From Sphingomonas sp. So64.6b (GTDB lineage: Bacteria > Pseudomonadota > Alphaproteobacteria > Sphingomonadales > Sphingomonadaceae), in contig NZ_CP048817.1 of assembly GCF_014171475.1 (NCBI RefSeq), positions 1,798,001 through 1,862,000 of the forward strand: a stretch of 64,000 nt of DNA, given 5' to 3'. Positions 1-64,000 of the stretch are shown piece after piece; position 1 is the first letter of the stretch, and each line of letters begins with the position of its first letter. Both the position numbers and the translations under genes were made by a program. The notes beneath the pieces were generated by a model. That model saw nothing but the letters and a program-made list of their open reading frames with translations. It did not search any database and had not been told where the DNA came from.

Positions 1-230
1 GGTACGCTATCGATTGCCGCCGCCAGCACATCGACGCGCAACACCATCCCGGCCCCGCCGCCGGCTGGTGTGTCGTCGACCGTGCGGTGCCGATCGATCG
101 CAAAGTCGCGGATATTGACTGCGTCGAGCGACCATTTGCCTTCGTTCAGCGCGCGCCCGGCAAGAGAAATACCGAGCGGCCCGGGAAACATCTCGGGGTA
201 GAGCGTTAAGACGGTGGCGGCGAAGGACAT
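1..230 (-). CDS. trmD: tRNA (guanine-N1)-methyltransferase TrmD, N-terminal part
   Basis: Only the first 76 codons are in the window; the gene runs off the left edge. The N-terminus begins [20 protein letters not shown] and contains the GGGAGMVLR loop, both typical of TrmD, the SPOUT-fold enzyme that methylates G37 of tRNAs read next to the anticodon and so prevents frameshifting. The ATG at 230 follows a good Shine-Dalgarno (AAGGAG). In most bacteria trmD directly follows rimM. Here rimM lies on the same strand about 1.7 kb away, separated by a phosphoesterase gene and by an oppositely oriented flavoprotein gene. Confidence 0.93.
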
Positions 231-274
231 GACTCTCCTTCCCGCAATGGTTACGCGAAGGCAAGGACGAGCAA

Positions 275-1189
275 TTGGACGTACAGGACGACTGCATCAT
301 CATCGGTGCCGGCCCCGCCGGCCTGACCGCCGCGATCTATCTTGCGCGTTTCCATCTATCGATCCGGCTGTTCGATTGCGGCAGCAGCCGGGCCGCGCTG
401 ATCCCGCGCACGCATAATCATGCGGGGTATCCCGGTGGAATCAAAGGAACGGACCTGCTCGCGTTGATGCTCGAACAAGCAGAAAGTTTCGGGGCGCGGC
501 GTGAAATGGCCGAGGTGACGGCGATCATGCCGATCGACGACGGCTTCGAAGTGCAGGTCGAGGGAGCGACCTTCCGGGCGCGCAGCGTGTTGCTGGCGAC
601 GGGCGTCGTCAACAACCGGCCGGACATGCCGTGCGAAGAGCATGACGACGCATTGGCGAGCGGATTACTGCGTTACTGCCCGATCTGTGACGGGTATGAA
701 GTGACCGACAAGCGCGTCGGCGTGATCGGCACCGGTGATCATGGCATGCGCGAGGCTTTGTTCCTGCGCGGCTTTACCAGCGACATCACGCTGATCGCGC
801 CGGGTGCCGCGCATGATCTGGATGCGGCGTGTCGCGCCAAGCTCGATGCGGCGGGGATCGCGCACGTCGATGGTCCGTGCAGGCCGATCCAGATTCGCGA
901 TGGTCGGATCGTCGTGACCACGCCAAGCGGCGAACTGGATTTCGCCAGCATCTACCCCGCGCTCGGGTCTAAAATTCGCTCGGGCCTGGCGGTGGCGGCT
1001 GGTGCGCGCGCGTCGGAGGATGGTTGTCTCGAGGTCGATGCGCATCAGCGCACAACTGTCCCCGGCCTGTTCGCGGCAGGTGATGTGGTGAAGGGCCTCG
1101 ACCAGATCAGCAATGCGATGGGCCAAGCCGGCGTCGCCGCGACCAGCATCCGCAATCTGCTCGACGAGCAGCAATCGATCAGGCGGTGA
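275..1189 (+). CDS. thioredoxin-reductase-like NAD(P)/FAD oxidoreductase
   Basis: A 304-residue flavoprotein of the two-domain thioredoxin reductase fold. Visible motifs are the N-terminal FAD dinucleotide-binding site [15 protein letters not shown], a redox-active CPIC followed by DGYE (residues near 133-140), a second nucleotide-binding loop GTGDHG for NADPH, and the C-terminal FAD-contact GLFAAGDV. The TTG start at 275 is chosen because AAGGA lies a few bases upstream and the FAD motif needs this N-terminus. CPIC replaces the CATC/CAVC usual in housekeeping TrxB, so this is probably a paralogue whose acceptor is unknown rather than the main thioredoxin reductase. It starts 44 bp from the divergent trmD, and its 3' end overlaps the convergent phosphoesterase by 11 bp. 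Confidence 0.85.
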
Positions 1190-1910
1190 GACGGCCGCTG
1201 CGGAGCGCCTCGGCCCAATCGCCGCGCCCTTCACGCGCCGCCTTGGCCGCAGCCGCTTCATGATCATACTCGACCGCGACGAACTCAAGTCGGCCGTTTT
1301 CGATAATCGCGTAGCGAGCTCGGGGATCGCCGACTTCCACACGATACGGCCAGGGCCGGTCATCGTCGAACGCTTGCAGCCCGACGCTGCCGGGGTTTGC
1401 CACGATTCGTCCGTCACCAAGCGCAACAATGCGCGGAAGATGGGTGTGGCCACAAAGGACGATCGCCTCATGCCGATCTCCGGCACGTCCAGCGATCTCC
1501 GCGCCGGTTGCCTCGCGCATACCAGTCGGCTCAACCGTGTGCAGGAAATGTTCGAGGTCGCTGACCGGCGTGCCGTGGCACATGAAGATGTCGGGCGAAT
1601 ATTCCAGCACCGGCGGCTGTGCGGCGATCCATGCCAGATGCCGTTCGTCGAGCACGTCGCGCGCATGACTGTCGCTGGCGCCCATCCGCGCCCGATCGAG
1701 GGTCAGCAATTGACGTTCATGGTTGCCCGCAATCGTCGGCCAGTCCTTGCACATCAGACGCTCGGCGGTTTCGACCGGCCACAGTGGACCGGACAGAGTA
1801 TCGCCAAGGTTGAGAAAAGCGTCGCAACCCCTTGCCTGCGCATCGGCGATCACCGCGTCCAGCGCGAGCACATTGCCGTGGATGTCGGACAGCACGGCAA
1901 TGCGGGTCAT
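1179..1910 (-). CDS. metallophosphoesterase (calcineurin-like, YfcE/MJ0936 type)
   Basis: A 243-residue calcineurin-like phosphoesterase. The metal-binding blocks are in order: SDIHGN, NLGDTLSG, AGNHE, MCHGTP and CGHTHLP. Small stand-alone enzymes of this type hydrolyse phosphodiesters or phosphomonoesters; the substrate cannot be told from sequence. The ATG at 1910 overlaps the rimM stop as ATGA, so translation is probably coupled to rimM. An upstream in-frame start would only add a basic, non-conserved stretch. The gene sits where trmD would normally follow rimM. Confidence 0.85.
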   Translation of the reverse strand: MTRIAVLSDIHGNVLALDAVIADAQARGCDAFLNLGDTLSGPLWPVETAERLMCKDWPTIAGNHERQLLTLDRARMGASDSHARDVLDERHLAWIAAQPPVLEYSPDIFMCHGTPVSDLEHFLHTVEPTGMREATGAEIAGRAGDRHEAIVLCGHTHLPRIVALGDGRIVANPGSVGLQAFDDDRPWPYRVEVGDPRARYAIIENGRLEFVAVEYDHEAAAAKAAREGRGDWAEALRSGRLTA

Positions 1911-2383
1911 GAGATAAAGTCGTCCGCCACGACCAGGCGCTCGCCATCCCATTCGGGCACTGCGTCGGCATTCATCGGAACCATGAAGCGCTTGCCCGTG
2001 TCGCGCTCGATCTCGATCACATCGCCGGCGCCGAAATCGTCAATCGCCACGACCTTGCCGAGCACGTCGCCACCGACCGAAAACGCCGGCAGGCCGAGCA
2101 GGTCGGCATGGTAATATTCGCCCTCAGCGAGCGGCGGTAATGCCGAGCGCGGCACGGTCAGTTCAGTGCCGCGCATCGCCTCGGCGGCGTTGCGATCGGT
2201 CACTTCGGCGATGCGCGCGATCGTGCCGTTGCTGCCGTGGCGCGTCGATTTGAGCGTCAGCGCGCCGTCATTGAAGCTTTTGTACGGCGTCAGGTCCTCG
2301 GCGAAGACCTTCAGCCGCACTTCCCCCGTCACGCCATGCGCGCCGATGACGACGGCAAGCGTGACGGGGCGGGCGGTCGACAT
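1907..2383 (-). CDS. rimM: 16S rRNA processing protein RimM
   Basis: A 158-residue ribosome maturation factor with the two usual parts. The N-terminal RimM barrel opens with the family signature VIGAHGVTGEVRLKVF, and a C-terminal PRC-barrel holds LLGLPAFSVGGDVLGKVVAIDDFGA (split by a short linker in the family), ending with an FMVP segment. RimM binds ribosomal protein S19 and helps assemble the 30S head. Its ATG overlaps the rpsP stop by one base (TGATG), so it is coupled to rpsP, which is the conserved order. Confidence 0.95.
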   Translation of the reverse strand: MSTARPVTLAVVIGAHGVTGEVRLKVFAEDLTPYKSFNDGALTLKSTRHGSNGTIARIAEVTDRNAAEAMRGTELTVPRSALPPLAEGEYYHADLLGLPAFSVGGDVLGKVVAIDDFGAGDVIEIERDTGKRFMVPMNADAVPEWDGERLVVADDFIS

Positions 2384-3075
2384 CAGCCCTCGGCAGGCTT
2401 CTGTGCGGATTCGCCTTCGACGGCGTCGACGCTGTCGCCTGCATCGCTGTTCGGCGTTGCTTCATTGGCTTCGGCGGCAGGTGCTTCTTCAGCGGCAGGC
2501 GCTTCTTCAGCAGCAGGTGCCTCTTCGGCGGCCGGCGCTTCGACGGCTGGCGTCTCTTCGGCGGTCGCTTCGACCACGGCTTCGGCTTCGGGTGTCGGCT
2601 CTTCGGTCGCGGCTTCGACCTCAGCGGCTACGACAGCTTCCGCTTCCTCATTACTGTCCGCGACGGGAGCTGCTTCGGGCTCAGGCTCGGGAGCCGGCGC
2701 AGGGGCGGCGGCCGCTGCTGCTGCGGCTTCCTCGGCCTCGGCTGCCTTGGTCGCACGCTCTTCGGCGCGCTCATTGGCCTTGTCGCCGGGCTTGCCCTTG
2801 TTCGGGTTGTTGCGCGCGGTGCGCTCACGCACGCCGGCAACGTCCAGGAAGCGCGCGACGCGGTCGGTCGGCTGCGCGCCGACGCTCAGCCAATGCTTGG
2901 CGCGGTCGGTGTCGAGCTTGACGCGCTCGGGCGAATCCTTGGCGAGCAGCGGGTTATAGGTGCCGAGCTTTTCGATGAAGCGGCCGTCACGCGGGCTGCG
3001 CGCGTCGGCAACGATGATCTTGTAATAAGGACGCTTCTTGGAGCCGCCACGCGACAGACGAATGCTGAGTGCCAT
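2383..3075 (-). CDS. rpsP: 30S ribosomal protein bS16 with long acidic C-terminal extension
   Basis: Residues 1 to about 80 are a normal bS16: [20 protein letters not shown], then [19 protein letters not shown] and the [17 protein letters not shown] block. The protein then runs on to 230 residues, against roughly 80-90 in most bacteria. The extension has a basic stretch ([20 protein letters not shown]) followed by about 110 residues of Ala, Glu and Pro, including four near-identical copies of the unit EAPAAE. Extended S16 tails occur in alphaproteobacteria, but this one is long. It is translationally coupled to rimM downstream and lies 48 bp from ffh. Confidence 0.95.
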
Positions 3076-3123
3076 TGTAGTTATCTTCCTTGAGTGATCT
3101 GAAAATGATCTGGGTTGAGAGGA

Positions 3124-4605
3124 TTATTTCTTGTTGAGCAGATTTTCGAAACCGGGGGGCAGTTTGGCCTGACCGCCGCCAAGACCGGGGAGCCCGCCCC
3201 CGCCGGCGCCGCCAAGCATGTCGCCAAGCCCCTTGCCGCCAAGTGCGTTGCCGAGGCCACCCATGCCGCCCTTGCCAAGCATGGCCGCCATACCGCGCAT
3301 GCCGCCCATCTTGCGGATCTTCTTCATCGCAGTGGACATTTCGAGGTGCATTTTCAGCAGCTTGTTGACGTCCTGCACGGTCGTACCGCTGCCCTTGGCG
3401 ATGCGGATCTTGCGCTTGGCGTTGATCACGTCGGGCTTGGAACGTTCCTTCTGCGTCATCGACGTGATCATCGCGTCCATGCGCAGCAGAATGCGCTCGT
3501 CGACCGCGCCGGAGGCCATCGCCGCCTGCGCCTTCTTCATGCCGGGGATCATCCCGGCGAGCGCGCCGAGACCGCCCATGCGGCGCATCTGGGCGAGCTG
3601 GTTGCGCAGATCGTCCATGTCGAACTGGCCCTTGGCCAGTTTCGCCGCCATCTTCTCGGCGTCTTCCTGCTGGATGACCTCCGCCGCGCGCTCGACCAGG
3701 CCGACCACGTCGCCCATGCCGAGAATGCGGCCGGCAACCCGGCTCGGGTGAAACGCCTCGAGCGCATCGAGCTTTTCGCCCATGCCGGCGAACTTGATCG
3801 GCTTGCCGGTGACGGCGCGCATCGACAGCGCCGCACCACCGCGCGCATCGCCGTCCATGCGGGTCAGTACCACGCCGGTCAGCGGGACCTGATCCGAGAA
3901 GCTCTTCGCGACATTGACCGCGTCCTGGCCGGTCAGCGCATCGACGACGAGCAGGATTTCGGCGGGCCTGGCGACATCGGCGACGGCGCGCATCTCGTCC
4001 ATCAGCGCCTGGTCGACATGGAGACGACCCGCGGTATCGAGCATCAGGACGTCATAGCCCTGCAGCTTCGCCGCCTGCAGCGCACGCCGCGCAATATCGA
4101 CCGGCTGCTGACCCTGCACGATCGGCAGGGTCGCGACTTCGGCCTGAGTGCCCAGCGTGGCGAGCTGTTCCTGCGCGTTCGGGCGATTAACGTCGAGCGA
4201 CGCCATCAGCACTTTTTTGCGATCGCGGCCCGCCAGGCGCTTGGCGATCTTTGCCGTGGTCGTGGTCTTGCCCGAACCCTGCAAGCCGACCATCATGATC
4301 ACGGCCGGCGGCGTGACGCCCAGTTCGAGCTCAGCGGACTCGGAGCCGAGCATCTCGACCAGCGCGTCGTTGACGATCTTGACGACCTGCTGGCCCGGCG
4401 TGACCGAGCGCAACACGTTCTGGCCGATCGCGAGTTCGGTCACCTTATCGACGAAATCGCGCGCGACAGGCAGCGCGACATCGGCTTCGAGCAGCGCGAC
4501 ACGGACTTCGCGCATCGCTGCGCGCACGTCCGCTTCGGTCAGCGCACCGCGCCCCCGCAGTCGATCGAACACACCGCCAAGACGGTCGCTCAGGCTTTCA
4601 AACAT
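3124..4605 (-). CDS. ffh: signal recognition particle protein Ffh (SRP54)
   Basis: A 493-residue SRP GTPase. The N domain leads into a G domain with P-loop GLQGSGKTTTT, DTAGRLHVD, LTRMDGDARGG and the conserved ALEAFHPSRVAGRILGMGD. The methionine-rich M domain that grips signal peptides and SRP RNA follows, and the end is Gly/Met rich. Ffh with the 4.5S-type RNA delivers nascent membrane proteins to FtsY. The ATG at 4605 is preferred over two in-frame TTG codons upstream because GGAG lies seven bases before it. Its partners are also in the window: ftsY at 8308 and the SRP RNA at 41939. Confidence 0.96.
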   Translation of the reverse strand: MFESLSDRLGGVFDRLRGRGALTEADVRAAMREVRVALLEADVALPVARDFVDKVTELAIGQNVLRSVTPGQQVVKIVNDALVEMLGSESAELELGVTPPAVIMMVGLQGSGKTTTTAKIAKRLAGRDRKKVLMASLDVNRPNAQEQLATLGTQAEVATLPIVQGQQPVDIARRALQAAKLQGYDVLMLDTAGRLHVDQALMDEMRAVADVARPAEILLVVDALTGQDAVNVAKSFSDQVPLTGVVLTRMDGDARGGAALSMRAVTGKPIKFAGMGEKLDALEAFHPSRVAGRILGMGDVVGLVERAAEVIQQEDAEKMAAKLAKGQFDMDDLRNQLAQMRRMGGLGALAGMIPGMKKAQAAMASGAVDERILLRMDAMITSMTQKERSKPDVINAKRKIRIAKGSGTTVQDVNKLLKMHLEMSTAMKKIRKMGGMRGMAAMLGKGGMGGLGNALGGKGLGDMLGGAGGGGLPGLGGGQAKLPPGFENLLNKK

Positions 4606-4862
4606 CAACAAACTCCGTTGCCGATCGCGGCTATCCCCGTGAAACGCAAGAAACGCCGGCGGACGAAACCTCGTCAGCCAGCGTATGACCGTCCTGTGGT
4701 GGACGGTGCCCCTGCGTTCTTGCGGGAACGCGCCGGCCTATAAGCGGCAAAGCACGCAAAGGCAATATACTCTCGATCGGATGTCCCTGGGAGCCGGCTT
4801 AACGTCTTCTACACCCGATCCATGAGATCAAGGGCATCAACAGGATCGTGGGGCGGACCGGC

Positions 4863-6497
4863 ATGGCGCTGGATACAAACGAAGACATCATCCAACAGCC
4901 GATTACGGCCAAGCGCGAGTTGCTGAGCGGAGCGATCACGGTTGCCGCGATCCTGCTGTTCGTCGGCACTGGCAGCGCCGTGCTCTCAAGCACGCTCAGG
5001 CAATATCTCGCCGGCGGGGCGGGGAGCGACCAGACTCTAGTCATCGCCCTGCTGCTCAACGTGGCGCTGATTCTGTTCGGCTGGCGCCGCCACCGCGAGC
5101 TCAGCATCGAAGTCACGATCCGCGCCGCGGCCGAGGAGCGCGCGCAGCAATTGGCGTCGAAAGACCCGCTGACCGGCTTCCTCAATCGCCGCAGCCTGGC
5201 GGAAGAGGGCGCCGCCATGTTCGTGCGCGCCGAACGCCGCAACAAGGCGATGGCGATGCTGATGCTCGACCTCGACCATTTCAAGACCGTCAACGACATG
5301 CATGGCCATGCTACCGGCGATGCGTTGCTGCGTCAGGTCGCGGTCGAGATCGCCGCGGCGATGCCGTCGATCTCGCTCACCGCGCGCTTTGGCGGCGATG
5401 AATTCGCCTGCGCCTTTCTGTTCGATCCGGCGCATCCCGACACGGTCGAGCGGATCGCGGAGAAACTGATCAGCCGCCTCGCCCAGCCCTTCCATGCCGA
5501 GGGTCTGCAGCTGCATATCAGCGCCTCGGTCGGCGTGGCGCGATCCGATTTCGATTGCGCCAGCATCGACGCGCTGATGCGATCGGCCGACATCGCAATG
5601 TATGCGGCGAAGAATTCGGGTCGCAATCGTTTCGCCTGGTTCGACCTGTCGATGGAGCGCGAACTGCAGGCGCGCAACGAGCTCGAAAGTGGTCTGCGCG
5701 CGGCCATTCCGCGGCTTGAGATCGTGCCATATTTCGAACAGCAGATCGACCTGACCACCGGCCGTCTCGGTGGGTTCGAAGTGCTGGCGCGCTGGGAACA
5801 TCCGACGCGCGGCCTGATCGTGCCTGACAAATTCATTCCGATCGCCGAGGAAACCGGCATGATCGCCGAACTGTCGCTGTCGATCATGCGCCAGGCGTTC
5901 GTCGCCGCGAAGGACTGGGATCCCAGTCTTTCACTGTCGGTCAATATCTCACCCTGGCAGCTCAAGGACGCCTGGCTGGCGCAGAAGATCATCAAGGTGC
6001 TGACCGAAACGGGATTCCCCGCGAGCCGGCTGGAGATCGAGATCACCGAAAGCTCATTGTTCGACAATCTCGCGCTTGCACAATCGATCGTCGGGTCACT
6101 GAAGAACCAGGGCATCCGCCTGGCGCTCGACGATTTCGGCACCGGCTATTCGTCGCTTGCCCATCTGCGCGCATTGCCGTTCGACCGGATCAAGATCGAC
6201 AAGAGCTTCGTCATGTCGATCAACGACAATTCGGAAAGCGCGGCGATCGTTAACGCGATCACGCGATTGGGCGACAGCCTCAACCTGCCGATCACCGCCG
6301 AAGGCATCGAAGATGCGTCGATCGAGGAACGGCTGCGCGCGCTGGGCTGCTCGAAGGGGCAAGGTTATCTTTATGGCCGGCCGCTGAGTGTTGCCAATGT
6401 CCGGCGCCTGCTCGCCGAAAAACGGCTGTTGCGGCAGCCGCTGCCAATTGCGGAACCCCAGTCGAGCGATGCTACCAGCCGGCGTCTGGCTGGCTGA
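4863..6497 (+). CDS. membrane-anchored GGDEF-EAL cyclic-di-GMP protein
   Basis: About 544 residues. Two N-terminal membrane helices are followed by a GGDEF domain with intact RFGGDEF, and no RxxD inhibitory site five residues upstream. A complete EAL domain comes next: EVLAR, SVNISPWQL, ITESSLF, DDFGTGYSSL, KIDKSF and ITAEGIE carry the metal and catalytic positions. The sequence predicts both diguanylate cyclase and phosphodiesterase activity; which dominates cannot be read from motifs. There is no recognised sensor domain beyond the membrane segments. A GTG at 4848 is an alternative start. The 3' end overlaps the convergent DUF924 gene by 26 bp. Confidence 0.9.
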   Translation: MALDTNEDIIQQPITAKRELLSGAITVAAILLFVGTGSAVLSSTLRQYLAGGAGSDQTLVIALLLNVALILFGWRRHRELSIEVTIRAAAEERAQQLASKDPLTGFLNRRSLAEEGAAMFVRAERRNKAMAMLMLDLDHFKTVNDMHGHATGDALLRQVAVEIAAAMPSISLTARFGGDEFACAFLFDPAHPDTVERIAEKLISRLAQPFHAEGLQLHISASVGVARSDFDCASIDALMRSADIAMYAAKNSGRNRFAWFDLSMERELQARNELESGLRAAIPRLEIVPYFEQQIDLTTGRLGGFEVLARWEHPTRGLIVPDKFIPIAEETGMIAELSLSIMRQAFVAAKDWDPSLSLSVNISPWQLKDAWLAQKIIKVLTETGFPASRLEIEITESSLFDNLALAQSIVGSLKNQGIRLALDDFGTGYSSLAHLRALPFDRIKIDKSFVMSINDNSESAAIVNAITRLGDSLNLPITAEGIEDASIEERLRALGCSKGQGYLYGRPLSVANVRRLLAEKRLLRQPLPIAEPQSSDATSRRLAG

Positions 6498-7050
6498 GAT
6501 AGTCGAGTTCCTCGGGCGTCGAGTCGCGCCCGAGCGCCGCATTGCGTGACGGGAAGCGGCCGAAACGCTCGATCACTTCGGCATGCTCACGGGCAAATTT
6601 GACGTTTTCCGCGTTACCGAGTCGTTCGAACCAGGCCACGCTCTTTGCCTGTGTCGCGCGATTTTCGGCGTGCATCATCGGCATGTAGAGAAACGCGCGG
6701 CGTTCGACGGGCAGCCTGTCGTCCCACGCGAGGATGATGGCCCGCTCCGTCAGTTTCAGCGCCAGCGGGTCGGCCGCGAACGCCGCGGCGGTACCGCGGT
6801 GGATATTGCGCGAGAATTGATCGAGCAGAATCACCGCAGCGAGCAAGTTATCCGGATCGTCACGCCAGCCGGCCGCCATGGTAAACAGGACATGATCGCG
6901 CACCGCGCCGAAGCGCTCCGTGATCATGCGATCGAGCGCCTCATCCTTGGCATACCATTTGTCGGGCGGCACTTCGTCGAACCAGAAGTGCAACACGGCA
7001 CTGGCCTTTTCATGGACTTCGTCCGGCTTCGCACCTAGATCACCGCTCAT
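6472..7050 (-). CDS. DUF924 family protein
   Basis: A 192-residue soluble helical protein of family DUF924. Signatures seen are LHFWFDEVPPDKWYAKDEAL near the start, the LLDQFSRNIHRGTAAAFAAD block, FLYMPMMHAE in the middle, and FGRFPSRNAALGRDSTPEE with LDYL at the end. The fold is TPR-like and the biochemical function is unknown. The gene is divergent from mtaB with almost no intergenic space, so either its promoter or that of mtaB must lie inside the neighbouring coding sequence. Confidence 0.85.
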   Translation of the reverse strand: MSGDLGAKPDEVHEKASAVLHFWFDEVPPDKWYAKDEALDRMITERFGAVRDHVLFTMAAGWRDDPDNLLAAVILLDQFSRNIHRGTAAAFAADPLALKLTERAIILAWDDRLPVERRAFLYMPMMHAENRATQAKSVAWFERLGNAENVKFAREHAEVIERFGRFPSRNAALGRDSTPEELDYLSQPDAGW

Positions 7051-7072
7051 GCCCTATCTCCCGGCCACGATC

Positions 7073-8311
7073 ATGGCTGACCCCGACATTATCAGCATGG
7101 GCTGCCGGTTGAACATCGCTGAAAGCGAAACGATCCGCGCGCTGGTCGCCGGCCGCGACATGGTGGTGGTCAATAGCTGTGCCGTGACCAACGCCGCGGT
7201 GCGCCAGACGCGCAGCGCGATCCGCCGCGCCCGGCGCGACCGGCCCGGCGCGCAGATCGTCGTGACGGGGTGCGCTGCGCAAATTGACCCCGCGGGATTC
7301 GCCGCCATGCCCGAGGTCGACCGGGTGATCGGCAATGCCGAAAAGCTCACGGCGCTAGCCTGGGATGCCCCTGATCCGGTGGTGGTCGGCGACATCATGC
7401 AAGTGCGCGAAACCGCCCCTCACCTCGCCGCCGCCTTTGCCGCCCATGCCCGCGCTTTTGTCGAGGTGCAGAATGGCTGCGATCATCGCTGCACCTTTTG
7501 CGCAATCCCCTTGGCGCGGGGCAACAGCCGTTCGGTGCCGGCAGGCGCGGTGATCGACCGGATCGCGGGACTGGTCGATGCCGGGCATCGCGAGGTCGTG
7601 CTGACGGGAGTCGACTTGACCAGCTATGGTCCCGACCTTCCCGGCGCGCCGAGCCTGGGCATGCTGGTCGAACGCATCCTGCGCCATGTGCCGGCGCTCG
7701 CACGCCTACGCCTGTCCTCGCTCGATTCGATCGAGATCGACGACCGCTTGTTCGAGTTGATCATCAGCGAAGCGCGGATCATGCCGCATGTCCATCTGTC
7801 CTTTCAGGCTGGCGACGACATGATCCTGAAGCGGATGAAGCGCCGTCATGACCGTGCGCAATCGGTGGCGGTGGTACAGCGGCTCAAGGCGGTGCGGCCG
7901 GAGATCGCGATCGGTGCCGACCTGATCGCGGGTTTCCCGACCGAGACCGACGCCATGTTCGCTAACACGCTGGCGCTGATCGACGATTGCGAAATCGTCC
8001 ATGCGCATATCTTTCCCTATTCGCCGCGTGCCGGCACACCGGCGGCAAAGATGCCGCAAGTCGCGCCTGAGCTACGCAAGGCACGCGCGGCATTGCTGCG
8101 GGAGGCGGGCGAGCGGCGGAGGCTGATGTGGTTAGAGAGTCTGATCGGGACCAGTCAGGCAGTCCTTATCGAACGCCCGGGTGACCGCGGTCACGCACCG
8201 AACTTCGCCGAAGTGCGTTTCCCCCTGCCCACATCTCCCATTGTTGGGAGCGTTGCCTCGATCCTTATTACCACTACCGATGGCAAGACATTGACCGGAA
8301 TTCCCGCATGA
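7073..8311 (+). CDS. mtaB: tRNA t6A37 methylthiotransferase MtaB
   Basis: A radical-SAM methylthiotransferase of about 412 residues. The N-terminal UPF0004 domain has three cluster-binding cysteines (MGCRLN, VVNSCAVTN, VTGCAAQ). The radical-SAM motif is CDHRCTFC, followed by IPLARGNSRS and the conserved GVDLTSYG and FPTET blocks. MtaB converts t6A37 to ms2t6A37 in ANN-decoding tRNAs. The ATG at 7073 places GCRLN close to the N-terminus as in the family; an ATG at 7049 is possible. Its stop overlaps ftsY as ATGA, giving a mtaB-ftsY-yciB operon. Confidence 0.92.
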   Translation: MADPDIISMGCRLNIAESETIRALVAGRDMVVVNSCAVTNAAVRQTRSAIRRARRDRPGAQIVVTGCAAQIDPAGFAAMPEVDRVIGNAEKLTALAWDAPDPVVVGDIMQVRETAPHLAAAFAAHARAFVEVQNGCDHRCTFCAIPLARGNSRSVPAGAVIDRIAGLVDAGHREVVLTGVDLTSYGPDLPGAPSLGMLVERILRHVPALARLRLSSLDSIEIDDRLFELIISEARIMPHVHLSFQAGDDMILKRMKRRHDRAQSVAVVQRLKAVRPEIAIGADLIAGFPTETDAMFANTLALIDDCEIVHAHIFPYSPRAGTPAAKMPQVAPELRKARAALLREAGERRRLMWLESLIGTSQAVLIERPGDRGHAPNFAEVRFPLPTSPIVGSVASILITTTDGKTLTGIPA

Positions 8312-9243
8312 GCACGACACCCAGCTGGCACGACAAATTGCTCGGCGGCTTCAAACGCACGTCCGACCGGTTGCTTGGCAATCTCGCCGGGCTCGGCGCG
8401 GCGCGGCTCGATGATGCGACGCTCGATGATATCGAGGAGGCGCTGATCGCGTCCGACCTGGGGCCGGAAACATCGGCGCGGATTCGCGCGCGGCTCGCCG
8501 AAGGACAATATGAGCGCAATATGGAGGAGCTGGGTATCCGCCTGGTCGTCGCCGAAGAGATCGAGAAAGTGCTGGCCAAGGTCGCCAAACCGCTCGAGAT
8601 CGAGGCGTTCCCGCGCCCGCAGGTAATCCTGGTGATCGGCGTCAACGGATCGGGCAAGACCACCACCATCGCCAAGCTCGCCCATCTGCTGATGGAGCAG
8701 GATTATGGTGTGATGCTTGCCGCCGGCGACACGTTCCGCGCCGCCGCGATCGGCCAGCTCGCGACCTGGGCCGAGCGGGTCGGCGTGCCGATCATCAGCG
8801 GCAAGGAAGGCGGCGATGCGGCGGGGATCGTCTATGAGGCAGTCAAGCAAGCGACCGCGACCGGCATCGACGTGCTGATCGTCGATACCGCCGGGCGCTT
8901 GCAGAACAAGCGCGAATTGATGGATGAGCTGTCCAAGATCCGCCGCGTGCTCGGCCGGCTCAATCCGGCCGCGCCGCATGATGTGGTGCTGGTCCTCGAC
9001 GCGACCACCGGGCAGAATGCGCTCAACCAGATCGAGGTTTTCCAGAAGGATGCCGGTGTCACCGGCCTGGTGATGACCAAGCTCGACGGCACCGCCCGCG
9101 GCGGCGTGCTGGTCGCGGCGGCGGAAAAATATGGCTTGCCGATCCATGCGATCGGTGTCGGCGAGAGCATGGGCGATCTGCGCCCGTTCGATGCGAACGA
9201 GGTTGCGCGGATCATCGCCGGTGTGGAAGGAGCGGTGAAATGA
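8308..9243 (+). CDS. ftsY: signal recognition particle receptor FtsY
   Basis: A 311-residue SRP receptor GTPase with an N domain followed by the G domain: P-loop GVNGSGKTTTIAKLA, AAGDTFRAAA, VDTAGRLQNK, TKLDGTARGG and IGVGE. The long acidic A domain that precedes these in E. coli is absent, and the protein starts almost directly at the N domain, which is normal for alphaproteobacteria. It receives the Ffh-ribosome complex at the inner membrane. ATGA overlaps with both mtaB upstream and yciB downstream imply coupled translation. Confidence 0.95.
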   Translation: MSTTPSWHDKLLGGFKRTSDRLLGNLAGLGAARLDDATLDDIEEALIASDLGPETSARIRARLAEGQYERNMEELGIRLVVAEEIEKVLAKVAKPLEIEAFPRPQVILVIGVNGSGKTTTIAKLAHLLMEQDYGVMLAAGDTFRAAAIGQLATWAERVGVPIISGKEGGDAAGIVYEAVKQATATGIDVLIVDTAGRLQNKRELMDELSKIRRVLGRLNPAAPHDVVLVLDATTGQNALNQIEVFQKDAGVTGLVMTKLDGTARGGVLVAAAEKYGLPIHAIGVGESMGDLRPFDANEVARIIAGVEGAVK

Positions 9244-9878
9244 CCAGTTCAACCCGTCCGCCGATCGGCGCCGGCCTGCGCCTCGCGATCGATATCGGGC
9301 CGCTCGCCGTCTTCTTCCTCGTCAACATGCTGGCCGGCGGCCTCGCCCTGACCAAACTGCTCGCCGCGACCGCCGCGTTCATGGTGGCAAGCGTCATCGC
9401 GATGATCGTATCGCGCGTGAAGACCGGGCATATCTCCCCGATGCTGTGGATCTCCGGCACGCTGGTGCTCGTGTTCGGCAGCCTGACGCTCTATTTCCAC
9501 GACGGCACCTTCATCAAGATGAAGCCGACCTTCGTTTATTCGATGTTCGCGGCGATCCTGGCATTTGGCCTCGCGACGGGACGTCCGTTGCTGCAGCAAT
9601 TGCTCGATACCGCCTATCCTGGCGTCGACGCGGCGGGTTGGCGGCAATTGACGATCAACTGGGCGCTGTTCTTTGTGTTCATGGCGGTGCTGAACGAGAG
9701 CGTGTGGCGCTATACCGCGCCGCTCAGCACCGACGATCCCGCTTTCTGGGCCGGGTTCAAGCTATGGGGTGCGGTGCCGCTGACGCTGATCTTCGCCTTT
9801 GCGAACGTGCCGATGCTGATGAAGCACGGCCTGAAGGTCGGCGAGGACGACACGCCACCGATACCGCCCGAGGGTTGA
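9240..9878 (+). CDS. yciB: YciB/IspZ-family inner-membrane septation protein
   Basis: A 212-residue polytopic membrane protein of the YciB (intracellular septation protein A) family. Typical features are the first helix IDIGPLAVFFLVNMLAGG, then KTGHISPMLWISG, FHDGTFIKMKPTFVYSMF and the closing NESVWR and FWAGFKLWGA blocks, with about six membrane segments. YciB is linked to envelope integrity and division; its biochemical role is not settled. It is the last gene of the mtaB-ftsY-yciB operon, joined to ftsY by an ATGA overlap. Confidence 0.9.
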   Translation: MTSSTRPPIGAGLRLAIDIGPLAVFFLVNMLAGGLALTKLLAATAAFMVASVIAMIVSRVKTGHISPMLWISGTLVLVFGSLTLYFHDGTFIKMKPTFVYSMFAAILAFGLATGRPLLQQLLDTAYPGVDAAGWRQLTINWALFFVFMAVLNESVWRYTAPLSTDDPAFWAGFKLWGAVPLTLIFAFANVPMLMKHGLKVGEDDTPPIPPEG

Positions 9879-10030
9879 GCGCTTCCGGCAAGGCCTTAGC
9901 GTTTGCGGTGTTGTTTTCGACAGCAAGAAAGAGCGCGTCGGTGTAGCCCGACAACGGATGGCATGCCGGATTCAGCGCGGTGGTTGAATCGCCGCCGGTG
10001 ACAAGGCTGTAGGATGAGGGATGAGCGACG

Positions 10031-10065
10031 AGAGATATGGGACACCGGTTGTGTCATATGCCTGA
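10031..10065 (+). repeat. dispersed palindromic repeat, copy A
   Basis: Contains GAGATATGGGACACC, followed after five bases by GTGTCATATG, a partial inverted copy of the first arm. The same 15 bases occur exactly at 45806-45820 and, on the other strand, at 35984-35998. As at the other sites, an AT-rich stretch begins about 25 bases downstream. It could be an operator, a structured RNA element or the end of a small mobile element. Confidence 0.75.
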
Positions 10066-10146
10066 GGCCCCGTACGCTCGTTGGACTTCGCATAATATCA
10101 TTACATAACAGATATTTGATCTGATACTGGTTCGTCGCGAGAAACG

Positions 10147-10172
10147 AAAAGGGCCCCGGTTTCCCGAGGCCC
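10147..10172 (-). terminator. rho-independent terminator of the superoxide dismutase gene
   Basis: On the minus strand GGGCCTCGG and CCGGGGCCC form a G/C-rich stem around a GAAA loop, followed immediately by TTTT. It lies 25 bases after the dismutase stop codon. Confidence 0.85.
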
Positions 10173-10196
10173 CCACCGTGTCGATGGCTGGTCGGA

Positions 10197-10805
10197 TCAG
10201 CCGACAGCCGCGTCGTAACGCTTGCCGGCTTCGTCCCAATTCACCACGTCCCACCAAGCCTTGAGATAGGCGGCGCGATCGTTGCGGTAGGTCAGGTAAT
10301 AAGCGTGCTCCCACACGTCATTGCCGAGGATCGGCGTGCCCTTGTCCTTGGCGTCGTCCATCAGGGGATTGTCCTGGTTGGGAGTCGAGGTGACCTTGAG
10401 CGCGCCCGAACTGTCGGCGATGACCCAGGCCCAGCCTGAACCGAACTGACCTGCACCCTTGGTGTTGAACTCTTCCTTGAGCTTGTCGAGGCCGCCAAAG
10501 GCTTCGATCGCCGCGGCGAGCTTGCCGGACGGCGTGCCACCGCCCGGCGTCATGATCTTCCAGAAGAAGTCATGATTCCAGAAGCCACCGCCATTGTTGC
10601 GCACCAGCGGCGGCTGGGTCGAGATCACGGCGAGGATTTCCTCGATCGTCTTGCCGGCGAGCGACGGGTCCTTCTCGACGCCTTCGTTGAGCTTGTCGGT
10701 ATAGGCCTTGTGATGCTTGTCGTGATGGAACTTCATCGTCTCTTCGTTGATGGTCGGCTCCAGCGCGTCATAGGCGTAGGGCAGCGGGGGTAGTTCGAAG
10801 GCCAT
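10197..10805 (-). CDS. superoxide dismutase (Fe/Mn family, Mn-type signature)
   Basis: A 202-residue superoxide dismutase. Metal ligands are visible in KFHHDKHHKAY, NHDFFW and DVWEHAYYLTYRN. Two diagnostic positions favour manganese: the segment before the second ligand reads NNGGGFWNH rather than the NNAAQVWNH of iron enzymes, and the distal glutamine appears in TPNQDNPL as in MnSOD. Cambialistic use is possible. There is no signal peptide, so it is cytoplasmic. The ATG at 10805 follows GGAG; upstream in-frame starts lack conservation. Confidence 0.93.
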   Translation of the reverse strand: MAFELPPLPYAYDALEPTINEETMKFHHDKHHKAYTDKLNEGVEKDPSLAGKTIEEILAVISTQPPLVRNNGGGFWNHDFFWKIMTPGGGTPSGKLAAAIEAFGGLDKLKEEFNTKGAGQFGSGWAWVIADSSGALKVTSTPNQDNPLMDDAKDKGTPILGNDVWEHAYYLTYRNDRAAYLKAWWDVVNWDEAGKRYDAAVG

Positions 10806-11029
10806 GTGAAGCTCCATCTCTTTAGTGTCGGTCACCAAACGCCTGTCGGGCGACCTGGTTCAGCCGGGTGGTGCGAATTCGTTACAGGTGGCAAACGATC
10901 CCGCCAACCCCGACGATCGGTCGATCGTCGACCCAGGGCCGAGATGGGGAGCAGAGCGAGGCGAACAAGACCGCGTTCGCGGAAAAGCGTGCGACCCGCG
11001 TATTTGGATCGCCGACACATCCTCCCACA

Positions 11030-12085
11030 CTAATCGTCGCGACTCTGTCCCGCGGAAATCAGGCCATGGCGCTTGAGTGCATGGCGAAGCTGATCGTAAC
11101 TGAGGCCCAGCCCTTCGGCCGTCGCACGCTGATTGAAGCGGTGTTCGGCCAAAGCCTTGGCGAGCAGATCGCGTTCGAAGCGGGCGATGCGCGATTTGAA
11201 ATCGGATCCGCTCTCGGCGGCAGCCCCGCCGACGGTCACCGGCGACAAATCACTTGCGTGATCCTCAGCCACATGAGCCGGTGCGGCGACCGGCCGGGCA
11301 ACGCTCGCCGGTTGATAAGGCGAATGGAACGGGTCGAATTCGATCGTCTCGATCGCGCCGCCCAGTTCCCAGCGGTAGACCGCGCGTTCGACCACGTTGC
11401 GTAGTTCGCGCACATTGCCGGGCCATTGATAATCGACCAGCGCGTCGATCGCTTGTGGACCGAAGCCGGACCATTCATCGCGGCCCATCTCCGCCGCCAT
11501 GCGCCGGCCGAAATGATCCGCCAGCACCATCACGTCGCCCGGCCGCGCGCGGAGCGGCGGCAGCGTCACCACCTCAAAGCTCAGCCGATCGAGCAGATCA
11601 GCACGGAACTGGTGGCGCTCGACCTTTTCCGGCAGATGTTCATTGGTCGCCGCGACGATGCGAACGTCGACACGCAACGGCCGTGAAGACCCGATCCGGG
11701 TGATTTCGCCATATTCGACTGCACGCAACAAACGTTCCTGTGCGCCCATCGACAAGGTGCCGAGCTCGTCAAGGAACAAGGTGCCGCCATCGGCTTCCTC
11801 GAAGCGTCCCACCCGCGCCTTGGTCGCACCGGTGAAGGCACCGGCCTCATGTCCGAACAATTCGGCTTCGATCAGCGTCTCGGGCAGCGCGGCACAATTC
11901 ATGATCACGAGCGGCTGATCCCAGCGCGGGCTCAATCGGTGAAGGCGTTCGGCGACGAGTTCCTTGCCAGTGCCGCGTTCGCCGATCACCAGCACCGGCC
12001 GGTCCAGTGCCGCGGCCCGGCTGGCGCGCTCCAGCACATCGAGAAACTCGGTCGACTGGCCAATGACCTGTGTGGTGCGATCCAT
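11030..12085 (-). CDS. pspF: sigma-54-dependent activator PspF
   Basis: A 351-residue bacterial enhancer-binding protein without an N-terminal receiver domain, as in PspF. The AAA+ domain has Walker A GERGTGKE, the sigma-54-contacting GAFTGA loop, Walker B GGTLFLDELG and the arginine-finger region FRADLLDRLSFEVV. After the WPGNVRELRN sensor the linker leads to a C-terminal Fis-type helix-turn-helix (FNQRATAEGLGLSYDQLRHA). The ATG at 12085 begins MDRTTQVIGQS, where the family starts. It is divergent from the psp operon and its sigma-54 promoter, which it should activate while PspA inhibits it. Confidence 0.93.
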   Translation of the reverse strand: MDRTTQVIGQSTEFLDVLERASRAAALDRPVLVIGERGTGKELVAERLHRLSPRWDQPLVIMNCAALPETLIEAELFGHEAGAFTGATKARVGRFEEADGGTLFLDELGTLSMGAQERLLRAVEYGEITRIGSSRPLRVDVRIVAATNEHLPEKVERHQFRADLLDRLSFEVVTLPPLRARPGDVMVLADHFGRRMAAEMGRDEWSGFGPQAIDALVDYQWPGNVRELRNVVERAVYRWELGGAIETIEFDPFHSPYQPASVARPVAAPAHVAEDHASDLSPVTVGGAAAESGSDFKSRIARFERDLLAKALAEHRFNQRATAEGLGLSYDQLRHALKRHGLISAGQSRDD

Positions 12086-12183
12086 GCCCAACGCTTGGCG
12101 TAAATTCCCAAGGCTTGGCAAGATGGAAAATACCAAGCTGAACGAAATGACAGGAAAATGGCTGATTTGCGTCAATTTTCAAA

Positions 12184-12201
12184 TTGGCACGGGTCCTGCA
12201 A
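12184..12201 (+). promoter_or_regulatory. sigma-54 promoter of the psp operon
   Basis: TTGGCACGGGTCCTGCAA matches the sigma-54 consensus, with GG at 12186-12187 and GC at 12198-12199 at the required ten-base spacing and one mismatch in the -12 element. It points toward the leader peptide and pspA, and lies about 100 bp from the divergent pspF start. PspF binding sites would be expected between 12086 and 12160. Confidence 0.88.
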
Positions 12202-12271
12202 TACCTTCAGCAACCGCCGATGAGCGGCACCGATCACCGCCGCAACCGGCCAGGAACAGGGAATTTTCGAC

Positions 12272-12421
12272 GTGAACAACGACTATAACCCACGCAACGC
12301 CCGCCACACCGTCGCAGCGATCGTCTGCACCATCGTGTGCAGCACGGTGTTCGTACTCGGCGCCGTCGCACCGGCCCAGGCGTCTGCCGCTCCCACTCAC
12401 CAGATCGCCGCTCACGCATAA
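12272..12421 (+). CDS. small exported or membrane peptide ahead of pspA
   Basis: A 49-residue reading frame with GTG start and AGGGAA about ten bases upstream. After NNDYNPRNARH comes one hydrophobic stretch (TVAAIVCTIVCSTVFVLGAV) and an Ala-rich end with a possible signal-peptidase site after AQASA. It lies between the sigma-54 promoter and pspA, so it is the first gene of the operon if translated. No homology is recognised; it may be a regulatory or stress peptide. A fortuitous frame cannot be excluded. Confidence 0.55.
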   Translation: MNNDYNPRNARHTVAAIVCTIVCSTVFVLGAVAPAQASAAPTHQIAAHA

Positions 12422-12536
12422 ATCGAGCGGCGCCAGCCGGGGTGGTCCAACGCCCCTTGCACCGCCCCGGCACCCTAACCCTTCACCCACTCAACGGCCC
12501 AGTATTCCGGCCAGCGTATCTTCAAGGAGTTTACCG

Positions 12537-13205
12537 ATGGGCATTTTCTCCCGCACCCGCGACATCATCGCCGCGAACTTCACCGATCTGCTCGACAAGG
12601 CGGAAGACCCGTCGAAGATGATCCGCATGATCATCCTCGAAATGGAGGAAACCCTGGTCGAGGTTCGCGCCTCCGCCGCGCGCACCATCGCTGATCAGAA
12701 GGAAATGCGCCGTCACATCTCCAAGCTGGACACGCTGCAGGAAAGCTGGACCGAAAAGGCCGAACTCGCGCTGTCGAAGGACCGTGAGGATCTAGCCAAG
12801 GCCGCTTTGGTCGAGCGCCAGAAGGCCGCCGATATGGCCGACCAGCTGCGTGCGGAGATCGGCGTGCTCGACGATGCGTTGCGCGCTTCGGAAGAGGACA
12901 TCGCCAAGCTGCAGAACAAGCTGCGCGAGGCGCGGACGCGGCAGAATTCGATCGTCACCCGGCTGGAAAGCGCCAACAACCGCTTCAAGCTGCGCGACAT
13001 GTATGCCGGACCCAAGATCCAGGACGCGTTCTCGCGCTTCGAGGTGATGGAACGCCGGGTCGATTTCGCCGAGGGCCGGGCCGACGCGCTAAGCCTGGGT
13101 GGACCGCAGAAGAGCCTCGAAGAGGAACTCGCCGAGCTGAAGTCTGCCGAGAAGGTCGATGCCGATCTCGCCGCGCTGAAGGCACGCCTGGGCAAGGACA
13201 ATTGA
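12537..13205 (+). CDS. pspA: phage shock protein A
   Basis: A 222-residue PspA/IM30 protein. The amphipathic N-terminus MGIFSRTRDIIAANFTDLLD carries the membrane-binding helix and the AEDPSKMIR motif is typical. The remainder is almost entirely helical coiled coil, with FSRFEVMERRVDFAEGRADA near the end. PspA is an ESCRT-III relative that both represses PspF and forms scaffolds on damaged inner membrane. AGGAG lies upstream of the ATG. pspB follows after one base. Confidence 0.96.
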   Translation: MGIFSRTRDIIAANFTDLLDKAEDPSKMIRMIILEMEETLVEVRASAARTIADQKEMRRHISKLDTLQESWTEKAELALSKDREDLAKAALVERQKAADMADQLRAEIGVLDDALRASEEDIAKLQNKLREARTRQNSIVTRLESANNRFKLRDMYAGPKIQDAFSRFEVMERRVDFAEGRADALSLGGPQKSLEEELAELKSAEKVDADLAALKARLGKDN

Positions 13206-13206
13206 G

Positions 13207-13473
13207 ATGGAATTTCTGGTTGGCATCATCGCGATCGTTTCGATCTTCATCGGGCTTCCCTGGTTGATCTTCCACTATGTCACAAAGTGGAAAACGGCAC
13301 CCAGGATTACCCAGGAGGACGAGAAGCTGCTCGACGAGATGCATATCCTCGCCCGCCGTCTCGAAGACCGGCTCAACACCGTCGAACGCATCGTCGCCGC
13401 CGACAACCCCGACTGGAAGCCCGGCCTGCCGAGCGCATCCAGCTCCGACTACGAAATCACCAGGAGGAACTGA
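13207..13473 (+). CDS. pspB: phage shock protein B
   Basis: An 88-residue protein with one N-terminal membrane helix (FLVGIIAIVSIFIGLPWLIF), a basic juxtamembrane stretch and a coiled coil, EDEKLLDEMHILARRLEDR followed by LNTVERIVAAD. This is the standard PspB layout, slightly longer than in enterobacteria (about 75). With PspC it senses envelope stress and relieves PspA inhibition of PspF. The LxxRLxxxERIV segment recurs in the downstream small proteins. Confidence 0.92.
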   Translation: MEFLVGIIAIVSIFIGLPWLIFHYVTKWKTAPRITQEDEKLLDEMHILARRLEDRLNTVERIVAADNPDWKPGLPSASSSDYEITRRN

Positions 13474-13474
13474 A

Positions 13475-13855
13475 ATGTCCGCCAGCCGCACCAAATTCTA
13501 TCTCGACAAGCAGAACCGCAAATGGCTCGGTGTCTGCTCCGGGATCGCCGACTACACCGGGGTGGACGTCACCTGGGTCCGGATCGGCACCGTCGTCCTC
13601 ACCCTTGCCGGTGGTTTCCCCTGGACGCTGATCGCTTACTGGCTCGCCGCCTGGATGGCCGATACCAAACCTTACGGCCTGTACGACACGCCGGAGGATG
13701 CGAAATTCTGGCAGGGTGTCCGATCCAACCCGAAGCGTTCGACCGCCGAAGTGCGCTCGACCTTCCGCGAGATCGACCGCCGGCTTGCCGATATCGAAAT
13801 GCACTACACCAGCCGCAACAGCCGGCTCGCCAACGAGATCGACAGCCTGCGCTGA
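13475..13855 (+). CDS. pspC: PspC-domain membrane protein with C-terminal coiled-coil module
   Basis: A 126-residue protein. A PspC domain with KWLGVCSGIADYTGVDVTWV and the following hydrophobic helix VLTLAGGFPWTLIAYWLAAW is followed by a 60-residue cytoplasmic tail. That tail ends REIDRRLADIE, then LANEIDSLR. The EIDSLR ending is shared with the small membrane proteins encoded next. The ATG at 13475 is one base after the pspB stop. Its role is membrane stress sensing with PspB. Confidence 0.92.
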   Translation: MSASRTKFYLDKQNRKWLGVCSGIADYTGVDVTWVRIGTVVLTLAGGFPWTLIAYWLAAWMADTKPYGLYDTPEDAKFWQGVRSNPKRSTAEVRSTFREIDRRLADIEMHYTSRNSRLANEIDSLR

Positions 13856-13893
13856 GACGCAGACCGATCCGCGGCTGATCAGGGAGAACGACA

Positions 13894-14193
13894 ATGAATT
13901 GGGGTGGACCTGGCTTCGTCATCGCGATCATCGCGATCTCCACCGCCGGATGGGTCATCAACAACTGGATCCGTGCCCGCCACGGCTATCCGATGGAGGA
14001 TGAATGGTCCGGCAAGAAGAGCCACCGTACCGATGTAGCGGTCGATGCCGAACGCAAGATCGGTCTGCTCTCAACCGAGAATGAGCGCCTGACCGGCCAG
14101 ATCAGCCGCCTGGAGGAACGGATCGCCGTCCTCGAACGCATCGCCACCGACCCCGCCGAGCGCACCGCTCGCGAGATCGACTCACTGCGCTGA
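13894..14193 (+). CDS. PspB-like small membrane coiled-coil protein 1
   Basis: 99 residues. An N-terminal membrane helix (GFVIAIIAISTAGWVINNWI) leads into RARHGYP and then a coiled coil: LLSTENERLTGQISRLEER, IAVLERIATD, and a terminal AREIDSLR. The order helix, RxRHGYP, coiled coil, VLERIxTD, EIDSLR is shared with the next gene, and the later part with pspB and pspC. AGGGAG precedes the ATG. Not assigned to a named family; inferred to be a PspB-derived partner in the psp response. Confidence 0.82.
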   Translation: MNWGGPGFVIAIIAISTAGWVINNWIRARHGYPMEDEWSGKKSHRTDVAVDAERKIGLLSTENERLTGQISRLEERIAVLERIATDPAERTAREIDSLR

Positions 14194-14208
14194 GATAGGA
14201 ATATAACG

Positions 14209-14538
14209 ATGAACCCGACACAATTCATACCGGTCATAAGCGCCATCGGTCCGGTCATTGCGATCGTCACGGTGTCCGGCGTAATCGGCTGGGTGATCAC
14301 CACCTGGATGCGCATCCGCCACGGCTATCCGCTCGACGGGCAATGGGGCCAGGCGATCTACCCGAAGACCGACCAGGAAGCCGCCGAACGCATCCGCCTG
14401 CTCAGCCAGGAAAATGGCCAGCTGCGCGCCGAGATCGGCTCGATCAAGGACCGGCTCGCCAATGTCGAACGGATCGTCACCGACGGCGCGCACAGCCTCG
14501 ATCGCGAGATCGAAAGCCTGCGCACCAAGCCGAACTGA
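14209..14538 (+). CDS. PspB-like small membrane coiled-coil protein 2
   Basis: 109 residues, the closest neighbour of protein 1. It has a membrane helix (IAIVTVSGVIGWVITTWMRI), the same RHGYPLDGQW after the membrane, a coiled coil LLSQENGQLRAEIGSIKDRL, then VERIVTDGAHSLDREIESLR. It lies 15 bp after protein 1. The paired similarity suggests tandem duplication. No signal peptide cleavage site is evident, so it should sit in the inner membrane with the coiled coil in the cytoplasm. Confidence 0.82.
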   Translation: MNPTQFIPVISAIGPVIAIVTVSGVIGWVITTWMRIRHGYPLDGQWGQAIYPKTDQEAAERIRLLSQENGQLRAEIGSIKDRLANVERIVTDGAHSLDREIESLRTKPN

Positions 14539-14550
14539 GGAGCAATTCCG

Positions 14551-14850
14551 ATGTCCCCCCTGCTGATCCCCATTCTTGGAATATCCTGCGGCCTGCTGGC
14601 GATCTTCGGCGGCGTCTTCATCAAACCCTGGTTCGCCTACAAGCATCGCCAGATGGAGCTCGAAGCCAAGATGATCGCCGAAAAGGCGGCACAATATGCC
14701 TCGCAGACCAGCAGCCTGGAACAGCGTGTCCGTGTGCTGGAACGCATCGTCACCGACCGCGGCATCGAACTTGCCGATGAAATCGACCGCCTGCGCGATG
14801 ACAGCGCGCCACTCAACAAACCGCGCGATGACAACGCGCCGCTCAATTGA
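14551..14850 (+). CDS. PspB-like small membrane coiled-coil protein 3
   Basis: 99 residues with a membrane helix (LLIPILGISCGLLAIFGGVF), a PWFAYKHRQMELEAKM juxtamembrane helix and the shared coiled-coil block SSLEQRVRVLERIVTDRG then LADEIDRLR. It ends in two near-identical Asp/Asn-rich repeats, DDSAPLN and DDNAPLN, which the other members lack. It sits 12 bp after protein 2 in the same operon. Confidence 0.82.
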   Translation: MSPLLIPILGISCGLLAIFGGVFIKPWFAYKHRQMELEAKMIAEKAAQYASQTSSLEQRVRVLERIVTDRGIELADEIDRLRDDSAPLNKPRDDNAPLN

Positions 14851-14875
14851 CCCCTCCCCCGAAAGGAATCACGAA

Positions 14876-14989
14876 GTGCTTATCATCTTCGCAGTGCTCG
14901 CCACCATCGCCGGCGTCGGTGTGTACTTGACCGAACGCGTCGATCGGCGGCTTCGCCGCCAGGAGCGCGAAGCCCGCAACGCCCAGTAA
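14876..14989 (+). CDS. 37-residue membrane peptide in psp operon
   Basis: A GTG-started frame of 37 residues with GAAAGGAA about nine bases upstream. It is one hydrophobic helix (LIIFAVLATIAGVGVYLT) followed by the charged tail ERVDRRLRRQEREARNAQ. It looks like a PspB-like protein reduced to the helix and a short amphipathic tail. The good ribosome binding site and operon position support it; its function is unknown. Confidence 0.65.
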   Translation: MLIIFAVLATIAGVGVYLTERVDRRLRRQEREARNAQ

Positions 14990-15028
14990 TTTCCCAACTC
15001 CAAGAACAAGAAACAAGGGAGACCTTCC

Positions 15029-15301
15029 ATGAACCCGTTCGAAATGGTCGTCGCGATCATCGTTGTCATCACGATCGGCAAAGTGCTTCAGGCACGGTTC
15101 GGCGGAAGCCATAACAGCCGTCGCGACGCCTTCCATCCGCACCGCGAAGACGCGGCGACAGAGATGGAGAACCAACGGCTGCGCGAGGAACTGAAGGCGA
15201 TGAAGGATCGCCTCGCCGTCCTCGAACGCCTCGCCACCGACAGCAACGATAGCGGCGCCCGTCTCGATCGCGAGATCGAGAAGCTCCGCGACCGCAGCTA
15301 A
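15029..15301 (+). CDS. PspB-like small membrane coiled-coil protein 4
   Basis: 90 residues with membrane helix MVVAIIVVITIGKVLQARF, a short His/Arg-rich stretch, then the coiled coil MENQRLREELKAMKDRLAVL and ERLATDSNDSGARLDREIEK ending LRDRS. It shares the VLERLATD...EIxxLR module with the other members. AAGGGAGA lies upstream of the ATG. Same operon, 39 bp after the 37-residue peptide. Confidence 0.82.
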   Translation: MNPFEMVVAIIVVITIGKVLQARFGGSHNSRRDAFHPHREDAATEMENQRLREELKAMKDRLAVLERLATDSNDSGARLDREIEKLRDRS

Positions 15302-15330
15302 ACGCAAAACCAAACCAAGGAGCAGGGATC

Positions 15331-15573
15331 ATGACCGATCCAAACTTCTATCTCACTCTATCCGCCACAGCATTGGCCGGTCTCGGCATGCTGACCCTCG
15401 CCACCCTGACCGGCTGGCGCGGCTGGCTCGCACTCAAGCAGCAGGAATTGCGAGCGAATAGCGACTTCCATCCCGCCACCCCGGTACCCAACGCCAGCGC
15501 GCGGATCGAGATCGCCGACCTGAAGGAACGCATCCGCAAGCTCGAGGCGATCGCCGCCGGCGTGGATCTCTGA
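15331..15573 (+). CDS. PspB-like small membrane coiled-coil protein 5
   Basis: 80 residues. The membrane helix is FYLTLSATALAGLGMLTLAT, followed by GWRGWLALKQQELRANSDF. A short coiled coil, RIEIADLKERIRKLEAIAAG, ends the protein. It is the most divergent member, lacking the final EIDSLR, but it keeps the layout and AAGGAGCAGG precedes the ATG. Last gene of the psp run before the repeats upstream of sufE. Confidence 0.78.
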   Translation: MTDPNFYLTLSATALAGLGMLTLATLTGWRGWLALKQQELRANSDFHPATPVPNASARIEIADLKERIRKLEAIAAGVDL

Positions 15574-15596
15574 CCTCTTCCCCGGCAATGACTGGA

Positions 15597-15642
15597 GAAG
15601 TCGAGGTTGGGGAAGTTGAGGTTGGGGGAAGTTGAGGTTGGC
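15597..15642 (+). repeat. three tandem 15-16 base repeats before sufE
   Basis: Three copies of GAAGTTGAGGTTGGG (first copy with one substitution, second with one extra G) run directly into the sufE start codon. The last copy supplies the GAGG that serves as ribosome binding site. Copy-number change here would leave the start and spacing intact. Confidence 0.85.
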
Positions 15643-16083
15643 ATGGCGGGCAACGAGGCTATAGCCGGCGCCATGCCCGATCTTTCCGACCTGCAAGACG
15701 AATATGGCTTTCTCGACGCGGACGACCGGTACCGTATGCTGATCGACCTGGGCCGCGAACTGGAGCCGATGCCCGAAGCGCTCAAGACCGACGCGACACT
15801 GGTGCGAGGCTGTTCCGCCTCGGTATGGGTCTATCCCACCGTCCGCGACGATGGCACGCTCCACTTCCTCGCCGATTCCAATGCCGCGATCACCAAAGGC
15901 ATCATCGCGCTGGTCTTGCTGACGGTACAGGATACCGCGCCGGCGACGATCCTTGCCACCGATATCCCGGCGGCACTCGCACCGTTCGACCTGAAGGGCC
16001 AGCTCAGTTCGAACCGGACCCAGGGAATTCCCAACATGATCGCGCTGATCGTCGAGACGGCACGGCGCTACGCCGACCGCTAA
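15643..16083 (+). CDS. sufE: SufE family cysteine-desulfurase activator
   Basis: 146 residues of the SufE fold. DLQDEYGFLDADDRYRMLID opens the conserved part, LVRGCSASVWV carries the sulfur-accepting cysteine, and GIIALVLLTVQDT with SSNRTQGIPNM follows as in the family. SufE takes persulfide sulfur from a SufS-type desulfurase. The ATG at 15643 has GAGG six bases upstream; an ATG at 15673 would also give a full SufE domain. No other suf genes are adjacent, although two desulfurase genes lie at 42.7-44.9 kb. Confidence 0.88.
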   Translation: MAGNEAIAGAMPDLSDLQDEYGFLDADDRYRMLIDLGRELEPMPEALKTDATLVRGCSASVWVYPTVRDDGTLHFLADSNAAITKGIIALVLLTVQDTAPATILATDIPAALAPFDLKGQLSSNRTQGIPNMIALIVETARRYADR

Positions 16084-16130
16084 TAGGCGATTCGGTCGAC
16101 CTTCACGCGCATTGCACCGAACCGTTGCGT

Positions 16131-16541
16131 TCAGCGAACGGCAGCAGCCTTTGGTGGTTTGGGATAGGGCACGAACTCGCCCAACCCGACCGATCCGCTC
16201 GACATCCGCGAAGACCGATCGACCAGCTGTATGATGTCGATACTGCACAACTGGCTGGAATAGGTCTTGCTCACGAGGATATCATCATCGTCGAGGAAGG
16301 CGCCGCCGCCATTCACGTTGTTGACGTAAAGCGTCCCATTCCTGCCGCGATAGACGATCGCTGTCTTGTCGATGATCTCGGTCGACTGAATATCGCGCAG
16401 TTGGATACAGTTCACCGGCGCACCGGCAACCCGCCCGTCGAGCATCTTTGCCAGCTTCGCGTCCGGACTCAATCGCTCGGCTTGAGCAGCGCCGCCACCG
16501 ATCAGCAGAGCACCGGCGAGGATAAGGTGAATTGCGCGCAT
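16131..16541 (-). CDS. secreted hypothetical protein with two cysteines
   Basis: 136 residues. A signal peptide (MRAIHLILAGALLIGGGAAQ, cleavage after AQA) precedes a small domain with NCIQLRDIQSTEIIDKTAIV, YRGRNGTLYVNNV and SSQLCSID, so two cysteines could form a disulfide. This resembles the small exported proteins grouped as DUF6491, but that assignment is only a pattern match. The ATG at 16541 follows AGGAG at eight bases. Its 3' end is convergent with sufE. Confidence 0.75.
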   Translation of the reverse strand: MRAIHLILAGALLIGGGAAQAERLSPDAKLAKMLDGRVAGAPVNCIQLRDIQSTEIIDKTAIVYRGRNGTLYVNNVNGGGAFLDDDDILVSKTYSSQLCSIDIIQLVDRSSRMSSGSVGLGEFVPYPKPPKAAAVR

Positions 16542-16610
16542 GCCAAAAACTCCTGTCATTATGTCGGATCACAACACAGTCGGCCTGAACCGTGGCTGAC
16601 CGACGTTACC

Positions 16611-16940
16611 CTATCTGTTAAGACGGAGCGCCGAGACGATTTCCTCAATATCCTGACGCGCCGGCACGATCTTCCATTCACCGGGATGAGCAGCATCGAC
16701 TATCGTCACGGCGCCGCGCGGGCAGACGCCGAGGCATTTGACTTCGATGATGCCGAGTTTGCCTTTACGGTCCTTGCCGCCGCCAAGTTCCTTGCGCAAC
16801 GCCTTGGCCAGCGAGGTACGCCCTTTGGGGCCAAATCCGCCGTCGAGCCGCTTCGAACATTTTCTGCATACCAGCAGCGCGGTCGACCAATGCGAGCGCA
16901 CCGATTTCAGGCCGGCCGCCTTCAACCGGCGGGCTTCCAT
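16611..16940 (-). CDS. thioredoxin-like 2Fe-2S protein
   Basis: 109 residues with paired cysteine motifs: VCRKCSKR near the N-terminus and KCLGVCPRGAVTIV in the second half. This is the spacing of thioredoxin-like 2Fe-2S ferredoxins (DUF1636-like small proteins). Lys/Arg-rich helices lie between. It probably binds one 2Fe-2S cluster; the partner is unknown. Its start overlaps the 3' end of the J-domain gene by 19 bp, suggesting coupled translation. Confidence 0.8.
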   Translation of the reverse strand: MEARRLKAAGLKSVRSHWSTALLVCRKCSKRLDGGFGPKGRTSLAKALRKELGGGKDRKGKLGIIEVKCLGVCPRGAVTIVDAAHPGEWKIVPARQDIEEIVSALRLNR

Positions 16941-17467
16941 TCCCGCGCTTCCTCCGCCAGGCGGAGGACGTCATATGCGGCCTGGATCGCCTGAAAGCGC
17001 TTGGCGGCATCGGCATCGCCGGGACGCAGGTCAGGGTGGTTATCCTTGGCAAGCTTACGCCATGCCAATCGGATCAAGGCGAAATCGGCATCGGGGTCGA
17101 GCTCGAACAATTCCAGCGCACGCATTTCGTCGCGCGACCGGCTGCCGTCGCCCGGGCCAGCCCAGCTGTGATGCTTAGATTCGGTATAGCCGTCGGCGGT
17201 GGACCGTTCGGCGGCCTCGCGCTCGGCCGCTTCCTCTGCGGTCAGTCCTTCGAAATAATTCCAGCCGCGATTATATTCGCCGGCATGTTCCTGGCAGAAA
17301 TACCAACGCTCAGGGCTGTTGGGCGATTTCGGCGCGGGGCAATTGCCCGGCTCCTCGCATCCATGCCGGTCACACAGGCGTACCGTCGTCGCCTCGCTGC
17401 CCGCGGAGCCGTAGCCACGCCAGCGAGGGAAGCCCCAGTCGACCGATCGAGAAGAAGAACGCGCCAT
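16922..17467 (-). CDS. J-domain protein with N-terminal cysteine-rich segment
   Basis: 181 residues. The last 70 residues form a J domain: RALELFELDPDADFALIRLA, then the HPD tripeptide in DNHPDLRPGDADAAKRFQAI. The first part holds CDRHGCEEPGNCPAP and later YFCQEHAGEYNRGWNYF, a C/H pattern that could bind zinc. J-domain proteins of this architecture stimulate DnaK; the client is unknown. The ATG at 17467 is chosen over a GC-rich upstream extension. Confidence 0.85.
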   Translation of the reverse strand: MARSSSRSVDWGFPRWRGYGSAGSEATTVRLCDRHGCEEPGNCPAPKSPNSPERWYFCQEHAGEYNRGWNYFEGLTAEEAAEREAAERSTADGYTESKHHSWAGPGDGSRSRDEMRALELFELDPDADFALIRLAWRKLAKDNHPDLRPGDADAAKRFQAIQAAYDVLRLAEEAREWKPAG

Positions 17468-17512
17468 CGCCGCCCGACATAGGCCGCGCGGACGAGAGCG
17501 CAACCCGGGGGA

Positions 17513-19477
17513 TCAGTGAATCAGGAACTTCACGCGCTGTACGCTGCCGCCGCACCCAAGCCCACCATCGGGGCGAAAACTTTTCTCATACCTTGCGGTC
17601 GCGAGCGTTTGCTTGCCTGCATTGGTGAAGACGAACGGCGGATAGGAGATGATCGCGCGTTCGTTGAGCACCTTGCCATCGGCGGCGACATCGAATTGCA
17701 CCTGTGTCCAGCCCTCGAAGCCCCATTGCCGCGCTTCGTCCGGGAAAGTGCCGCCAGCGTGCAGGAAACGCGGCGGTGCATCGATCAGCGCGCACTGATT
17801 GGCCGCCAGACCGGAATTTGCAAACGCGGTACGCGCCGCGTCGACATTGCCGTTCGCCTGTTCGAGCGAGGCGAGCCGAACCAGCGCGCCGACCCGTAGC
17901 GGGTGGTTGGCGGGCAAGCCGGATTCGTCGCCGACCTGCTTGAGCAGGACACGCGCGCCATTTTCGTCGAACGAGCGCATGGCGTCCGCCAGCATCAGCC
18001 GGATCGCCGACCGGGCAGGTACATCGGCGGCATAAGCCGGATCGGATAAAGCCGACCTGATCGCCTTCGCTGCCCGCCGTGCGTTCCAGGCCTCGGCACC
18101 GCTGCTCGCCGCGACGATGCGGTCGATCGCGAAACGCGCCGTGGCGGGTGCCCCGGCGGTGGCGACGATGGTCAATGCCCGGCGCGCGAAACCGTTCGCT
18201 TCTTCACGTGGGACAACGGCATTTTGCGCCAACAGGTGCAGGATTGGTACCAGAGACAGGGCATCCTTGCCGTCCCGTGCTTCGGCCGCCACCAGCTGGC
18301 TGCGCAGCGCGGGCAGCGTCGCGGCATCCGAACCGGTCGCAAGCGACGGCGGTGCGATGTTCTTGCTCGACAGCCAGACTCCGAGATCGCCATCGAGATA
18401 ATCGCCAACCGAGGGGCGCTGGAACACCGTGGAGCAGCGCAGCTCGATGCGCATGCGAATGCGGTAGAAGGCCGGCATCGTCTTCACCTGAACCGGATCG
18501 AACGACCAGTTGCGCACCGCACGAGCAAATTCCAGCGCAACCGCGCCGCCGCCCGCGGCATAAATGGGGGTGGCAGAGACCGTTCCGTCACTCGCGATGG
18601 AGAGTTCGACCACCGCCATATCCTCGGGCCGTAAATTGGCCTCGCCGCCACAATCGGGCACCTTCATCTGCGGACCGGGATCGAAACTGCCCGTGCTCAG
18701 GCGTCCCGCCCCGGTCATCGCCATGTAACGGCGCGCCTCGTCGGTCTTGCCGTTAAGCAATGCCGCGATCGCGTAGTTCGATCGTGCCGCCACATCAGAC
18801 AGATCGGTCTTCGAGGTCAGGCCGCCGAGCAGCTTGACCGCCGCGCCGGCCTCAAGCTGAGCTGCCGCATAGTCGCCCCGGTTCAGCAGCAACTGGCTCT
18901 TGACGCGTTTAAGGATCGCGCGATTCTGTGCGTCGATCTGCAACGGTGCCATGAATGCCTCTGCCCGCGCCATGTCGCGGGTTGCCGCGTCGGGATCGAC
19001 GAAGGTCTCCGCTTCAACCAGGCCGCGAAAAGTGGCAACGCGATTGAGATCGTCGGTCGCGATCGGCTCCGCCTGACGATAAGCTTCGGCAGCGCTCGCA
19101 TAATCGAGCGAATATTCCGCGATCCGCCCCAGGCTCGACCAGCCGGTATAGCGGTCGGCCTTCAGTGTCGGGTCGTCGACTGGCAGATCGACCAGCCCGG
19201 CACGAATCACCGCGACCGCATCGTCGTATCGCCGCAGTCCGATCAGCGCCGTCGCCTTGCGGACGCGAATAATCGCGAGGCTGCGTTTGTTTTTGGGGAT
19301 CCGCTTTTCCAGCGCTTCCCAGGCGGCCATCGCCTCAGCATCTTTTCCGGCGTCCTGCAGCGCGGTTGCCGCTTCGAAATCCTGCTGAACGGAGCGTTTG
19401 ACGGATTGTGCAGGAGTCGGACTGGCGGCCGCAGCCGGAGACACGGCCTGGGCCGCGATAAGCATCATCCCCAGCAT
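17513..19477 (-). CDS. exported TPR protein with TonB-C-like domains
   Basis: 654 residues with a short signal peptide (MLGMMLIAAQAVSPAAAA). TPR-like helices span about residues 30-250 (ALQDAGKDAEAMAAWEALEK and repeats). A first TonB C-terminal-like domain lies around 275-350 (ELSIASDGTVSATPIYAAGG), and a second at the end (VQFDVAADGKVLNERAIISY, ARYEKSFRP). There is no membrane anchor or proline-rich spacer, so it is not an energy-transducing TonB. It is probably periplasmic and may bind partner proteins. Such proteins are common in sphingomonads, which have many TonB-dependent receptors. Confidence 0.7.
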   Translation of the reverse strand: MLGMMLIAAQAVSPAAAASPTPAQSVKRSVQQDFEAATALQDAGKDAEAMAAWEALEKRIPKNKRSLAIIRVRKATALIGLRRYDDAVAVIRAGLVDLPVDDPTLKADRYTGWSSLGRIAEYSLDYASAAEAYRQAEPIATDDLNRVATFRGLVEAETFVDPDAATRDMARAEAFMAPLQIDAQNRAILKRVKSQLLLNRGDYAAAQLEAGAAVKLLGGLTSKTDLSDVAARSNYAIAALLNGKTDEARRYMAMTGAGRLSTGSFDPGPQMKVPDCGGEANLRPEDMAVVELSIASDGTVSATPIYAAGGGAVALEFARAVRNWSFDPVQVKTMPAFYRIRMRIELRCSTVFQRPSVGDYLDGDLGVWLSSKNIAPPSLATGSDAATLPALRSQLVAAEARDGKDALSLVPILHLLAQNAVVPREEANGFARRALTIVATAGAPATARFAIDRIVAASSGAEAWNARRAAKAIRSALSDPAYAADVPARSAIRLMLADAMRSFDENGARVLLKQVGDESGLPANHPLRVGALVRLASLEQANGNVDAARTAFANSGLAANQCALIDAPPRFLHAGGTFPDEARQWGFEGWTQVQFDVAADGKVLNERAIISYPPFVFTNAGKQTLATARYEKSFRPDGGLGCGGSVQRVKFLIH

Positions 19478-19543
19478 TTTTACCTGCCTTTTCGGTGTAC
19501 TACCAAGAATAGTCGATAACCGGCCGGTAACGCCAGCGACATT

Positions 19544-20200
19544 TCAACTGGTTCGGTCGGGCCTGTAACCTGATCGGCTATGGGCGATCAGTGCGGCGAG
19601 GATCACCAATCCCGCGGGTAGCGCGACCGCAACTCCGCCGATCCGGATCGCCAGCGCAGCGCCCAGAACCGCGCCGAAAACCAGCGCGAGCCACAGGCCG
19701 AGCCAGGGCATCGCCTCGCGCAATTGCCCGGCACCGGTTGCCGCTGCGGCGAGCCGTTCGCCGATCCTGGCCAGTGCGCCAGTCATATAGGTGACGCCGA
19801 AGCGGACCTCGCCATCGACCATGAATACTGCATTCGCGCTGCCCATCGCCAACACCATCAGGGGTGCAGCTGCCTGGGGTTGCCGCGTCGCGTGCAAGAC
19901 CGCCGCGCCAGCCAGCAACACCCCCTCGACCAGCAACAGTGCGACGGTCCGGTTGCCATGAGCTCTGGCGCCGATAATGTTGCCCGCCGCCACCCCGGTG
20001 ACGAACAACGCGATCAGGCCCGCAGCGAAAGCCAGGTCGGGCCACATTTCCTGCGCCGCGGACACCGCCAGGCGAGTCGAATTGCCGCTCATGAAGGAAA
20101 CGAAGAACTGGCCGATCGTGACGAAGGCGGTCGCATCGACGAAACCCGCGACCGCCGCGAGCATCAGGGCGAGCGTCAATCCGGATCGATCGAGTTGTTT
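19544..20200 (-). CDS. DUF1275 (YoaK-like) membrane protein
   Basis: About 218 residues with six or so membrane helices. The family pattern is clear: GLTLALMLAAVAGFVDATAF, then GQFFVSFMSGNSTRLAV and later FMVDGEVRFGVTYMTGALAR. Function is unknown; relatives are annotated YoaK/DUF1275. An ATG at 20233 is an alternative start adding eleven residues. Confidence 0.82.
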   Translation of the reverse strand, partial: KQLDRSGLTLALMLAAVAGFVDATAFVTIGQFFVSFMSGNSTRLAVSAAQEMWPDLAFAAGLIALFVTGVAAGNIIGARAHGNRTVALLLVEGVLLAGAAVLHATRQPQAAAPLMVLAMGSANAVFMVDGEVRFGVTYMTGALARIGERLAAAATGAGQLREAMPWLGLWLALVFGAVLGAALAIRIGGVAVALPAGLVILAALIAHSRSGYRPDRTS

Positions 20201-20260
20201 CATTCGCAGCGGATTAGCAGGCCGAATCGGCATGAGCCAATGCGTCCTTGAGAGAAAATG

Positions 20261-20624
20261 CCAGAGGGTCTGTAAGCCGGGTTCTGTCCTCGCACCGAGA
20301 TGCGATGTGCGACCATTCCTCTAGGCCCGTATTTGCATACGGGCTCAAGCAACCAACCCGGGCGACGAGCTGAAACAAAGCTCATGTGCCGCCCCTATTC
20401 GGTCTTGCTCCCGGTGGGGTTTGCCGTGCCGCCCCTGTTACCAGGCGCGCGGTGCGCTTTTACCGCACCCTTTCACCATGACGTGGCCGAAGCCGTCGCC
20501 GTCTGCTCTCTGTGGCACTTTCCCTGGGGTCGCCCCCGCCGGGCGTTACCCGGCACCGTCGTTTCGTGGAGCCCGGACTTTCCTCGGCGTGCTAATGCAC
20601 GACGCGGCCGCCCAACCCTCTGGC
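20261..20624 (-). ncRNA. rnpB: RNase P RNA (class A)
   Basis: The minus strand reads GAGGAAAGTCCGGGCTCCAC near the 5' end and ACAGAACCCGGCTTACAGAC near the 3' end, the two halves of the universally conserved RNase P core. GTGCCGGGTAACGCCCGGCG and the other internal stems fit a bacterial type A RNA of about 360 nt. Ends are estimated from terminal complementarity. The RNA starts about ten bases after the ampD stop, so its promoter must lie inside ampD. CATTTTCTCTC follows the 3' end. Confidence 0.95.
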
Positions 20625-20633
20625 GCAACCGCC

Positions 20634-21323
20634 CTACTCGTCCCCTTGCGGTTTTGGCAACAGCAGTGCGAGCAGGATGCAGCGGCACTCGCCGTCGATC
20701 TCGCCGTCGATCAGTTCCGGCCGAAACCGACGCTGGAAAGCGACCACCGCGGCGAGTTTGTCGGCGACATCATAACCGAAGCGTTCGAGTGCGATGAGGA
20801 AGCCCGAATCGCTCCACATCGGGTCCATCAGATTCCGGGTCGGGCGCGGCAGTGCAAGACGCAGTTTGGCGAGGCGTGCCCAGGGGAACAACTCACCCGG
20901 ATCCTGTTTGCGCGTCGGGGCGATGTCGGAATGGCCGACGACGTTACCGCGCGAGATACCGTGACGTTCCTTGATCTCGCTCAGCAACGGCAGCAGCGCG
21001 TCGATCTGCTCTTCCGGGAAAGGGCAATAGCCCCATTCGTGGCCCCGATTGACCAGTTCGATCCCAATGCTCGCGCTGTTGACGTCCTCGATCCCGCGCC
21101 AGCGCGATTTGCCGGCGTGCCACGCGCGCTTGTCCTCCGCCACCATGCGTACGACCGCGCCGTCTTCCTTGACGAGATAATGCGCCGACACTTTCGCGGC
21201 CGGATCGGTCAACCGTGCGATCGCCGAGTCTGCATCATGCATGCCGGTATAGTGCAGCACGATCATCGACACCGGCAGCACGCGGTCGTCGAAATTGGGT
21301 GACGGCGTCTCGATCATGCTCAT
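20634..21323 (-). CDS. N-acetylmuramoyl-L-alanine amidase (AmpD-like)
   Basis: 229 residues of the amidase_2 family. Zinc ligands are seen in IVLHYTGM and GHSDIAPTRKQDPGELFPW, with NSASIGIELVNRGHEWGYCP containing the conserved glutamate. No signal peptide is evident, so it probably acts on recycled muropeptides in the cytoplasm, as AmpD does. The C-terminal part (residues about 175-229, FERFGYDVADKLAAVVAFQR) looks like a peptidoglycan-binding helix bundle. The ATG overlaps the stop of the EamA transporter as ATGA. Confidence 0.87.
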   Translation of the reverse strand: MSMIETPSPNFDDRVLPVSMIVLHYTGMHDADSAIARLTDPAAKVSAHYLVKEDGAVVRMVAEDKRAWHAGKSRWRGIEDVNSASIGIELVNRGHEWGYCPFPEEQIDALLPLLSEIKERHGISRGNVVGHSDIAPTRKQDPGELFPWARLAKLRLALPRPTRNLMDPMWSDSGFLIALERFGYDVADKLAAVVAFQRRFRPELIDGEIDGECRCILLALLLPKPQGDE

Positions 21324-22216
21324 GGCGTGTCCCCTGCGCGCGCGGTTCGAATAGTGACGATCGCGACACCGAGCATCGCCACCGCGCCCCCCGTTAGCAT
21401 AAGCATGGTCAGCGGCGTTCCGAAATACCAGGATGCGGCGAAAACCGAGACGATCGGCGCTGCGAGGGTCAGTGGCGTGACCACGCTGATCGGGTGACGC
21501 TGCAACAGCCAGGACATCGATCCCTGCCCGATCACGGTCGATCCGATCGCTGAAAAAGCCACCCAGCCGAGCGTGGACAGCGGCAATGAGGATATCGTCC
21601 GCATCGCCGCCGGCTCGACAAACCAGGCGAGCGTGCCCAGTGTCACCGAACCCCAGAAACCGACCCAGGCATAGATGGTCAGGACCGGCACACCGATCAG
21701 ATAGCGCTGGATCAGCGAGCAAATCGCCCAGATGAAGCTGGCGACCGCGGTCAGCATCAGCCCGGGCACTTCGCGCGCGGCGTCTGGATCGAACACCAAC
21801 AGCACGACCCCGCCAAAGGACAAGGCGATGCCCGCGATGCGCGGCCAGCGGATGCGTTCGCGAAACACCAGGATCGCCAGCAACAGCGAAAAGGGCACGC
21901 CGAGCTGCCCCGCGATCGCCAGGGCGCCAACATTGTCGGACACCGCGAGCGACACATTGACCACGATGTAGAACAGCCCGCCGGATAAAATGCCCAATAT
22001 GGTCAGCAGGCGCATCTTGCCGGGCACGATCCTGAGCGCGGAGCCGCAAACCACCAACACGATCAGCTGGCGCAGGAAACCGGCGGTCAGCGGTGCGATC
22101 GCCGTAACCGCCATCTTCACCGCGATGATGTTGAAACCCCACAAGATGTTCATGATCACCACGACCGCGAAGTCGCGAGCGCCGAAGCTATTGGTTTTGG
22201 GAGCAGTCCCGATCAT
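21320..22216 (-). CDS. EamA (DMT superfamily) transporter
   Basis: 298 residues with ten predicted membrane helices in two EamA repeats: NILWGFNIIAVKMAVTAIAP opens the first and SFIWAICSLIQRYLIGVPVL the second. The substrate is unknown; related proteins export amino acids or metabolites. The start at 22216 gives a short cytoplasmic N-terminus. It is translationally coupled to the amidase downstream. Confidence 0.87.
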   Translation of the reverse strand: MIGTAPKTNSFGARDFAVVVIMNILWGFNIIAVKMAVTAIAPLTAGFLRQLIVLVVCGSALRIVPGKMRLLTILGILSGGLFYIVVNVSLAVSDNVGALAIAGQLGVPFSLLLAILVFRERIRWPRIAGIALSFGGVVLLVFDPDAAREVPGLMLTAVASFIWAICSLIQRYLIGVPVLTIYAWVGFWGSVTLGTLAWFVEPAAMRTISSLPLSTLGWVAFSAIGSTVIGQGSMSWLLQRHPISVVTPLTLAAPIVSVFAASWYFGTPLTMLMLTGGAVAMLGVAIVTIRTARAGDTP

Positions 22217-22312
22217 GGCCGCCGCTTGCGACGCGAGGCCGGTAAAGTAAACCGTCGCCGAGAGTCCGAAGACGGTGCAAAATCACTCAACCGCGAATTT
22301 TAAAACAAACTC

Positions 22313-23203
22313 TCAGGCGCGCGCGGCCATCCCACAGGACACGATGCCGGTCGGCTCGTAAAGCCCCCGATAATCGGGTGAAGGTCGGAACGCTTCGGTC
22401 TGGCCGATCACCGTTTCGCCCGCACCGAGCACGAGCAAACCGCCTGGCCGCATCACCTGCGCCAGGCGATCGAGTACCTGACAGCGCAATGACGGCGACA
22501 GATAAAGCAGAACGTTGCGGCACAGGATCACATCAAAGCGCCCGATCGGCAGTGGATCGGCGACCAGATTGAGCCGGCGGAAGGAGATGCGGCGAACCAG
22601 TTCGGGCCGGGCAATCCAATCCAGGCCAACCGTATCGAACCAACGCATCATGCGGCGCACCGGCAAACCGCGCTGAATCTCGAATTGCGAAAAGCGCCCC
22701 GCCCGCGCGCGCGAAATTGCGTTTTCCGAAACATCGGTCGCGACGATCTCGGGCGACTGCAATCCGGTCGCCGCCTCATGCTCGGCGAAAAGCATCGCCA
22801 GCGACAAGGGCTCCTGTCCCATTGAACAACCAGCCGACCACACACGCAATCGTCGCGTCGGTCCCTCGGCGCGCATCGCGTCGAGGGCCGGCGGGATCAT
22901 GTCGAGTACCGCCGCATCGCGGAAGAATGAACTTTCCTGGTTGAGCAAGGCGTCCACCACCTGATCGGCGACCACCGGGTCGCGTCCACCGACGATGGCC
23001 CCGGCCAGATCGTCGAGCGTTTCCAGTCCGCGTTCGCGCATCACCGGTTTGAGTGCGGTCTCGATACGCCATTCACGGTTCGCCGCGATCTGCTGGCCGG
23101 TACGCTGTTCGAGCAACGCGGCGAAGATGTGCATCGCGCCGGTCGGCCGCGCGAGACCCACCGGGCCAGCCGGCCGCGCTCTGGGCATGTCGGGCGTCGG
23201 CAT
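22313..23203 (-). CDS. cheR: chemotaxis methyltransferase CheR
   Basis: 296 residues. A CheR N-terminal helical domain (FAALLEQRTGQQIAANREWR) precedes the SAM-dependent methyltransferase with NQESSFFRD, RVWSAGCSMGQEPLSLAM, and CRNVLLYL. It methylates glutamates of chemoreceptors. The ATG at 23203 overlaps the cheB stop by one base (TGATG). It is the last gene of the che operon. No receptor gene is present in the window. Confidence 0.93.
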   Translation of the reverse strand: MPTPDMPRARPAGPVGLARPTGAMHIFAALLEQRTGQQIAANREWRIETALKPVMRERGLETLDDLAGAIVGGRDPVVADQVVDALLNQESSFFRDAAVLDMIPPALDAMRAEGPTRRLRVWSAGCSMGQEPLSLAMLFAEHEAATGLQSPEIVATDVSENAISRARAGRFSQFEIQRGLPVRRMMRWFDTVGLDWIARPELVRRISFRRLNLVADPLPIGRFDVILCRNVLLYLSPSLRCQVLDRLAQVMRPGGLLVLGAGETVIGQTEAFRPSPDYRGLYEPTGIVSCGMAARA

Positions 23204-24306
23204 CAGGGCCGCCGCCGCATGGCGATCAGCCGGCCGATCTCGTCGGGCGGCAGGATCGCATTGGCGCCGCCCGCGCTGGCGATCGCACCAGGCATGCCCC
23301 ACACAACCGAACTCGCCTGATCCTGCACGACGACGCAGCCGCCGGCCTCGGCAAGCCGTTTCGCACCGTCGCTGCCATCCCGGCCCATGCCGCTGAGCAC
23401 GATTGCCAGCGCGCGCGCGCCGAACACCTCGGCCAGGCTCTCGAACATCGGGTCGACTGAGGGCATGCAACCGCTTTTCACCGGTTCACGCGACAGTCGC
23501 ACCGCGGCCGAGCCGTCACCGAGATTGACCAGGCGCATATGGCCATCGCCAGGTGCGATGATCACCCGGCCCGGACGAATGCGCATGCAATCGGTCGCGA
23601 CGTCGCACGGCCGTCCGGCGAGCACCGCCACCTGTGCCGCGAAATAGGGCATGAAGGATTCGGGCAGATGCTGGGTGATCAGGATCGGCAGTGGAAAGCT
23701 CGCCGGAATCTCGCGCAGCAGCTGGCTGAGCGCATGAATCCCGCCGGTCGACGCGCCGATCGCAACGATGTCGAAGCCGCCGCTGTCGCTGCGCACCGAT
23801 ACCGTCGGCAACACGTCCTCGACGATGTCGTCGATCTCGAGCAGACGCGTCAGCTTGTCAGTCAGCACTTCGGCGAAACGGCCGGCGAACGCACCGACGC
23901 CGGGTTTGACCAGCGTATCGGCAGCACCCAGCGCCAGTGCCTGGATCGTGGTCGCCGCGCCCTCATCGCATGAGGACGAAACGATCAGCACCTTGGCGCC
24001 GCGGCTTGCCGCGATCAGGTCGGGCAAGGCGGTCAGCCCGTCGGTCCCTGGCATGTCGATATCGAGCAGGATCGCGTCAACCGCGTTGCCCTTTAGAAAG
24101 GTCAGCGCGGCCTGAGCATCGGGGACCGCTCCGGCGACCACGAAACGGCGGCTCGCCTCGATCATCCGGCCGATCACTGCACGCGCGACGACCGAATCAT
24201 CGACGATTAGGATTCGGGGCGGATGACCGGGACGGTGACTGGGCGCATGACCGCGCACACGCGCAGTGGCGCGGAGCGACCGGGCCTCGGCGGGCGGGCG
24301 GGGCAT
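23203..24306 (-). CDS. cheB: chemotaxis response regulator / methylesterase CheB
   Basis: 367 residues. A receiver domain begins at about residue 30 (ILIVDDSVVARAVIGRMI, phospho-acceptor in LLDIDMPGTDG). The C-terminal methylesterase has the catalytic serine in IGASTGGIHAL, histidine in QHLPESF and aspartate in SGMGRDGSDGAK. It demethylates or deamidates receptors when phosphorylated by CheA. The first 28 residues are basic and poorly conserved, so the true start may be slightly later. Confidence 0.94.
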   Translation of the reverse strand: MPRPPAEARSLRATARVRGHAPSHRPGHPPRILIVDDSVVARAVIGRMIEASRRFVVAGAVPDAQAALTFLKGNAVDAILLDIDMPGTDGLTALPDLIAASRGAKVLIVSSSCDEGAATTIQALALGAADTLVKPGVGAFAGRFAEVLTDKLTRLLEIDDIVEDVLPTVSVRSDSGGFDIVAIGASTGGIHALSQLLREIPASFPLPILITQHLPESFMPYFAAQVAVLAGRPCDVATDCMRIRPGRVIIAPGDGHMRLVNLGDGSAAVRLSREPVKSGCMPSVDPMFESLAEVFGARALAIVLSGMGRDGSDGAKRLAEAGGCVVVQDQASSVVWGMPGAIASAGGANAILPPDEIGRLIAMRRRP

Positions 24307-24316
24307 CGGCGCGGCC

Positions 24317-24682
24317 TCAGGCCATGCCGACGATCTGGAGCTTGCTTTCCAGCGTCTCGCGATCGAACGGCTTCATGACATATTCGTCGGCGCCGGCTTC
24401 GATCGCGGCGCGAATATGCGCCATGCCGTTCTCGGTGGTGCAGAACACTACCTTGGGCCGATGCGAAACCGCGCTGTCGCGCAGCGCGCGGAGGAAATCC
24501 ATCCCGCTCATCACCGGCATGTTCCAGTCGAGCAGAACTACGTCGGGGGCAGATGCCAGACAGGAATCGAGCGCCTCGCGGCCGTCGCCCGCTTCGGAAA
24601 CGGTGAAGTTCAGCGTTTCCAGAATATGTCGGGCAACCTTGCGGATCACCTTCGAATCATCGACCACCAGGCACGTCTTCAT
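24317..24682 (-). CDS. cheY: chemotaxis response regulator CheY
   Basis: A 121-residue single-domain receiver. The acidic pocket is VVDDS, the phosphorylated aspartate is D52 in LLDWNMPVMSG, and the conserved lysine lies in EYVMKPFD. Sitting between cheW and cheB, it is most likely phosphorylated by the adjacent CheA. With no flagellar genes in the window its output target is unknown. Confidence 0.93.
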   Translation of the reverse strand: MKTCLVVDDSKVIRKVARHILETLNFTVSEAGDGREALDSCLASAPDVVLLDWNMPVMSGMDFLRALRDSAVSHRPKVVFCTTENGMAHIRAAIEAGADEYVMKPFDRETLESKLQIVGMA

Positions 24683-24764
24683 TTGTAAATCCTGTTCCGC
24701 TTGGTGCCTGTTTGCCGGAAACCCGTAAGCGTCGCGTTAATTTGTAAAAATCTACAGACGATCG

Positions 24765-25196
24765 TCACGCCGCCAGCGCCGTCAGGCCGGGAATCAACGC
24801 GCGCAAGTCGATCGCCAGGATCGCCTCGCCATCACGCTCGACAATCCCGCACCCCGTCGCGCGCCAACCGCCATCGAGCACGATACCCGATGACAAGGGC
24901 ACAAGGTCGAAGGGCAAGACGTCCTCCAGCGAATCGACCAGCACCGCATAATGATGCCCATCGGCGAGCGTGATGATCGCGCGTGTCGCCGGTACGCTGG
25001 CGGGCGGGACGCCCAGCGCAGCGCGGGTGTCGATCACCGTCACGACCCGGCTGCGGAGCGCCGCCAGGCCGAGCACCTGGCTCGCCGCGCGCGGGACGGG
25101 CACGACGTCACCGATATCGACGACCGATTCGACTTGTCCCGATTCGATCGCCACCGCGCGACCGGCGACATGGGCGATCAGAAACAATTGCGTCAT
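24765..25196 (-). CDS. cheW: chemotaxis adaptor CheW
   Basis: A 143-residue CheW-domain protein: QLFLIAHVAGRAVAIESGQV, then VLGLAALRSRVVTVIDTRAA, which is a variant of the LRG-NVVTVIDLR core. It couples receptors to CheA. The ATG overlaps the cheA stop by one base (TGATG). Confidence 0.88.
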   Translation of the reverse strand: MTQLFLIAHVAGRAVAIESGQVESVVDIGDVVPVPRAASQVLGLAALRSRVVTVIDTRAALGVPPASVPATRAIITLADGHHYAVLVDSLEDVLPFDLVPLSSGIVLDGGWRATGCGIVERDGEAILAIDLRALIPGLTALAA

Positions 25197-27520
25197 CAGC
25201 CCTGCCCTCCCGAGCATCTGCCTGCCCGCTCGGCGAGCGCGGCAAGCAATGCCCCCCGATCGTAACGATAGATACTATCGTCGTTTATGCCATTGGCCGA
25301 GCGGTCCTGGCGCAGTCGGACAACCGGCGCAGCGCCGATCCGCGCCGGGGCGCCCGAATCCATGGTCAGGACCACCGCAGCGGTTTCATCCGCGCTCAGC
25401 CTGGTCGCGACGCGGTAACCAGCGCCTTCCAGCACCGGTTTCAGGAAGGTCGTCATCCACACCGTGTCCGCCCCGTCGATCAGGCAAACCGGGGGGCTCT
25501 CCTCCCGCCCCTCCTCGCCGTGAGTCGCGAACAGCCAATGGACGTCGAGCAGTTCGATCTGTTCGTCATCGAGCGCGACCACGCCGGCGACTGGTCCGAC
25601 CTCGCGCGCCGGCGCGATGGCATCGGGCAGCGACACGATATCGAGCGCTTCGGCGATCGCGTAACCAATCTCCATCGCGCCATCGCGCAAGCGCAGCACT
25701 GATACGTCGAGGCGTTCGCCGATCTCACCCTGAGTGGCGAGCGGGATGATCCGGCCGTCTATCGACAACCGCCACCGCCCGGCGGCAAAGCGGATCGCAT
25801 CGGTCGATACCGGCTCGACGCGATCGATGACCGACAGCGGCACCAGGCGGCGCACACCGTCGAGGTCGTCGAACAACAAAGCGCTGGGGCGTTCGGCCAC
25901 GCTGATTTCGGGAATATCATCCTCATCGACGATCTCGCGATGGAAAGTCAGGCCGGCGACGGTGGCGATGCCGGTGCAATCGAGCAACAGCATGGGCAAG
26001 CCACTGTCGGGCAAGGTTTGCCCGGCATAAAGGCCGGTCGACATCACTGCCGGCGCCGCCGGCTTGATGACCAGTTCCTCATGATCGAGCACGGCATCGA
26101 CCGCGAGTGCATAACTGCCACCGACCACGCTGACGATCACCAGCATCGGGGGCGGACCGCTCGCGGTCATGCCCAGCGTGCCCGACAGATCGACCAGCGG
26201 CATACGTCGTTCGCGGACCGTCGCCGCCGGCGTATCGCCGAGCATATCGATGCGGATCGCATCGCCGCCGACGCGCACGATTTCCTCGATCGCCTGGCGC
26301 GAGATGGCGAAGCGCTGATCGCCGACCCCGACCCCAATGGTCGAGATGATCGACAGGGTCAGCGGCACATGGATGGCGATGCGCAGGCCCTTGCCGGGAT
26401 TGTTGTGCAGATCGATGCGGCCGCCGATCTGCTCGATATTGGCGCGCACCACATCCATGCCGACGCCGCGCCCAGAGATCGAAGTGACCTCGTCCTTGGT
26501 GGTGAGCCCCGCCTCGAAGATGAGGTCGAGCCTGGCCTTGTCGCTCAACGCGCGAAGATCGCGCTCGGACCGCCCGGTGCCGGCGATCTTGGCGATCAGC
26601 CGTTCGGTGTCGATGCCCTGCCCGTCATCACCGATCTCGATGATGATCTGGTTGCCCGACTGGCGCGCGGCGACGGTCAGCCGACCATGTTCGCGCTTGC
26701 CCAGCACACGGCGCAGCGCTGGCGCCTCGATCCCATGATCGATTGCGTTACGCACGATATGCACCAGCGGATCGCGCATCATCTCGATCATTTCGCGATC
26801 GAGTTCGACATCGGCGCCTTCGATATGGAGGTTGACCGACTTGCCCAGTTCCGCCGCCGTGTCGCGCACCATGCGCGGCAGCGCGGAAAACAATGCATCG
26901 ATCTTCTGCATGCGCGTCCGGGTCACCGTGTCGCGCATCTCCGCGACGGTCAACGACAGGCGTTCCAGCGCGGCTTCGACCGCGGGATCGACGCCATCGT
27001 CACGCAAACGCCGCGCCAGTTCGTTGCGCGCCAGCACCATGTCGGACATGCCCGACATCATTCGGTCGAGCAGGTCGACATTCAGCCGCACGCTGCGCAA
27101 CGGCGCGCGCGGGGTGAGCGCAGAGGGCGCTGGAGCGACGGTTTCCGGCTCCGATCCTTCGTCGAGCGCCGCGATCAGCAGATCCTCACCCGAATCGGCC
27201 AGCGCCGCGCCTGCGTCGATCGCTTCGACGATCTCGCCGATTCGGTCAACGATCGCGAGTACCGCGTTGACCAGCGACGTGTCGGGAGTCCGCGTCCCCG
27301 ATCGCACTGCGGCAAGGACATCCTCGGCAGCATGGCTCAGCCGGGCGAGCCGCGGCAGATCGAGGAAACCGCAGCTTCCCTTGACCGTATGGACGAAGCG
27401 AAAAATCGCGTCGAGCCGGTTGCGATCGGATGGATCGCTCTCCCACGCGACGATCTCGCCGGAAAGCGCTTCCAGCGTCTCTCGCGTCTCGGCGATGAAT
27501 TCTTGAAGAAGATCGTCCAT
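25196..27520 (-). CDS. cheA: chemotaxis histidine kinase CheA with extra C-terminal domains
   Basis: 774 residues. The HPt domain has phospho-histidine H44 in HTVKGSCGF. The dimerisation and HATPase domains follow with no clear P2 CheY-binding domain; the N box is VRNAIDHG, and GDDGQGID and SGRGVGMD are nucleotide loops. A CheW-like P5 domain comes next, then a second CheW-like region. The final 110 residues look like a receiver domain (PPVCLIDGADTVWMTTFLKP) with the acidic phosphorylation site degraded. The ATG at 27520 follows GGGGAC. Confidence 0.92.
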   Translation of the reverse strand: MDDLLQEFIAETRETLEALSGEIVAWESDPSDRNRLDAIFRFVHTVKGSCGFLDLPRLARLSHAAEDVLAAVRSGTRTPDTSLVNAVLAIVDRIGEIVEAIDAGAALADSGEDLLIAALDEGSEPETVAPAPSALTPRAPLRSVRLNVDLLDRMMSGMSDMVLARNELARRLRDDGVDPAVEAALERLSLTVAEMRDTVTRTRMQKIDALFSALPRMVRDTAAELGKSVNLHIEGADVELDREMIEMMRDPLVHIVRNAIDHGIEAPALRRVLGKREHGRLTVAARQSGNQIIIEIGDDGQGIDTERLIAKIAGTGRSERDLRALSDKARLDLIFEAGLTTKDEVTSISGRGVGMDVVRANIEQIGGRIDLHNNPGKGLRIAIHVPLTLSIISTIGVGVGDQRFAISRQAIEEIVRVGGDAIRIDMLGDTPAATVRERRMPLVDLSGTLGMTASGPPPMLVIVSVVGGSYALAVDAVLDHEELVIKPAAPAVMSTGLYAGQTLPDSGLPMLLLDCTGIATVAGLTFHREIVDEDDIPEISVAERPSALLFDDLDGVRRLVPLSVIDRVEPVSTDAIRFAAGRWRLSIDGRIIPLATQGEIGERLDVSVLRLRDGAMEIGYAIAEALDIVSLPDAIAPAREVGPVAGVVALDDEQIELLDVHWLFATHGEEGREESPPVCLIDGADTVWMTTFLKPVLEGAGYRVATRLSADETAAVVLTMDSGAPARIGAAPVVRLRQDRSANGINDDSIYRYDRGALLAALAERAGRCSGGQG

Positions 27521-27560
27521 GTGTCCCCGCGCGGCTTGCATCGGACCATGGTGTAAAAGC

Positions 27561-27577
27561 GGTTAAGGACCGGTTAT
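27561..27577 (-). promoter_or_regulatory. candidate CtrA binding site upstream of cheA
   Basis: The minus strand reads ATAACC-GGTCC-TTAACC, one mismatch from the CtrA box TTAA-N7-TTAAC. It lies about 40-57 bases upstream of the cheA start and 17 bases from the divergent esterase gene, in a 73-bp spacer. Single-site matches of this length are suggestive only. Confidence 0.45.
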
Positions 27578-27593
27578 TCCCGGAGCGATGAGC

Positions 27594-28259
27594 ATGATGA
27601 TCAGAATATTCACCCTGCTGGTTGCTGTGGCGATGGCGACCCTTATCGGCTTCGTGCTGGGCCGTTCCGGCAGGTGGCAAGATTATGAACAGCGCCGGCT
27701 CGGCGTGATGCAGGCGATCGTCCGGCAAGTGGGTCCGGGTCAGATGCTGATCGTCGGCGACAGCATCGTCGAGATGCAGTCGCTGCCGGAGATTTGCGGT
27801 TTGGTGCCGATCAATGCCGGCATCAGCGGTGCCCGGTCGCAAGACCTGCTCGGTTTTTCCTCGGCGGCGATCGCGTTGACCGGGCCGTCACGTATCGTTT
27901 TCGCCGTCGGCGTCAACGATCTGCTGCAAGGCACCGACCTGAAACAATGGACCGCTCAGACCACCGAACTTGTCGATCAATGGCGAGGCAAGCCGATCAT
28001 CATCGGCATCACCGCGATCAAAAAGGCCGATCCGGCGATGGCGGAGCGAATGAACGCCGTACTGCGCGACCTGGCGACGAAACGCGGCGGCATTTTCGTC
28101 AAAGGGCTAAGCGCGCCCGAAACCTATGACGGCGTGCACCCGTCGCGCGCTGGCGCCAAGGCATGGCAGCAACGCCTTGCCGCAGCCTGCGCCGGGCCTC
28201 AGCCCGCCTTGAACGCGGCCCCGAACAGCAGCACCGGTTCCGCCGGATCGGATACCTGA
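27594..28259 (+). CDS. SGNH/GDSL-type hydrolase with N-terminal membrane helix
   Basis: About 221 residues. An N-terminal hydrophobic helix (LLVAVAMATLIGFVLG) could be a signal anchor. The SGNH blocks are visible: GDS in LIVGDSIVEM, glycine in NAGISGARSQD, asparagine in VGVNDLL, and DGVHPS with the catalytic Asp and His. It probably hydrolyses esters in the periplasm; the substrate is unknown. The second ATG (27594) is favoured because GGAG lies eight bases upstream. Its 3' end overlaps chpT by 61 bp on opposite strands. Confidence 0.85.
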   Translation: MMIRIFTLLVAVAMATLIGFVLGRSGRWQDYEQRRLGVMQAIVRQVGPGQMLIVGDSIVEMQSLPEICGLVPINAGISGARSQDLLGFSSAAIALTGPSRIVFAVGVNDLLQGTDLKQWTAQTTELVDQWRGKPIIIGITAIKKADPAMAERMNAVLRDLATKRGGIFVKGLSAPETYDGVHPSRAGAKAWQQRLAAACAGPQPALNAAPNSSTGSAGSDT

Positions 28260-28843
28260 ATCCGACCGCCACCTTCCGCAACGAGCGCATGAACGAGATA
28301 GGCGGCGGCCGCGCGCGGCGTGATGACGGCATCGCCGGTCTCGCCGCTCAACGCATTGCGCAATTCCTGATCGAGCACGATGCGCGGCCCGTCGGCACGC
28401 ACGACGATCTCGACCTGGCCGCCGACGCTTTCCGCCCCGACGTCGAGCTGCCCACCGCGGATCAGCGCGTCGCCCGCGATCAGCGCCAGGTTGAGCAATG
28501 CCTTGATCGCCGGCTTGGGCAGCGTCGTGTCCTCGATCAGCCAGCCGAGCTTGACGCGATGATTGTCCCCAAACAGCCCCTCTATCGCTGCGCGCGCCTC
28601 GCGCGAATCCACCATTTCGCCGAACCCGCCCGCCGCACCAAAGGCGAGCCGGAAGAATTTCAGCTTGTTGGCTGACGCGCGCGCGCTTTCGTTGAGCAAT
28701 TCCAGACAACGCTGGCGCATCTCGGGATCATGCTCGTCGGCAAGCAATTCGAGGCCGTTGTTGAGCGCGCCCACCGGGCTGAGCAGGTCATGGCAAAGTC
28801 GCGAACAAAGCAGGCTGGCGAAATCGACCGCACTGATGGTCAT
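28199..28843 (-). CDS. chpT: histidine phosphotransferase ChpT
   Basis: 214 residues. The phosphorylated histidine is H18 in LCSRLCHDLLSPVGALNNGL, the signature of ChpT, followed by a degenerate kinase-like C-terminal domain (ALLNLALIAGDALIRGGQL). In alphaproteobacteria ChpT passes phosphate from CckA to CtrA and CpdR, controlling the cell cycle and, in sphingomonads, often motility genes. The convergent overlap with the SGNH hydrolase gene is unusually long. Confidence 0.88.
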   Translation of the reverse strand: MTISAVDFASLLCSRLCHDLLSPVGALNNGLELLADEHDPEMRQRCLELLNESARASANKLKFFRLAFGAAGGFGEMVDSREARAAIEGLFGDNHRVKLGWLIEDTTLPKPAIKALLNLALIAGDALIRGGQLDVGAESVGGQVEIVVRADGPRIVLDQELRNALSGETGDAVITPRAAAAYLVHALVAEGGGRIQVSDPAEPVLLFGAAFKAG

Positions 28844-29182
28844 GAAAAGGGTCCGCTTTCGGGATTATTGATTTGATCGCTCTTCTGGCGATGTGGGCGC
28901 GCGGGCGCAACCCATTGCCAAGCGTCATGAAGGCGCCCTGCCGACGCTCCATATCGGCCCAGCGTGACTCCTGCCGCGGCTTGCGCCTCCCTCGCCGCCA
29001 CCTGTCCGGTTCAATTCAAATGGCTCTCCGGCGTCGTCCCCCCTTGCGTTCATCCTGAGCTTGCAGGCCGGGCATGGACAATATTTGTATGCCAGTCGAA
29101 CAGATATAGCAGCTCGCCCGATCCTCGGTTATCTATGGGCCAGCAAGACGGCTGACATAGCGAAGCCGCTGGGGAGAGTTGA
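28844..29182. other. intergenic region, no gene seen
   Basis: 339 bases between the divergent chpT and tannase genes, expected to hold both promoters. No credible open frame was found. A degenerate piece of the sphingomonad CGTTC-CCTGAGCTTG repeat lies near 29046-29063. GGGGAGAG just before 29183 is the ribosome binding site of the tannase gene. Confidence 0.6.
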
Positions 29183-30772
29183 ATGCAGATCACCGGATGG
29201 GCGCTGTCGACACTGGGCAGCCTGTTGGCGACAAGTGCGATGGCCGCACCACCGGCCCGGCAGGCGGCTACGCCCATGGTCGCCAGATGCGCGGCGATGA
29301 AGGGTTTCAAGCTGGCCGGGATCAAGATCACGGCGACGTTTCATGTGAAGGAGGGCACGGCGCCCACAGGATCAAGCGCGCCACTCGCGACCCGGCTGCC
29401 GGCCTATTGCCAGGCCGAAGGCGTCATCAATGAACGCAGCGGATTTCAGGGTAAACCCTATGGCATCCGCTTTGCGCTGGCGCTGCCCGATGACTGGAGG
29501 GGGCGCTTTTTGCTGCAAGGCGGTGGCGGGCTGAACGGCAGCGTGAAACCGCCATTCGGCGCTGCCGCAGCAGGCAATCGTCCGGCGCTCGCGCGCGGTT
29601 TTGCGGTGGCGAGCCATGACAGTGGCCATGTCGGTGCGGTGTTCGACGGCGCATTCATGGCGGATCAGCGCGCCAATCTCAATTTCTCCGAAGCATCGGT
29701 GCGCGTCGTGGCGGAAGCGGCCAAGAGAATGACTGCCGGCTATTATCGAAAGGCGATCGCGCACAGCTATATGGCGGGCTGCTCGACCGGCGGGCGCGAA
29801 TCGATGCTCGCCTCGCAACGCTATCCCGAGCTGTTTGACGGGATCGTCGTCGGCGCGCCCGCCATGCGCACGGGCAATTCGAATCTCGGCACGTTTTGGG
29901 CAGGAGTCCAGTTCAACCAGGCAGCGCCACGCGATCCGCAAGGACTGCCGGTCGTAGACCGGATCTTCTCGGCCGGCGACCGCAAGCTGTTCCTCGACGG
30001 GTTGCTCGGCCAATGCGACGCGCTTGACGGGTTGAAGGACCGCGTGATCTCCAACGTCTCCGCCTGCAAGTTCAAGCCGGCGCTGCTCCAGTGCAAGGGC
30101 GAGAAGACCGAAACCTGTTTCAGTCCGGCGCAGGTCAAGGCGATCGAGGCGGCGTACCAGCCGCCAAAGGATGCCAGTGGGCGGGCGCTTTATGCCCCCT
30201 TCCCTTATGACACCGGCAATATTGCCGACGGCCCCGGCATTCCGGGCTTTTTCCCGACCGGCAGGCCGGGCATTTTCGGCCCGCCCAATCGCGACCTGGC
30301 AATGGATGTCGATGCACGGATCGAAGCCATTCGCGCCAATGCGGGGCAGCGGCTGACCGACACCGATATATGGACCAATCTCAACGCCTTCACTGGCCAT
30401 GGTGGCAAGATCCTGTTCTACCACGGCGTCAGCGACCCCTGGTTCTCCGCTTGGGACACGCTGGATTACTGGCTCCGAGCGAAGCAGGCGAACGGCCCGA
30501 TCTGGGCCGATACCAGCCGCTTCTACATGGTTCCCGGCATGGGCCATTGCAGCGGCGGCGCGAACACATATGACAACTTCGATCTGCTTGGCGCGGTGGT
30601 CGACTGGGTCGAAACGGGCAAAGCGCCCGAAGCGGTGATCGCCACGCGCAGCTTGTCGACGCCGGGGCCGACACCCGGCAAGCGCCCTTTATGCCCATGG
30701 CCGAGCTATCCGGCCTATGTCGGCGGCGATGAGAAATCGGCGGCGAGCTTCCAATGCCGGAATGGGGTTTGA
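29183..30772 (+). CDS. tannase / feruloyl esterase family hydrolase
   Basis: 529 residues with an N-terminal signal peptide (WALSTLGSLLATSAMAAPPA). The alpha/beta-hydrolase core carries the tannase CS-D-HC arrangement: AGCSTGGRESM (nucleophile elbow), GVSDPWFS (Asp) and GMGHCSGG (His with the paired Cys). Enzymes of this family cleave ester-bound phenolic acids such as ferulate or gallate; some act on mono(hydroxyethyl) terephthalate. It is exported, matching use of plant-derived substrates. The substrate cannot be predicted more closely. Confidence 0.88.
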   Translation: MQITGWALSTLGSLLATSAMAAPPARQAATPMVARCAAMKGFKLAGIKITATFHVKEGTAPTGSSAPLATRLPAYCQAEGVINERSGFQGKPYGIRFALALPDDWRGRFLLQGGGGLNGSVKPPFGAAAAGNRPALARGFAVASHDSGHVGAVFDGAFMADQRANLNFSEASVRVVAEAAKRMTAGYYRKAIAHSYMAGCSTGGRESMLASQRYPELFDGIVVGAPAMRTGNSNLGTFWAGVQFNQAAPRDPQGLPVVDRIFSAGDRKLFLDGLLGQCDALDGLKDRVISNVSACKFKPALLQCKGEKTETCFSPAQVKAIEAAYQPPKDASGRALYAPFPYDTGNIADGPGIPGFFPTGRPGIFGPPNRDLAMDVDARIEAIRANAGQRLTDTDIWTNLNAFTGHGGKILFYHGVSDPWFSAWDTLDYWLRAKQANGPIWADTSRFYMVPGMGHCSGGANTYDNFDLLGAVVDWVETGKAPEAVIATRSLSTPGPTPGKRPLCPWPSYPAYVGGDEKSAASFQCRNGV

Positions 30773-31039
30773 GGGCGGAGCTTGATCTCAACCGCCCTCA
30801 CGGCCGTTCCGGCTGAGCTTGTCAAAACGACGCCATCGCTTATCGGCTCGAATCAAGACCAAGGAAGATCCTAGACTTCCAAAACACCTACGATGTCTAT
30901 CATCAACTCGCCGCAGCCGACGCCACCTAGCTGCAAATGTTGCACTTCAAATTGACGCTGCCCAGAATGTGTGGAGTGGACGGGGCGCATTGGGCCGCTA
31001 CACATTTGAATAAGGAAATTGCGTGGAATTGTGATTCAT

Positions 31040-31057
31040 CGCTAAATATTTTTAGCG
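31040..31057. repeat. perfect AT-rich inverted repeat
   Basis: CGCTAAA-TATT-TTTAGCG, a perfect 7-base stem with a 4-base loop, spans the stop codon of the small membrane gene at 31042. It may act as a terminator for the RHS transcript, although no T-run follows on the minus strand. Confidence 0.6.
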
Positions 31058-31221
31058 CATTTCGCTATTTTCAATAGAAACACTACAATCAAAAAAGATG
31101 AAATAAATAGGATAGATCCCTCCCTATTTTTCTCAATTAATAATAAATAGCAAAAATATATTATGGCAATGGCCCATATCGCAATTTCAACCACTATAAT
31201 GAACAACTTATTTTTAAACAT
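31042..31221 (-). CDS. 59-residue membrane protein downstream of RHS gene (candidate immunity protein)
   Basis: A 59-codon frame beginning 41 bases after the RHS stop and on the same strand. Two hydrophobic helices (LFIIVVEIAIWAIAIIYFCY and SILFISSFLIVVFLLKIA) are joined by the charged loop IEKNREGS. It is very AT-rich compared with its surroundings. Position after a variable RHS tip is where immunity genes of polymorphic toxins sit, and a membrane protein would suit a membrane-active toxin; that role is inference. No strong Shine-Dalgarno is present, so coupling to RHS translation is likely if it is expressed. Confidence 0.55.
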   Translation of the reverse strand: MFKNKLFIIVVEIAIWAIAIIYFCYLLLIEKNREGSILFISSFLIVVFLLKIAKCAKNI

Positions 31222-31262
31222 TAAGAAAATCCATCATATTTTCCAGCGGGTCATTGCTCAAA

Positions 31263-34200
31263 CTATTTTTTGCAAATCCCATCTTTTTGGCCTTGAAGCT
31301 GCAACAATCGAGCTTTCAGCGCTACAATTTGGTTCGAATATTTAGCTTGCTGCGCAGAAAGTCCGAGGCCCGATACAAATGTAGCAGCACCAAACATAGC
31401 TCCACCGGCAATCCTGCCAACGGGAGAGCTAGATTTCAGTGACAAGGCCAATCCAACTCCTTGAACTATATTAAGTCCCAAAGATATATCATTGACATCA
31501 GCAAGGTTTAGTTGAGATTGCACAATGTCATTACTAAGAGCAGAAGAATTTCCCCACCTCCAGTTATCTGTAATAAATTTTGGAAGATCTTTCTTAGAGT
31601 CATCCACAGCCTTCTGCATTTTACTACATATAATAGGATCTGTTCCAGGCCCTTCTCCCTGGCTGACGGATCCACCACCTTGTCCATTCCAACTTGGAGT
31701 AACTACACTACCACCGTTGAAGCAAATCGTTAGCCTGATCTTGTGAACGACAGTACCGTTTACGTCATCGGATGTTGTATAGCCTCCACCATCGACTAGA
31801 TAACATTGAAGCCCTGTAGGATCGGAAAAATTAATAGGATCGCCACCGACATAGTTATACCAGTTCATTCCGGCATCGTACCCAATCGGATCGGCCTGCA
31901 TGAACCGCCCAAGTGTCGCCGAATAAAGCCGCGCCTTGTAATAATAGAGCCCTATTTCCGGTAGCCAAGTTTGCCCAGTATATTGAAACCGGCCGATATT
32001 ACCCAACCCCGGAATACCATATTCGTCGTAAGTGTTTGTGCCGATCACCGCACCGCTACCATCGGTCACGGAGATCACACTGCCGCGCTCGTCCGAGTGA
32101 AGCCATCGGCGATCGCTCGTGCTTGCTCCCTCGTACCAGACCAGCGGATCATCACTTCCAGGACCGTGCACGTAGCGCTTCTGCAACGCACCCCCGATAG
32201 GGTTCCATTCGCCGATCAAATCCACGCCATCATAACCAAAACGCGTGGTATCGTTGATCTGGAATAGTCGCTTGAGGGGGTCGTAATAAAAGGCGTTGCC
32301 ACTCGACGACTGCAGCAGGTTCTCGGAAGTATAGGCGTAGCTGGTCGTGCCCGAATTGGTGAGGTTTCCCCGCCCATCGTTATAACCCAGCGTCGTCGAT
32401 CCCGCCATCGTCGCCTGATTAAGCCCATTCAACGTATACGGCCGATCGACATTGACCGATCCAGTCCAGGCATAGCCATCATTCGATCGCGTCGTTCCCT
32501 TGATCTGGCTGGCGGGATTATAAGCAAATCCAAGCGTCAGATCGCCTGCGGTGCCCGTGAGGTTATGAGTCAATGTCGAAAGCCGTGAGATAGGATCGGG
32601 CGTGTAGGTCGTGCTGGTCCCGTTGCCGCGAGTCAGGTTCAGCCGCTGGCCAAGATCGTCATAGGTATAGAGCGCAAGAAGGCCGACACCCGATGTCGCG
32701 CCATTCTCCCGGACTGCCGTCACATTGCCGGTGACATCATAATCATAATTTGCATAAAATGTGTCCGGCCAGGTCAGGCGGGTGCGCCTCCCGGCGAGAT
32801 CATATTGCGACGACACGGTGCCGACCGGACCGGACTGAGTCAGGTTCCGCCCGAGCGCATCATAGCTGAAGGCCAGCGTCTGCGCGGTCGAACCGCTTCC
32901 CGTCAATCGGCCCAGCAGGTCATAGCTATACGTGATATCGGCCTCGGAGGCGGGGAGATCCTTATTGGTCACCCGGCCGAGCGCATCGTAAGTAAACGCG
33001 ATCGACGTCCCGTCCCTGAGCTGGCGGCTCGTCACATTGCCATTCTTGTTATAGCCCAGTTGTTCGTAGTCGGTCGTCGAACTGGTGCCCGACCCGGCTG
33101 TGATGACCGGATAGCGGGTCTTCAACAATCGATCGTAGCTATCATATTCATAAGTCGTCTTGTTCGCTTCGGCATCGGTCAGCGTCATGACCCGGCCATT
33201 GTCGGTGTAGGTGGCCGTCGCATCGTCCGCCGCGGCGCCTGTCCCGACCGCGCTTTGCGTCTTGGTCACGCGACCCGCGGCGTCGTAACTGGTCTTGGTG
33301 ATTTGATCCGCATTGGGCCCGGTTGTGATGAATGGCGTGCAGGTCGAGGTCAGCGCGGTGCCCCACGAAGCAGCGTCCATCCGTTGCGCGGAACACAATG
33401 ACCGGCCAAGCGCGTCATAACCATACTCTGTCACGCTATAGGTCGTGCCGCTCGCCGTCAGCACATCCTTCACCTTGCGACCACTGACATAGCTGCCGGT
33501 CAGTTGCTGGGTTGACAGGAAGCCGGTCCAATCCGTGTCGGTGACGCCCGCCACGGTACCGATTTCCGATACGGTAGGTCGTCCCGCCCCGTCATAAGTG
33601 ATCTTTTCGGCCCGACGCTTGAGCACGCCAGCTCCATCGGGATCCGCAGCGATCGTCCCCACCCGCCGGCGTGCGGCGTCGTAGCGGAAGGTCGTCGTGT
33701 CGGCCGTGCCGGAAAGCGGCCCGTCGATCGTCGCCAAATCGCCCATTGCGTTATAAGTCGCGATGGTCGTCGCGGTCAGGCTCGCATCGCCTGCGCCCTG
33801 TGCGACACTCGTGACATTACCATAGGCATCGTAACCGATCGTCGTCTTGACCTCATCGGCAGCACCGACGCAGCTTGCGCTGGTCTGGCAGACCGACATA
33901 CCGGTCAATTGCGACACGCCGCCAAGGACCGTGTAGCTGTAACGCGTCTGCGGCCTGACCGCGCCGACGGTGGGCGCGGGCGCGGTGATCGTCGCCACCT
34001 TACCGCTGGTCGGATCATAGGTGTAATCGGTGACCTTACCCAACGCGTCCGTCACGCTCGTCGGTGAATTGCAGGTCTTCGGATTATCACAGGTCGAGGG
34101 ATAGGTGGCAAAGGTCCTGATGTTTCCCGGACCCGAGGGGCCGCCTTTGGGCACCTGCCGCGTTGCCGTGACATTGCTCCTGTCGTCGAGCGTCAGCTCA

Positions 34201-35339
34201 GCATAATTGCCCTCGGGCTGCGTCACCCGGGTCAGCCGGCCATAGCTGTCATAGGTAAAGCTCGTGGTCTTGCCGAGGGCATTGGTCACGCCGGTCGGCT
34301 GACCGATCGTCAGATCCGACACCACCACGGTTGGCTGACTCAGTGCATCCGTCACGGTCATCGTCGCCGTGGTGCCGCTGACCACGCGCGAATATCCCGT
34401 AGTAACGCCGTCGCGCGTCACGGCAGTGACGGCGGTGCCACCCGTCACGCTGAAGCTTGGTGCGGCTTCACCGGGACGCTTGATGCTCCCTGATGCTACC
34501 TGCCAGACATTGCCTGCCATGTCGGTGATATCGACCGTACCACTCGCGGGGTAAGCATAGCTGATCGTGGCCTGCGGCACCGTTGTGCTGACGGGATTGT
34601 TGAAGAACCTCGCATTAGTTCGCGTAAACCAGCCGACAGGGGGCGGCCCCGACAGAGGCATATTGGTTTGATATGCGAACTTGATCGCATAGCCTTGGCT
34701 GTTTGTTATGCTGATCAGACGCCAGGTAAAATTGTTGCTGGACACCTGCCGCACCTGATGGGCCAGCGTGATCGTCACGCCGTCGGGGCGCGTGATCAGC
34801 ACCGGGACCAGGGAACAGGATGCGCCGTTTGAAGGACAGAAATTGGTCGGCACGCCGTCAGTGCCCCATGCGTCAACGAATGTAATCTTGGTTCCGTCAG
34901 ATGCCGTGTAGATGTAGGAATAGATGTAAGCGGGATCGCTACCGACGGCCAAGGTGGCGCCGGTACCGGTGGCGGAAGTACTGCTGCTGCCCACGAACTG
35001 ATCCGCTTTCTGCCCCGGCAGCCCGATCCAGGTCGTCACCGTTGATCCGACCACCCTTCGGTCGAAGGTGTAGCCATCCCATTGTGAATGACGATCGCCA
35101 GTATTTTGGCGGATCAATGCCAATTCGGCGTCGCCCGAGCCGATCGAGCCCTCCCGGAACGTCATCACATAATCGCCCAGGGTCAGATCGACACCATTCG
35201 CATCAAGATTGCGATGAAGCGGCGGATTCGTTTGACCCAGCGCAGGTGCGGCAAGCCCCGTGCACAAGGCCGTAGAAAACGTAAGAAGCACAAGGCGAGC
35301 GCGCACGCGCCTGCCCTCGACCGATGCCGAGTTCGACAT
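31263..35339 (-). CDS. secreted RHS/YD-repeat protein with variable C-terminal tip
   Basis: 1358 residues. A signal peptide (ARLVLLTFSTALCTGLAAPA) is followed by about 1100 residues of YD repeats (for example YDALGRSL, YDAAGRVTKT) that form a cocoon-like shell in RHS proteins. The RHS core ends with YYYKARLYSATLGRFMQADP, then the DPTGL boundary near 31810. The last 181 residues differ in composition: AT-rich codons, a Cys/Gly part, then hydrophobic helices (LNIVQGVGLALSL, GRIAGGAMFGAATFVSGLGL) and no recognised toxin motif. No VgrG or PAAR domain is attached. AGGGG precedes the ATG at 35339. Confidence 0.88.
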   Translation of the reverse strand: MSNSASVEGRRVRARLVLLTFSTALCTGLAAPALGQTNPPLHRNLDANGVDLTLGDYVMTFREGSIGSGDAELALIRQNTGDRHSQWDGYTFDRRVVGSTVTTWIGLPGQKADQFVGSSSTSATGTGATLAVGSDPAYIYSYIYTASDGTKITFVDAWGTDGVPTNFCPSNGASCSLVPVLITRPDGVTITLAHQVRQVSSNNFTWRLISITNSQGYAIKFAYQTNMPLSGPPPVGWFTRTNARFFNNPVSTTVPQATISYAYPASGTVDITDMAGNVWQVASGSIKRPGEAAPSFSVTGGTAVTAVTRDGVTTGYSRVVSGTTATMTVTDALSQPTVVVSDLTIGQPTGVTNALGKTTSFTYDSYGRLTRVTQPEGNYAELTLDDRSNVTATRQVPKGGPSGPGNIRTFATYPSTCDNPKTCNSPTSVTDALGKVTDYTYDPTSGKVATITAPAPTVGAVRPQTRYSYTVLGGVSQLTGMSVCQTSASCVGAADEVKTTIGYDAYGNVTSVAQGAGDASLTATTIATYNAMGDLATIDGPLSGTADTTTFRYDAARRRVGTIAADPDGAGVLKRRAEKITYDGAGRPTVSEIGTVAGVTDTDWTGFLSTQQLTGSYVSGRKVKDVLTASGTTYSVTEYGYDALGRSLCSAQRMDAASWGTALTSTCTPFITTGPNADQITKTSYDAAGRVTKTQSAVGTGAAADDATATYTDNGRVMTLTDAEANKTTYEYDSYDRLLKTRYPVITAGSGTSSTTDYEQLGYNKNGNVTSRQLRDGTSIAFTYDALGRVTNKDLPASEADITYSYDLLGRLTGSGSTAQTLAFSYDALGRNLTQSGPVGTVSSQYDLAGRRTRLTWPDTFYANYDYDVTGNVTAVRENGATSGVGLLALYTYDDLGQRLNLTRGNGTSTTYTPDPISRLSTLTHNLTGTAGDLTLGFAYNPASQIKGTTRSNDGYAWTGSVNVDRPYTLNGLNQATMAGSTTLGYNDGRGNLTNSGTTSYAYTSENLLQSSSGNAFYYDPLKRLFQINDTTRFGYDGVDLIGEWNPIGGALQKRYVHGPGSDDPLVWYEGASTSDRRWLHSDERGSVISVTDGSGAVIGTNTYDEYGIPGLGNIGRFQYTGQTWLPEIGLYYYKARLYSATLGRFMQADPIGYDAGMNWYNYVGGDPINFSDPTGLQCYLVDGGGYTTSDDVNGTVVHKIRLTICFNGGSVVTPSWNGQGGGSVSQGEGPGTDPIICSKMQKAVDDSKKDLPKFITDNWRWGNSSALSNDIVQSQLNLADVNDISLGLNIVQGVGLALSLKSSSPVGRIAGGAMFGAATFVSGLGLSAQQAKYSNQIVALKARLLQLQGQKDGICKK

Positions 35340-35390
35340 ATGAAATACCCCTGTTGAAAGCACTTGAAACAATCGCCCGCGTGCGGCGTG

Positions 35391-35624
35391 TTACGGCGCG
35401 CCGGTCACTTTGACGTTCTTGCGGTTGTCGGCCTTGTCGAGCGTGTAATTGGCCACAATACCGTTGTTGATCGTGCCCGAATGCTCAACCTTCACCAGCC
35501 GGCCTTTGGCATCATAGGTGTAGTTGATCGTTTCCGACGCGCCGGCGATGCCGGTGATCGCGGTCAGACCCGCCATGATCGCGGCGCCCGTCGCCACCAG
35601 TGCCATTGTAGATTTGCGAACCAT
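35391..35624 (-). CDS. 77-residue exported single-YD-repeat protein
   Basis: A signal peptide (MALVATGAAIMAGLTAITGI, cleavage near AGA) precedes a mature domain of about 47 residues. That domain contains one YD repeat, INYTYDAKGRLVKVEHSG, and ends in KADNRKNVKVTGAP. It lies 51 bp upstream of the RHS gene on the same strand and so probably shares its transcript. Such a short YD-only protein could not form a shell; it may be a partner or a remnant of an RHS gene. Confidence 0.78.
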   Translation of the reverse strand: MVRKSTMALVATGAAIMAGLTAITGIAGASETINYTYDAKGRLVKVEHSGTINNGIVANYTLDKADNRKNVKVTGAP

Positions 35625-36079
35625 GGAATTCCCCCCCCGTTTAAGCCGACTTGAACGCTACCGAACAAATGAAGAACATTTCAAATCCAACAATGTAAGC
35701 GCGGCAATTCGGCCAGCCGCCTCCAGTCACGCAACGCCTTGGCAATGCGCGTTATTATCTTGTTCAGTCATATCGATAGCATCGCATGACGCGACTCAAT
35801 CGTCCTATTCGGGAGTAGATGCCGCCCCTCGCTCGGGCGCAAGATGAAAATTGCGGAAAGCACGTAAATCGCTTCCGATCCGGATGCATCGATGATGACC
35901 ATCACGCACCGAATATCAGAGAACATACTGATATATAACAGAATTATTGCAATCCCCCGGCGCTGGAGATGAGACACATAGGGTGTCCCATATCTCTTCA
36001 GTGGTCGGCTGCAGCCCTCTGGCATTCTGTCCAGCGGATCGATTCACATCGTTCTTAGGCATTGTCACGCCCGCACCAT
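35625..36079. other. intergenic region with repeat C, no gene seen
   Basis: 455 bases between the 77-residue YD protein and the JAB-domain gene. Short frames exist on both strands but none has coding character. The region is less GC-rich than its right-hand neighbours and includes copy C of the palindromic repeat plus an adjacent AT-rich stretch (35915-35950). It marks the right border of the RHS island. Confidence 0.65.
35964..36000 (-). repeat. dispersed palindromic repeat, copy C
   Basis: On the minus strand the exact 15-mer GAGATATGGGACACC is followed by CTAT and GTGTCTCATCTCC, an inverted copy of the left arm with few mismatches. An AT-rich segment ending TCTGATATTCGG follows, resembling TCTGATACTGG after copy A. 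Confidence 0.75.
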
Positions 36080-36472
36080 TCAATATTGATTAAACACGAC
36101 TTGTTCGAACGCACCGCTGGCGACGCTACGAAACAAGCGCGCCTCGTCCCCGGTCAGGATCAGCCAGTACGCGCCGTCCCCCATCGCGGCATCGGCATCG
36201 TGTACAGAGGGAGTGGGCGTGCCGGATGGGTGCGAATGATAATGCCCGATCACTTGGGCGCCGCCTGCGCGCGCGGCGCGGTGCGCGGTGAACAGCGCGG
36301 CGGGATCGATCTCGAAGAACCGCGCAGGGTCGGGCGCAACGTTGGCGGCCGGCTCGGCGGTATCAATGCGCTCCGGCGACCCGAACAACAGGCCGCAAAT
36401 CTCCGCATCCGGCGAGGCGCGCGCTTCGTTTAGCAGTCTGCGCACCAGAGTGCTTGAAATCGCGATTCCCAT
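36080..36472 (-). CDS. JAB1/MPN (M67) metallopeptidase-like protein
   Basis: 130 residues, a stand-alone JAMM domain. The zinc site is complete: the glutamate in AEICGLLFG, the HxH in GHYHSHPSG and the aspartate in PSVHDADAA. Prokaryotic enzymes of this type cleave isopeptide or Gly-Gly bonds, for example removing residues from sulfur-carrier proteins. No ubiquitin-like or E1-like partner is next to it. The ATG at 36472 is chosen; a GTG at 36478 is possible. It is divergent from the pseudouridine synthase, 17 bp away. Confidence 0.87.
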   Translation of the reverse strand: MGIAISSTLVRRLLNEARASPDAEICGLLFGSPERIDTAEPAANVAPDPARFFEIDPAALFTAHRAARAGGAQVIGHYHSHPSGTPTPSVHDADAAMGDGAYWLILTGDEARLFRSVASGAFEQVVFNQY

Positions 36473-36489
36473 GCCCACATCGCTATAAC

Positions 36490-37440
36490 ATGAGTTCGGG
36501 GGTTACCATCATCGAAGCGCGCATCTCGACCGAGGCCGATGGCTGGCGGATCGATCGCGCGCTCGCCGAAGCGGTCCCGGCCTTGTCGCGCGAACGGTTG
36601 AAAGCGCTGCTCTCCTCCGGTGCGGTGAGCGATCCGTCCGGCACGCTGATCCGCGATCCGGCGCGAAAAGCGGTCGGCGGCACGGTCTTCACCGTCACAA
36701 TTCCCGACGCCACGCCATCGCATAACGAAGCGCAGCAGATCGCGCTCAATATCGTGTTCGAGGACGAGTATCTGATCGTCATCGACAAGCAGGCCGGCCT
36801 GGTCGTCCATCCGGCGGCGGGCAATCCCGACGGAACTCTGGTCAACGCGCTGCTCCATCATTGCGCGGGCAATCTGTCGGGCATTGGCGGGGTCGCGCGG
36901 CCGGGCATCGTCCACCGCATCGACAAGGATACGTCGGGGCTGATGGTCGCGGCGAAGACCGATCGGGCGCATGAAGGCCTGGCGAAACAGTTTCACGACC
37001 ACTCGATCGACCGCCGCTACAAGGCGATCGTGACGGGCCGGCCGACCCGGCTGGAAGGCATTGTCGATGCGCCGCTCGCGCGGTCGCCGAGCAACCGCAA
37101 GAAGATCGCGATCGTGCCGAACGGCAAGCGCGCGGTGACGCATTACACCGTGCTGAAAATGCTCAAGGAAGCCGCGCTGGTCGAATGCCGGCTGGAGACC
37201 GGACGGACACATCAGGTGCGCGTGCACATGGCGTCGCTCGATCACCCCTTGATTGGAGACCCGGTTTATGGTAGAACAAAACAAGCTCATCGAACAATTC
37301 TGGAAACCTTGAATTTCCATCGGCAGGCGTTGCACGCCGCGCGTTTGGGGTTCATTCACCCCGTGAAAAGTATCGCTTTGGCATTCGATAGTGAAATGCC
37401 TGCCGATATGACGGAACTGTACGATATACTCAGCGTCTAG
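36490..37440 (+). CDS. rluD: RluA-family pseudouridine synthase (RluD type)
   Basis: 316 residues with an N-terminal S4 RNA-binding domain (WRIDRALAEAVPALSRERLK) and the catalytic domain with the active-site aspartate in HRIDKDTSGLMV. RLETGRTHQVRVHMASLDHP and GDPVYG follow as in RluD, which modifies helix 69 of 23S rRNA. Assignment to RluD rather than RluC rests on layout and the KSIALAFDSEMP ending. It starts MSSGVTIIEARI at the ATG at 36490. rpoH follows 57 bp downstream. Confidence 0.88.
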   Translation: MSSGVTIIEARISTEADGWRIDRALAEAVPALSRERLKALLSSGAVSDPSGTLIRDPARKAVGGTVFTVTIPDATPSHNEAQQIALNIVFEDEYLIVIDKQAGLVVHPAAGNPDGTLVNALLHHCAGNLSGIGGVARPGIVHRIDKDTSGLMVAAKTDRAHEGLAKQFHDHSIDRRYKAIVTGRPTRLEGIVDAPLARSPSNRKKIAIVPNGKRAVTHYTVLKMLKEAALVECRLETGRTHQVRVHMASLDHPLIGDPVYGRTKQAHRTILETLNFHRQALHAARLGFIHPVKSIALAFDSEMPADMTELYDILSV

Positions 37441-37497
37441 TGGTTCAGCGTCCGTGCAGCCTGTGTGAGGCATGGACCAATTAAGGGAGATCAGATC

Positions 37498-38403
37498 ATG
37501 GCAAACCGCAGCAATGTGCCAGCAACGGTCCCCGCTCTTGGCGGGGAGGCAAGCCTCAACCGCTATCTGTCGGAAATCAAGAAATTCCCCATCCTCGCGC
37601 CCGAGCAGGAATATATGCTCGCCAAGCGCTTCGAGGAGCATGGTGATACCGACGCGGCGGCGCAGCTCGTCACGTCGCACCTCCGTCTCGTCGCGAAGAT
37701 CGCGATGGGCTATCGCGGCTATGGCCTGCCCGTGTCCGAGTTGATCTCGGAGGGCAATATCGGCCTGATGCAAGGCGTGAAGAAGTTCGAACCGGAGCGT
37801 GGTTTCCGCCTCGCTACCTATGCGATGTGGTGGATCCGCGCCTCGATTCAGGAATATATCCTGCGTTCGTGGAGCCTGGTGAAGATGGGCACCACCGCCG
37901 CGCAGAAGAAGCTGTTCTTCAACCTGCGCCGGATGAAGTCGAAGCTCGACGCGTTCGAGGATGGCGATCTGACGCCGGAGCATTTGTCCAAGATCGCGAC
38001 CGATTTGGGCGTGACCGAGGACGAGGTGACGAGCATGAATCGCCGCATGGCGATGGGCGGCGATACGTCGCTCAACGTGCCGATGCGCGAGGATGGCGAG
38101 GGCCAGTGGCAGGATTGGCTGCAGGACGATGCGCCGTTGCAGGACACCGTGGTGGCCGACGCGCAGGAAGCCGATGTGCGGCACGAAATGCTCACCTCGG
38201 CGATGGACGATCTCAATGAGCGCGAAAAGCATATCCTGACCGAGCGTCGCCTGACCGACGACCCCAAGACGCTCGAAGAGCTCAGCCAGGTCTATAATGT
38301 GAGCCGCGAACGCGTCCGCCAGATCGAAGTGCGCGCGTTCGAGAAGCTGCAAAAGGCGATGATGCGCCTGGCCGGCGACAAGCGCATGCTCGCCGCGATC
38401 TGA
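37498..38403 (+). CDS. rpoH: heat-shock sigma factor RpoH
   Basis: 301 residues of the sigma-32 family. Region 2 reads HLRLVAKIAMGYRGYGLPVS, GNIGLMQGVKKFEPERGFRL and MWWIRASIQEYILRSWSLVK. The RpoH box is KKLFFNLRRMKSKL. The region 4 helix-turn-helix is LEELSQVYNVSRERVRQIE. It directs transcription of heat-shock genes. AAGGGAGA lies eight bases before the ATG. Alphaproteobacteria often carry two rpoH genes; only one is in this window. Confidence 0.95.
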   Translation: MANRSNVPATVPALGGEASLNRYLSEIKKFPILAPEQEYMLAKRFEEHGDTDAAAQLVTSHLRLVAKIAMGYRGYGLPVSELISEGNIGLMQGVKKFEPERGFRLATYAMWWIRASIQEYILRSWSLVKMGTTAAQKKLFFNLRRMKSKLDAFEDGDLTPEHLSKIATDLGVTEDEVTSMNRRMAMGGDTSLNVPMREDGEGQWQDWLQDDAPLQDTVVADAQEADVRHEMLTSAMDDLNEREKHILTERRLTDDPKTLEELSQVYNVSRERVRQIEVRAFEKLQKAMMRLAGDKRMLAAI

Positions 38404-38411
38404 CCCGTCTT

Positions 38412-38440
38412 CCCCTCCCGTTCGCGGGAGGGGATATTTT
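38412..38440 (+). terminator. terminator-like hairpin after rpoH
   Basis: CCCCTCCCG-TTCG-CGGGAGGGG forms a perfect 9-bp stem followed by ATATTTT. The CCTCCCG arm is also the core of the dispersed palindromes at 48.7 kb, so it may be a repeat that doubles as terminator. Confidence 0.7.
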
Positions 38441-38505
38441 CGGGGCGGGTTGGGCGAGACAAACCCCTTCCCTCAGCGCGTCCGTTCCGGCAATTCGGTT
38501 GCGTA

Positions 38506-39324
38506 ATGACCGACCCGCCGCGCCCTGCCTCTGTCGATCCCGCCGCCCCGGTGTCAGGAGCGGCCATTCGCAGCGGCTGCATCGCAATCACGCTGCCAGC
38601 ACGAGAGACCCGCGCCATTCCCGCACGACCCGCCAGGCATCATTCACTGTTCCGGCGCATCGTCATGATTATCGTCAAGACGGTGCTGTGGTTCCTGCTC
38701 ATCTCGATCTTGTGGGTACTCGCCTATCGCTTCATCGCGCCGCCGATCACCTTCACCATGGTCGGCGACATGCTGGGCGGGCATAGCGTGACCAAGGCGT
38801 GGATGCCGATATCGCGGATCGACCCGAACATGGCACGCGCCGCGATCGCTGGCGAAGATTCGCACTTCTGCACGCATTCCGGGTTCGACAGGCGGGCGAT
38901 TGAGCAAGCCTATCAGCGCAATGCGAAGGGCGGGCGAATCCGCGGTGGATCGACGATCAGCCAGCAGACCGCCAAGAACGTCTTCCTGATCCAGGGCGGC
39001 GGTTATCCGCGCAAGGCGCTGGAGGCCTATTTCACCGTCCTGATCGAGCAGCTCTGGGGCAAGAAGCGGATCATGGAGGTCTATCTCAACGTCGCCGAGA
39101 CGGGGATCGGGACCTATGGGGTCAATGCCGGGTCGATCCGCTATTTCAACCATGACGCGTCGCGCATGAATCCAGCGGAGGCCGGCCGCATCGCCGCGGT
39201 GCTGCCGCTCCCCAAAAAACGCGCGGCGATCGCACCGCGCGGCTTCACCAAACGTCACGGCAATTCGATAAGCCGGTGGGTCGGCGTGGTGCGCAATGAC
39301 GGTCTGGACGCCTGTTTGCGGTAG
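38506..39324 (+). CDS. mtgA: monofunctional peptidoglycan glycosyltransferase MtgA
   Basis: 272 residues of the GT51 family. One membrane helix (VLWFLLISILWVLAYRFIAP) precedes the catalytic domain, with the glutamate in AGEDSHFCTHSGFD, then GGSTISQQTAKNVF and KKRIMEVYLNVAETG. It polymerises lipid II into glycan strands and has no transpeptidase domain. The first 50 residues are Pro/Ala-rich and not conserved; an ATG at 38665 just before the helix is an alternative start. Confidence 0.92.
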   Translation: MTDPPRPASVDPAAPVSGAAIRSGCIAITLPARETRAIPARPARHHSLFRRIVMIIVKTVLWFLLISILWVLAYRFIAPPITFTMVGDMLGGHSVTKAWMPISRIDPNMARAAIAGEDSHFCTHSGFDRRAIEQAYQRNAKGGRIRGGSTISQQTAKNVFLIQGGGYPRKALEAYFTVLIEQLWGKKRIMEVYLNVAETGIGTYGVNAGSIRYFNHDASRMNPAEAGRIAAVLPLPKKRAAIAPRGFTKRHGNSISRWVGVVRNDGLDACLR

Positions 39325-39367
39325 AAACAGGTGTCGTGCTCGTAACCCTTGGTTTCGATCCACTCTT

Positions 39368-39393
39368 CCGTTCGCCCTGAGCTTGTCGAAGGG
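39368..39393 (+). repeat. sphingomonad dispersed intergenic repeat (CCCTGAGCTTGTCGAAGGG)
   Basis: CCGTTCGCCCTGAGCTTGTC followed by GAAGGG is a common intergenic repeat of sphingomonad genomes, recognisable by its spurious translation FALSLSKG. CCCT/AGGG ends are inverted. A degenerate relative occurs at 30806-30824. Confidence 0.75.
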
Positions 39394-39457
39394 CAGGCAC
39401 CACCTCCCCCCTTTGCTTGCGGAGAGCAGGGCTCGGCCGGCTCAGCCCGAACGGCGC

Positions 39458-39706
39458 TTATTCCGCCGGCTTGTCGGCCGCCTTTTGCGCGGCATCGCCG
39501 ACCTTCTGGGCGCCCTCACCGACATCCTTCGCCGCCGACTGGATCGCGTCGGTCTTGATGCCGTCATTTTTGCTCTGATTGAACAGATAGATAGCACCGA
39601 TCGCAAGTGCCACCAGCAGGATGACGGCGATCAACATGCCACCACCGCCGCCACGGCGTTCGATGATCGTGGTGTGCGGGGTTTCGGTCACGCGGTCTTC
39701 GTCCAT
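39458..39706 (-). CDS. small membrane protein
   Basis: 82 residues. A charged N-terminus (MDEDRVTETPHTTIIERR) with a Gly run leads into one membrane helix (MLIAVILLVALAIGAIYLF). An Ala/Lys-rich amphipathic tail, AIQSAAKDVGEGAQKVGDA then AQKAADKPAE, follows. GGGAGAGA precedes the ATG at 39706, which is preferred over an upstream in-frame ATG. Function unknown. It lies downstream of ybaB. Confidence 0.78.
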   Translation of the reverse strand: MDEDRVTETPHTTIIERRGGGGGMLIAVILLVALAIGAIYLFNQSKNDGIKTDAIQSAAKDVGEGAQKVGDAAQKAADKPAE

Positions 39707-39763
39707 CGTCTCTCTCCCTCGACCTGGGAGCAAAACGGCGCACTGCATGCGATTGTTCCGGGA

Positions 39764-40087
39764 TCAGAACGGCAGCTTGAATCCCGGCGGTAGCGGCATC
39801 CCGCTGGTCAGCTTGGACATTTCGGTGTTCGACGCTGAATCCGCCTTGCCGCGCGCATCGTTGAATGCGGCGACGATCAGGTCCTCGAGCATCTGTTTCT
39901 CGCTCGGGACGAGCAGTGAATCGTCGATCGCGATGCCGATGATGCGGCCCTTGGCCGAAGCACGGACCTTGACCAGTCCGCCGCCCGACGCGCCCTCGAC
40001 CTCGATCGTGTCGAGATTGGCCTGAGCCTTTTCCAGTTCGGCCTGGACGTTCTGTGCCATGGCCATGATGTCTTCGATGCTCTTCAT
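39764..40087 (-). CDS. ybaB: YbaB/EbfC nucleoid-associated protein
   Basis: 107 residues of the YbaB family: MKSIEDIMAMAQNVQAELEK, then VEGASGGGLVKVRASAKGRI and MLEDLIVAAFNDARGKAD. It binds DNA as a dimer. It follows dnaX with an ATGA overlap, the arrangement found in most bacteria (dnaX-ybaB, usually with recR next). recR is absent here. Confidence 0.94.
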   Translation of the reverse strand: MKSIEDIMAMAQNVQAELEKAQANLDTIEVEGASGGGLVKVRASAKGRIIGIAIDDSLLVPSEKQMLEDLIVAAFNDARGKADSASNTEMSKLTSGMPLPPGFKLPF

Positions 40088-41736
40088 GCTTCGTTGCTCC
40101 GTACTTCTGTGGTCCAGCTATCCAGCACGGCGTCAGGGAATGCCGCGAACGCCGCCTTGACCACCGGGGTCTCCAATATCGCCGCGCGTTCGGCATCTGC
40201 CGCCGCCAGCTTCACCTCGTTGAGTGTCGGATCGCCCGGCACATCCTCCGCCGAAACCTTCCACTGCTTACCGGTGATACGTTTCAATTCGAGCATCAAC
40301 TCACGCACGAAATCCGCGGGCATTGGCCGGGCTGAGCTGAGTACCAGTTCGGGCGGGGTATAACGCACCACGCTCGCGCTGTAGCTCAGCCGCGCCGCCA
40401 GTGCCGCCTCGCCCTGATCGTCGAGATAAGCGACGAGCGCAGGAAAATCGGCCGGAAATGCCGAACCGACGGCCGAACCAATCGGCGCACCGTTCGCGCT
40501 TGCCGGCGGCGGCGTTGGGGCGATTGCGGCAGGCGCGGGTCCGCCCGCCGCCAATTGCCGCGCCAATTCGCCGGGGTCGGGCAAGGTCGATGCATGGACG
40601 ACGCGCAACAACGCCATCTCACAGGCCTCGATCGGCAAAGCGGCGCGAGCGACTTCATCATGACCCTTGAGCAGCAATTGCCAGAGCCGGTGCAAGGCGG
40701 CGAAGGACAGGCCGTTCGCCCATGTCTCAAGCGCTTCGCGTTCTTCGACCGCCTGACCCGCTTCAGGCACGGTGCCGAGCTTTACCAGGGTGGTCGCATG
40801 GACCGCCTCAAGCAACGCGCGCATCACCGCCTGCGGATCGACTCCGAGATCATATTGCCGTCTGAGCGCCGTCAGCGCGCCGATTCCGTCGCCGGTCAGC
40901 AGCACGCCCAGCAGGTCGCGCACCGCGCCGCGATCCGACAGGCCGAGCATCTCCCGCACCGCCAACGCCTTGACCCCGCCACCTTCGATCCCGGCATGGG
41001 CGATCGCCTGATCGAGGATCGACAGCCCGTCACGCGCCGATCCTTCCGCAGCGCGAGCGATCAGTCCCAAGGCCTCGGGTTCGGCCTCGACGCCCTCGGC
41101 TTCGGCGACATGGGCGAAATGCGCAGCGAGCGATTCGGACGAGATACGGCGCAGGTCGAAACGCTGGCAGCGCGACAAAACCGTCACCGGCACCTTGTTG
41201 ACCTCGGTCGTGGCGAACAGGAATTTCACGTGCGCCGGTGGTTCCTCAAGCGTCTTCAACAGCGCATTGAAGGCGTTTTTCGACAGCATATGAACTTCGT
41301 CGATGATATAGATCTTGTAGCGTGCCGACACCGCCGCATAACGCGACGCATCGATGATCTCGCGCACGTCATCGACACCGGTATGGCTCGCGGCATCCAT
41401 CTCGATCACGTCGATATGGCGCCCTTCGGCGATCGCGCGGCATGGTTCGCACACACCGCAGGGATCGATCGTCGGGCCGCCCTCGCCGTCCGGACCGATG
41501 CAGTTGAGCGCTTTGGCGATCAGTCGCGCGGTCGATGTCTTACCGACCCCGCGTACCCCGGTAAGGAGAAAGGCATGCGCCAGACGCCCGCGCTTGATCG
41601 CATTGCCGAGCGTGGTGACCATCGCATCCTGGCCGATCAGCTCGGCAAAGGTCTGCGGCCGGTATTTACGGGCGAGGACGCGATAGACCTCAGCCTTGGG
41701 CTGGGGCGGTTCGCCGAGATCGAAGGAGTCGGACAT
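40084..41736 (-). CDS. dnaX: DNA polymerase III subunit gamma/tau
   Basis: 550 residues. The AAA+ clamp-loader module begins LARKYRPQTFAELIGQDAMV, Walker A is GVRGVGKTSTA, a zinc site follows (DPCGVCEPC), and the SRC motif is in VTVLSRCQRFDLRRIS. The C-terminal third, Ala/Pro-rich then folded, is the tau part that contacts polymerase and helicase. No obvious frameshift signal for a shorter gamma form was identified by eye. It is coupled to ybaB. Confidence 0.95.
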   Translation of the reverse strand: MSDSFDLGEPPQPKAEVYRVLARKYRPQTFAELIGQDAMVTTLGNAIKRGRLAHAFLLTGVRGVGKTSTARLIAKALNCIGPDGEGGPTIDPCGVCEPCRAIAEGRHIDVIEMDAASHTGVDDVREIIDASRYAAVSARYKIYIIDEVHMLSKNAFNALLKTLEEPPAHVKFLFATTEVNKVPVTVLSRCQRFDLRRISSESLAAHFAHVAEAEGVEAEPEALGLIARAAEGSARDGLSILDQAIAHAGIEGGGVKALAVREMLGLSDRGAVRDLLGVLLTGDGIGALTALRRQYDLGVDPQAVMRALLEAVHATTLVKLGTVPEAGQAVEEREALETWANGLSFAALHRLWQLLLKGHDEVARAALPIEACEMALLRVVHASTLPDPGELARQLAAGGPAPAAIAPTPPPASANGAPIGSAVGSAFPADFPALVAYLDDQGEAALAARLSYSASVVRYTPPELVLSSARPMPADFVRELMLELKRITGKQWKVSAEDVPGDPTLNEVKLAAADAERAAILETPVVKAAFAAFPDAVLDSWTTEVRSNEA

Positions 41737-41938
41737 TGTGGACTATCTAGGGATGAGTGCGCACGATGTCGAAGGGTTCGGTGGGATTTGATTCAATAGT
41801 TGAGCCGCGATATGCGCCGCTTAACGGCTGAGGTGCGCCGCGGCAAAGCCGCGTCGTCGGACGGCGCTCCAGGCGCCGCCGGCCGCGCACGCTGCCGATC
41901 CTTGAAGCTGCTGCGCTGCTTCTCGTGCAGCGCGCGGT

Positions 41939-42027
41939 GGGAGCCGGAACGACCCGCGGCGAAATCGTTGCGGCTGCTTCCTTCCGGACCTGACCGGGTT
42001 GGCGACGACCACGTCCGCCCGACTCCC
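41939..42027 (-). ncRNA. ffs: signal recognition particle RNA (4.5S type)
   Basis: The minus strand contains GGTCAGGTCCGGAAGGAAGC then AGCCGCAACG, the invariant apical domain recognised by Ffh. The ends are set by pairing of GGGAGTCGG (42027-42019) with CCGGCTCCC (41947-41939), giving about 89 nt. It lies upstream of dnaX on the same strand, a usual place in alphaproteobacteria. The overlapping plus-strand frame across this RNA is not a gene. Confidence 0.93.
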
Positions 42028-42053
42028 GCGACGCAGATAGGAGAGTCGGGCGG
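42015..42053. repeat. inverted repeat spanning the 5' end of the SRP RNA
   Basis: CCGCCCGACTC at 42015-42025 and its exact complement GAGTCGGGCGG at 42043-42053 are separated by 17 bases. The first arm is inside the mature SRP RNA 5' end, and the second lies upstream of it, so a precursor transcript could fold differently from the mature RNA. Confidence 0.7.
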
Positions 42054-42071
42054 CGCGATCAATAGCCGGGA

Positions 42072-42338
42072 TCAGCGGCGATAACGAACCGTGCGGCAAC
42101 GGGTGATCTTGCGGCCATGATACCATGTGCGCTTGCAGACTTTGCGCGTGCCCCAGCGATGGCCGCGGCGGTCATTATGGCTCCAGTGGCGCCGGGTGGT
42201 GGTGCGCTCACGCACGACGACGCGTTCGCCGGATTGTACAGCGACGGTCGTACCGGCCACGGGTGCCGCAACAGCGGCGGTCGGGGCAAGGGCGGCAGCG
42301 CTGAGCAGTCCGGCGGCGATCATGACGAAGAATTTCAT
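42072..42338 (-). CDS. small exported basic protein
   Basis: 88 residues. A signal peptide (MKFFVMIAAGLLSAAALAPT, cleavage after AVAA) leads to a mature part rich in Arg, Lys, His and Trp (RRHWSHNDRRGHRWGTRKVC, CKRTWYHGRKITRC). Two cysteines could form a disulfide. GGAGAG precedes the ATG at 42338. Similar small basic periplasmic proteins are common in sphingomonads and have no known role. Confidence 0.8.
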   Translation of the reverse strand: MKFFVMIAAGLLSAAALAPTAAVAAPVAGTTVAVQSGERVVVRERTTTRRHWSHNDRRGHRWGTRKVCKRTWYHGRKITRCRTVRYRR

Positions 42339-42381
42339 CTGCTTCTCTCCTGGTACCGATATCGGCACGGGCTCGAAACGA

Positions 42382-42714
42382 TCATCTTCCCTGCATGTTC
42401 CGCGCTTCGCCGGGAATCCGCACTGTCAGAACGTCGATCGCCGTATCGAGCCATATCTGACAGGCGAGCCGGCTGGTCCGCGTCGCGCCGGCGGCGAGAT
42501 CGAGCATATCCTCCTCGTCCTCACTCGCTTTGGGCAAGCGCGCAAAATCCTCAGGGGCGACGATGACATGGCAGGTCGAACAAGCCATCTGGCCTTCGCA
42601 AGTGCCCTCGAGCGGCTGGCCATAAGCCTGAGCGAGGTCGAGCAGACGGTCGCCGGGAGCGCCTTGAACCTCCATCACCGAATCATCGTTGGAGATGAAG
42701 CGAATCCGCGTCAT
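42382..42714 (-). CDS. 2Fe-2S ferredoxin (adrenodoxin type)
   Basis: 110 residues. Cluster cysteines are in GTCEGQMACSTCHV and LACQI, the C-x5-C-x2-C...C spacing of ISC/adrenodoxin-type ferredoxins. GQPLEGTCEG and EEDMLDLA are also typical. It donates electrons in Fe-S assembly or to a monooxygenase. Its start overlaps the stop of the adjacent cysteine desulfurase, which favours a role in cluster assembly. Confidence 0.9.
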   Translation of the reverse strand: MTRIRFISNDDSVMEVQGAPGDRLLDLAQAYGQPLEGTCEGQMACSTCHVIVAPEDFARLPKASEDEEDMLDLAAGATRTSRLACQIWLDTAIDVLTVRIPGEARNMQGR

Positions 42715-43817
42715 GCGGCGATCCGTTGCGCGTCGACGGCGGTGTTGATGCGGTCCATCGCCTCGATCAGTTCGACCTCGGTCGTGTAGCGCCCGAAACC
42801 GATACGGATGCTCGATCGCGCCTGCGCTTCGCTCAGCCCGAGCGCACGAAGCACATGGCTCGAACGCCCCGAACCGCTGGCGCAGGCCGAACCGGCGGAA
42901 AAGGCGATGTCACGCAGATCGGACATCAGCCGTGCCACATCGAGCCCGTCGCGGCGGATGTTGAGATTGCCGTGATAGCGGTGGTCGCTCGATCCATTGA
43001 TCCTCCAGCGCGAGCCGAATCCCGCGACCGCCCGGCCCCATAGCCGTCCGACATGCGTCGCGTCAGGCTCGGCTTGCATCGCTGCCAGGCGCGCGGAGGC
43101 ACCGAAACCGGCGCACAGAGCCGGCGAGAGCGTACCGGAGCGGCCAAGTGCTTCTTGCCCGCCACCGTGCAGCAACGGCGCCAGAAACACGCCATCGCGC
43201 ACCCACAGCGCACCGATCCCCTTGGGCCCATGGATCTTGTGCGCGGAGATCGCGATCATGTCGCAGCCTTCCGGCATCGGCATGCGTCCAAAGCCTTGCA
43301 CGGCGTCGCACAGCATCACGGCGCCCGCCGCGCGCGCCATCGCCGCCAGTTCGGCGATCGGCTGCACCACGCCGATCTCATTATTGACCAGCATCGCCGC
43401 GACCAGCGCGGTTCCCGGCATGATCGCCGCGCGCGCGGCATCGAGGTCGACCAGACCCTCCGCGTGGACCGGCAACACGACCACCTCCCGCCCCGACCGC
43501 GCCAGTGCTTCGACGGTATCGAGCGTGGCGGCATGTTCGGTCGCGATGGTGACGATCCGCCCTGATGCCCCATCTCCCCGGGCACCTTTGATCGCCCAGT
43601 TGATCGCCTCGGTCGCGCCGCTGGTGAAGGCGAGCGTGCCGTTCGAGGGCAGCAATCTGCCAATATTCTCGCGTGCGACTTCGACCGCCGCTTTGGCCGC
43701 CCTGCCCGGCGCATGCGCCGAATGCGGGTTGGCATGCTGAGTCTCCAGCCAGGGCAGCATTGCCGCCAGTGCCTCCGGCGCGAGCGGGGTGGTTGCCTGG
43801 TAATCGAGATAGATCAT
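42711..43817 (-). CDS. cysteine desulfurase (NifS/IscS family), second copy
   Basis: 368 residues of aminotransferase class V. It opens MIYLDYQATTPLAPEALAAM, has the PLP lysine in SAHKIHGPKGIGALWV and the catalytic cysteine in SAGSACASGSGRSSHVLRAL. It removes sulfur from cysteine as an enzyme-bound persulfide. The ATG overlaps the upstream desulfurase stop as ATGA, and its own stop overlaps the ferredoxin start. Confidence 0.91.
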   Translation of the reverse strand: MIYLDYQATTPLAPEALAAMLPWLETQHANPHSAHAPGRAAKAAVEVARENIGRLLPSNGTLAFTSGATEAINWAIKGARGDGASGRIVTIATEHAATLDTVEALARSGREVVVLPVHAEGLVDLDAARAAIMPGTALVAAMLVNNEIGVVQPIAELAAMARAAGAVMLCDAVQGFGRMPMPEGCDMIAISAHKIHGPKGIGALWVRDGVFLAPLLHGGGQEALGRSGTLSPALCAGFGASARLAAMQAEPDATHVGRLWGRAVAGFGSRWRINGSSDHRYHGNLNIRRDGLDVARLMSDLRDIAFSAGSACASGSGRSSHVLRALGLSEAQARSSIRIGFGRYTTEVELIEAMDRINTAVDAQRIAA

Positions 43818-44905
43818 GCCGCAAACGCCCGGGCGCTGCGCGACACGGTGCGCCATTCGGCGATGAAGCGATCGATATCCGCCATGTTTGTAGTGCGGCC
43901 GAAGCTGACCCTCACCACTTCACGCGACGCCTCGACGCTCCAGCCCATCGCGCCAAGCACATGGCTCGGCTTCATGCTGCCCGACGAGCAGGCGCTGCCC
44001 GCGGAGACGGCGATACCGGCCATGTCGAAACGGATCAGCTGCGTCGCGGCCGGCAGGCCGGGCAGGCGATAGGAGCCGATCGCCGGATGACGCGGCTGGC
44101 CATCCGCGACGACGATGCCGCCCGAGCGGCCAATCGCGTCGTCCAGCTTCGCGCGCAGCGGCGCCAGTCGTTCGACGCTTTCCGGCTCGCCGAGCGCGGC
44201 CGCGAAGCCCAAGGCGGCGGGCAGATTCTCCGTGCCCGCGCGATAACCGCGCTCCTGACCCCCGGTCGGCAGCAACGTCGCGACATCGCGTACCAGCAAG
44301 GCGCCGATCCCGGGCGGGCCGCCACGCTTGTGCGCTGAAACGGCGATGAAATCGGCATGCTCGATCACCGCGGAATCCGCCGGAGCGGGCATCTGCGCCG
44401 CATCGACGAGAAGCAGCCCTCCCGCGCCATGAACGATCTCCGCCAGCGTCGCGATCGGCTGGCGTACGCCGGTTTCGCTGTTTGCCCATTGCAGCGCGAC
44501 GACAGAGCCCCCCGCAATAGCCAACGCTTCGCGCAGCGATACGAGATCGATCAGTCCGTTGGCATCCACAGCCACGATCGCGGCATCGGGCGCGGCGCGG
44601 ATCACCGCATCATGTTCAACCGCCGAGATGATCCAGCGATCCGCCACCGACCGTCCCAGTGCGATCGCCAGTGCTTCGCTCGCCCCGCTGGTCAGGATCA
44701 CTTCGCCCGGCCAGCCATAGGCCGACGCGATGCGTCCGCGCGCTTCTTCAAGCGCCGCGCGCGCGGCGCGACCCTCGGCATGGGGCGATGACGGATTGGC
44801 CCAATGCGCCATGCCATCGGCCATCGCGGCGATCGCCACGGGCAGCATCGGCGTGGTCGCGGCATGATCAAGATAAAGGCGTTCGGCCAAGCGGGTTTGT
44901 TCCAA
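43814..44905 (-). CDS. cysteine desulfurase (NifS/IscS family), first copy
   Basis: 363 residues, clearly homologous to the next gene but diverged. LYLDHAATTPMLPVAIAAM opens it, the PLP lysine is in SAHKRGGPPGIGALLV, and the cysteine loop is SAGSACSSGSMKPSHVLGAM. Both copies keep the lysine and cysteine, so both should be active. The start is a TTG at 44905 or the in-frame TTG just inside; no ATG precedes the conserved part. It may feed the ferredoxin-linked assembly, tRNA thiolation or the SufE at 15.6 kb. Confidence 0.88.
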   Translation of the reverse strand: MEQTRLAERLYLDHAATTPMLPVAIAAMADGMAHWANPSSPHAEGRAARAALEEARGRIASAYGWPGEVILTSGASEALAIALGRSVADRWIISAVEHDAVIRAAPDAAIVAVDANGLIDLVSLREALAIAGGSVVALQWANSETGVRQPIATLAEIVHGAGGLLLVDAAQMPAPADSAVIEHADFIAVSAHKRGGPPGIGALLVRDVATLLPTGGQERGYRAGTENLPAALGFAAALGEPESVERLAPLRAKLDDAIGRSGGIVVADGQPRHPAIGSYRLPGLPAATQLIRFDMAGIAVSAGSACSSGSMKPSHVLGAMGWSVEASREVVRVSFGRTTNMADIDRFIAEWRTVSRSARAFAA

Positions 44906-44987
44906 TTGCGAAAAGACGCATCTTGCCTATATAGCGCGCACATTCCAGCGCTCCACCGGCGCGCGCAGATATTGTCAGCAGGTCCCC

Positions 44988-45644
44988 ATGCCAGAAGTTA
45001 TTTTCCCCGGCCCCGACGGCCGTCTCGAAGGCCGTTTCGCCCCAGGTCCGCGTCCGCGCGCGCCGGTGGCAATGATCCTCCACCCGCACCCGTCGTCGGG
45101 CGGCACGATGAACAACCGTATCGTCCAGGAGCTCTACAAGACGTTCCAGCGGCGCGGATTCGCCACGTTGCGCTTTAATTTCCGTGGCGTCGGCAAGAGC
45201 CAGGGCACGTTCGACAACGGCATCGGCGAATTGTCCGACGCGGCGTCGGCGCTCGACTGGGTGCAGAGCTTCCACCCCGAAGCCTCGACCACCTGGATCG
45301 CCGGGTTCAGCTTCGGCGCGTGGATCGGCATGCAGTTGCTGATGCGCCGCCCGGAGATTCGCGGCTTTATCTCAGTCGCGCCGCCGGCGAACATGTACGA
45401 TTTCACTTTCCTCGCCCCTTGCCCGGCCAGCGGCATCATCATCCAGGGTGAGAATGACGAAGTTTCCCCGCCGCTCGCCACCCAGAAACTGGTCGACAAG
45501 CTGCGCACGCAAAAGCACATCACGATCCACCACGACACGATCCCCAAGGCGAACCACTTTTTCGAGCATGAAATGCCCGAACTGATGGGGTCGGTGGATA
45601 AGTATCTGGACATGCGGCTCGACCCGAACTCGCCGATTCGGTGA
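44988..45644 (+). CDS. alpha/beta-fold serine hydrolase
   Basis: 218 residues: ILHPHPSSGGTMNNRIVQEL, then LRFNFRGVGKSQG, the nucleophile elbow GFSFGAWIG, and the aspartate and histidine in GENDEVSPP and KANHFFEHE. It matches the small alpha/beta hydrolases conserved across alphaproteobacteria next to Fe-S and desulfurase genes. It is cytoplasmic, with no signal peptide. The substrate is unknown. The gene is divergent from the desulfurases, 82 bp away. Confidence 0.86.
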   Translation: MPEVIFPGPDGRLEGRFAPGPRPRAPVAMILHPHPSSGGTMNNRIVQELYKTFQRRGFATLRFNFRGVGKSQGTFDNGIGELSDAASALDWVQSFHPEASTTWIAGFSFGAWIGMQLLMRRPEIRGFISVAPPANMYDFTFLAPCPASGIIIQGENDEVSPPLATQKLVDKLRTQKHITIHHDTIPKANHFFEHEMPELMGSVDKYLDMRLDPNSPIR

Positions 45645-45802
45645 ATGGGTCGGGGCTGGGCGATGCCCGGCTGGTGCTTGTTCGACAGCATAAGCGGTTT
45701 TGAAGCCTGAGAGTCGCGTTTCCACCCCTGCCGCAATAGCGGGGGGCGGAGAGCGCGTGAATCGCCCCGCCCCTGCGACGGCCATCAACGATGGTGGATA
45801 GT

Positions 45803-45840
45803 CGGGAGATATGGGACACCCATAGTCGCATATCTTCCCG
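45803..45840 (+). repeat. dispersed palindromic repeat, copy B
   Basis: Contains the exact GAGATATGGGACACC followed by CATAGT and CGCATATCTTCCCG, which pairs with CGGGAGATATGGG at the left. A shortened second copy, GAGATATGGGCAC, occurs at 45888-45900 after an AT-rich stretch, next to the stop codon of the small membrane gene. Confidence 0.75.
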
Positions 45841-45903
45841 ATGCGGCGCGCGGCGGAAATTCTACAGTATATCTATTTATATTCAACGAGATATGGGCAC
45901 TTC

Positions 45904-46083
45904 TTACATCGTCCAGACAAAGACATTCCCCAACAGCACCACGGCCATGACCAGCAGGAGCGCGCCACGCTTTCGCTGACGGCCAGTCACGAGCAGATAG
46001 CCGCCGCCGATCAGGCAGGCAAAGAAGCCGATCATCGCGATGGCGGGCGCGGCTGCGGCGATTCCGGTGAGCGTCTGATTCAT
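45904..46083 (-). CDS. 59-residue two-helix membrane protein
   Basis: MNQTLTGIAAAAPAIAMIGF continues to FACLIGGGYLLVT as the first helix. A short basic loop, GRQRKRG, is followed by the second helix (ALLLVMAVVLLGNVFVWTM) at the very end. The positive-inside loop suggests both termini are periplasmic. It is GC-rich like its neighbours. AGGAAGCG upstream of the ATG may serve as ribosome binding site. No family is recognised. Confidence 0.65.
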   Translation of the reverse strand: MNQTLTGIAAAAPAIAMIGFFACLIGGGYLLVTGRQRKRGALLLVMAVVLLGNVFVWTM

Positions 46084-46140
46084 ATCCGCTTCCTAGCCGT
46101 TCGGTTTGAGCGAAGAAACGGGGCATAGCCGCATCAGCAT

Positions 46141-46361
46141 TCCCCTCCCTGCAAGGGAGGGGTTAGGGGTGGGTCAGCGCCGGACGGGGCTCGAAGCCCC
46201 GTTCCGGCGCTACGCGCCGAGCGATACGCTGCGCGATCGCACCCACCCCCTGCCCCAGTGCCGTGCGGCATCAAGGTCGGAATTGCCCCCGGCAATCCCT
46301 CAACCGTGCCGGGGGCATGGTTGACCTTGATTGCGCGCGGCACTCTTGCAGGGAGGGGAGA
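46141..46361. repeat. compound palindromic intergenic element
   Basis: A nested set of inverted repeats: CCCCTCCCTGCAAGGGAGGG at the left edge, and GGGGTGGGT (46166) against ACCCACCCC (46241). A GCGCCGG...CCGGCGC hairpin lies inside. AGTGCCG...ATCAAGGTC (46257-46278) pairs imperfectly with GACCTTGAT...CGGCACT (46323-46344), and CTTGCAGGGAGGGG ends it. It resembles the element at 48744-48855 in order of parts. No coding capacity. Confidence 0.75.
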
Positions 46362-46376
46362 GCGCCTACGAAAGCC

Positions 46377-47345
46377 TCAGTCTCCGTGCGCCAGCACGGC
46401 GCCATACGCAGCGAGATCGACATTACCGCCCGACAGGATCACCAGCATTCCCTCCTCGAGCGCTACCTTGCCGCTGAGCAGCGCCGCCAGCCCGACCGCG
46501 CCGCCGGGTTCGACCACCAGACGCAGTTTCTCAGCCGCCCAGCGTTGTGCCGCGCGAATCGCCGCTTCGCTGACCGCCACACCCTGCACGCCGCGCCGTG
46601 ACAGCACGTCGAAGGTCAGCGGCGACACACGAGTCGTCTGAAGCGCATCGCACGCGGTCGGCGGTGGATTGTCGCCGACCGGCTCGATCCATCCAGCCTC
46701 GAGCGAGCGTTTCATATCGTCCCAGCCTTCGGGCTCGGCCACCGTGATCGCCGCATCAGGCAGGCCAAGCGTGATGCCCGCGGAAAGGCCGCCACCGCCG
46801 CATGGCACGACCACTCGGCGGGGCGAACCCATGCCGAGCGCCGCCATTTGCGCCGCCGCCTCGATCCCTGCGCTACCTTGGCCTTCGATGATCCACGGGT
46901 CGTCGAAGCTTGGCACCAATATCGCACCACGCGCATGAGCGAGATGCGCCGCGATCTTCTCACGGCTTTCCATCGCGCGGTCGTAATCGACCACCTCGGC
47001 GCCCAGCGCGAGCGTACCGTCGCGCTTCGATTTGGGTGCGTCCGCCGGCATCACGATCGTCGCCGGCATGCCCAGTCGTTTCGCTGCCCAGGCGACGCCC
47101 TGAGCATGGTTGCCCGAGGAGAAAGCAACGACACCTTTTTCGCGCAAATCACTGTCGATTGCGGTGAGCCGATGCCATGCGCCGCGCAATTTGAACGCGC
47201 CCATCGGCTGCAGGCATTCGGCCTTGAAAGCCACCGGAATTCCACGGATTTCCGCCACGAACAGCGGAGATGGCGGCAAGATTGCCGCAATCTTGGCCGC
47301 AGCATCTCGCACCCCGGCCCGGGTCGGTTGTCGCACTAGAGTCAC
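46377..47345 (-). CDS. threonine/serine dehydratase-like PLP enzyme
   Basis: 322 residues of the fold-type II PLP family. The lysine that binds PLP is in MGAFKLRGAWHRL, followed by SSGNHAQGVAWAA, the phosphate-binding CGGGGLSAG and VVEPGGAVGLAALL. There is no C-terminal ACT regulatory domain, so it resembles catabolic threonine dehydratase or serine racemase rather than biosynthetic IlvA. The GTG at 47345 has GGGAGG six bases upstream. Confidence 0.88.
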   Translation of the reverse strand: MTLVRQPTRAGVRDAAAKIAAILPPSPLFVAEIRGIPVAFKAECLQPMGAFKLRGAWHRLTAIDSDLREKGVVAFSSGNHAQGVAWAAKRLGMPATIVMPADAPKSKRDGTLALGAEVVDYDRAMESREKIAAHLAHARGAILVPSFDDPWIIEGQGSAGIEAAAQMAALGMGSPRRVVVPCGGGGLSAGITLGLPDAAITVAEPEGWDDMKRSLEAGWIEPVGDNPPPTACDALQTTRVSPLTFDVLSRRGVQGVAVSEAAIRAAQRWAAEKLRLVVEPGGAVGLAALLSGKVALEEGMLVILSGGNVDLAAYGAVLAHGD

Positions 47346-47494
47346 ATTTTACCTCCCTGGTCCCCTCCGCGCGTCCAATAGCGCTTTACATCCGCGAAAG
47401 CCGACCCTATTTCGCCCATCCGCTGCCCCATGGGACTTCCAACCGCAAGGCAGTGTTTCGTGAACTTGTCTGCGGACATTGGAGGTCCCTTGAA

Positions 47495-48718
47495 TTGCAC
47501 AAGCATCATAACGCGCTGGGGTTAGCGACCACCCATTCTACCGCCCTTCCTTCGGCAGTAGAGATCGCCAACACTCGTCCGGTTCAGCCGGTCACGCTTA
47601 TTCGTCCGCATGCCGCTGCGCGTGCCGCCCGCTTCTTCGTCGAGAAGTTTCCGGGACGGTCGCTCTATGCGGTAAAGGCGAATCCGTCTCTCGACCTGAT
47701 CAAGGTGCTGTGGGACAGCGGAATCACGCATTACGACGTCGCCTCGATTGCCGAGGTGCGGCTCGTCGCGCGCACGCTGCCTGAGGCGACCCTGTGCTTC
47801 ATGCACCCGGTCAAGGCCGAGGAAGCGATCCACGAAGCCTATTTCAAATATGGCTGCCGCACGTTCAGCCTCGATTCGCTCGAGGAGCTGGACAAGATCC
47901 TGCGCGCGACCGAGCACGCCACTGACCTGACCTTGTGCGTCCGGCTGCGTGTGTCGTCGGAGCATTCGAAGCTGAGCCTTGCGTCCAAGTTCGGCTGCGC
48001 GCCGCATGAAGCCAAGGAGCTGCTGTTCGCGGCGCGTCAGGCGGCCGATGCGCTGGGCATCTGCTTCCATGTCGGCAGTCAGGCGATGTCGCCCGAAGCC
48101 TATGCCAATGCGATGGAGCGGGTTCGTGCAGCGATCGTCGAGGCGGCGGTCACGGTCGACGTGATCGACGTCGGCGGTGGTTTCCCTTCGACCTATCCGG
48201 GCATGGAGCCACCCCCGCTCGAACATTATTTCGAGACGATCCACCGCGCGTTCGAAAGCCTGCCGGTGAGCTATTCGTCCGAATTGTGGGCCGAGCCGGG
48301 CCGCGCGCTGTGCGCTGAGTACAGCTCGCTGATCGTGCGGGTCGAGCGTCGCCGCGGCGACGAACTGTACATCAACGACGGCGCGTATGGCGCGCTGTTC
48401 GATGCCGCGCATATCGGCTGGCGCTTCCCGGTGCAGCTGCTCCGCGAGCCAGACAGCCGTGCGCGCGACATGGAGTTCAGCTTCTACGGCCCGACCTGCG
48501 ACGATATGGATCACATGGCCGGTCCGTTCATGCTGCCTGCCGACACTCAGGCCGGCGATTATATCGAGATCGGCATGCTCGGCGCCTATGGCTGCGCAAT
48601 GCGCACTGCGTTCAACGGCTTCGGCTCGGATGAGACGGTGATCATCGACGACGAGCCGATGGCGTCGCTGTACGTCAGCGACGAACGTGAGGTCGCTTCG
48701 AACGTCGTCACGCTGTAA
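47495..48718 (+). CDS. ornithine/lysine decarboxylase, PLP fold type III
   Basis: About 407 residues with the alanine-racemase-like barrel of eukaryotic-type ornithine decarboxylases. The PLP lysine is in LYAVKANPS, CFHVGSQ and DVGGGFPSTYPG bind the cofactor, AEPGRALCAEYSSL follows, and the active-site cysteine is in YGPTCDDMDHM. It makes putrescine (or cadaverine). The start is TTG at 47495 with GGAGGT eight bases upstream; no ATG fits. It lies next to the DHS-like synthase, which uses putrescine. Confidence 0.88.
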   Translation: MHKHHNALGLATTHSTALPSAVEIANTRPVQPVTLIRPHAAARAARFFVEKFPGRSLYAVKANPSLDLIKVLWDSGITHYDVASIAEVRLVARTLPEATLCFMHPVKAEEAIHEAYFKYGCRTFSLDSLEELDKILRATEHATDLTLCVRLRVSSEHSKLSLASKFGCAPHEAKELLFAARQAADALGICFHVGSQAMSPEAYANAMERVRAAIVEAAVTVDVIDVGGGFPSTYPGMEPPPLEHYFETIHRAFESLPVSYSSELWAEPGRALCAEYSSLIVRVERRRGDELYINDGAYGALFDAAHIGWRFPVQLLREPDSRARDMEFSFYGPTCDDMDHMAGPFMLPADTQAGDYIEIGMLGAYGCAMRTAFNGFGSDETVIIDDEPMASLYVSDEREVASNVVTL

Positions 48719-48743
48719 CAGCACATCCCTACCGCTTTCTTCC

Positions 48744-48855
48744 TCCTCTCCCGCTTGCGGGAGGGGACCGAGGGGTGGGCTCGCGCTCACCACAGGCGAT
48801 AATGCTCGCGGATGGCGCGAGCCCACCCCCCGCCCCCTCCCGCAAGCGGGAGGGG
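48744..48855. repeat. compound palindromic intergenic element
   Basis: Two CTCCCGC...GCGGGAG hairpins (about 48744-48765 and 48834-48855) flank a long inverted repeat with perfect 15-base arms, GGGGTGGGCTCGCGC at 48772 and GCGCGAGCCCACCCC at 48815. It separates the two polyamine genes, and the Shine-Dalgarno of the second follows immediately. It is likely a non-autonomous repeat inserted between the genes. Confidence 0.8.
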
Positions 48856-48870
48856 ATTGGAGATTTGATA

Positions 48871-49920
48871 ATGACCGATACCACCCTCTCGAACCGCAAG
48901 GCCGAACTTCTCTCGACCACCGTCGAGCATATCGACATCACCAAGTTCGACGCGCGTCCGATCGTCGACGCGATGAAGAAGATGAGCTTCACCAGCCGCG
49001 ACCTGGGCCGCGCGACCGACATCTATAACCAGATGCTCGCCGATCCCGATTGCTCGATCTTCCTGGTCATCGCCGGTTCGACCAGCGCCGGCGGCTGCAT
49101 GGATCTCTATGCCGAGCTGCTGCGCAACAACATGATCGACGGCGTGGTCGCGACCGGCGCATCGATCGTCGACATGGATTTCTTCGAAGGCCTTGGCCAC
49201 AAACATTATCAGGCGCTCGAAGTGCCAGACGACGACACGCTGCGCTCGCTGCTGATCGACCGCATCTACGACACCTATATTGACGAAGAGCAGCTGCAGG
49301 ATTGCGACCACACGATCCTCGAGATCGCCAACAGCCTGGAACCGCGCCCCTATTCGAGCCGCGAGTTCATCCGTGCGATGGGCAAGTATCTGGTCGAGAA
49401 CGGCAAGAAGGACAACAGCCTGGTCAAGCTGGCGTACGAGCATGACGTGCCGATCTTCTGCCCGGCATTCGTCGACAGCTCGGCCGGTTTCGGGCTGGTC
49501 AAGCACCAAGTCGACCGCGCCAAGGAAGGCAAACCATACATGGTGCTCGACGCGATCGCCGATTTCCGCGAGCTGACCGACATCAAGATCAAGGCCGGCA
49601 CCACCGGACTGCTGATGATCGGCGGCGGCGTGCCGAAGAACTTCATCCAGGATACCGTCGTGTGCGCCGAGATCCTCGGCCATGACGATGTTCAGGTGCA
49701 CAAATATGCCGTGCAGATCACCGTCGCCGATGTGCGTGACGGGGCATGTTCCTCCTCGACGCTGCAGGAAGCGGCGAGCTGGGGCAAGGTGAATACCGGG
49801 ATCGAGCAGATGGTGTTCGCCGAAGCCGGTTCGGTGATGCCGCTGCTGGCCTCGGATGCCTATCATCGCGGGCTGTGGAAGAACCGGGTCAAGCGTCGCT
49901 GGGGTGCCAGCTTCGATTGA
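48871..49920 (+). CDS. deoxyhypusine-synthase-like homospermidine synthase
   Basis: 349 residues of the deoxyhypusine synthase family. Seen are IAGSTSAGGCMDLYAELLRN, GASIVDMDFFEG, PIFCPAFVDSSAGFGLV and the lysine in EAASWGKVN that corresponds to the catalytic lysine of DHS (EAVSWGKI). Bacteria do not have eIF5A, and DHS-like enzymes in bacteria make homospermidine from putrescine. The decarboxylase upstream would supply the substrate. GGAG is about nine bases before the ATG. Confidence 0.87.
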   Translation: MTDTTLSNRKAELLSTTVEHIDITKFDARPIVDAMKKMSFTSRDLGRATDIYNQMLADPDCSIFLVIAGSTSAGGCMDLYAELLRNNMIDGVVATGASIVDMDFFEGLGHKHYQALEVPDDDTLRSLLIDRIYDTYIDEEQLQDCDHTILEIANSLEPRPYSSREFIRAMGKYLVENGKKDNSLVKLAYEHDVPIFCPAFVDSSAGFGLVKHQVDRAKEGKPYMVLDAIADFRELTDIKIKAGTTGLLMIGGGVPKNFIQDTVVCAEILGHDDVQVHKYAVQITVADVRDGACSSSTLQEAASWGKVNTGIEQMVFAEAGSVMPLLASDAYHRGLWKNRVKRRWGASFD

Positions 49921-49965
49921 GATTGGGGATTGAGGTTGGGGCGACCGAGGCAAGTCGACAGAATT

Positions 49966-49996
49966 GGGGCACCGGATTGATCCGGTGCCCCTTTTT
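49966..49996 (+). terminator. rho-independent terminator after the polyamine genes
   Basis: GGGGCACCGGAT-TG-ATCCGGTGCCCC, a perfect 12-bp stem with a 2-base loop, followed by TTTTT. Confidence 0.95.
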
Positions 49997-50011
49997 CATG
50001 AATGATGCGGT

Positions 50012-50446
50012 TCAGCGTCCATTGGCGTGACAGCTGTCCTTGCCGTCCGATCCGATCACGCGGTGGCGCGCGAAATCATAGCGATCGGTAAAGAACAACC
50101 GCTTCTTCTGGCCCGGCCGCTGTTCATAGACCGAACGCGTCACCATCATGCCCTTACGGCTGTGAATGGCGTAGCTGTCGATGGGACCGCGCGCATCGCG
50201 CACGGTGCCGAGGTAAAGCTGTGATCCGACCGTCGAGATCTTCTTGCGGCCTGCCGCGCCGGTGGCGAACATGTCGGTGCCGATCACCTCGTAGATCGTC
50301 GCATCCTTGCTCGGAACACCCCTGAGTAGTTCATGACAGGTCATTGTGAGCGCCGGGGGTGCAGCGCGCGATTCTCCATGGGCGATGGTGATTGAGGAAA
50401 CGACCATCACCGCGCCGATCAGATATGAGCGTGCCGTCACTCGCAT
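50012..50446 (-). CDS. exported hypothetical protein
   Basis: 144 residues. A signal peptide (LIGAVMVVSSITIAHGESRA) precedes a mature domain with TCHELLRGVPSKDATIYEVI and KKISTVGSQLYLGTVRDARG. The ending is FFTDRYDFARHRVIGSDGKD plus a cysteine, so two mature cysteines may pair. No family is recognised. GGGAGAG lies at the ATG. It is convergent with the polyamine operon terminator. Confidence 0.72.
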   Translation of the reverse strand: MRVTARSYLIGAVMVVSSITIAHGESRAAPPALTMTCHELLRGVPSKDATIYEVIGTDMFATGAAGRKKISTVGSQLYLGTVRDARGPIDSYAIHSRKGMMVTRSVYEQRPGQKKRLFFTDRYDFARHRVIGSDGKDSCHANGR

Positions 50447-50580
50447 CTCTCCCGTTTATGGACTGAAGGACAATACGATGACGATGGTGCAATGGTTCCC
50501 GGACGCCGCCCGGGGAAAGTTGCGCATCCGTTTCGATTGGGGCAGCTTGCCCAACAAATACAAAAGGGGGGACCTGAACG

Positions 50581-51015
50581 ATGACCGACCATAGCCCAAT
50601 CCTCGCGCCGATCGTCGTGCTGATCGCGTGGAGCCTGATCATGTGGCTCTGGATGTATGTCCGGCGCATTCCGGCGATGGCCAAGGCCGGGATCGACACT
50701 AAAAAACTTGTCGGCGGCAATGGCTCGGATCTGCGGGCGCGCATTCCGGCCAAGGACCAATGGCCAGCCGACAATTACAATCATCTGATGGAGCAGCCGA
50801 CGCTGTTCTACGCGATCGCGCTGGTCCTCGCGCTGACCGGTACCGGCGGCGGGGTCAATCTGTCGATCGCCTGGGCCTATGTCGGGTTGCGCATCGTGCA
50901 CAGCCTGATCCAGGTGACGGTAAACCGTGTGATGGTGCGGTTTGCGATCTTCGCGCTGTCGACCCTGTGCTTGATGGCATTGACGCTTCACGCCGCCATG
51001 GCGGTATTCCACTAA
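50581..51015 (+). CDS. MAPEG family membrane protein
   Basis: 144 residues with four membrane helices. The MAPEG pattern is visible: an ILAPIVVLIAWSLIMWLWMY helix, later NYNHLMEQPTLFYAIALVLA with the conserved N-x-x-E-x-P, and YVGLRIVHSLIQ. Eukaryotic members use glutathione; the bacterial role is unknown. AAAGGGGGG precedes the ATG. Its 3' end is convergent with the amidotransferase gene, 8 bp away. Confidence 0.87.
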   Translation: MTDHSPILAPIVVLIAWSLIMWLWMYVRRIPAMAKAGIDTKKLVGGNGSDLRARIPAKDQWPADNYNHLMEQPTLFYAIALVLALTGTGGGVNLSIAWAYVGLRIVHSLIQVTVNRVMVRFAIFALSTLCLMALTLHAAMAVFH

Positions 51016-51022
51016 GCGCCGG

Positions 51023-52909
51023 TCAGCCGAACAGGCGCTGCATCGATCGTTCGAGCATCATCAATTGCCATAGCGTCCGGCCGTGTTCGGCACGGCCGGC
51101 GCGGTGTTCGGTGGCGATCCGCTCGATCGTCCGTGTATCGAACATCTGACTCAGCAAGCGCGATTTGGCCAGCGCGCCCGCTTCACCGGCAAGCGGACCG
51201 CGGAACCAGGCGCTAATCGGCGTCACAAAGCCCATTTTAGGCCGGTACAGGATGTCCTTGGGTAGGTAGCGTTCCATCGCCTTCTTCATCAGCCATTTGC
51301 CCTGCCCGCCCCTCAGCCGCATCGACACCGGCAGCGAGGCGGCGAATTCGACGAAGCGGTAATCGAGCAACGGCTCGCGCGCTTCGAGGCTCACCGCCAT
51401 GCTCGTGCGGTCGGTCTTGGTCAGGATGTCGCCGGGCAGCCAGTGCTGGAAATCGGCATATTGCGCGCGGTCGATCGCATCGCGCGCGGGTGCGTCCCGC
51501 ATCGCGCGAATATAACGATCCTCGGCACGGTGCCCGCCGAGCGCGCGCTTCGCTTCGGTCGAAAAGAGCATCGCCCGGAGCGTCGGCGTGGTCACGCCGA
51601 CCGAGCGCGCATAGGCCTCCGCACCGTCCTCGGCGAGCGCGAGCAGAGTGGTCTTGGCGCGGAACGCGCGCGGCGCCCAATCTGCCTTGGGATAGATGCC
51701 GCCGAGCTTGCCAAACACGCTGGCGCGCATCGTTACGGGGAGCAGTGCCCTTACCCGCTCCTCCGCCGCCTGGAATTTGTAACGCCGGTATCCGGCCAGG
51801 GCCTCATCCGCGCCATCACCCGACAGCGCCACCGTGACATTCTCGCGCGCGAGTTCGCACACCCGATAGGTCGCCAGTGCCGAGGCATCGGCGAAGGGTT
51901 CGTCGAACGCCGCGACCAATGTGTCGATCAGTGCGAAATCGTCCGCCGCGACGACGCGCTCGCGGTGGTCAGTGGCGAAACGCTCGGCGATCTGGCGCGC
52001 ATAGGCGCGTTCGTCATGGCCCGCCTCATCGAAGCCGATGGTGCAGGTCCTGACCGCCTTGGACGACGCCTCGGCCATCAGCGCGACGACGGCTGAGCTG
52101 TCGACCCCGCCCGACAGGAAAGCGCCGAGTGGCACGTCTGATACCAGCCGCGAGCGCACCGCATCGCGCATCCGCGAGACCAGTTCCTCTTCCAGCGCCT
52201 TGACCGAACCGGTTGCACGGCGCGAGAAATCCACGCCCCACCAGCGCGACGGCGCGGGCACCGACTTGCCGCGCTCGATCAGCAGCGAATGCCCGGCGGG
52301 CAGCTTCTTAACGCCAGCAACCAGGCAGGCGTCATCGGGCACATAACCGAACGCCATATAATCCTCGACCGCGCGGATATCGGGTTCGCGCCGTAATAGA
52401 GGATGTGCCAGCAAACCCTTGAGTTCCGATGCAAAGGCCAAACCGCCATCGGACAATTCGACATAGTGGAGCGGCTTCACCCCGAGCCGGTCGCGCGCCA
52501 TGAACAGGCATTGCCGGCGCGAATCGTGCAGCGCGAAAGCGAACATGCCATTGAGGCGGCCGAGCATTGCCGGCCCCCAGGCGGTCCAGCCATGGAGCAG
52601 CACTTCGGTATCGCCCCCGGTGACGAAATGCGCGCCGAGCGCCTGCAGTTCGGTGCGCAGCTCGATGAAGTTATAGATTTCGCCGTTATAGGTGACGGTC
52701 AACGCCTGATCTGCGCTCGACATTGGCTGTGGGCTGCCCGCGACGTCGATGATCGACAGCCGGCGATGACCCAGGCCAACACCCGGTGCGGTCCATACGC
52801 CCGATCCGTCCGGCCCGCGATGCGCCTGCGCGTCCGCCATTGCCTGGATGCGCGCAGGATCGACCGGCTTGGGCGTGGCGGAATAATAGAGACCGGCGAT
52901 GCCGCACAT
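51023..52909 (-). CDS. asparagine-synthase-like amidotransferase of the XrtA system
   Basis: 628 residues. The class II glutaminase starts MCGIAGLYYS with Cys2 as nucleophile, followed by HRGPDGSGVW and TYNGEIYNF. The synthase domain has the ATP loop FLSGGVDSSAVVALM and SGDGADEALAGYRRYKF. Copies with this context belong to the exosortase-A amidotransferase type and probably amidate a sugar acid or polymer, rather than making asparagine. It is the last gene of the locus and is separated from xrtA by a palindromic spacer. Confidence 0.88.
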   Translation of the reverse strand: MCGIAGLYYSATPKPVDPARIQAMADAQAHRGPDGSGVWTAPGVGLGHRRLSIIDVAGSPQPMSSADQALTVTYNGEIYNFIELRTELQALGAHFVTGGDTEVLLHGWTAWGPAMLGRLNGMFAFALHDSRRQCLFMARDRLGVKPLHYVELSDGGLAFASELKGLLAHPLLRREPDIRAVEDYMAFGYVPDDACLVAGVKKLPAGHSLLIERGKSVPAPSRWWGVDFSRRATGSVKALEEELVSRMRDAVRSRLVSDVPLGAFLSGGVDSSAVVALMAEASSKAVRTCTIGFDEAGHDERAYARQIAERFATDHRERVVAADDFALIDTLVAAFDEPFADASALATYRVCELARENVTVALSGDGADEALAGYRRYKFQAAEERVRALLPVTMRASVFGKLGGIYPKADWAPRAFRAKTTLLALAEDGAEAYARSVGVTTPTLRAMLFSTEAKRALGGHRAEDRYIRAMRDAPARDAIDRAQYADFQHWLPGDILTKTDRTSMAVSLEAREPLLDYRFVEFAASLPVSMRLRGGQGKWLMKKAMERYLPKDILYRPKMGFVTPISAWFRGPLAGEAGALAKSRLLSQMFDTRTIERIATEHRAGRAEHGRTLWQLMMLERSMQRLFG

Positions 52910-52939
52910 GTGTTGGTTTATCCGATCCCCGCTTGGCCC

Positions 52940-53031
52940 GTCACCCCGGACTTGTCCCGGGGTCCACCGGGCCCACCCCTTGCACTCTCATCCCTTGCGG
53001 AACAGTGGACCCCGGAACAAGCCCGGGCGAC
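52940..53031. repeat. long inverted repeat between amidotransferase and exosortase genes
   Basis: GTCACCCCGGACTTGTCCCG then GGGTCCAC (52940-52967) is matched on the other strand by GTGGACCCCGGAACAAGCCC then GGGCGAC (53005-53031), an almost complete 27-base inverted pair. The CCCCGGA-CTTGT-TCCGGGGTCCA type of palindrome is a frequent intergenic repeat in alphaproteobacteria. Confidence 0.78.
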
Positions 53032-53036
53032 GAAAC

Positions 53037-54575
53037 CTATCGATTCATCCCTGCCGCATGATCCGCCACCTTGTCGATCGGCCCCAGCGCATGCGCGAAC
53101 CGCTCGATCACCGCATTTGTGTCGACACCCGGCTGTACCTCGGCCGAGATATGCACCGCGACCGCGCGTTGCGGTCCACCGAGCAGCTTCGCCCGCAATG
53201 TCGCCAGCTTCACCATCTTGTCGTTATGCGTCAGCACATCGCCGACGCGGTACCAGGTCACCACCTGGCGTTCGACCGGGCCGGGCGCGGTGATGCGCAT
53301 CGCGCTGCCGCCGGCGAGATCGGGCAGATCGTCGATCCGCACCCAGATATCGTCCTGGCGCAGCACGCCGGTGCCGAACGACACCAGTTCCTTGCCTTCA
53401 CGCTGACTGCCGAACACGGCGATGGCGAGGTCGACCGACGCACCGCTCCCATCGCTGTAGCGCCCGATCAGGAAATGATCGGCGCCGGGATAATAAGGCG
53501 ACCAGGCCGCCCGCACGCTCATGTCGGTGCGCTGCCAGCCTGGCACATCGGGCAGCGATATCACGCTCGGCAGCATTTGCGCGCGTCCGGCGACCGCACC
53601 CGACCAGGCCGGGAATATCGCTGCGATCGTCAGCACCAGCGCACCCGCCAACAAAGCATCGATCCACCGCTTCGGCGCCGTCTGCAAGGTGGTGGGATCG
53701 AATATGGGATCGTCGGGCGCTCGGTCGAACCAGCGCCAGCCGATCGCGATCACCGCGGCCATGACCAGCCCGAAAAACACCCACCCATAAACGATATGGT
53801 CCATACCCGTGGCTTGCTCGACCGAGGTCAGATGCGCGGCATAGATCGTTCCGAACGCGCGCAGGCCGTTGGCGATCACCGGTACGATCACCGCGACCGC
53901 CATGAACGCGGCGCGACGGCCCCAGCTGACGAAGCAGACATTGGCGACCAGCGCGCCGTAAGCGACCATCGCGATGACGAACTTCGCGCCAGAACAAGCT
54001 TCGGCGACTTCGAAATACCCATTGGGAATGGTGATCAGCACGCCATCGACCTGCGCCGGCACGCCGAACAGATGAAGCAGCGGCATGGTCATCGCCACCG
54101 TCACGTCCTGCAGCATCGGCTCCAGCCCCTCGCCGAACGGCACGAGGAAAAAGGCGTAGCAAAGCGGGAAGAGCAGCGCGCGCGCGACATTGGGGCCAAG
54201 TATCGTCACCACCGCGCCCTGCAGCATCATCACCAGCCCAAGATGCCGCGCCAGTGCGACACCCGATGCGTCGCCGAGCAGCCATCCGAAACCACCGGCC
54301 GCAACCAAAGCCAGCGCTGGCCACCACGCGACAGGGCGAACCTGCAACAATTGCGTACGGCGCTGCCACACCAGCCAGGCAAGGACCGGCGCAATGAACA
54401 GGCAATGCCCAAAGGTCGTACTGGTCCACCAGATTCTCGCAAGATCGCCGGCATCGGCGCGGAACAGCATCAGCAGGGCCAGCGCGACACCGGTCAGAAT
54501 CAGTGCGTGCCGCCGCCATCCGGCAGCAGGCCGCGCTGCCGTGTCGAATTCCGATGAGGGAATGGCGATCGTCAT
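53037..54575 (-). CDS. xrtA: exosortase A fused to EpsI domain
   Basis: 512 residues. The N-terminal exosortase has about eight membrane helices and the cysteine-protease-like triad: Cys in EACSGAKFVIAM, Arg in IANGLRAFG, His in GMDHIVYGWVFF. From about residue 310 the EpsI (DUF3485-like) domain follows: SLPDVPGWQR, YYPGADHFLIGRYSDG and VVTWYRVGD. Exosortase A cleaves PEP-CTERM proteins at the membrane and is tied to exopolysaccharide loci. The ATG overlaps the glycosyltransferase stop as ATGA. Confidence 0.93.
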   Translation of the reverse strand: MTIAIPSSEFDTAARPAAGWRRHALILTGVALALLMLFRADAGDLARIWWTSTTFGHCLFIAPVLAWLVWQRRTQLLQVRPVAWWPALALVAAGGFGWLLGDASGVALARHLGLVMMLQGAVVTILGPNVARALLFPLCYAFFLVPFGEGLEPMLQDVTVAMTMPLLHLFGVPAQVDGVLITIPNGYFEVAEACSGAKFVIAMVAYGALVANVCFVSWGRRAAFMAVAVIVPVIANGLRAFGTIYAAHLTSVEQATGMDHIVYGWVFFGLVMAAVIAIGWRWFDRAPDDPIFDPTTLQTAPKRWIDALLAGALVLTIAAIFPAWSGAVAGRAQMLPSVISLPDVPGWQRTDMSVRAAWSPYYPGADHFLIGRYSDGSGASVDLAIAVFGSQREGKELVSFGTGVLRQDDIWVRIDDLPDLAGGSAMRITAPGPVERQVVTWYRVGDVLTHNDKMVKLATLRAKLLGGPQRAVAVHISAEVQPGVDTNAVIERFAHALGPIDKVADHAAGMNR

Positions 54576-55795
54576 GCCGCCGACCGGCGTGGAGATTCCT
54601 TGATACGCATCCCCATGATCGTGTCGAGCGGCGCCAGCCGGGCCTCCCAACCATAGCGATCCTGCACCTGCGCACGTGCCGCCTGCCCCAGGCCGGCGGC
54701 ACCCGATGGATTATCGAGCAGCGCGTTCACCTGTTCGGCGAACTCGCCGACCGTCTCGCCGATGCGGATCGTATCCTGGTGATCGATACCAGCGGCGGCA
54801 GCGACCGATGCGACCACCGGACGTGCCATCGCCATCGCCTCGAGTATCTTGTTCTGGACGCCACGCGCCATTTTCAGCGGTGCGACGACGACCGACGCGG
54901 CGGCGATCCAGCCGCGCACATCGGCGACCTCCCCGGTGACGATCACGCCCGGCTGCGTGGCCAATGCCTTGACCGCGTCGGTCGGCTGACGGCCGACAAT
55001 GGCGAAGCGCGCCTGGGGATGTTCGAGGTGAATATGCGGCAAAATGCTTTCGACGAACCAGGTTACCGCCTCGATATTGGGGCGATAATCCATCTGGCCG
55101 GTGAACACGATCAGCGCGCCGGTCGTGTCGATCCGTTTGAAGCTCGCGGTGGGATCGAAGAATTCGGTATCGATGCCATTCTCGACCGCGAAGACACGAT
55201 CGGCACCGGTCTTCTCGCGGAATAGCGCCGCCTCATCGTCGCTGACGAACAGGCTCGCGGTGGCATGTTTGGCGACATTCCGCTCAAATGCCTGAAGTAA
55301 CCGCCCCTCACGCCGCATCATCCAGGCCATCGGCCCGCGCGATTGCTTGGCGTAGGACGCGAACTTGGCCGAATCCATATCGACGAAATCCATGATCACA
55401 CGCAATCGTGGGTTGGACCGCGAATTGGCCGGCAGATACTGCGCCATCTGGCTGGAAAAGACGTAGATCGTATCGATCGAATGACGCGCGAGGATATTGT
55501 CGACCGCTTCTCGCAGCGGGCGGTTGTCGAACGCGGTCAGCGATACCGGCTTGCGCCCCACCAATGCCTGTGCCGCCGCGACGAAGCGCGATTTGGAACG
55601 CCATACAATCGAACGGTTGCCGGTATATTTCGAAAGGCCGCTCTTGCCCTTCAAATCGCGCGCATCGTCGGCGAAGGCGATCAGATGGACGCGCTTGCGT
55701 GCCGCCAGGAATTTCAGGATGTGAAAACCACGGATCTTGTCGCCGCGATCCGGCGGATATGGCACGCGATGCGCCAGGAACAGGATGTCGCCCAT
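54572..55795 (-). CDS. XrtA-system glycosyltransferase (GT4-like)
   Basis: 407 residues. It starts MGDILFLAHRVPYPPDRGDK, the signature of the exosortase-A-linked glycosyltransferase family (TIGR03087 type). GTPase-like GT-B features follow: VSDDEAALFREK, NGIDTEFFDP, VFTGQMDYRPN, GWIAAASVVVAPLKMARGVQ and KILEAMAMARPVVAS, which form the donor site. It is predicted to add a sugar to the exported polymer. The start overlaps the FemAB gene stop by one base. Confidence 0.9.
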   Translation of the reverse strand: MGDILFLAHRVPYPPDRGDKIRGFHILKFLAARKRVHLIAFADDARDLKGKSGLSKYTGNRSIVWRSKSRFVAAAQALVGRKPVSLTAFDNRPLREAVDNILARHSIDTIYVFSSQMAQYLPANSRSNPRLRVIMDFVDMDSAKFASYAKQSRGPMAWMMRREGRLLQAFERNVAKHATASLFVSDDEAALFREKTGADRVFAVENGIDTEFFDPTASFKRIDTTGALIVFTGQMDYRPNIEAVTWFVESILPHIHLEHPQARFAIVGRQPTDAVKALATQPGVIVTGEVADVRGWIAAASVVVAPLKMARGVQNKILEAMAMARPVVASVAAAAGIDHQDTIRIGETVGEFAEQVNALLDNPSGAAGLGQAARAQVQDRYGWEARLAPLDTIMGMRIKESPRRSAA

Positions 55796-56862
55796 CAGCC
55801 AAGCCCCCTGGAGATATGCGGTCCGACCAGGTTCGCGACCCAAAGCGGCAGCTTTTTCCACACCTCGATCTTGAGCCGATAGCGCGGGTTCAGTGGATTG
55901 ATTTCGCGAAACGCCCCCTCAGACGCGGCGCGCTTAACATACATCAATGAAACGCCCGGAAAACCCCAGTTCTTCTTGAACGCCGCGGGGCCGGTTCCAG
56001 CCTTGGAACGGCCGAAATCGAACGCCGTGCAGCCCTTCGCACGAGCATGACCCATGAGCGCGAAATACATCCGGTCATTGGCGCGCAGCGCCCGTGCCGC
56101 CGCAGTGCCGCCGCCCCAATAAGGATAGACAATGCCGTTGAAATAAAGGCTCAGCACGCTCGCCACCGCCTTGCCGCCCGAACGCACGGTCAGGATGTCG
56201 GCAGCGTCGCCAAACTCCTTCAGCACCTCGCGAAACAAACGCGCGGGGAACACCGGCGTACCGAGATTGCGCACCGATTCGGCATAGACCGCATAGTGCG
56301 CCGCCTGGTCGGCCTTGCCGGAGCCGACAGTCACCTGCAGGTCGAGATCGAGCGATTTGCGCACCTCGGCGCGCTGTTTGCGTGGGATGGCGAGCAGTTC
56401 GGCCTCATCATCGGCAGCAAGGTCGCGCTTGAAACCGAGATAAATATCGGTATCGACCGCCCAGTCGGGACCGGCCGGATCGGGCCCGCGCAATTCGAGC
56501 GTGGGACAGTTCAAATCCTGAGCGAGCGCCCATGCCGCGTCACCAAGGGCGCGCACCGCCGTATCGTTGTCGGCCAGAATGCCGCCACCGACGGCAAAGC
56601 CATTCGACACCAGCGCGCGTCCGAACAGCGGCGAGCTTACCTCGGTCAGCGGCACATAACCGGCGATCGAACCATCCGCCTTTTCCGCAATCAGCGTATG
56701 CGCGCGCTGACCGCAGCCACGCGCGACGGCGATGCTCCATTCCGGCAGATGGAATGGCGTTGCGTCGGCATGGCCGCGCACGTAGCCGGCGATCCGCGTG
56801 CGTTCGCCGAGGTCGCCCAGATCGACCGCCCGCACAGCGAGCGGCGTCGAGATCAACGCCAT
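55795..56862 (-). CDS. FemAB-like protein of the XrtA system (GNAT fold)
   Basis: About 355 residues. Features include FHLPEWSIAVARGCGQRAHT, GYVPLTEVSSPLFGRALVSN and a C-terminal FDFGRSKAGTGPAAFKKNWG block, all typical of FemAB-related proteins next to xrtA. The family includes aminoacyl transferases; here the acceptor could be the polysaccharide. The ATG at 56862 is two bases after the deacetylase stop; a GTG at 56868 overlapping that stop is an alternative. Confidence 0.9.
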   Translation of the reverse strand: MALISTPLAVRAVDLGDLGERTRIAGYVRGHADATPFHLPEWSIAVARGCGQRAHTLIAEKADGSIAGYVPLTEVSSPLFGRALVSNGFAVGGGILADNDTAVRALGDAAWALAQDLNCPTLELRGPDPAGPDWAVDTDIYLGFKRDLAADDEAELLAIPRKQRAEVRKSLDLDLQVTVGSGKADQAAHYAVYAESVRNLGTPVFPARLFREVLKEFGDAADILTVRSGGKAVASVLSLYFNGIVYPYWGGGTAAARALRANDRMYFALMGHARAKGCTAFDFGRSKAGTGPAAFKKNWGFPGVSLMYVKRAASEGAFREINPLNPRYRLKIEVWKKLPLWVANLVGPHISRGLG

Positions 56863-56864
56863 GT

Positions 56865-57704
56865 TCACGCCAGACCGCGCCGCGCCTCGGCGACCACCGC
56901 GTCCATCCGGCCCCAGTCGTGCCGACCGATCAGCGTCCGCAGCTTGCCCGCCATCGCACCGAGCCGGCTATAGTGGCGCAGCTTCGATTTGACCGGCGCG
57001 TTGGCGACGCGCGGCTGGCCGGGATCGATCTCCCATGGATGAAAATAAAATACCGCCGGCTGCCCCTCACCCGCCACCTGACGCACCGCGAAATCGGTCA
57101 GCGCGCCGGGAAACAAGCGGAAGAACCCGCCGCCGGTCGCCATCTTGCGGCTGCCGAACCGAGCGACCGTCACCGGCACCTCGATCAGCTCGGAATCCGC
57201 GAGCGGGCGGAAGGCGTAGCGCGGCGCTTCGGGCCAGCCATAATGATCGTGCCGCAGCGGCGCGACGCTCGATGAATAAGTGTAGCCGGCCTCGGCCAGC
57301 TCGGCATGAGCCCAGGGTGTGCGCTTGTCGATCGAGAAGCTTGGCGCGCGGTAGCCGGTAACGGCGACCCCGCTTGCATCCTCGAGCGTCTTGCGCGCCC
57401 GCGCCAGATCGGCGCGAAAGGTTGCCGCGTTCATGGTGAAGACGCGGTCATGGTCCCAGCCATGGCTGGCGACTTCATGCCCCGCGTCGACGATCCGCCG
57501 GATCAGCGCCGGATAACGCTCCGCAACCCAGCCCAGCGTGAAGAAGGTCGCCTTGACCCCGCTCTCGCCGAACAGCGCGAGCACGGCATCGGTATTGCGT
57601 TCGACCCGCGTCTCGAGCGAATCCCAGTCGGCCTTGTCGATTACCTTTTCGAAGGCGCCGACCTGGAACCAGTCCTCGACATCGACGGAAAGCGCGTGGC
57701 GCAT
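56865..57704 (-). CDS. polysaccharide deacetylase of the XrtA system
   Basis: 279 residues of the NodB/CE4 family. The catalytic base is in SVDVEDWFQVG, the metal histidines in GHEVASHGWDHD, and RAPSFSID and FYFHPWEID complete the barrel. It probably removes acetyl groups from N-acetylhexosamines in the exported polymer. No signal peptide is present, so it acts in the cytoplasm or at the membrane face. It lies 6 bp after the ATPase gene. Confidence 0.91.
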   Translation of the reverse strand: MRHALSVDVEDWFQVGAFEKVIDKADWDSLETRVERNTDAVLALFGESGVKATFFTLGWVAERYPALIRRIVDAGHEVASHGWDHDRVFTMNAATFRADLARARKTLEDASGVAVTGYRAPSFSIDKRTPWAHAELAEAGYTYSSSVAPLRHDHYGWPEAPRYAFRPLADSELIEVPVTVARFGSRKMATGGGFFRLFPGALTDFAVRQVAGEGQPAVFYFHPWEIDPGQPRVANAPVKSKLRHYSRLGAMAGKLRTLIGRHDWGRMDAVVAEARRGLA

Positions 57705-57710
57705 CGGCCG

Positions 57711-58955
57711 TTACCGGCCGGCGGCGTGACGGACGGAGTCGGCGTCGGGGCGAGCGTCACCCTCCACCCAATCGACCAGCAGAGTGAGGACACGGCGCAA
57801 CGCGACCTCCTGTTCCTCGACCCGCTCTTCCAAAGCGACGATGCGATCGAACAGCACCTGATCGCCAATTGACTGCGCCCGATCGCCGATCGCTCGCATT
57901 TGATCGTCGGCAGGCAGCTCCTTATCGGCAACGGGCAATATCTGTTCGTCGGCCGTGTCGACTGCCGGCACGCCTGGTTCACGCACCATACGGATCGGAC
58001 GCGACACGCTTGGCGCTGGCGTGTGGACGATCGGCATCGGTCCGGCGGCTTCGACCGGTTCGGGCGCAAGTTCTGGCTCGGCTTGAACGACGGGCTGTGG
58101 CTGTGGTGGTATCGGCTGCCGGATCACCGGTTTCGGCACCGGGGAATCGCCGGCGATATCGGCGAGCACCGCTTCCACCACGCGCGCGTCGATCGTATCG
58201 AGCTGCTCGATCGCACCGAACAACAGTACGCGACCGGCAAGCTGGTTCAACCGGCGCGGCACGCCGTCCGACCCGTGATATAGTGCCTGAAATGCATCGG
58301 GCGTGAAATATGGGCGGCCCTGCCATCCGACCACCGACAAGCGATGGACCATATAAGGCTCGACTTCCTCTGGTCCCATCGGGTCGAGGTGATGCATCGC
58401 GATGACGCGTTGGCGCAGCTGTTCGAGCCGATCGGAGCCGTGCAGTCGTTCGCGGAACTCGGGCTGACCAAGCAGGAATATCTGCAGAATGGCATGCCCG
58501 CCGGCCTGGAAATTGGACAGCATGCGCAATTCTTCGAGCGCCGACACCGGTAATGCCTGTGCTTCGTCGACGATCAGCAACGTACGCCGGCCGCCGCGCG
58601 CGGTGGCGTGCAGGCCGCGTTCGATCGCGGTGAGCAGCTGCGACTTGTTCAGGCCGGCGGTATCGATGTCGAGCCCGCCCGCGACCATGCGCAACAGATC
58701 GTCGGCCTCGATCTGAGTCGAGACGATCTTGATGATGTTGAGCCGCTCGCGATCGACCGTCGCCATCAGATGGCCGACAAGCGTCGTCTTGCCCGCGCCG
58801 ACATCGCCGGTGATGACGATGAAGCCCTCACCCTGGCTCAGGCCATAGCCAAGATAGGCCATCGCCTTGCGGTGCGTCGCCGTATCGAACCAGAAACGCG
58901 GATCCGGCGTCAGCTGGAACGGTCGGCCGCTCAATCCATAATGGTCGTCGTACAT
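57711..58955 (-). CDS. ExeA-like AAA+ ATPase of the XrtA system
   Basis: About 414 residues. MYDDHYGLSGRPFQLTPDPR opens the protein, Walker A is ITGDVGAGKTTLVGHL, and Walker B is LLIVDEAQALPVSALEELRM, followed by the helical lid. The final 140 residues are a Pro-rich linker and a coiled coil (RIVALEERVEEQEVALRRVL). Proteins of this type (TIGR03015-like) are linked to exosortase loci; the role may be in assembling the export apparatus. The ATG at 58955 has AGGA at eight to nine bases. Confidence 0.9.
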   Translation of the reverse strand: MYDDHYGLSGRPFQLTPDPRFWFDTATHRKAMAYLGYGLSQGEGFIVITGDVGAGKTTLVGHLMATVDRERLNIIKIVSTQIEADDLLRMVAGGLDIDTAGLNKSQLLTAIERGLHATARGGRRTLLIVDEAQALPVSALEELRMLSNFQAGGHAILQIFLLGQPEFRERLHGSDRLEQLRQRVIAMHHLDPMGPEEVEPYMVHRLSVVGWQGRPYFTPDAFQALYHGSDGVPRRLNQLAGRVLLFGAIEQLDTIDARVVEAVLADIAGDSPVPKPVIRQPIPPQPQPVVQAEPELAPEPVEAAGPMPIVHTPAPSVSRPIRMVREPGVPAVDTADEQILPVADKELPADDQMRAIGDRAQSIGDQVLFDRIVALEERVEEQEVALRRVLTLLVDWVEGDARPDADSVRHAAGR

Positions 58956-58995
58956 CGTCACCATCCTGTGCGACCCAGGTTAGGGTCTACACGTT

Positions 58996-60591
58996 TCAGA
59001 ATTGATACCGCACACCAAGCTGTGCCTGCGCAGAATACTGATCGTCCGCGCCATCCTGGCTGAACGAATAGATTCCGGCGGACACTGTCGTGCCGATGCG
59101 CCCGAAGTTGCGATAGTATAGTCCAGTCGCGCCAGTAGAGAAAATGCCCGGCGTAGAGCCGATCCCGCTCTGGAAATAATTGGCGAAGACATTGCCGCTG
59201 ATGCCCGAATTCTGGTCGAGCGAGGCCGATACGAACGCCTGGGCATAATAGCTCTCATCGGTCACGCCGTTGATCGTGAACCCAGCGGTGGGCGGCGCGA
59301 AGAACCGGCGATTGGCATAACCCGCGCCGACACCGAAGCTGAGCGGGCCGCGATTGGCCGAGATCACGCCATCGATGCCGCGCGCACGATAGCTGGCGGT
59401 AGCGATCGACTGGAACACGTCGTTGAGGCAACCGCCGGTCGCGTCGCTCGATGTGCCGAAGGTGCAGCCGGCGAATTGCTGACCGAACGAATCGCGCAGA
59501 TCGATGAAGCTCGTCGGCAGGCTGGCAATGCCGTCGCGCAACTGACGCCCGAAGGTATCGACGCTGTCATAAACGCCGATCTGCAAACCAAGCGACCGCG
59601 ATGCGGCATAGCTGAACGAACCGGTATAGGTCGTGCCGCCATAACGCTTGCCTACCCGCGCCTGAAGCGTGGTACGCGGCGACGGGCGCCAGACGACACC
59701 CGCGTCATAGATCAGGCCATCGGTTTCATAAGCGATCCGGCGCGGCGAGGCCGGATCGGTCCGGAAACGACCGTTGGAATCGACCACTGGTTCACCCGTG
59801 CCATCGACCAGCGCGTCGCGCTGGCTGACCTCGATCTTCTCATAGCCCACGCCCGCCGTGACCGCGAGCGTCGGCAGGATCGGCAGCACCACGTCGGCGC
59901 GGCCATATTTGCCCTCATATCGCTGATCGAGCTGGCTGGCATCCTCGCGCTCATAAGCAGCGCTGACAGTCACGCCGACTGGCAGCACGGTGCCCGCCTT
60001 CACGCCGGCCGTGACCTGCGCGACATGACTTTTCGAGCTGTCATAGGTGTCGAGCCGCTGGCTGCCCGGGGCGACGCCCGTCGCACCCGGCGATTCGACC
60101 TTGGTGTAGCCGAAGCGATAGCTTGCGCCGACGCTGACCGGGCCGACATTGGTCGACAGTGTCGGGCCGGCATAGGCCGAATAGACCTGGCTGATATTGT
60201 CGACATTGCCAGCGAGCACGGTGGGCGCCGCGCCGCGAATGTCCGAACGCGCCCGTGTCGCAAGCGCGCCACCTTCGAGGCTGACGCCCGGTGCGATCTT
60301 GACCGCCGCCCGCGCGAGACCGCTATGAATGTCGTCGTCGCCGACATTCTTGTTCCAGCTGATCCGGCGTTCGTAGCGATAGCTGACCTGCACCTCAGCC
60401 CGGCGGTTATGGATCGACGCGTCGATCCCCGCCGCGACGGTCGAATAGGTCAGCACGTCGCCCCCATTGAGATCGGCGGTCAGCACCTGACCGAGCTCGA
60501 TATAGGGAGCGATCGATTTCTCGCGCGCCGCCGCAGGGGTCGCGACGAGCGCCCCCAGACCGGCTGCGGCGATGAATATGGCCCGCGTCAC
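58996..60591 (-). CDS. outer-membrane beta-barrel protein of the XrtA system
   Basis: 531 residues with a signal peptide (IFIAAAGLGALVATPAAAR). The mature protein is a series of alternating hydrophobic strands ending in RYQF, the carboxy-terminal aromatic needed for barrel insertion. It resembles the PEP-CTERM-associated outer-membrane proteins (TIGR03016 type). It may be the outer-membrane channel or a polymer-binding protein. The start is a GTG whose last two bases form the stop of the kinase gene (GTGA). Confidence 0.87.
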   Translation of the reverse strand: MTRAIFIAAAGLGALVATPAAAREKSIAPYIELGQVLTADLNGGDVLTYSTVAAGIDASIHNRRAEVQVSYRYERRISWNKNVGDDDIHSGLARAAVKIAPGVSLEGGALATRARSDIRGAAPTVLAGNVDNISQVYSAYAGPTLSTNVGPVSVGASYRFGYTKVESPGATGVAPGSQRLDTYDSSKSHVAQVTAGVKAGTVLPVGVTVSAAYEREDASQLDQRYEGKYGRADVVLPILPTLAVTAGVGYEKIEVSQRDALVDGTGEPVVDSNGRFRTDPASPRRIAYETDGLIYDAGVVWRPSPRTTLQARVGKRYGGTTYTGSFSYAASRSLGLQIGVYDSVDTFGRQLRDGIASLPTSFIDLRDSFGQQFAGCTFGTSSDATGGCLNDVFQSIATASYRARGIDGVISANRGPLSFGVGAGYANRRFFAPPTAGFTINGVTDESYYAQAFVSASLDQNSGISGNVFANYFQSGIGSTPGIFSTGATGLYYRNFGRIGTTVSAGIYSFSQDGADDQYSAQAQLGVRYQF

Positions 60592-61574
60592 TTGGCGTCC
60601 TCCTGCCCGTAATAGCTACCAAAACGGCGGCCCCCGGGGGCGAACGACACAGCGTTCAGGACCAGTTGAATATGTTCGCAACCATCGAGCAGCACGACCG
60701 CTTCGCGCAGATTGCCTTCGCTCGTCTTGTCGGCGCGCACCACGAGCATCACTTGTCCGACCTGCGTGGCGAGCACGCCGGCGGGCGACGCCGCGAGCGC
60801 AGGCGGCGAATCGAAGATGATGATGCGGCGTGGGTCGGCCGCAAGCAGCTTCGCGATCAGATCGGCGGTGCGGCCGCTGGCGAGCAATTCCGTATCGGTG
60901 TTCGACTTGGTGCCGCAGGGCAGCAGGCTGAGCTGCGGAATGTCGGTCGCGACGACGCAGCTTTCGACCTCAATCGTCGGATCGGCGAGAACGTCGAGCA
61001 GGCCCGGACCGTCGCTGGCGCCAAGGCGGTTCATCACGTCGGGCTTGGCGAAATCGGCATCGACCAGCAGCACTTCGGTATCACGCTCCGCCGCCATCGA
61101 GATGGCGAGGTTGACCGCGCAATAAGTCTTGCCCTCTCCTGCATTGGCCGAGCAGACCAGGATGACGCGCGAGCGGTCGCCCGCCTGCACTCGCACGGTG
61201 CGCGCGGTGAGCAGCAATTGCCGCTTCACCAGGCGAAACTCCTCAGCCAGCGCGCCAACGGCCGCCCCAGGCACGAGCAAGCCACGTTCCGACAGCATCG
61301 CCCGGTCGATCGAGATCGACGCACCACCGGGGCGCGGACGCGACCGTGGTACGGGCGTTTCCACCTGCTGGCGGCGTGGCTGCGGCGCTGGTCCCCGAAC
61401 GGGCTCGGGCTGCGCCAAAGCAACTGTCTCCGGTACGACCTGCTCGGGTGTGAGCTCAACCGGGAGGCCCAGATCGCGTGCACGCAGATGCGCGTCGAAG
61501 TCATAGACCTTTGCCGCGCGTTCAAGCAGCGACGACTGGATCTTACCCGGATTCAGTCTGGGTGCCTCGGTCAT
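60588..61574 (-). CDS. BY-kinase (CpsD/CapB-type tyrosine autokinase)
   Basis: 328 residues. An N-terminal linker of about 120 residues leads to the ATPase with Walker A SANAGEGKTYCAVNLAISM, Walker A' LLVDADFAKPDV and Walker B IIIFDSPPALAASPAG. The C-terminus carries the tyrosine pair in FGSYYGQEDAK that is autophosphorylated. With the Wzz-like protein upstream it controls polymer length. Its ATG overlaps the Wzz gene stop as ATGA. Confidence 0.92.
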   Translation of the reverse strand: MTEAPRLNPGKIQSSLLERAAKVYDFDAHLRARDLGLPVELTPEQVVPETVALAQPEPVRGPAPQPRRQQVETPVPRSRPRPGGASISIDRAMLSERGLLVPGAAVGALAEEFRLVKRQLLLTARTVRVQAGDRSRVILVCSANAGEGKTYCAVNLAISMAAERDTEVLLVDADFAKPDVMNRLGASDGPGLLDVLADPTIEVESCVVATDIPQLSLLPCGTKSNTDTELLASGRTADLIAKLLAADPRRIIIFDSPPALAASPAGVLATQVGQVMLVVRADKTSEGNLREAVVLLDGCEHIQLVLNAVSFAPGGRRFGSYYGQEDAK

Positions 61575-63088
61575 GCCGCCATCCCCCGCGAAACCATTTC
61601 GACGCCGAGCAGCGCCACATAGGCGACGGCAAGCGCCGCCGAACCACCGCCGAAATACGCCAGCTTGCGGCGCCGCGCGGCGATCTGTGCCTTAGTCACC
61701 ATCTCACCGATCGAGCCGATCACCGGCATGCCGGTGGCACGCTCGAGGCGGCCGGACGTGGCGAACGTCGTCTGCAACTGCCCCATCGCAAATGCCGCAC
61801 CGATTCCGCCGAAAATGCCGGCAAGCAATGCGCCGGTCAGCAGCATCGGCCGGTTGGGCGCATTGGGCACGCGTGGAGAGGTCGGCGGATCGATCACGCT
61901 GAACTTGATCGCGTCGGTCTGGGTCTGCGCCTGACCGCGCAGCTTGATGTCCTCGCGGTCGGCCAGCATCTTGTCATACTGGTCCTTGAGCACCGCATAA
62001 TTGCGCTCGATCTGGCCCTGTTCGGCGGCGACCGCCGGATCGCCGGCGAGCTTGCCATTGATCGTGTCGAGATCGCCCTGCAACTGCGTCTTGCGCATGG
62101 TCAGCGCGGCAACCTGCGACTGCTTCTCTGCCTGCATCGAGCGCAGCGAGAGATAGAGCGGGTTGGGCGAACCCCCAGCGCCAGCAGCGCCGACCGGCTC
62201 GCTGCGCGCGGCAGCCGAAGCCGCAGCAAGCTGACCGCGGAGCGCAACCATATCGGGATGATTGTCGGTAAAGCCGCGGCCGCGCGCCTCGGCGATCTGG
62301 CCCTGAATGGCATTCAGACGCGCCCGTGCCGGCCCCGTCGTCGCGCCACCGCCCATGCCGGCGATCGACTGCGGTGTGCCCGCCATCTGACCGGTTACCG
62401 CGGCCAGGCTCGACTGTGCCGCCGCAAGGTCGCTCTCGACCTGCGCCATCTGGGTGCGTGCCGCACCCATCCGGTCTGTCAGCGATCCGGTGCCCGGCAG
62501 CGAACCGAGATAGCGGTTCTGGAAGTCGGTCTTCTTTGCCTCGGCGTCCTGCAGCTGCTTCTGCCGCTGTTCGAGTTGCGCATCGAGGAAGCGCAAGGTC
62601 TGGCTCGTCTCGTCACGGTCGCCGGCGAGATTTTCCTCGACGAAGATGTCGATCAGCTTCTGCACGATCGCGCGGGTCAACTTCGGGCTGCTGCCGGTCG
62701 CAGTGATCTCGAACAGATTATCCTGTTGCGCGGTCACCTTGATCGCGTTCTGCAGGCCGGCGACACGATCCGCGATATCGCGATCGTTCGACACGGTATT
62801 GGCGAGATCGGTGCCGCGCACGACCTTTTGCAGATTGATTGCGGAGGTCAGCGTCTGGCGAACCCGGTCGACATCCTTTTGCTGCTCGATCTGGGTGATG
62901 CCGACCTTGGACGGCAGGATCGACTGCATCTGCACGAACACACGAGCGCGCGATTCATAACTGTTGGGAATCTGCGACACGACCAGCCAGCCGACGATCG
63001 CGATCACCCAGGCGACCGCAAGCGCCAGCCAGCGCCGCGTCCAGACCGCATGCAGCGCGACCCGCAGTTCGTCATAGAGACCGTTCAC
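61571..63088 (-). CDS. Wzz-type polysaccharide chain-length determinant of the XrtA system
   Basis: 505 residues with membrane helices near both ends (WLALAVAWVIAIVGWLVVSQ at the start and LLTGALLAGIFGGIGAAFAM near 420). The Wzz signature VPNAPNRPMLLTG lies before the second helix. The middle is long coiled coil with Met, Gln and Ala. It forms a periplasmic ring that sets chain length with the tyrosine kinase. The stop overlaps the kinase start. Confidence 0.92.
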   Translation of the reverse strand: MNGLYDELRVALHAVWTRRWLALAVAWVIAIVGWLVVSQIPNSYESRARVFVQMQSILPSKVGITQIEQQKDVDRVRQTLTSAINLQKVVRGTDLANTVSNDRDIADRVAGLQNAIKVTAQQDNLFEITATGSSPKLTRAIVQKLIDIFVEENLAGDRDETSQTLRFLDAQLEQRQKQLQDAEAKKTDFQNRYLGSLPGTGSLTDRMGAARTQMAQVESDLAAAQSSLAAVTGQMAGTPQSIAGMGGGATTGPARARLNAIQGQIAEARGRGFTDNHPDMVALRGQLAAASAAARSEPVGAAGAGGSPNPLYLSLRSMQAEKQSQVAALTMRKTQLQGDLDTINGKLAGDPAVAAEQGQIERNYAVLKDQYDKMLADREDIKLRGQAQTQTDAIKFSVIDPPTSPRVPNAPNRPMLLTGALLAGIFGGIGAAFAMGQLQTTFATSGRLERATGMPVIGSIGEMVTKAQIAARRRKLAYFGGGSAALAVAYVALLGVEMVSRGMAA

Positions 63089-63099
63089 CCCCGCTCCCC

Positions 63100-63744
63100 T
63101 CAGAACATCGATTCGGGGATGATGATGACGTCGCCAGGTTCGAGCCGGACGTTCGCTTTCGCATCGCCGCTCTTGAGCAGGCTGGAAAGCTTGACGTTAT
63201 ATTCGACCTGACGACCGGTGGAGCGATCGTAGCGCACCAGCCGCGCCTTGTTGCCGGCGGCATATTCGCTGAGGCCACCGACCGCGATCATCGCGTCGAG
63301 CAAAGTCATGTTGGCGCGGTACGGGATCGATGCCGGCTTTTCGGTTGCGCCAACGATGCGCACCTGCTGGCTGAACGTGCCGGAGAAATTCTCCACGATC
63401 ACCGAAACGATCGGATCCTTGATATATTCGCCAAGCGCGATCTTCATGTCGTCGGCGAGCATTGCCGGGGTCTTGCCGACCGCAGGCATGTCTGAAATCA
63501 GCGGCGTGGTGATGCGACCGTCGGGGCGTACCTGGACCTTCGACGACAATTCGGGATTGCGCCACACGAAGATGTTGAGCTGATCGAGCGGGCCGATGAC
63601 ATATTCCTCGCCCGGCTGCTCCTGCGTGGCGACGAACGACGCTGGCGGCAGCTCGGATCGGCCACCGCCGCCGATGCAGCCGGTAAGCATGGTCGCGGCG
63701 ACACCGGCGACCGTGAACCCCTTGGAAAGCGAAGACAAACGCAT
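63100..63744 (-). CDS. polysaccharide export lipoprotein (Wza-like)
   Basis: 214 residues. The lipobox LTGC follows a signal peptide at about residue 22. The polysaccharide export domain is YVIGPLDQLNIFVWRNPELS and the SLBB-type repeat follows (VRIVGATEKPASIPYRANMT). It is the outer-membrane export channel or its periplasmic part. The ATG at 63744 is preceded by GGAG at eight to nine bases; the upstream start is rejected for lack of signal-peptide conservation. It begins the chain of export genes after the decarboxylase. Confidence 0.92.
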   Translation of the reverse strand: MRLSSLSKGFTVAGVAATMLTGCIGGGGRSELPPASFVATQEQPGEEYVIGPLDQLNIFVWRNPELSSKVQVRPDGRITTPLISDMPAVGKTPAMLADDMKIALGEYIKDPIVSVIVENFSGTFSQQVRIVGATEKPASIPYRANMTLLDAMIAVGGLSEYAAGNKARLVRYDRSTGRQVEYNVKLSSLLKSGDAKANVRLEPGDVIIIPESMF

Positions 63745-63843
63745 TGCACAAATCTCCTGCCGCAACAGTCATCGCCGGTGACGTCATTCCGGCGAGGCGC
63801 ACGGCCACATCGAAGGCTATGCGAGCAGGAGGTAAAGATAGCG

Positions 63844-64000
63844 TTAGGATTGTCCGGTGTTGGCCGTGATTTCCGCCGGTTGCGGGTGTCCGAGGAATGC
63901 CGTCGGGCTTGCCGTCAGACCATAAGCGCCGGCCATGAACACCGCGATGATGTCACCGGGATGCGCCACGGGCAGCATGACGCGGTCGGCGAGCCGGTCG
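63844..64000 (-). CDS. PLP-dependent decarboxylase, C-terminal part
   Basis: 52 codons at the right edge; the 5' end lies beyond the window. The visible end DRLADRVMLPVAHPGDIIAV, FMAGAYGLTASPTAFLGHPQ and the closing PAEITANTGQS match the last strand and tail of PLP fold III decarboxylases (diaminopimelate/ornithine type) found in exosortase-A loci. It is the first visible gene of the locus. Its acceptor substrate is unknown. Confidence 0.8.
   Translation of the reverse strand, partial: DRLADRVMLPVAHPGDIIAVFMAGAYGLTASPTAFLGHPQPAEITANTGQS

Follow-up and report, generated by a model that had tools for sequence, protein, structure and literature searches.

The psp locus in the window (the whole stretch of DNA analysed, 64,000 nucleotides) continues past pspC with an array of small genes that, on sequence comparison, are mostly copies of the PspC tail set on separate membrane anchors. 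Psp is a well-known bacterial membrane-damage alarm, and how PspB and PspC sense the damage and hand over PspA is a long-standing question. Judged from the sampled genomes, the array is found throughout the window's family of sphingomonads, with up to eight such genes in a row; the sequences also show its C-terminal module, the kinship of that module with the PspC tail, and synteny.

Gene content and spread of the psp locus

The initial annotation had described six small genes 3' of pspC, of 99, 109, 99, 37, 90 and 80 residues, and all six are present (13894–15573; X1 to X6 below); the interval that it gave, 13207–15573, also takes in pspB (from 13207) and pspC (from 13475). The locus comprises the following features:

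11030..12085, minus strand: pspF, sigma-54 activator; open reading frame with inferred start codon
12185..12199, plus strand: sigma-54 -24/-12 promoter TGGCACGGGTCCTGC, by pattern match
12272..12421, plus strand: U0, 49-residue open reading frame with one hydrophobic segment, between the promoter and pspA
12537..13205, plus strand: pspA (TIGR02977, 275.8 bits, above cut-off)
13207..13473, plus strand: pspB (PF06667, 86.7 bits; TIGR02976, 82.3 bits; both above cut-off)
13475..13855, plus strand: pspC (PF04024, 63.1 bits; TIGR02978, 117.7 bits; both above cut-off)
13730..13849, plus strand: C-terminal helical tail of PspC, residues 86–125, counterpart of the module (AlphaFold2 helix 86–125; hhalign to X1, X2, X3 and X5)
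13894..14193, plus strand: X1, 99 residues; TM helix, RHGYP, leucine zipper, module
14083..14190, plus strand: X1 module, residues 64–99, aligned to PspC 91–126
14209..14538, plus strand: X2, 109 residues; TM helix, RHGYP, leucine zipper with invariant Asn, module
14416..14523, plus strand: X2 module, residues 70–105, aligned to PspC 91–126 (probability 95.5%)
14551..14850, plus strand: X3, 99 residues; TM helix, coiled coil, module
14686..14802, plus strand: X3 module, by alignment
14876..14989, plus strand: X4, 37-residue membrane-helix protein with GTG start, without module
15029..15301, plus strand: X5, 90 residues; TM helix, coiled coil, module
15152..15289, plus strand: X5 module, aligned to PspC 84–126
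15331..15573, plus strand: X6, 80 residues; TM helix with WxxW, ending RIEIADLKERIRKLEAIAAGVDL

Hydropathy analysis bore out the claim of one N-terminal membrane helix each: a single hydrophobic segment lies near the N-terminus in six of six array proteins. The RHGYP motif said to follow this helix is indeed common to the neighbours X1 and X2. A coiled-coil-like helix was likewise found in five of the six, X4 being a membrane helix alone; “coiled coil” here denotes heptads in X1, X2, X3 and X5, one AlphaFold2 model (X2) and a reading by eye for X6.

The spacing of the genes and the positions of sigma-54-like sites fit membership of the array in the PspF/sigma-54 operon. Intergenic gaps were 100 nt or less in 317/318 cases from 61 loci (median 18), in agreement with the proposed single operon as judged by spacing. 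A sigma-54-like site lies upstream of pspA in 45 of these 61 loci and between pspA and the end of the array in two; 16 had no sigma-54 match to the pattern used. No terminator-like site was found on the plus strand in 12100–16200, which is a weak test. In related loci, tblastn matches to pspF adjoin pspA; relatives of U0 and X4 occur in 27/80 and 24/80 named loci, respectively. When compared with strain ERG5, the dN/dS values of X1 (0.08), X2 (0.25), X3 (0.49), X4 (0.24), X5 (0.29) and X6 (0.15) lie near those of pspB (0.26) and pspC (0.23) and point to purifying selection on all six genes; U0 gave 0.11. Against the more distant relatives L166, L169 and L183, the X genes ranged from 0.12 to 1.01, the highest value being that of X2 in L166, where the best match is probably the X1 paralogue.

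PspB is present in 110/113 sampled genomes of the window's family, and all 106 loci read from that family contain array genes, one to eight per locus (X5 in 101 loci, X3 in 99, X2 in 91, X6 in 89 and X1 in 68). Anything similar was seen in only 6/33 psp loci of other families; the X5 type also occurs in another family of the order. When 289 genomes of the class were searched with the module profile, three genomes outside the window's family gave weak matches (E 5e-4 to 9e-4), and one good pair was found outside that family, in G376. A search with X2 matched 5123 protein clusters at E ≤ 0.001, paralogues such as X1 possibly included; among the best 120 of these, most lack a name, and those that have one are largely labelled “hypothetical protein”.

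Kinship of the C-terminal module

Profile–profile comparison recovered the single C-terminal module that the initial annotation had ascribed to four of the small genes; they are X1, X2, X3 and X5. Scores among the four were 81–191 (probability ≥ 98.4%), and heptad-preserving column shuffles, 25 per pair, reached maxima of only 20.7–29.1; by this comparison of sequences, their kinship exceeds chance. The suggestion of tandem, duplicated single-pass proteins is supported; X1 and X2 are plainly paralogous over their full length (profile score about 190). The entire 5.06 Mb genome was scanned with a module profile built without PspB or PspC. X2, X3, X1 and X5 took the first four ranks (E 2e-20 to 5e-17); PspC followed in fifth place (E 0.004), PspB came seventh (E 0.14) and X6 came tenth (E 0.35). 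Of the 12 matches at E ≤ 10, 7 fall within this operon.

The assertion that the module also forms the tail of PspC proved to be the firm link. The hhalign scores against this tail were 50.9 (X2), 40.1 (X5), 39.6 (X1) and 31.1 (X3), and 0/25 shuffles reached each of them. When 30 module sequences were compared with NCBIfam (18,950 models) at E ≤ 0.1, PspC was the most frequent match (18/30), followed by PspB (12/30); single matches were weak, the best being 2.9e-5 for full-length X1/X2. The spacing pattern of the module has five points, R-x4-E-x4-[SDE]-x4-hydrophobic-x6-L, and was derived from alignments of these same families, with E. coli PspC as the sole held-out test; that protein, left out of all building, fits it exactly. 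The pattern occurs in X2 (93/93), X3 (143/152), X1 (66/73) and X5 (38/112 exactly, 83/112 when an indel is allowed), and in PspC from the window's family (85/106) and from other families (26/31). It is absent from PspB (0/139) and X6 (0/89); the other genes of the loci have it in 0/508 cases within the last 70 residues and in 4 anywhere in the protein. An earlier, stricter pattern was discarded: it matched 235/318 array proteins but 0/61 PspC. The X modules resemble the PspC tail of their own genome no more than those found elsewhere in the sample (differences averaging −0.012 to +0.026), so nothing points to close co-evolution with PspC. Nor was there, within the family, any trace of recent copying from the PspC tail of the same genome.

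The further assertion that the module is part of PspB was the weakest link (z 2.4–4.8 against shuffles): the first half of the module resembles PspB, which has no second half. We therefore keep PspB merely as a possible ancestor of that first half. The description “PspB-like” is therefore partly right: it suits the combination of membrane helix and coil and the module's first half, but the module is chiefly the PspC tail. An N-terminal membrane helix followed by a coiled coil is found in X1, X2, X3 and X5; for X6 it was judged from hydropathy and by eye alone, and X4 lacks a coil. Not one of X1–X6 passed a curated family cut-off in Pfam or NCBIfam. Against PspB, X3 scored 13.2 versus the required 25.6 bits (Pfam) and X1 9.3 versus 51.7 (NCBIfam), and X2, X4, X5 and X6 had no match to PF06667 or TIGR02976. 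The PspC domain (PF04024) matched none of the six, and the highest score against TIGR02978 (PspC) was 17.9 of 104 bits.

At its end, X6 has a helix-like stretch but not the full module. It aligns with X5 and X3 (0/25 shuffles reached either score) and unclearly with X1 and X2 (1/25 each); against PspB and PspC, where 17/25 and 19/25 shuffles reached the score, there is no relation. X6 was therefore rejected as a full module copy and has at most the first half of the module. Its score against PspM is just 14.4 of 80 bits. X6 is the last array gene in the 89/106 loci that have it, and is probably an accessory partner.

Predicted zipper pairing and the proposed role of the array

The zipper of X2 is 99–100% hydrophobic at a/d positions −20 to +8, save for the Asn (93/93); in X1, Asn occupies a in 90% of 73. 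Regular a/d heptads with a buried Asn at a, the sequence signature of parallel dimeric leucine zippers, are thus found in both proteins, but the register is lost in the module's second half. A long helix follows the membrane in the AlphaFold2 models of X2 and PspC. Foldseek returned 0 matches for the X2 model; the X1/X2 profile matched solved structures weakly (best E 0.015, mostly unrelated coiled coils and zippers). No PspC relative was found among solved structures at E ≤ 1.

Heptad register and charge classes were taken from X2 and then applied to all groups. Opposite charges in at least three of five groups occur at just two of 38 position pairs (i, i+5), both g–e′: one is fixed by the anchor pattern, and the other is a charge swap. 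PspC, X1 and X3 have a basic or neutral g and an acidic e; X2 and X5 have an acidic g and a basic e. The swap holds in 4/5 groups, the g of X3 being mostly neutral. In the sampled genomes, the g–e′ product is attractive for X2–X5 (84/87), X1–PspC (53/64) and X3–PspC (68/89), and repulsive for X2–PspC (83/86), X5–PspC (90/95) and X2–X3 (78/84). If the coils are parallel, this conserved swap would predict the pairing sets {PspC, X1, X3} and {X2, X5}; with antiparallel coils, the prediction would be the opposite. The initial idea that these proteins may pair in different combinations with PspA, PspB or one another thereby becomes a specific prediction. Placing PspB in the X2 register succeeded in only 32/106 loci and gave no clear pairing preference. 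We regard it as conceivable, though doubtful, that the array is a combinatorial zipper code, in which the tail copies have diverged into these two sets, mutually exclusive in pairing, so that a single operon would build two or more distinct assemblies for docking PspA, each with other membrane anchors.

What might such an array do? With moderate confidence, we propose a serial single-pass inner-membrane array in which copies of the PspC tail would multiply and diversify membrane docking for PspA and/or PspB/PspC. By sequence, most array proteins carry a copy of the C-terminal coiled-coil tail of PspC, each on a different membrane anchor, and the tails would face the cytoplasm, because positive residues follow the membrane helix. 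The proteins would be made upon PspF release, and the extra tails would give the membrane more docking sites for PspA and/or PspB/PspC. As a consequence, PspA recruitment and PspF release could become graded, driven by several anchors that each respond to different membrane states; the stress response would then have many docking points, possibly selective ones, rather than one. According to published work, mutations in the leucine zipper of E. coli PspC abolish its binding of PspA but not of PspB (PMC3068692), and in Yersinia the C-terminal cytoplasmic domain of PspC is bound to PspA when the system is on (PMC5596341). X2 and X5 are predicted, for parallel coils, to avoid PspC; therefore, it would be an oversimplification to regard every copy as a mimic of PspC.

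It is possible, but rather unlikely, that the array is instead an effector scaffold: made by the psp response, its coiled-coil mesh would strengthen the membrane without PspA/PspF signalling, and the kinship of the tails would be mere ancestry. A passage on Yersinia has PspB/PspC protecting from secretins with no need of PspA (PMC3467454), X1 and X2 own a zipper whose conserved Asn is fit for self-pairing, and the X modules do not co-vary with the PspC tail; however, the module retains all five conserved points of that tail, beyond the needs of a generic coil. Less likely still, the extra tails would be dampers: as rivals of PspC in binding PspA or PspB, they would set the threshold or the speed of shut-off; a position downstream of pspC in the same operon suits such negative feedback, but the sign of binding is not deducible from sequence, and the partners of the array modules are putative. 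Convergence of coiled-coil sequence, with which the weak solved-structure and single NCBIfam matches would agree, is very improbable and largely refuted for X1, X2, X3 and X5, given that heptad-preserving shuffles never reached their scores among themselves or against PspC and that the spacing pattern is confined as described above; for X6 and PspB, kinship with the module is putative.

If multiplied docking is the correct reading, the family as a whole would offer natural variants in which the docking tail is multiplied on different anchors. Each anchor, tail and pair could be removed singly, separating sensing (the membrane part) from docking (the tail), and a role would be suggested for the large set of unnamed proteins matching X2.

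Comparison with known systems

No account of this array turned up in the open-access papers searched. The initial claim of novelty for a multi-subunit sensor that arose by duplication was overstated: “PspB duplicates” in psp operons and PspC–PspB fusions have already been published (Ravi et al. 2024, PMC11237479). As here, the passages of that work describe additional PspB-like genes within a pspFABC operon and read the PspC tail as a divergent PspB; unlike here, their text gives a single example accession, AOL22920.1. The array, its copy range, its distribution and a module analysis were not found in section 17 and passages of the main text.

Like PspD and PspG of E. coli and PspM of mycobacteria, the array proteins would be small accessory proteins of a psp regulon; unlike them, X1–X6 pass no family cut-off. 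With PspB (TIGR02976/PF06667) they share one N-terminal membrane helix, a coiled coil and a similar size, as well as the first half of the module (RL..VE.I), but all fall far below the PspB cut-offs, and PspB has no second half of the module (0/139). PspC (TIGR02978/PF04024) differs in having a PspC domain with two membrane segments, whereas the array proteins have one membrane helix; yet its tail has the five conserved points of the array proteins, with identical spacing and the same C-terminal position, and, like X2, it has a long helix after the membrane in the AlphaFold2 models.

Layout of the psp locus

The window's genome is a single contig of 5.06 Mb. Its psp locus begins with a sigma-54 site, which is followed in order by a 49-residue ORF, pspA, pspB, pspC and the small genes X1 to X6:

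pspF: minus strand, facing the sigma-54 site at 12185
12272–12421, plus strand: 49-residue ORF that separates the sigma-54 site from pspA and encodes a single hydrophobic segment
13894–15573: X1–X6, the array of small membrane protein genes
15643–16083, plus strand: gene after the array, which we take to be SufE-like

The initial annotation had claimed six small genes after pspC, and by coordinates X1–X6 do lie in a row; the same coordinates give intergenic gaps of 1–39 nt from pspA through X6. Four terminator-like sites were detected in 12100–16200, all on the minus strand, a count no higher than in shuffled sequence. PspA, PspB and PspC score over their curated family cut-offs, and none of X1–X6 exceeds any such cut-off. 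Among the 80 named loci listed for X6, the 49-residue ORF has relatives in 27 (dN/dS 0.11 against Sphingomonas sp. ERG5) and the SufE-like gene in 72.

A C-terminal module common to X1, X2, X3 and X5

The C-termini of these four proteins follow the consensus R-xxx-(L/V)ER-I-x-TD-...-L-xx-EI-xx-LR. Group alignments from 61 loci (46–69 sequences per group) were compared by hhalign; as a control, the columns of each pair were shuffled 25 times with heptad positions kept. X1–X2 scored 190.7, X1–X5 119.0, X1–X3 95.9, X2–X5 95.8, X3–X5 88.1 and X2–X3 81.1. Scores against the PspC tail were 50.9 (X2), 40.1 (X5), 39.6 (X1) and 31.1 (X3); those against PspB were 32.8 (X2), 32.3 (X3), 24.7 (X1) and 24.1 (X5), and PspB–PspC gave 21.8. 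For every one of these pairs, 0/25 shuffles matched the real score; z was 19–37 among the four X proteins, 7–15 with PspC and 2.4–4.8 with PspB. The earlier proposal of a module shared by four of the small proteins thus holds. X6 scored 40.3 with X5 and 34.8 with X3 (0/25 shuffles as high); with X1 and with X2, one shuffle of 25 reached the real score, and with PspB and PspC, where 17/25 and 19/25 shuffles equaled it, no relation was shown.

A module profile built without PspB and PspC sequences gave 12 matches at E ≤ 10 in the whole genome: X2, X3, X1 and X5 ranked highest, followed by PspC (E = 0.004) and an unrelated site (E = 0.0097), with PspB seventh and X6 tenth. When 30 module sequences were compared with 18,950 NCBIfam models (E ≤ 0.1), the two models matched most often were PspC (TIGR02978), by 18 sequences, and PspB (TIGR02976), by 12.

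The spacing pattern R-x4-E-x4-[SDE]-x4-hydrophobic-x6-L occurs in X2 (93/93), X3 (143/152), X1 (66/73), X5 (38/112, or 83/112 if an indel is permitted) and PspC (85/106 in the window's family, 26/31 in others). It was found in 0/139 PspB, 0/89 X6 and 0/14 unassigned array proteins; among other genes of the same loci, it appeared in 0/508 tails and 4/508 whole proteins, and at most two shuffled tails per group carried it. Because the pattern was derived from these same families, the E. coli PspC tail, an exact fit, is the sole held-out case.

The X3 C-terminus (14794–14847, plus strand) also bears a near-exact small repeat, RDDSAPLN and RDDNAPLN, absent from relatives such as those at loci L066 and L067.

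Zipper register and charge pattern

The AlphaFold2 model of X2 (60 sequences; pLDDT 81.5, pTM 0.35) has a membrane helix at 3–38 and a helix at 55–106 spanning the module; that of PspC (51 sequences; pLDDT 81.3, pTM 0.56) has a terminal helix at 86–125. Foldseek returned 0 matches at E ≤ 10 for the X2 model against solved structures. The a and d positions of X2 form regular heptads from –20 to +8, counted from the module arginine, and the register is lost past +8. One a position holds Asn in 93/93 X2 sequences and in 90% of 73 X1 sequences; Asn at such a position is a hallmark of zippers that dimerize in parallel.

At one heptad, X2 and X5 carry an acidic g and a basic e residue; X1, X3 and PspC carry a basic or neutral g and an acidic e. 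Of 38 (i, i+5) position pairs, this g–e pair alone showed both polarities and opposite charges in three or more of the five groups. The pairings below assume parallel coils, and the genomes share ancestry, so that the counts are not independent.

Predicted g–e charge pairing, parallel coils assumed
Attractive: X2–X2 85/91; X5–X5 95/101; X2–X5 84/87; PspC–PspC 70/100; X1–PspC 53/64; X3–PspC 68/89
Attractive in part: X1–X3 32/62 (30 neutral); X1–X1 24/68 and X3–X3 26/95 (remainder mostly neutral)
Repulsive: X2–PspC 83/86; X5–PspC 90/95; X2–X3 78/84; X3–X5 84/91; X1–X2 47/57; X1–X5 53/64

Distribution, origin and possible role

Relatives of X2 were found in 107/196 genomes of the order (E ≤ 0.001), all except one in the window's family, presumably Sphingomonadaceae. 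PspB is present in 182/196 genomes of the order and in 110/113 sampled from this family; 106 of the 110 psp loci were read (G128, G152, G164 and G174 were left out). Counted from our gene calls, with each gene assigned to the group whose profile fitted best, array genes number at least one in 106/106 loci: one (1 locus), two (3), three (8), four (20), five (43), six (25), seven (4) or eight (2). X6 is the final array gene in 89/89 loci that have it, and X5 is second-last in 87. Nearly all of the 80 named X6 loci, which may omit near-identical records, belong to Sphingomonas or named kin (e.g., Stakelama, Hephaestia, Sphingobium), the closest being Sphingomonas sp. ERG5 (91% identity).

Of 33 psp loci in other families, 27 had nothing recognized by these profiles after pspC. 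In family f8, 3/4 loci (L098, L099, L100) have pspABC, a second PspC without tail and an X5-like membrane-plus-tail protein, as if PspC domain and tail were split over two genes. In f58, 2/3 loci (L107, L108) have two genes of 73–78 codons 3' of pspC; both products have a membrane helix, joined to a PspC-like tail in one and to a PspB-like tail in the other. The combination of membrane helix and PspB-like tail also occurs in 1/5 loci of f5. The module profile matched 8 of 289 genomes of the class at E ≤ 0.001: four in the window's family, one good match (G376) and three weak ones. Judging from these other-family loci and the class-wide search, the first to appear was probably an X5-like gene, and the array expansion is a trait of the window's family. 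Mean likeness to PspC tails is 0.31–0.46 for the f58 tail vs. 0.19–0.26 for the X modules; tails were thus apparently joined to single anchors more than once.

In G376, the X5-like gene (L078, 1495–1725, minus strand) adjoins a second small membrane coiled-coil protein gene (1243–1437, minus strand); the pair sits next to a dut-like gene, named by eye, apart from that genome's psp operon.

In E. coli, PspA binding requires the PspC leucine zipper and PspB binding does not (PMC3068692); in the Yersinia on state, the C-terminal cytoplasmic domain of PspC binds PspA, and PspF is freed (PMC5596341). The E. coli study assigns the PspC tail either a periplasmic location or a dual topology (PMC3068692). 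We infer a cytoplasmic location for the array tails. By analogy with these interactions, the array would multiply docking sites at the membrane; alternatively, its proteins may form an effector mesh or may act as dampers.

Our search of open-licence papers found no description of the array, and the main text of a 2022 survey has no word starting with "sphingo" (PMC9239133). Ravi et al. 2024 report PspB duplicates within the operon and PspC fusions with a divergent C-terminal PspB (PMC11237479). In Zymomonas mobilis, ethanol is reported to raise pspA, pspB and pspC (PMC3495753), and xylose medium these three plus ZMO1062, which lies between pspF and pspA (PMC8645129); a table of temperature-responsive genes, in which heat-shock genes carry the same sign, lists ZMO1062 beside pspA (PMC8237431). 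The 49-residue ORF occupies the place that ZMO1062 ("putative pspD") has in Zymomonas.
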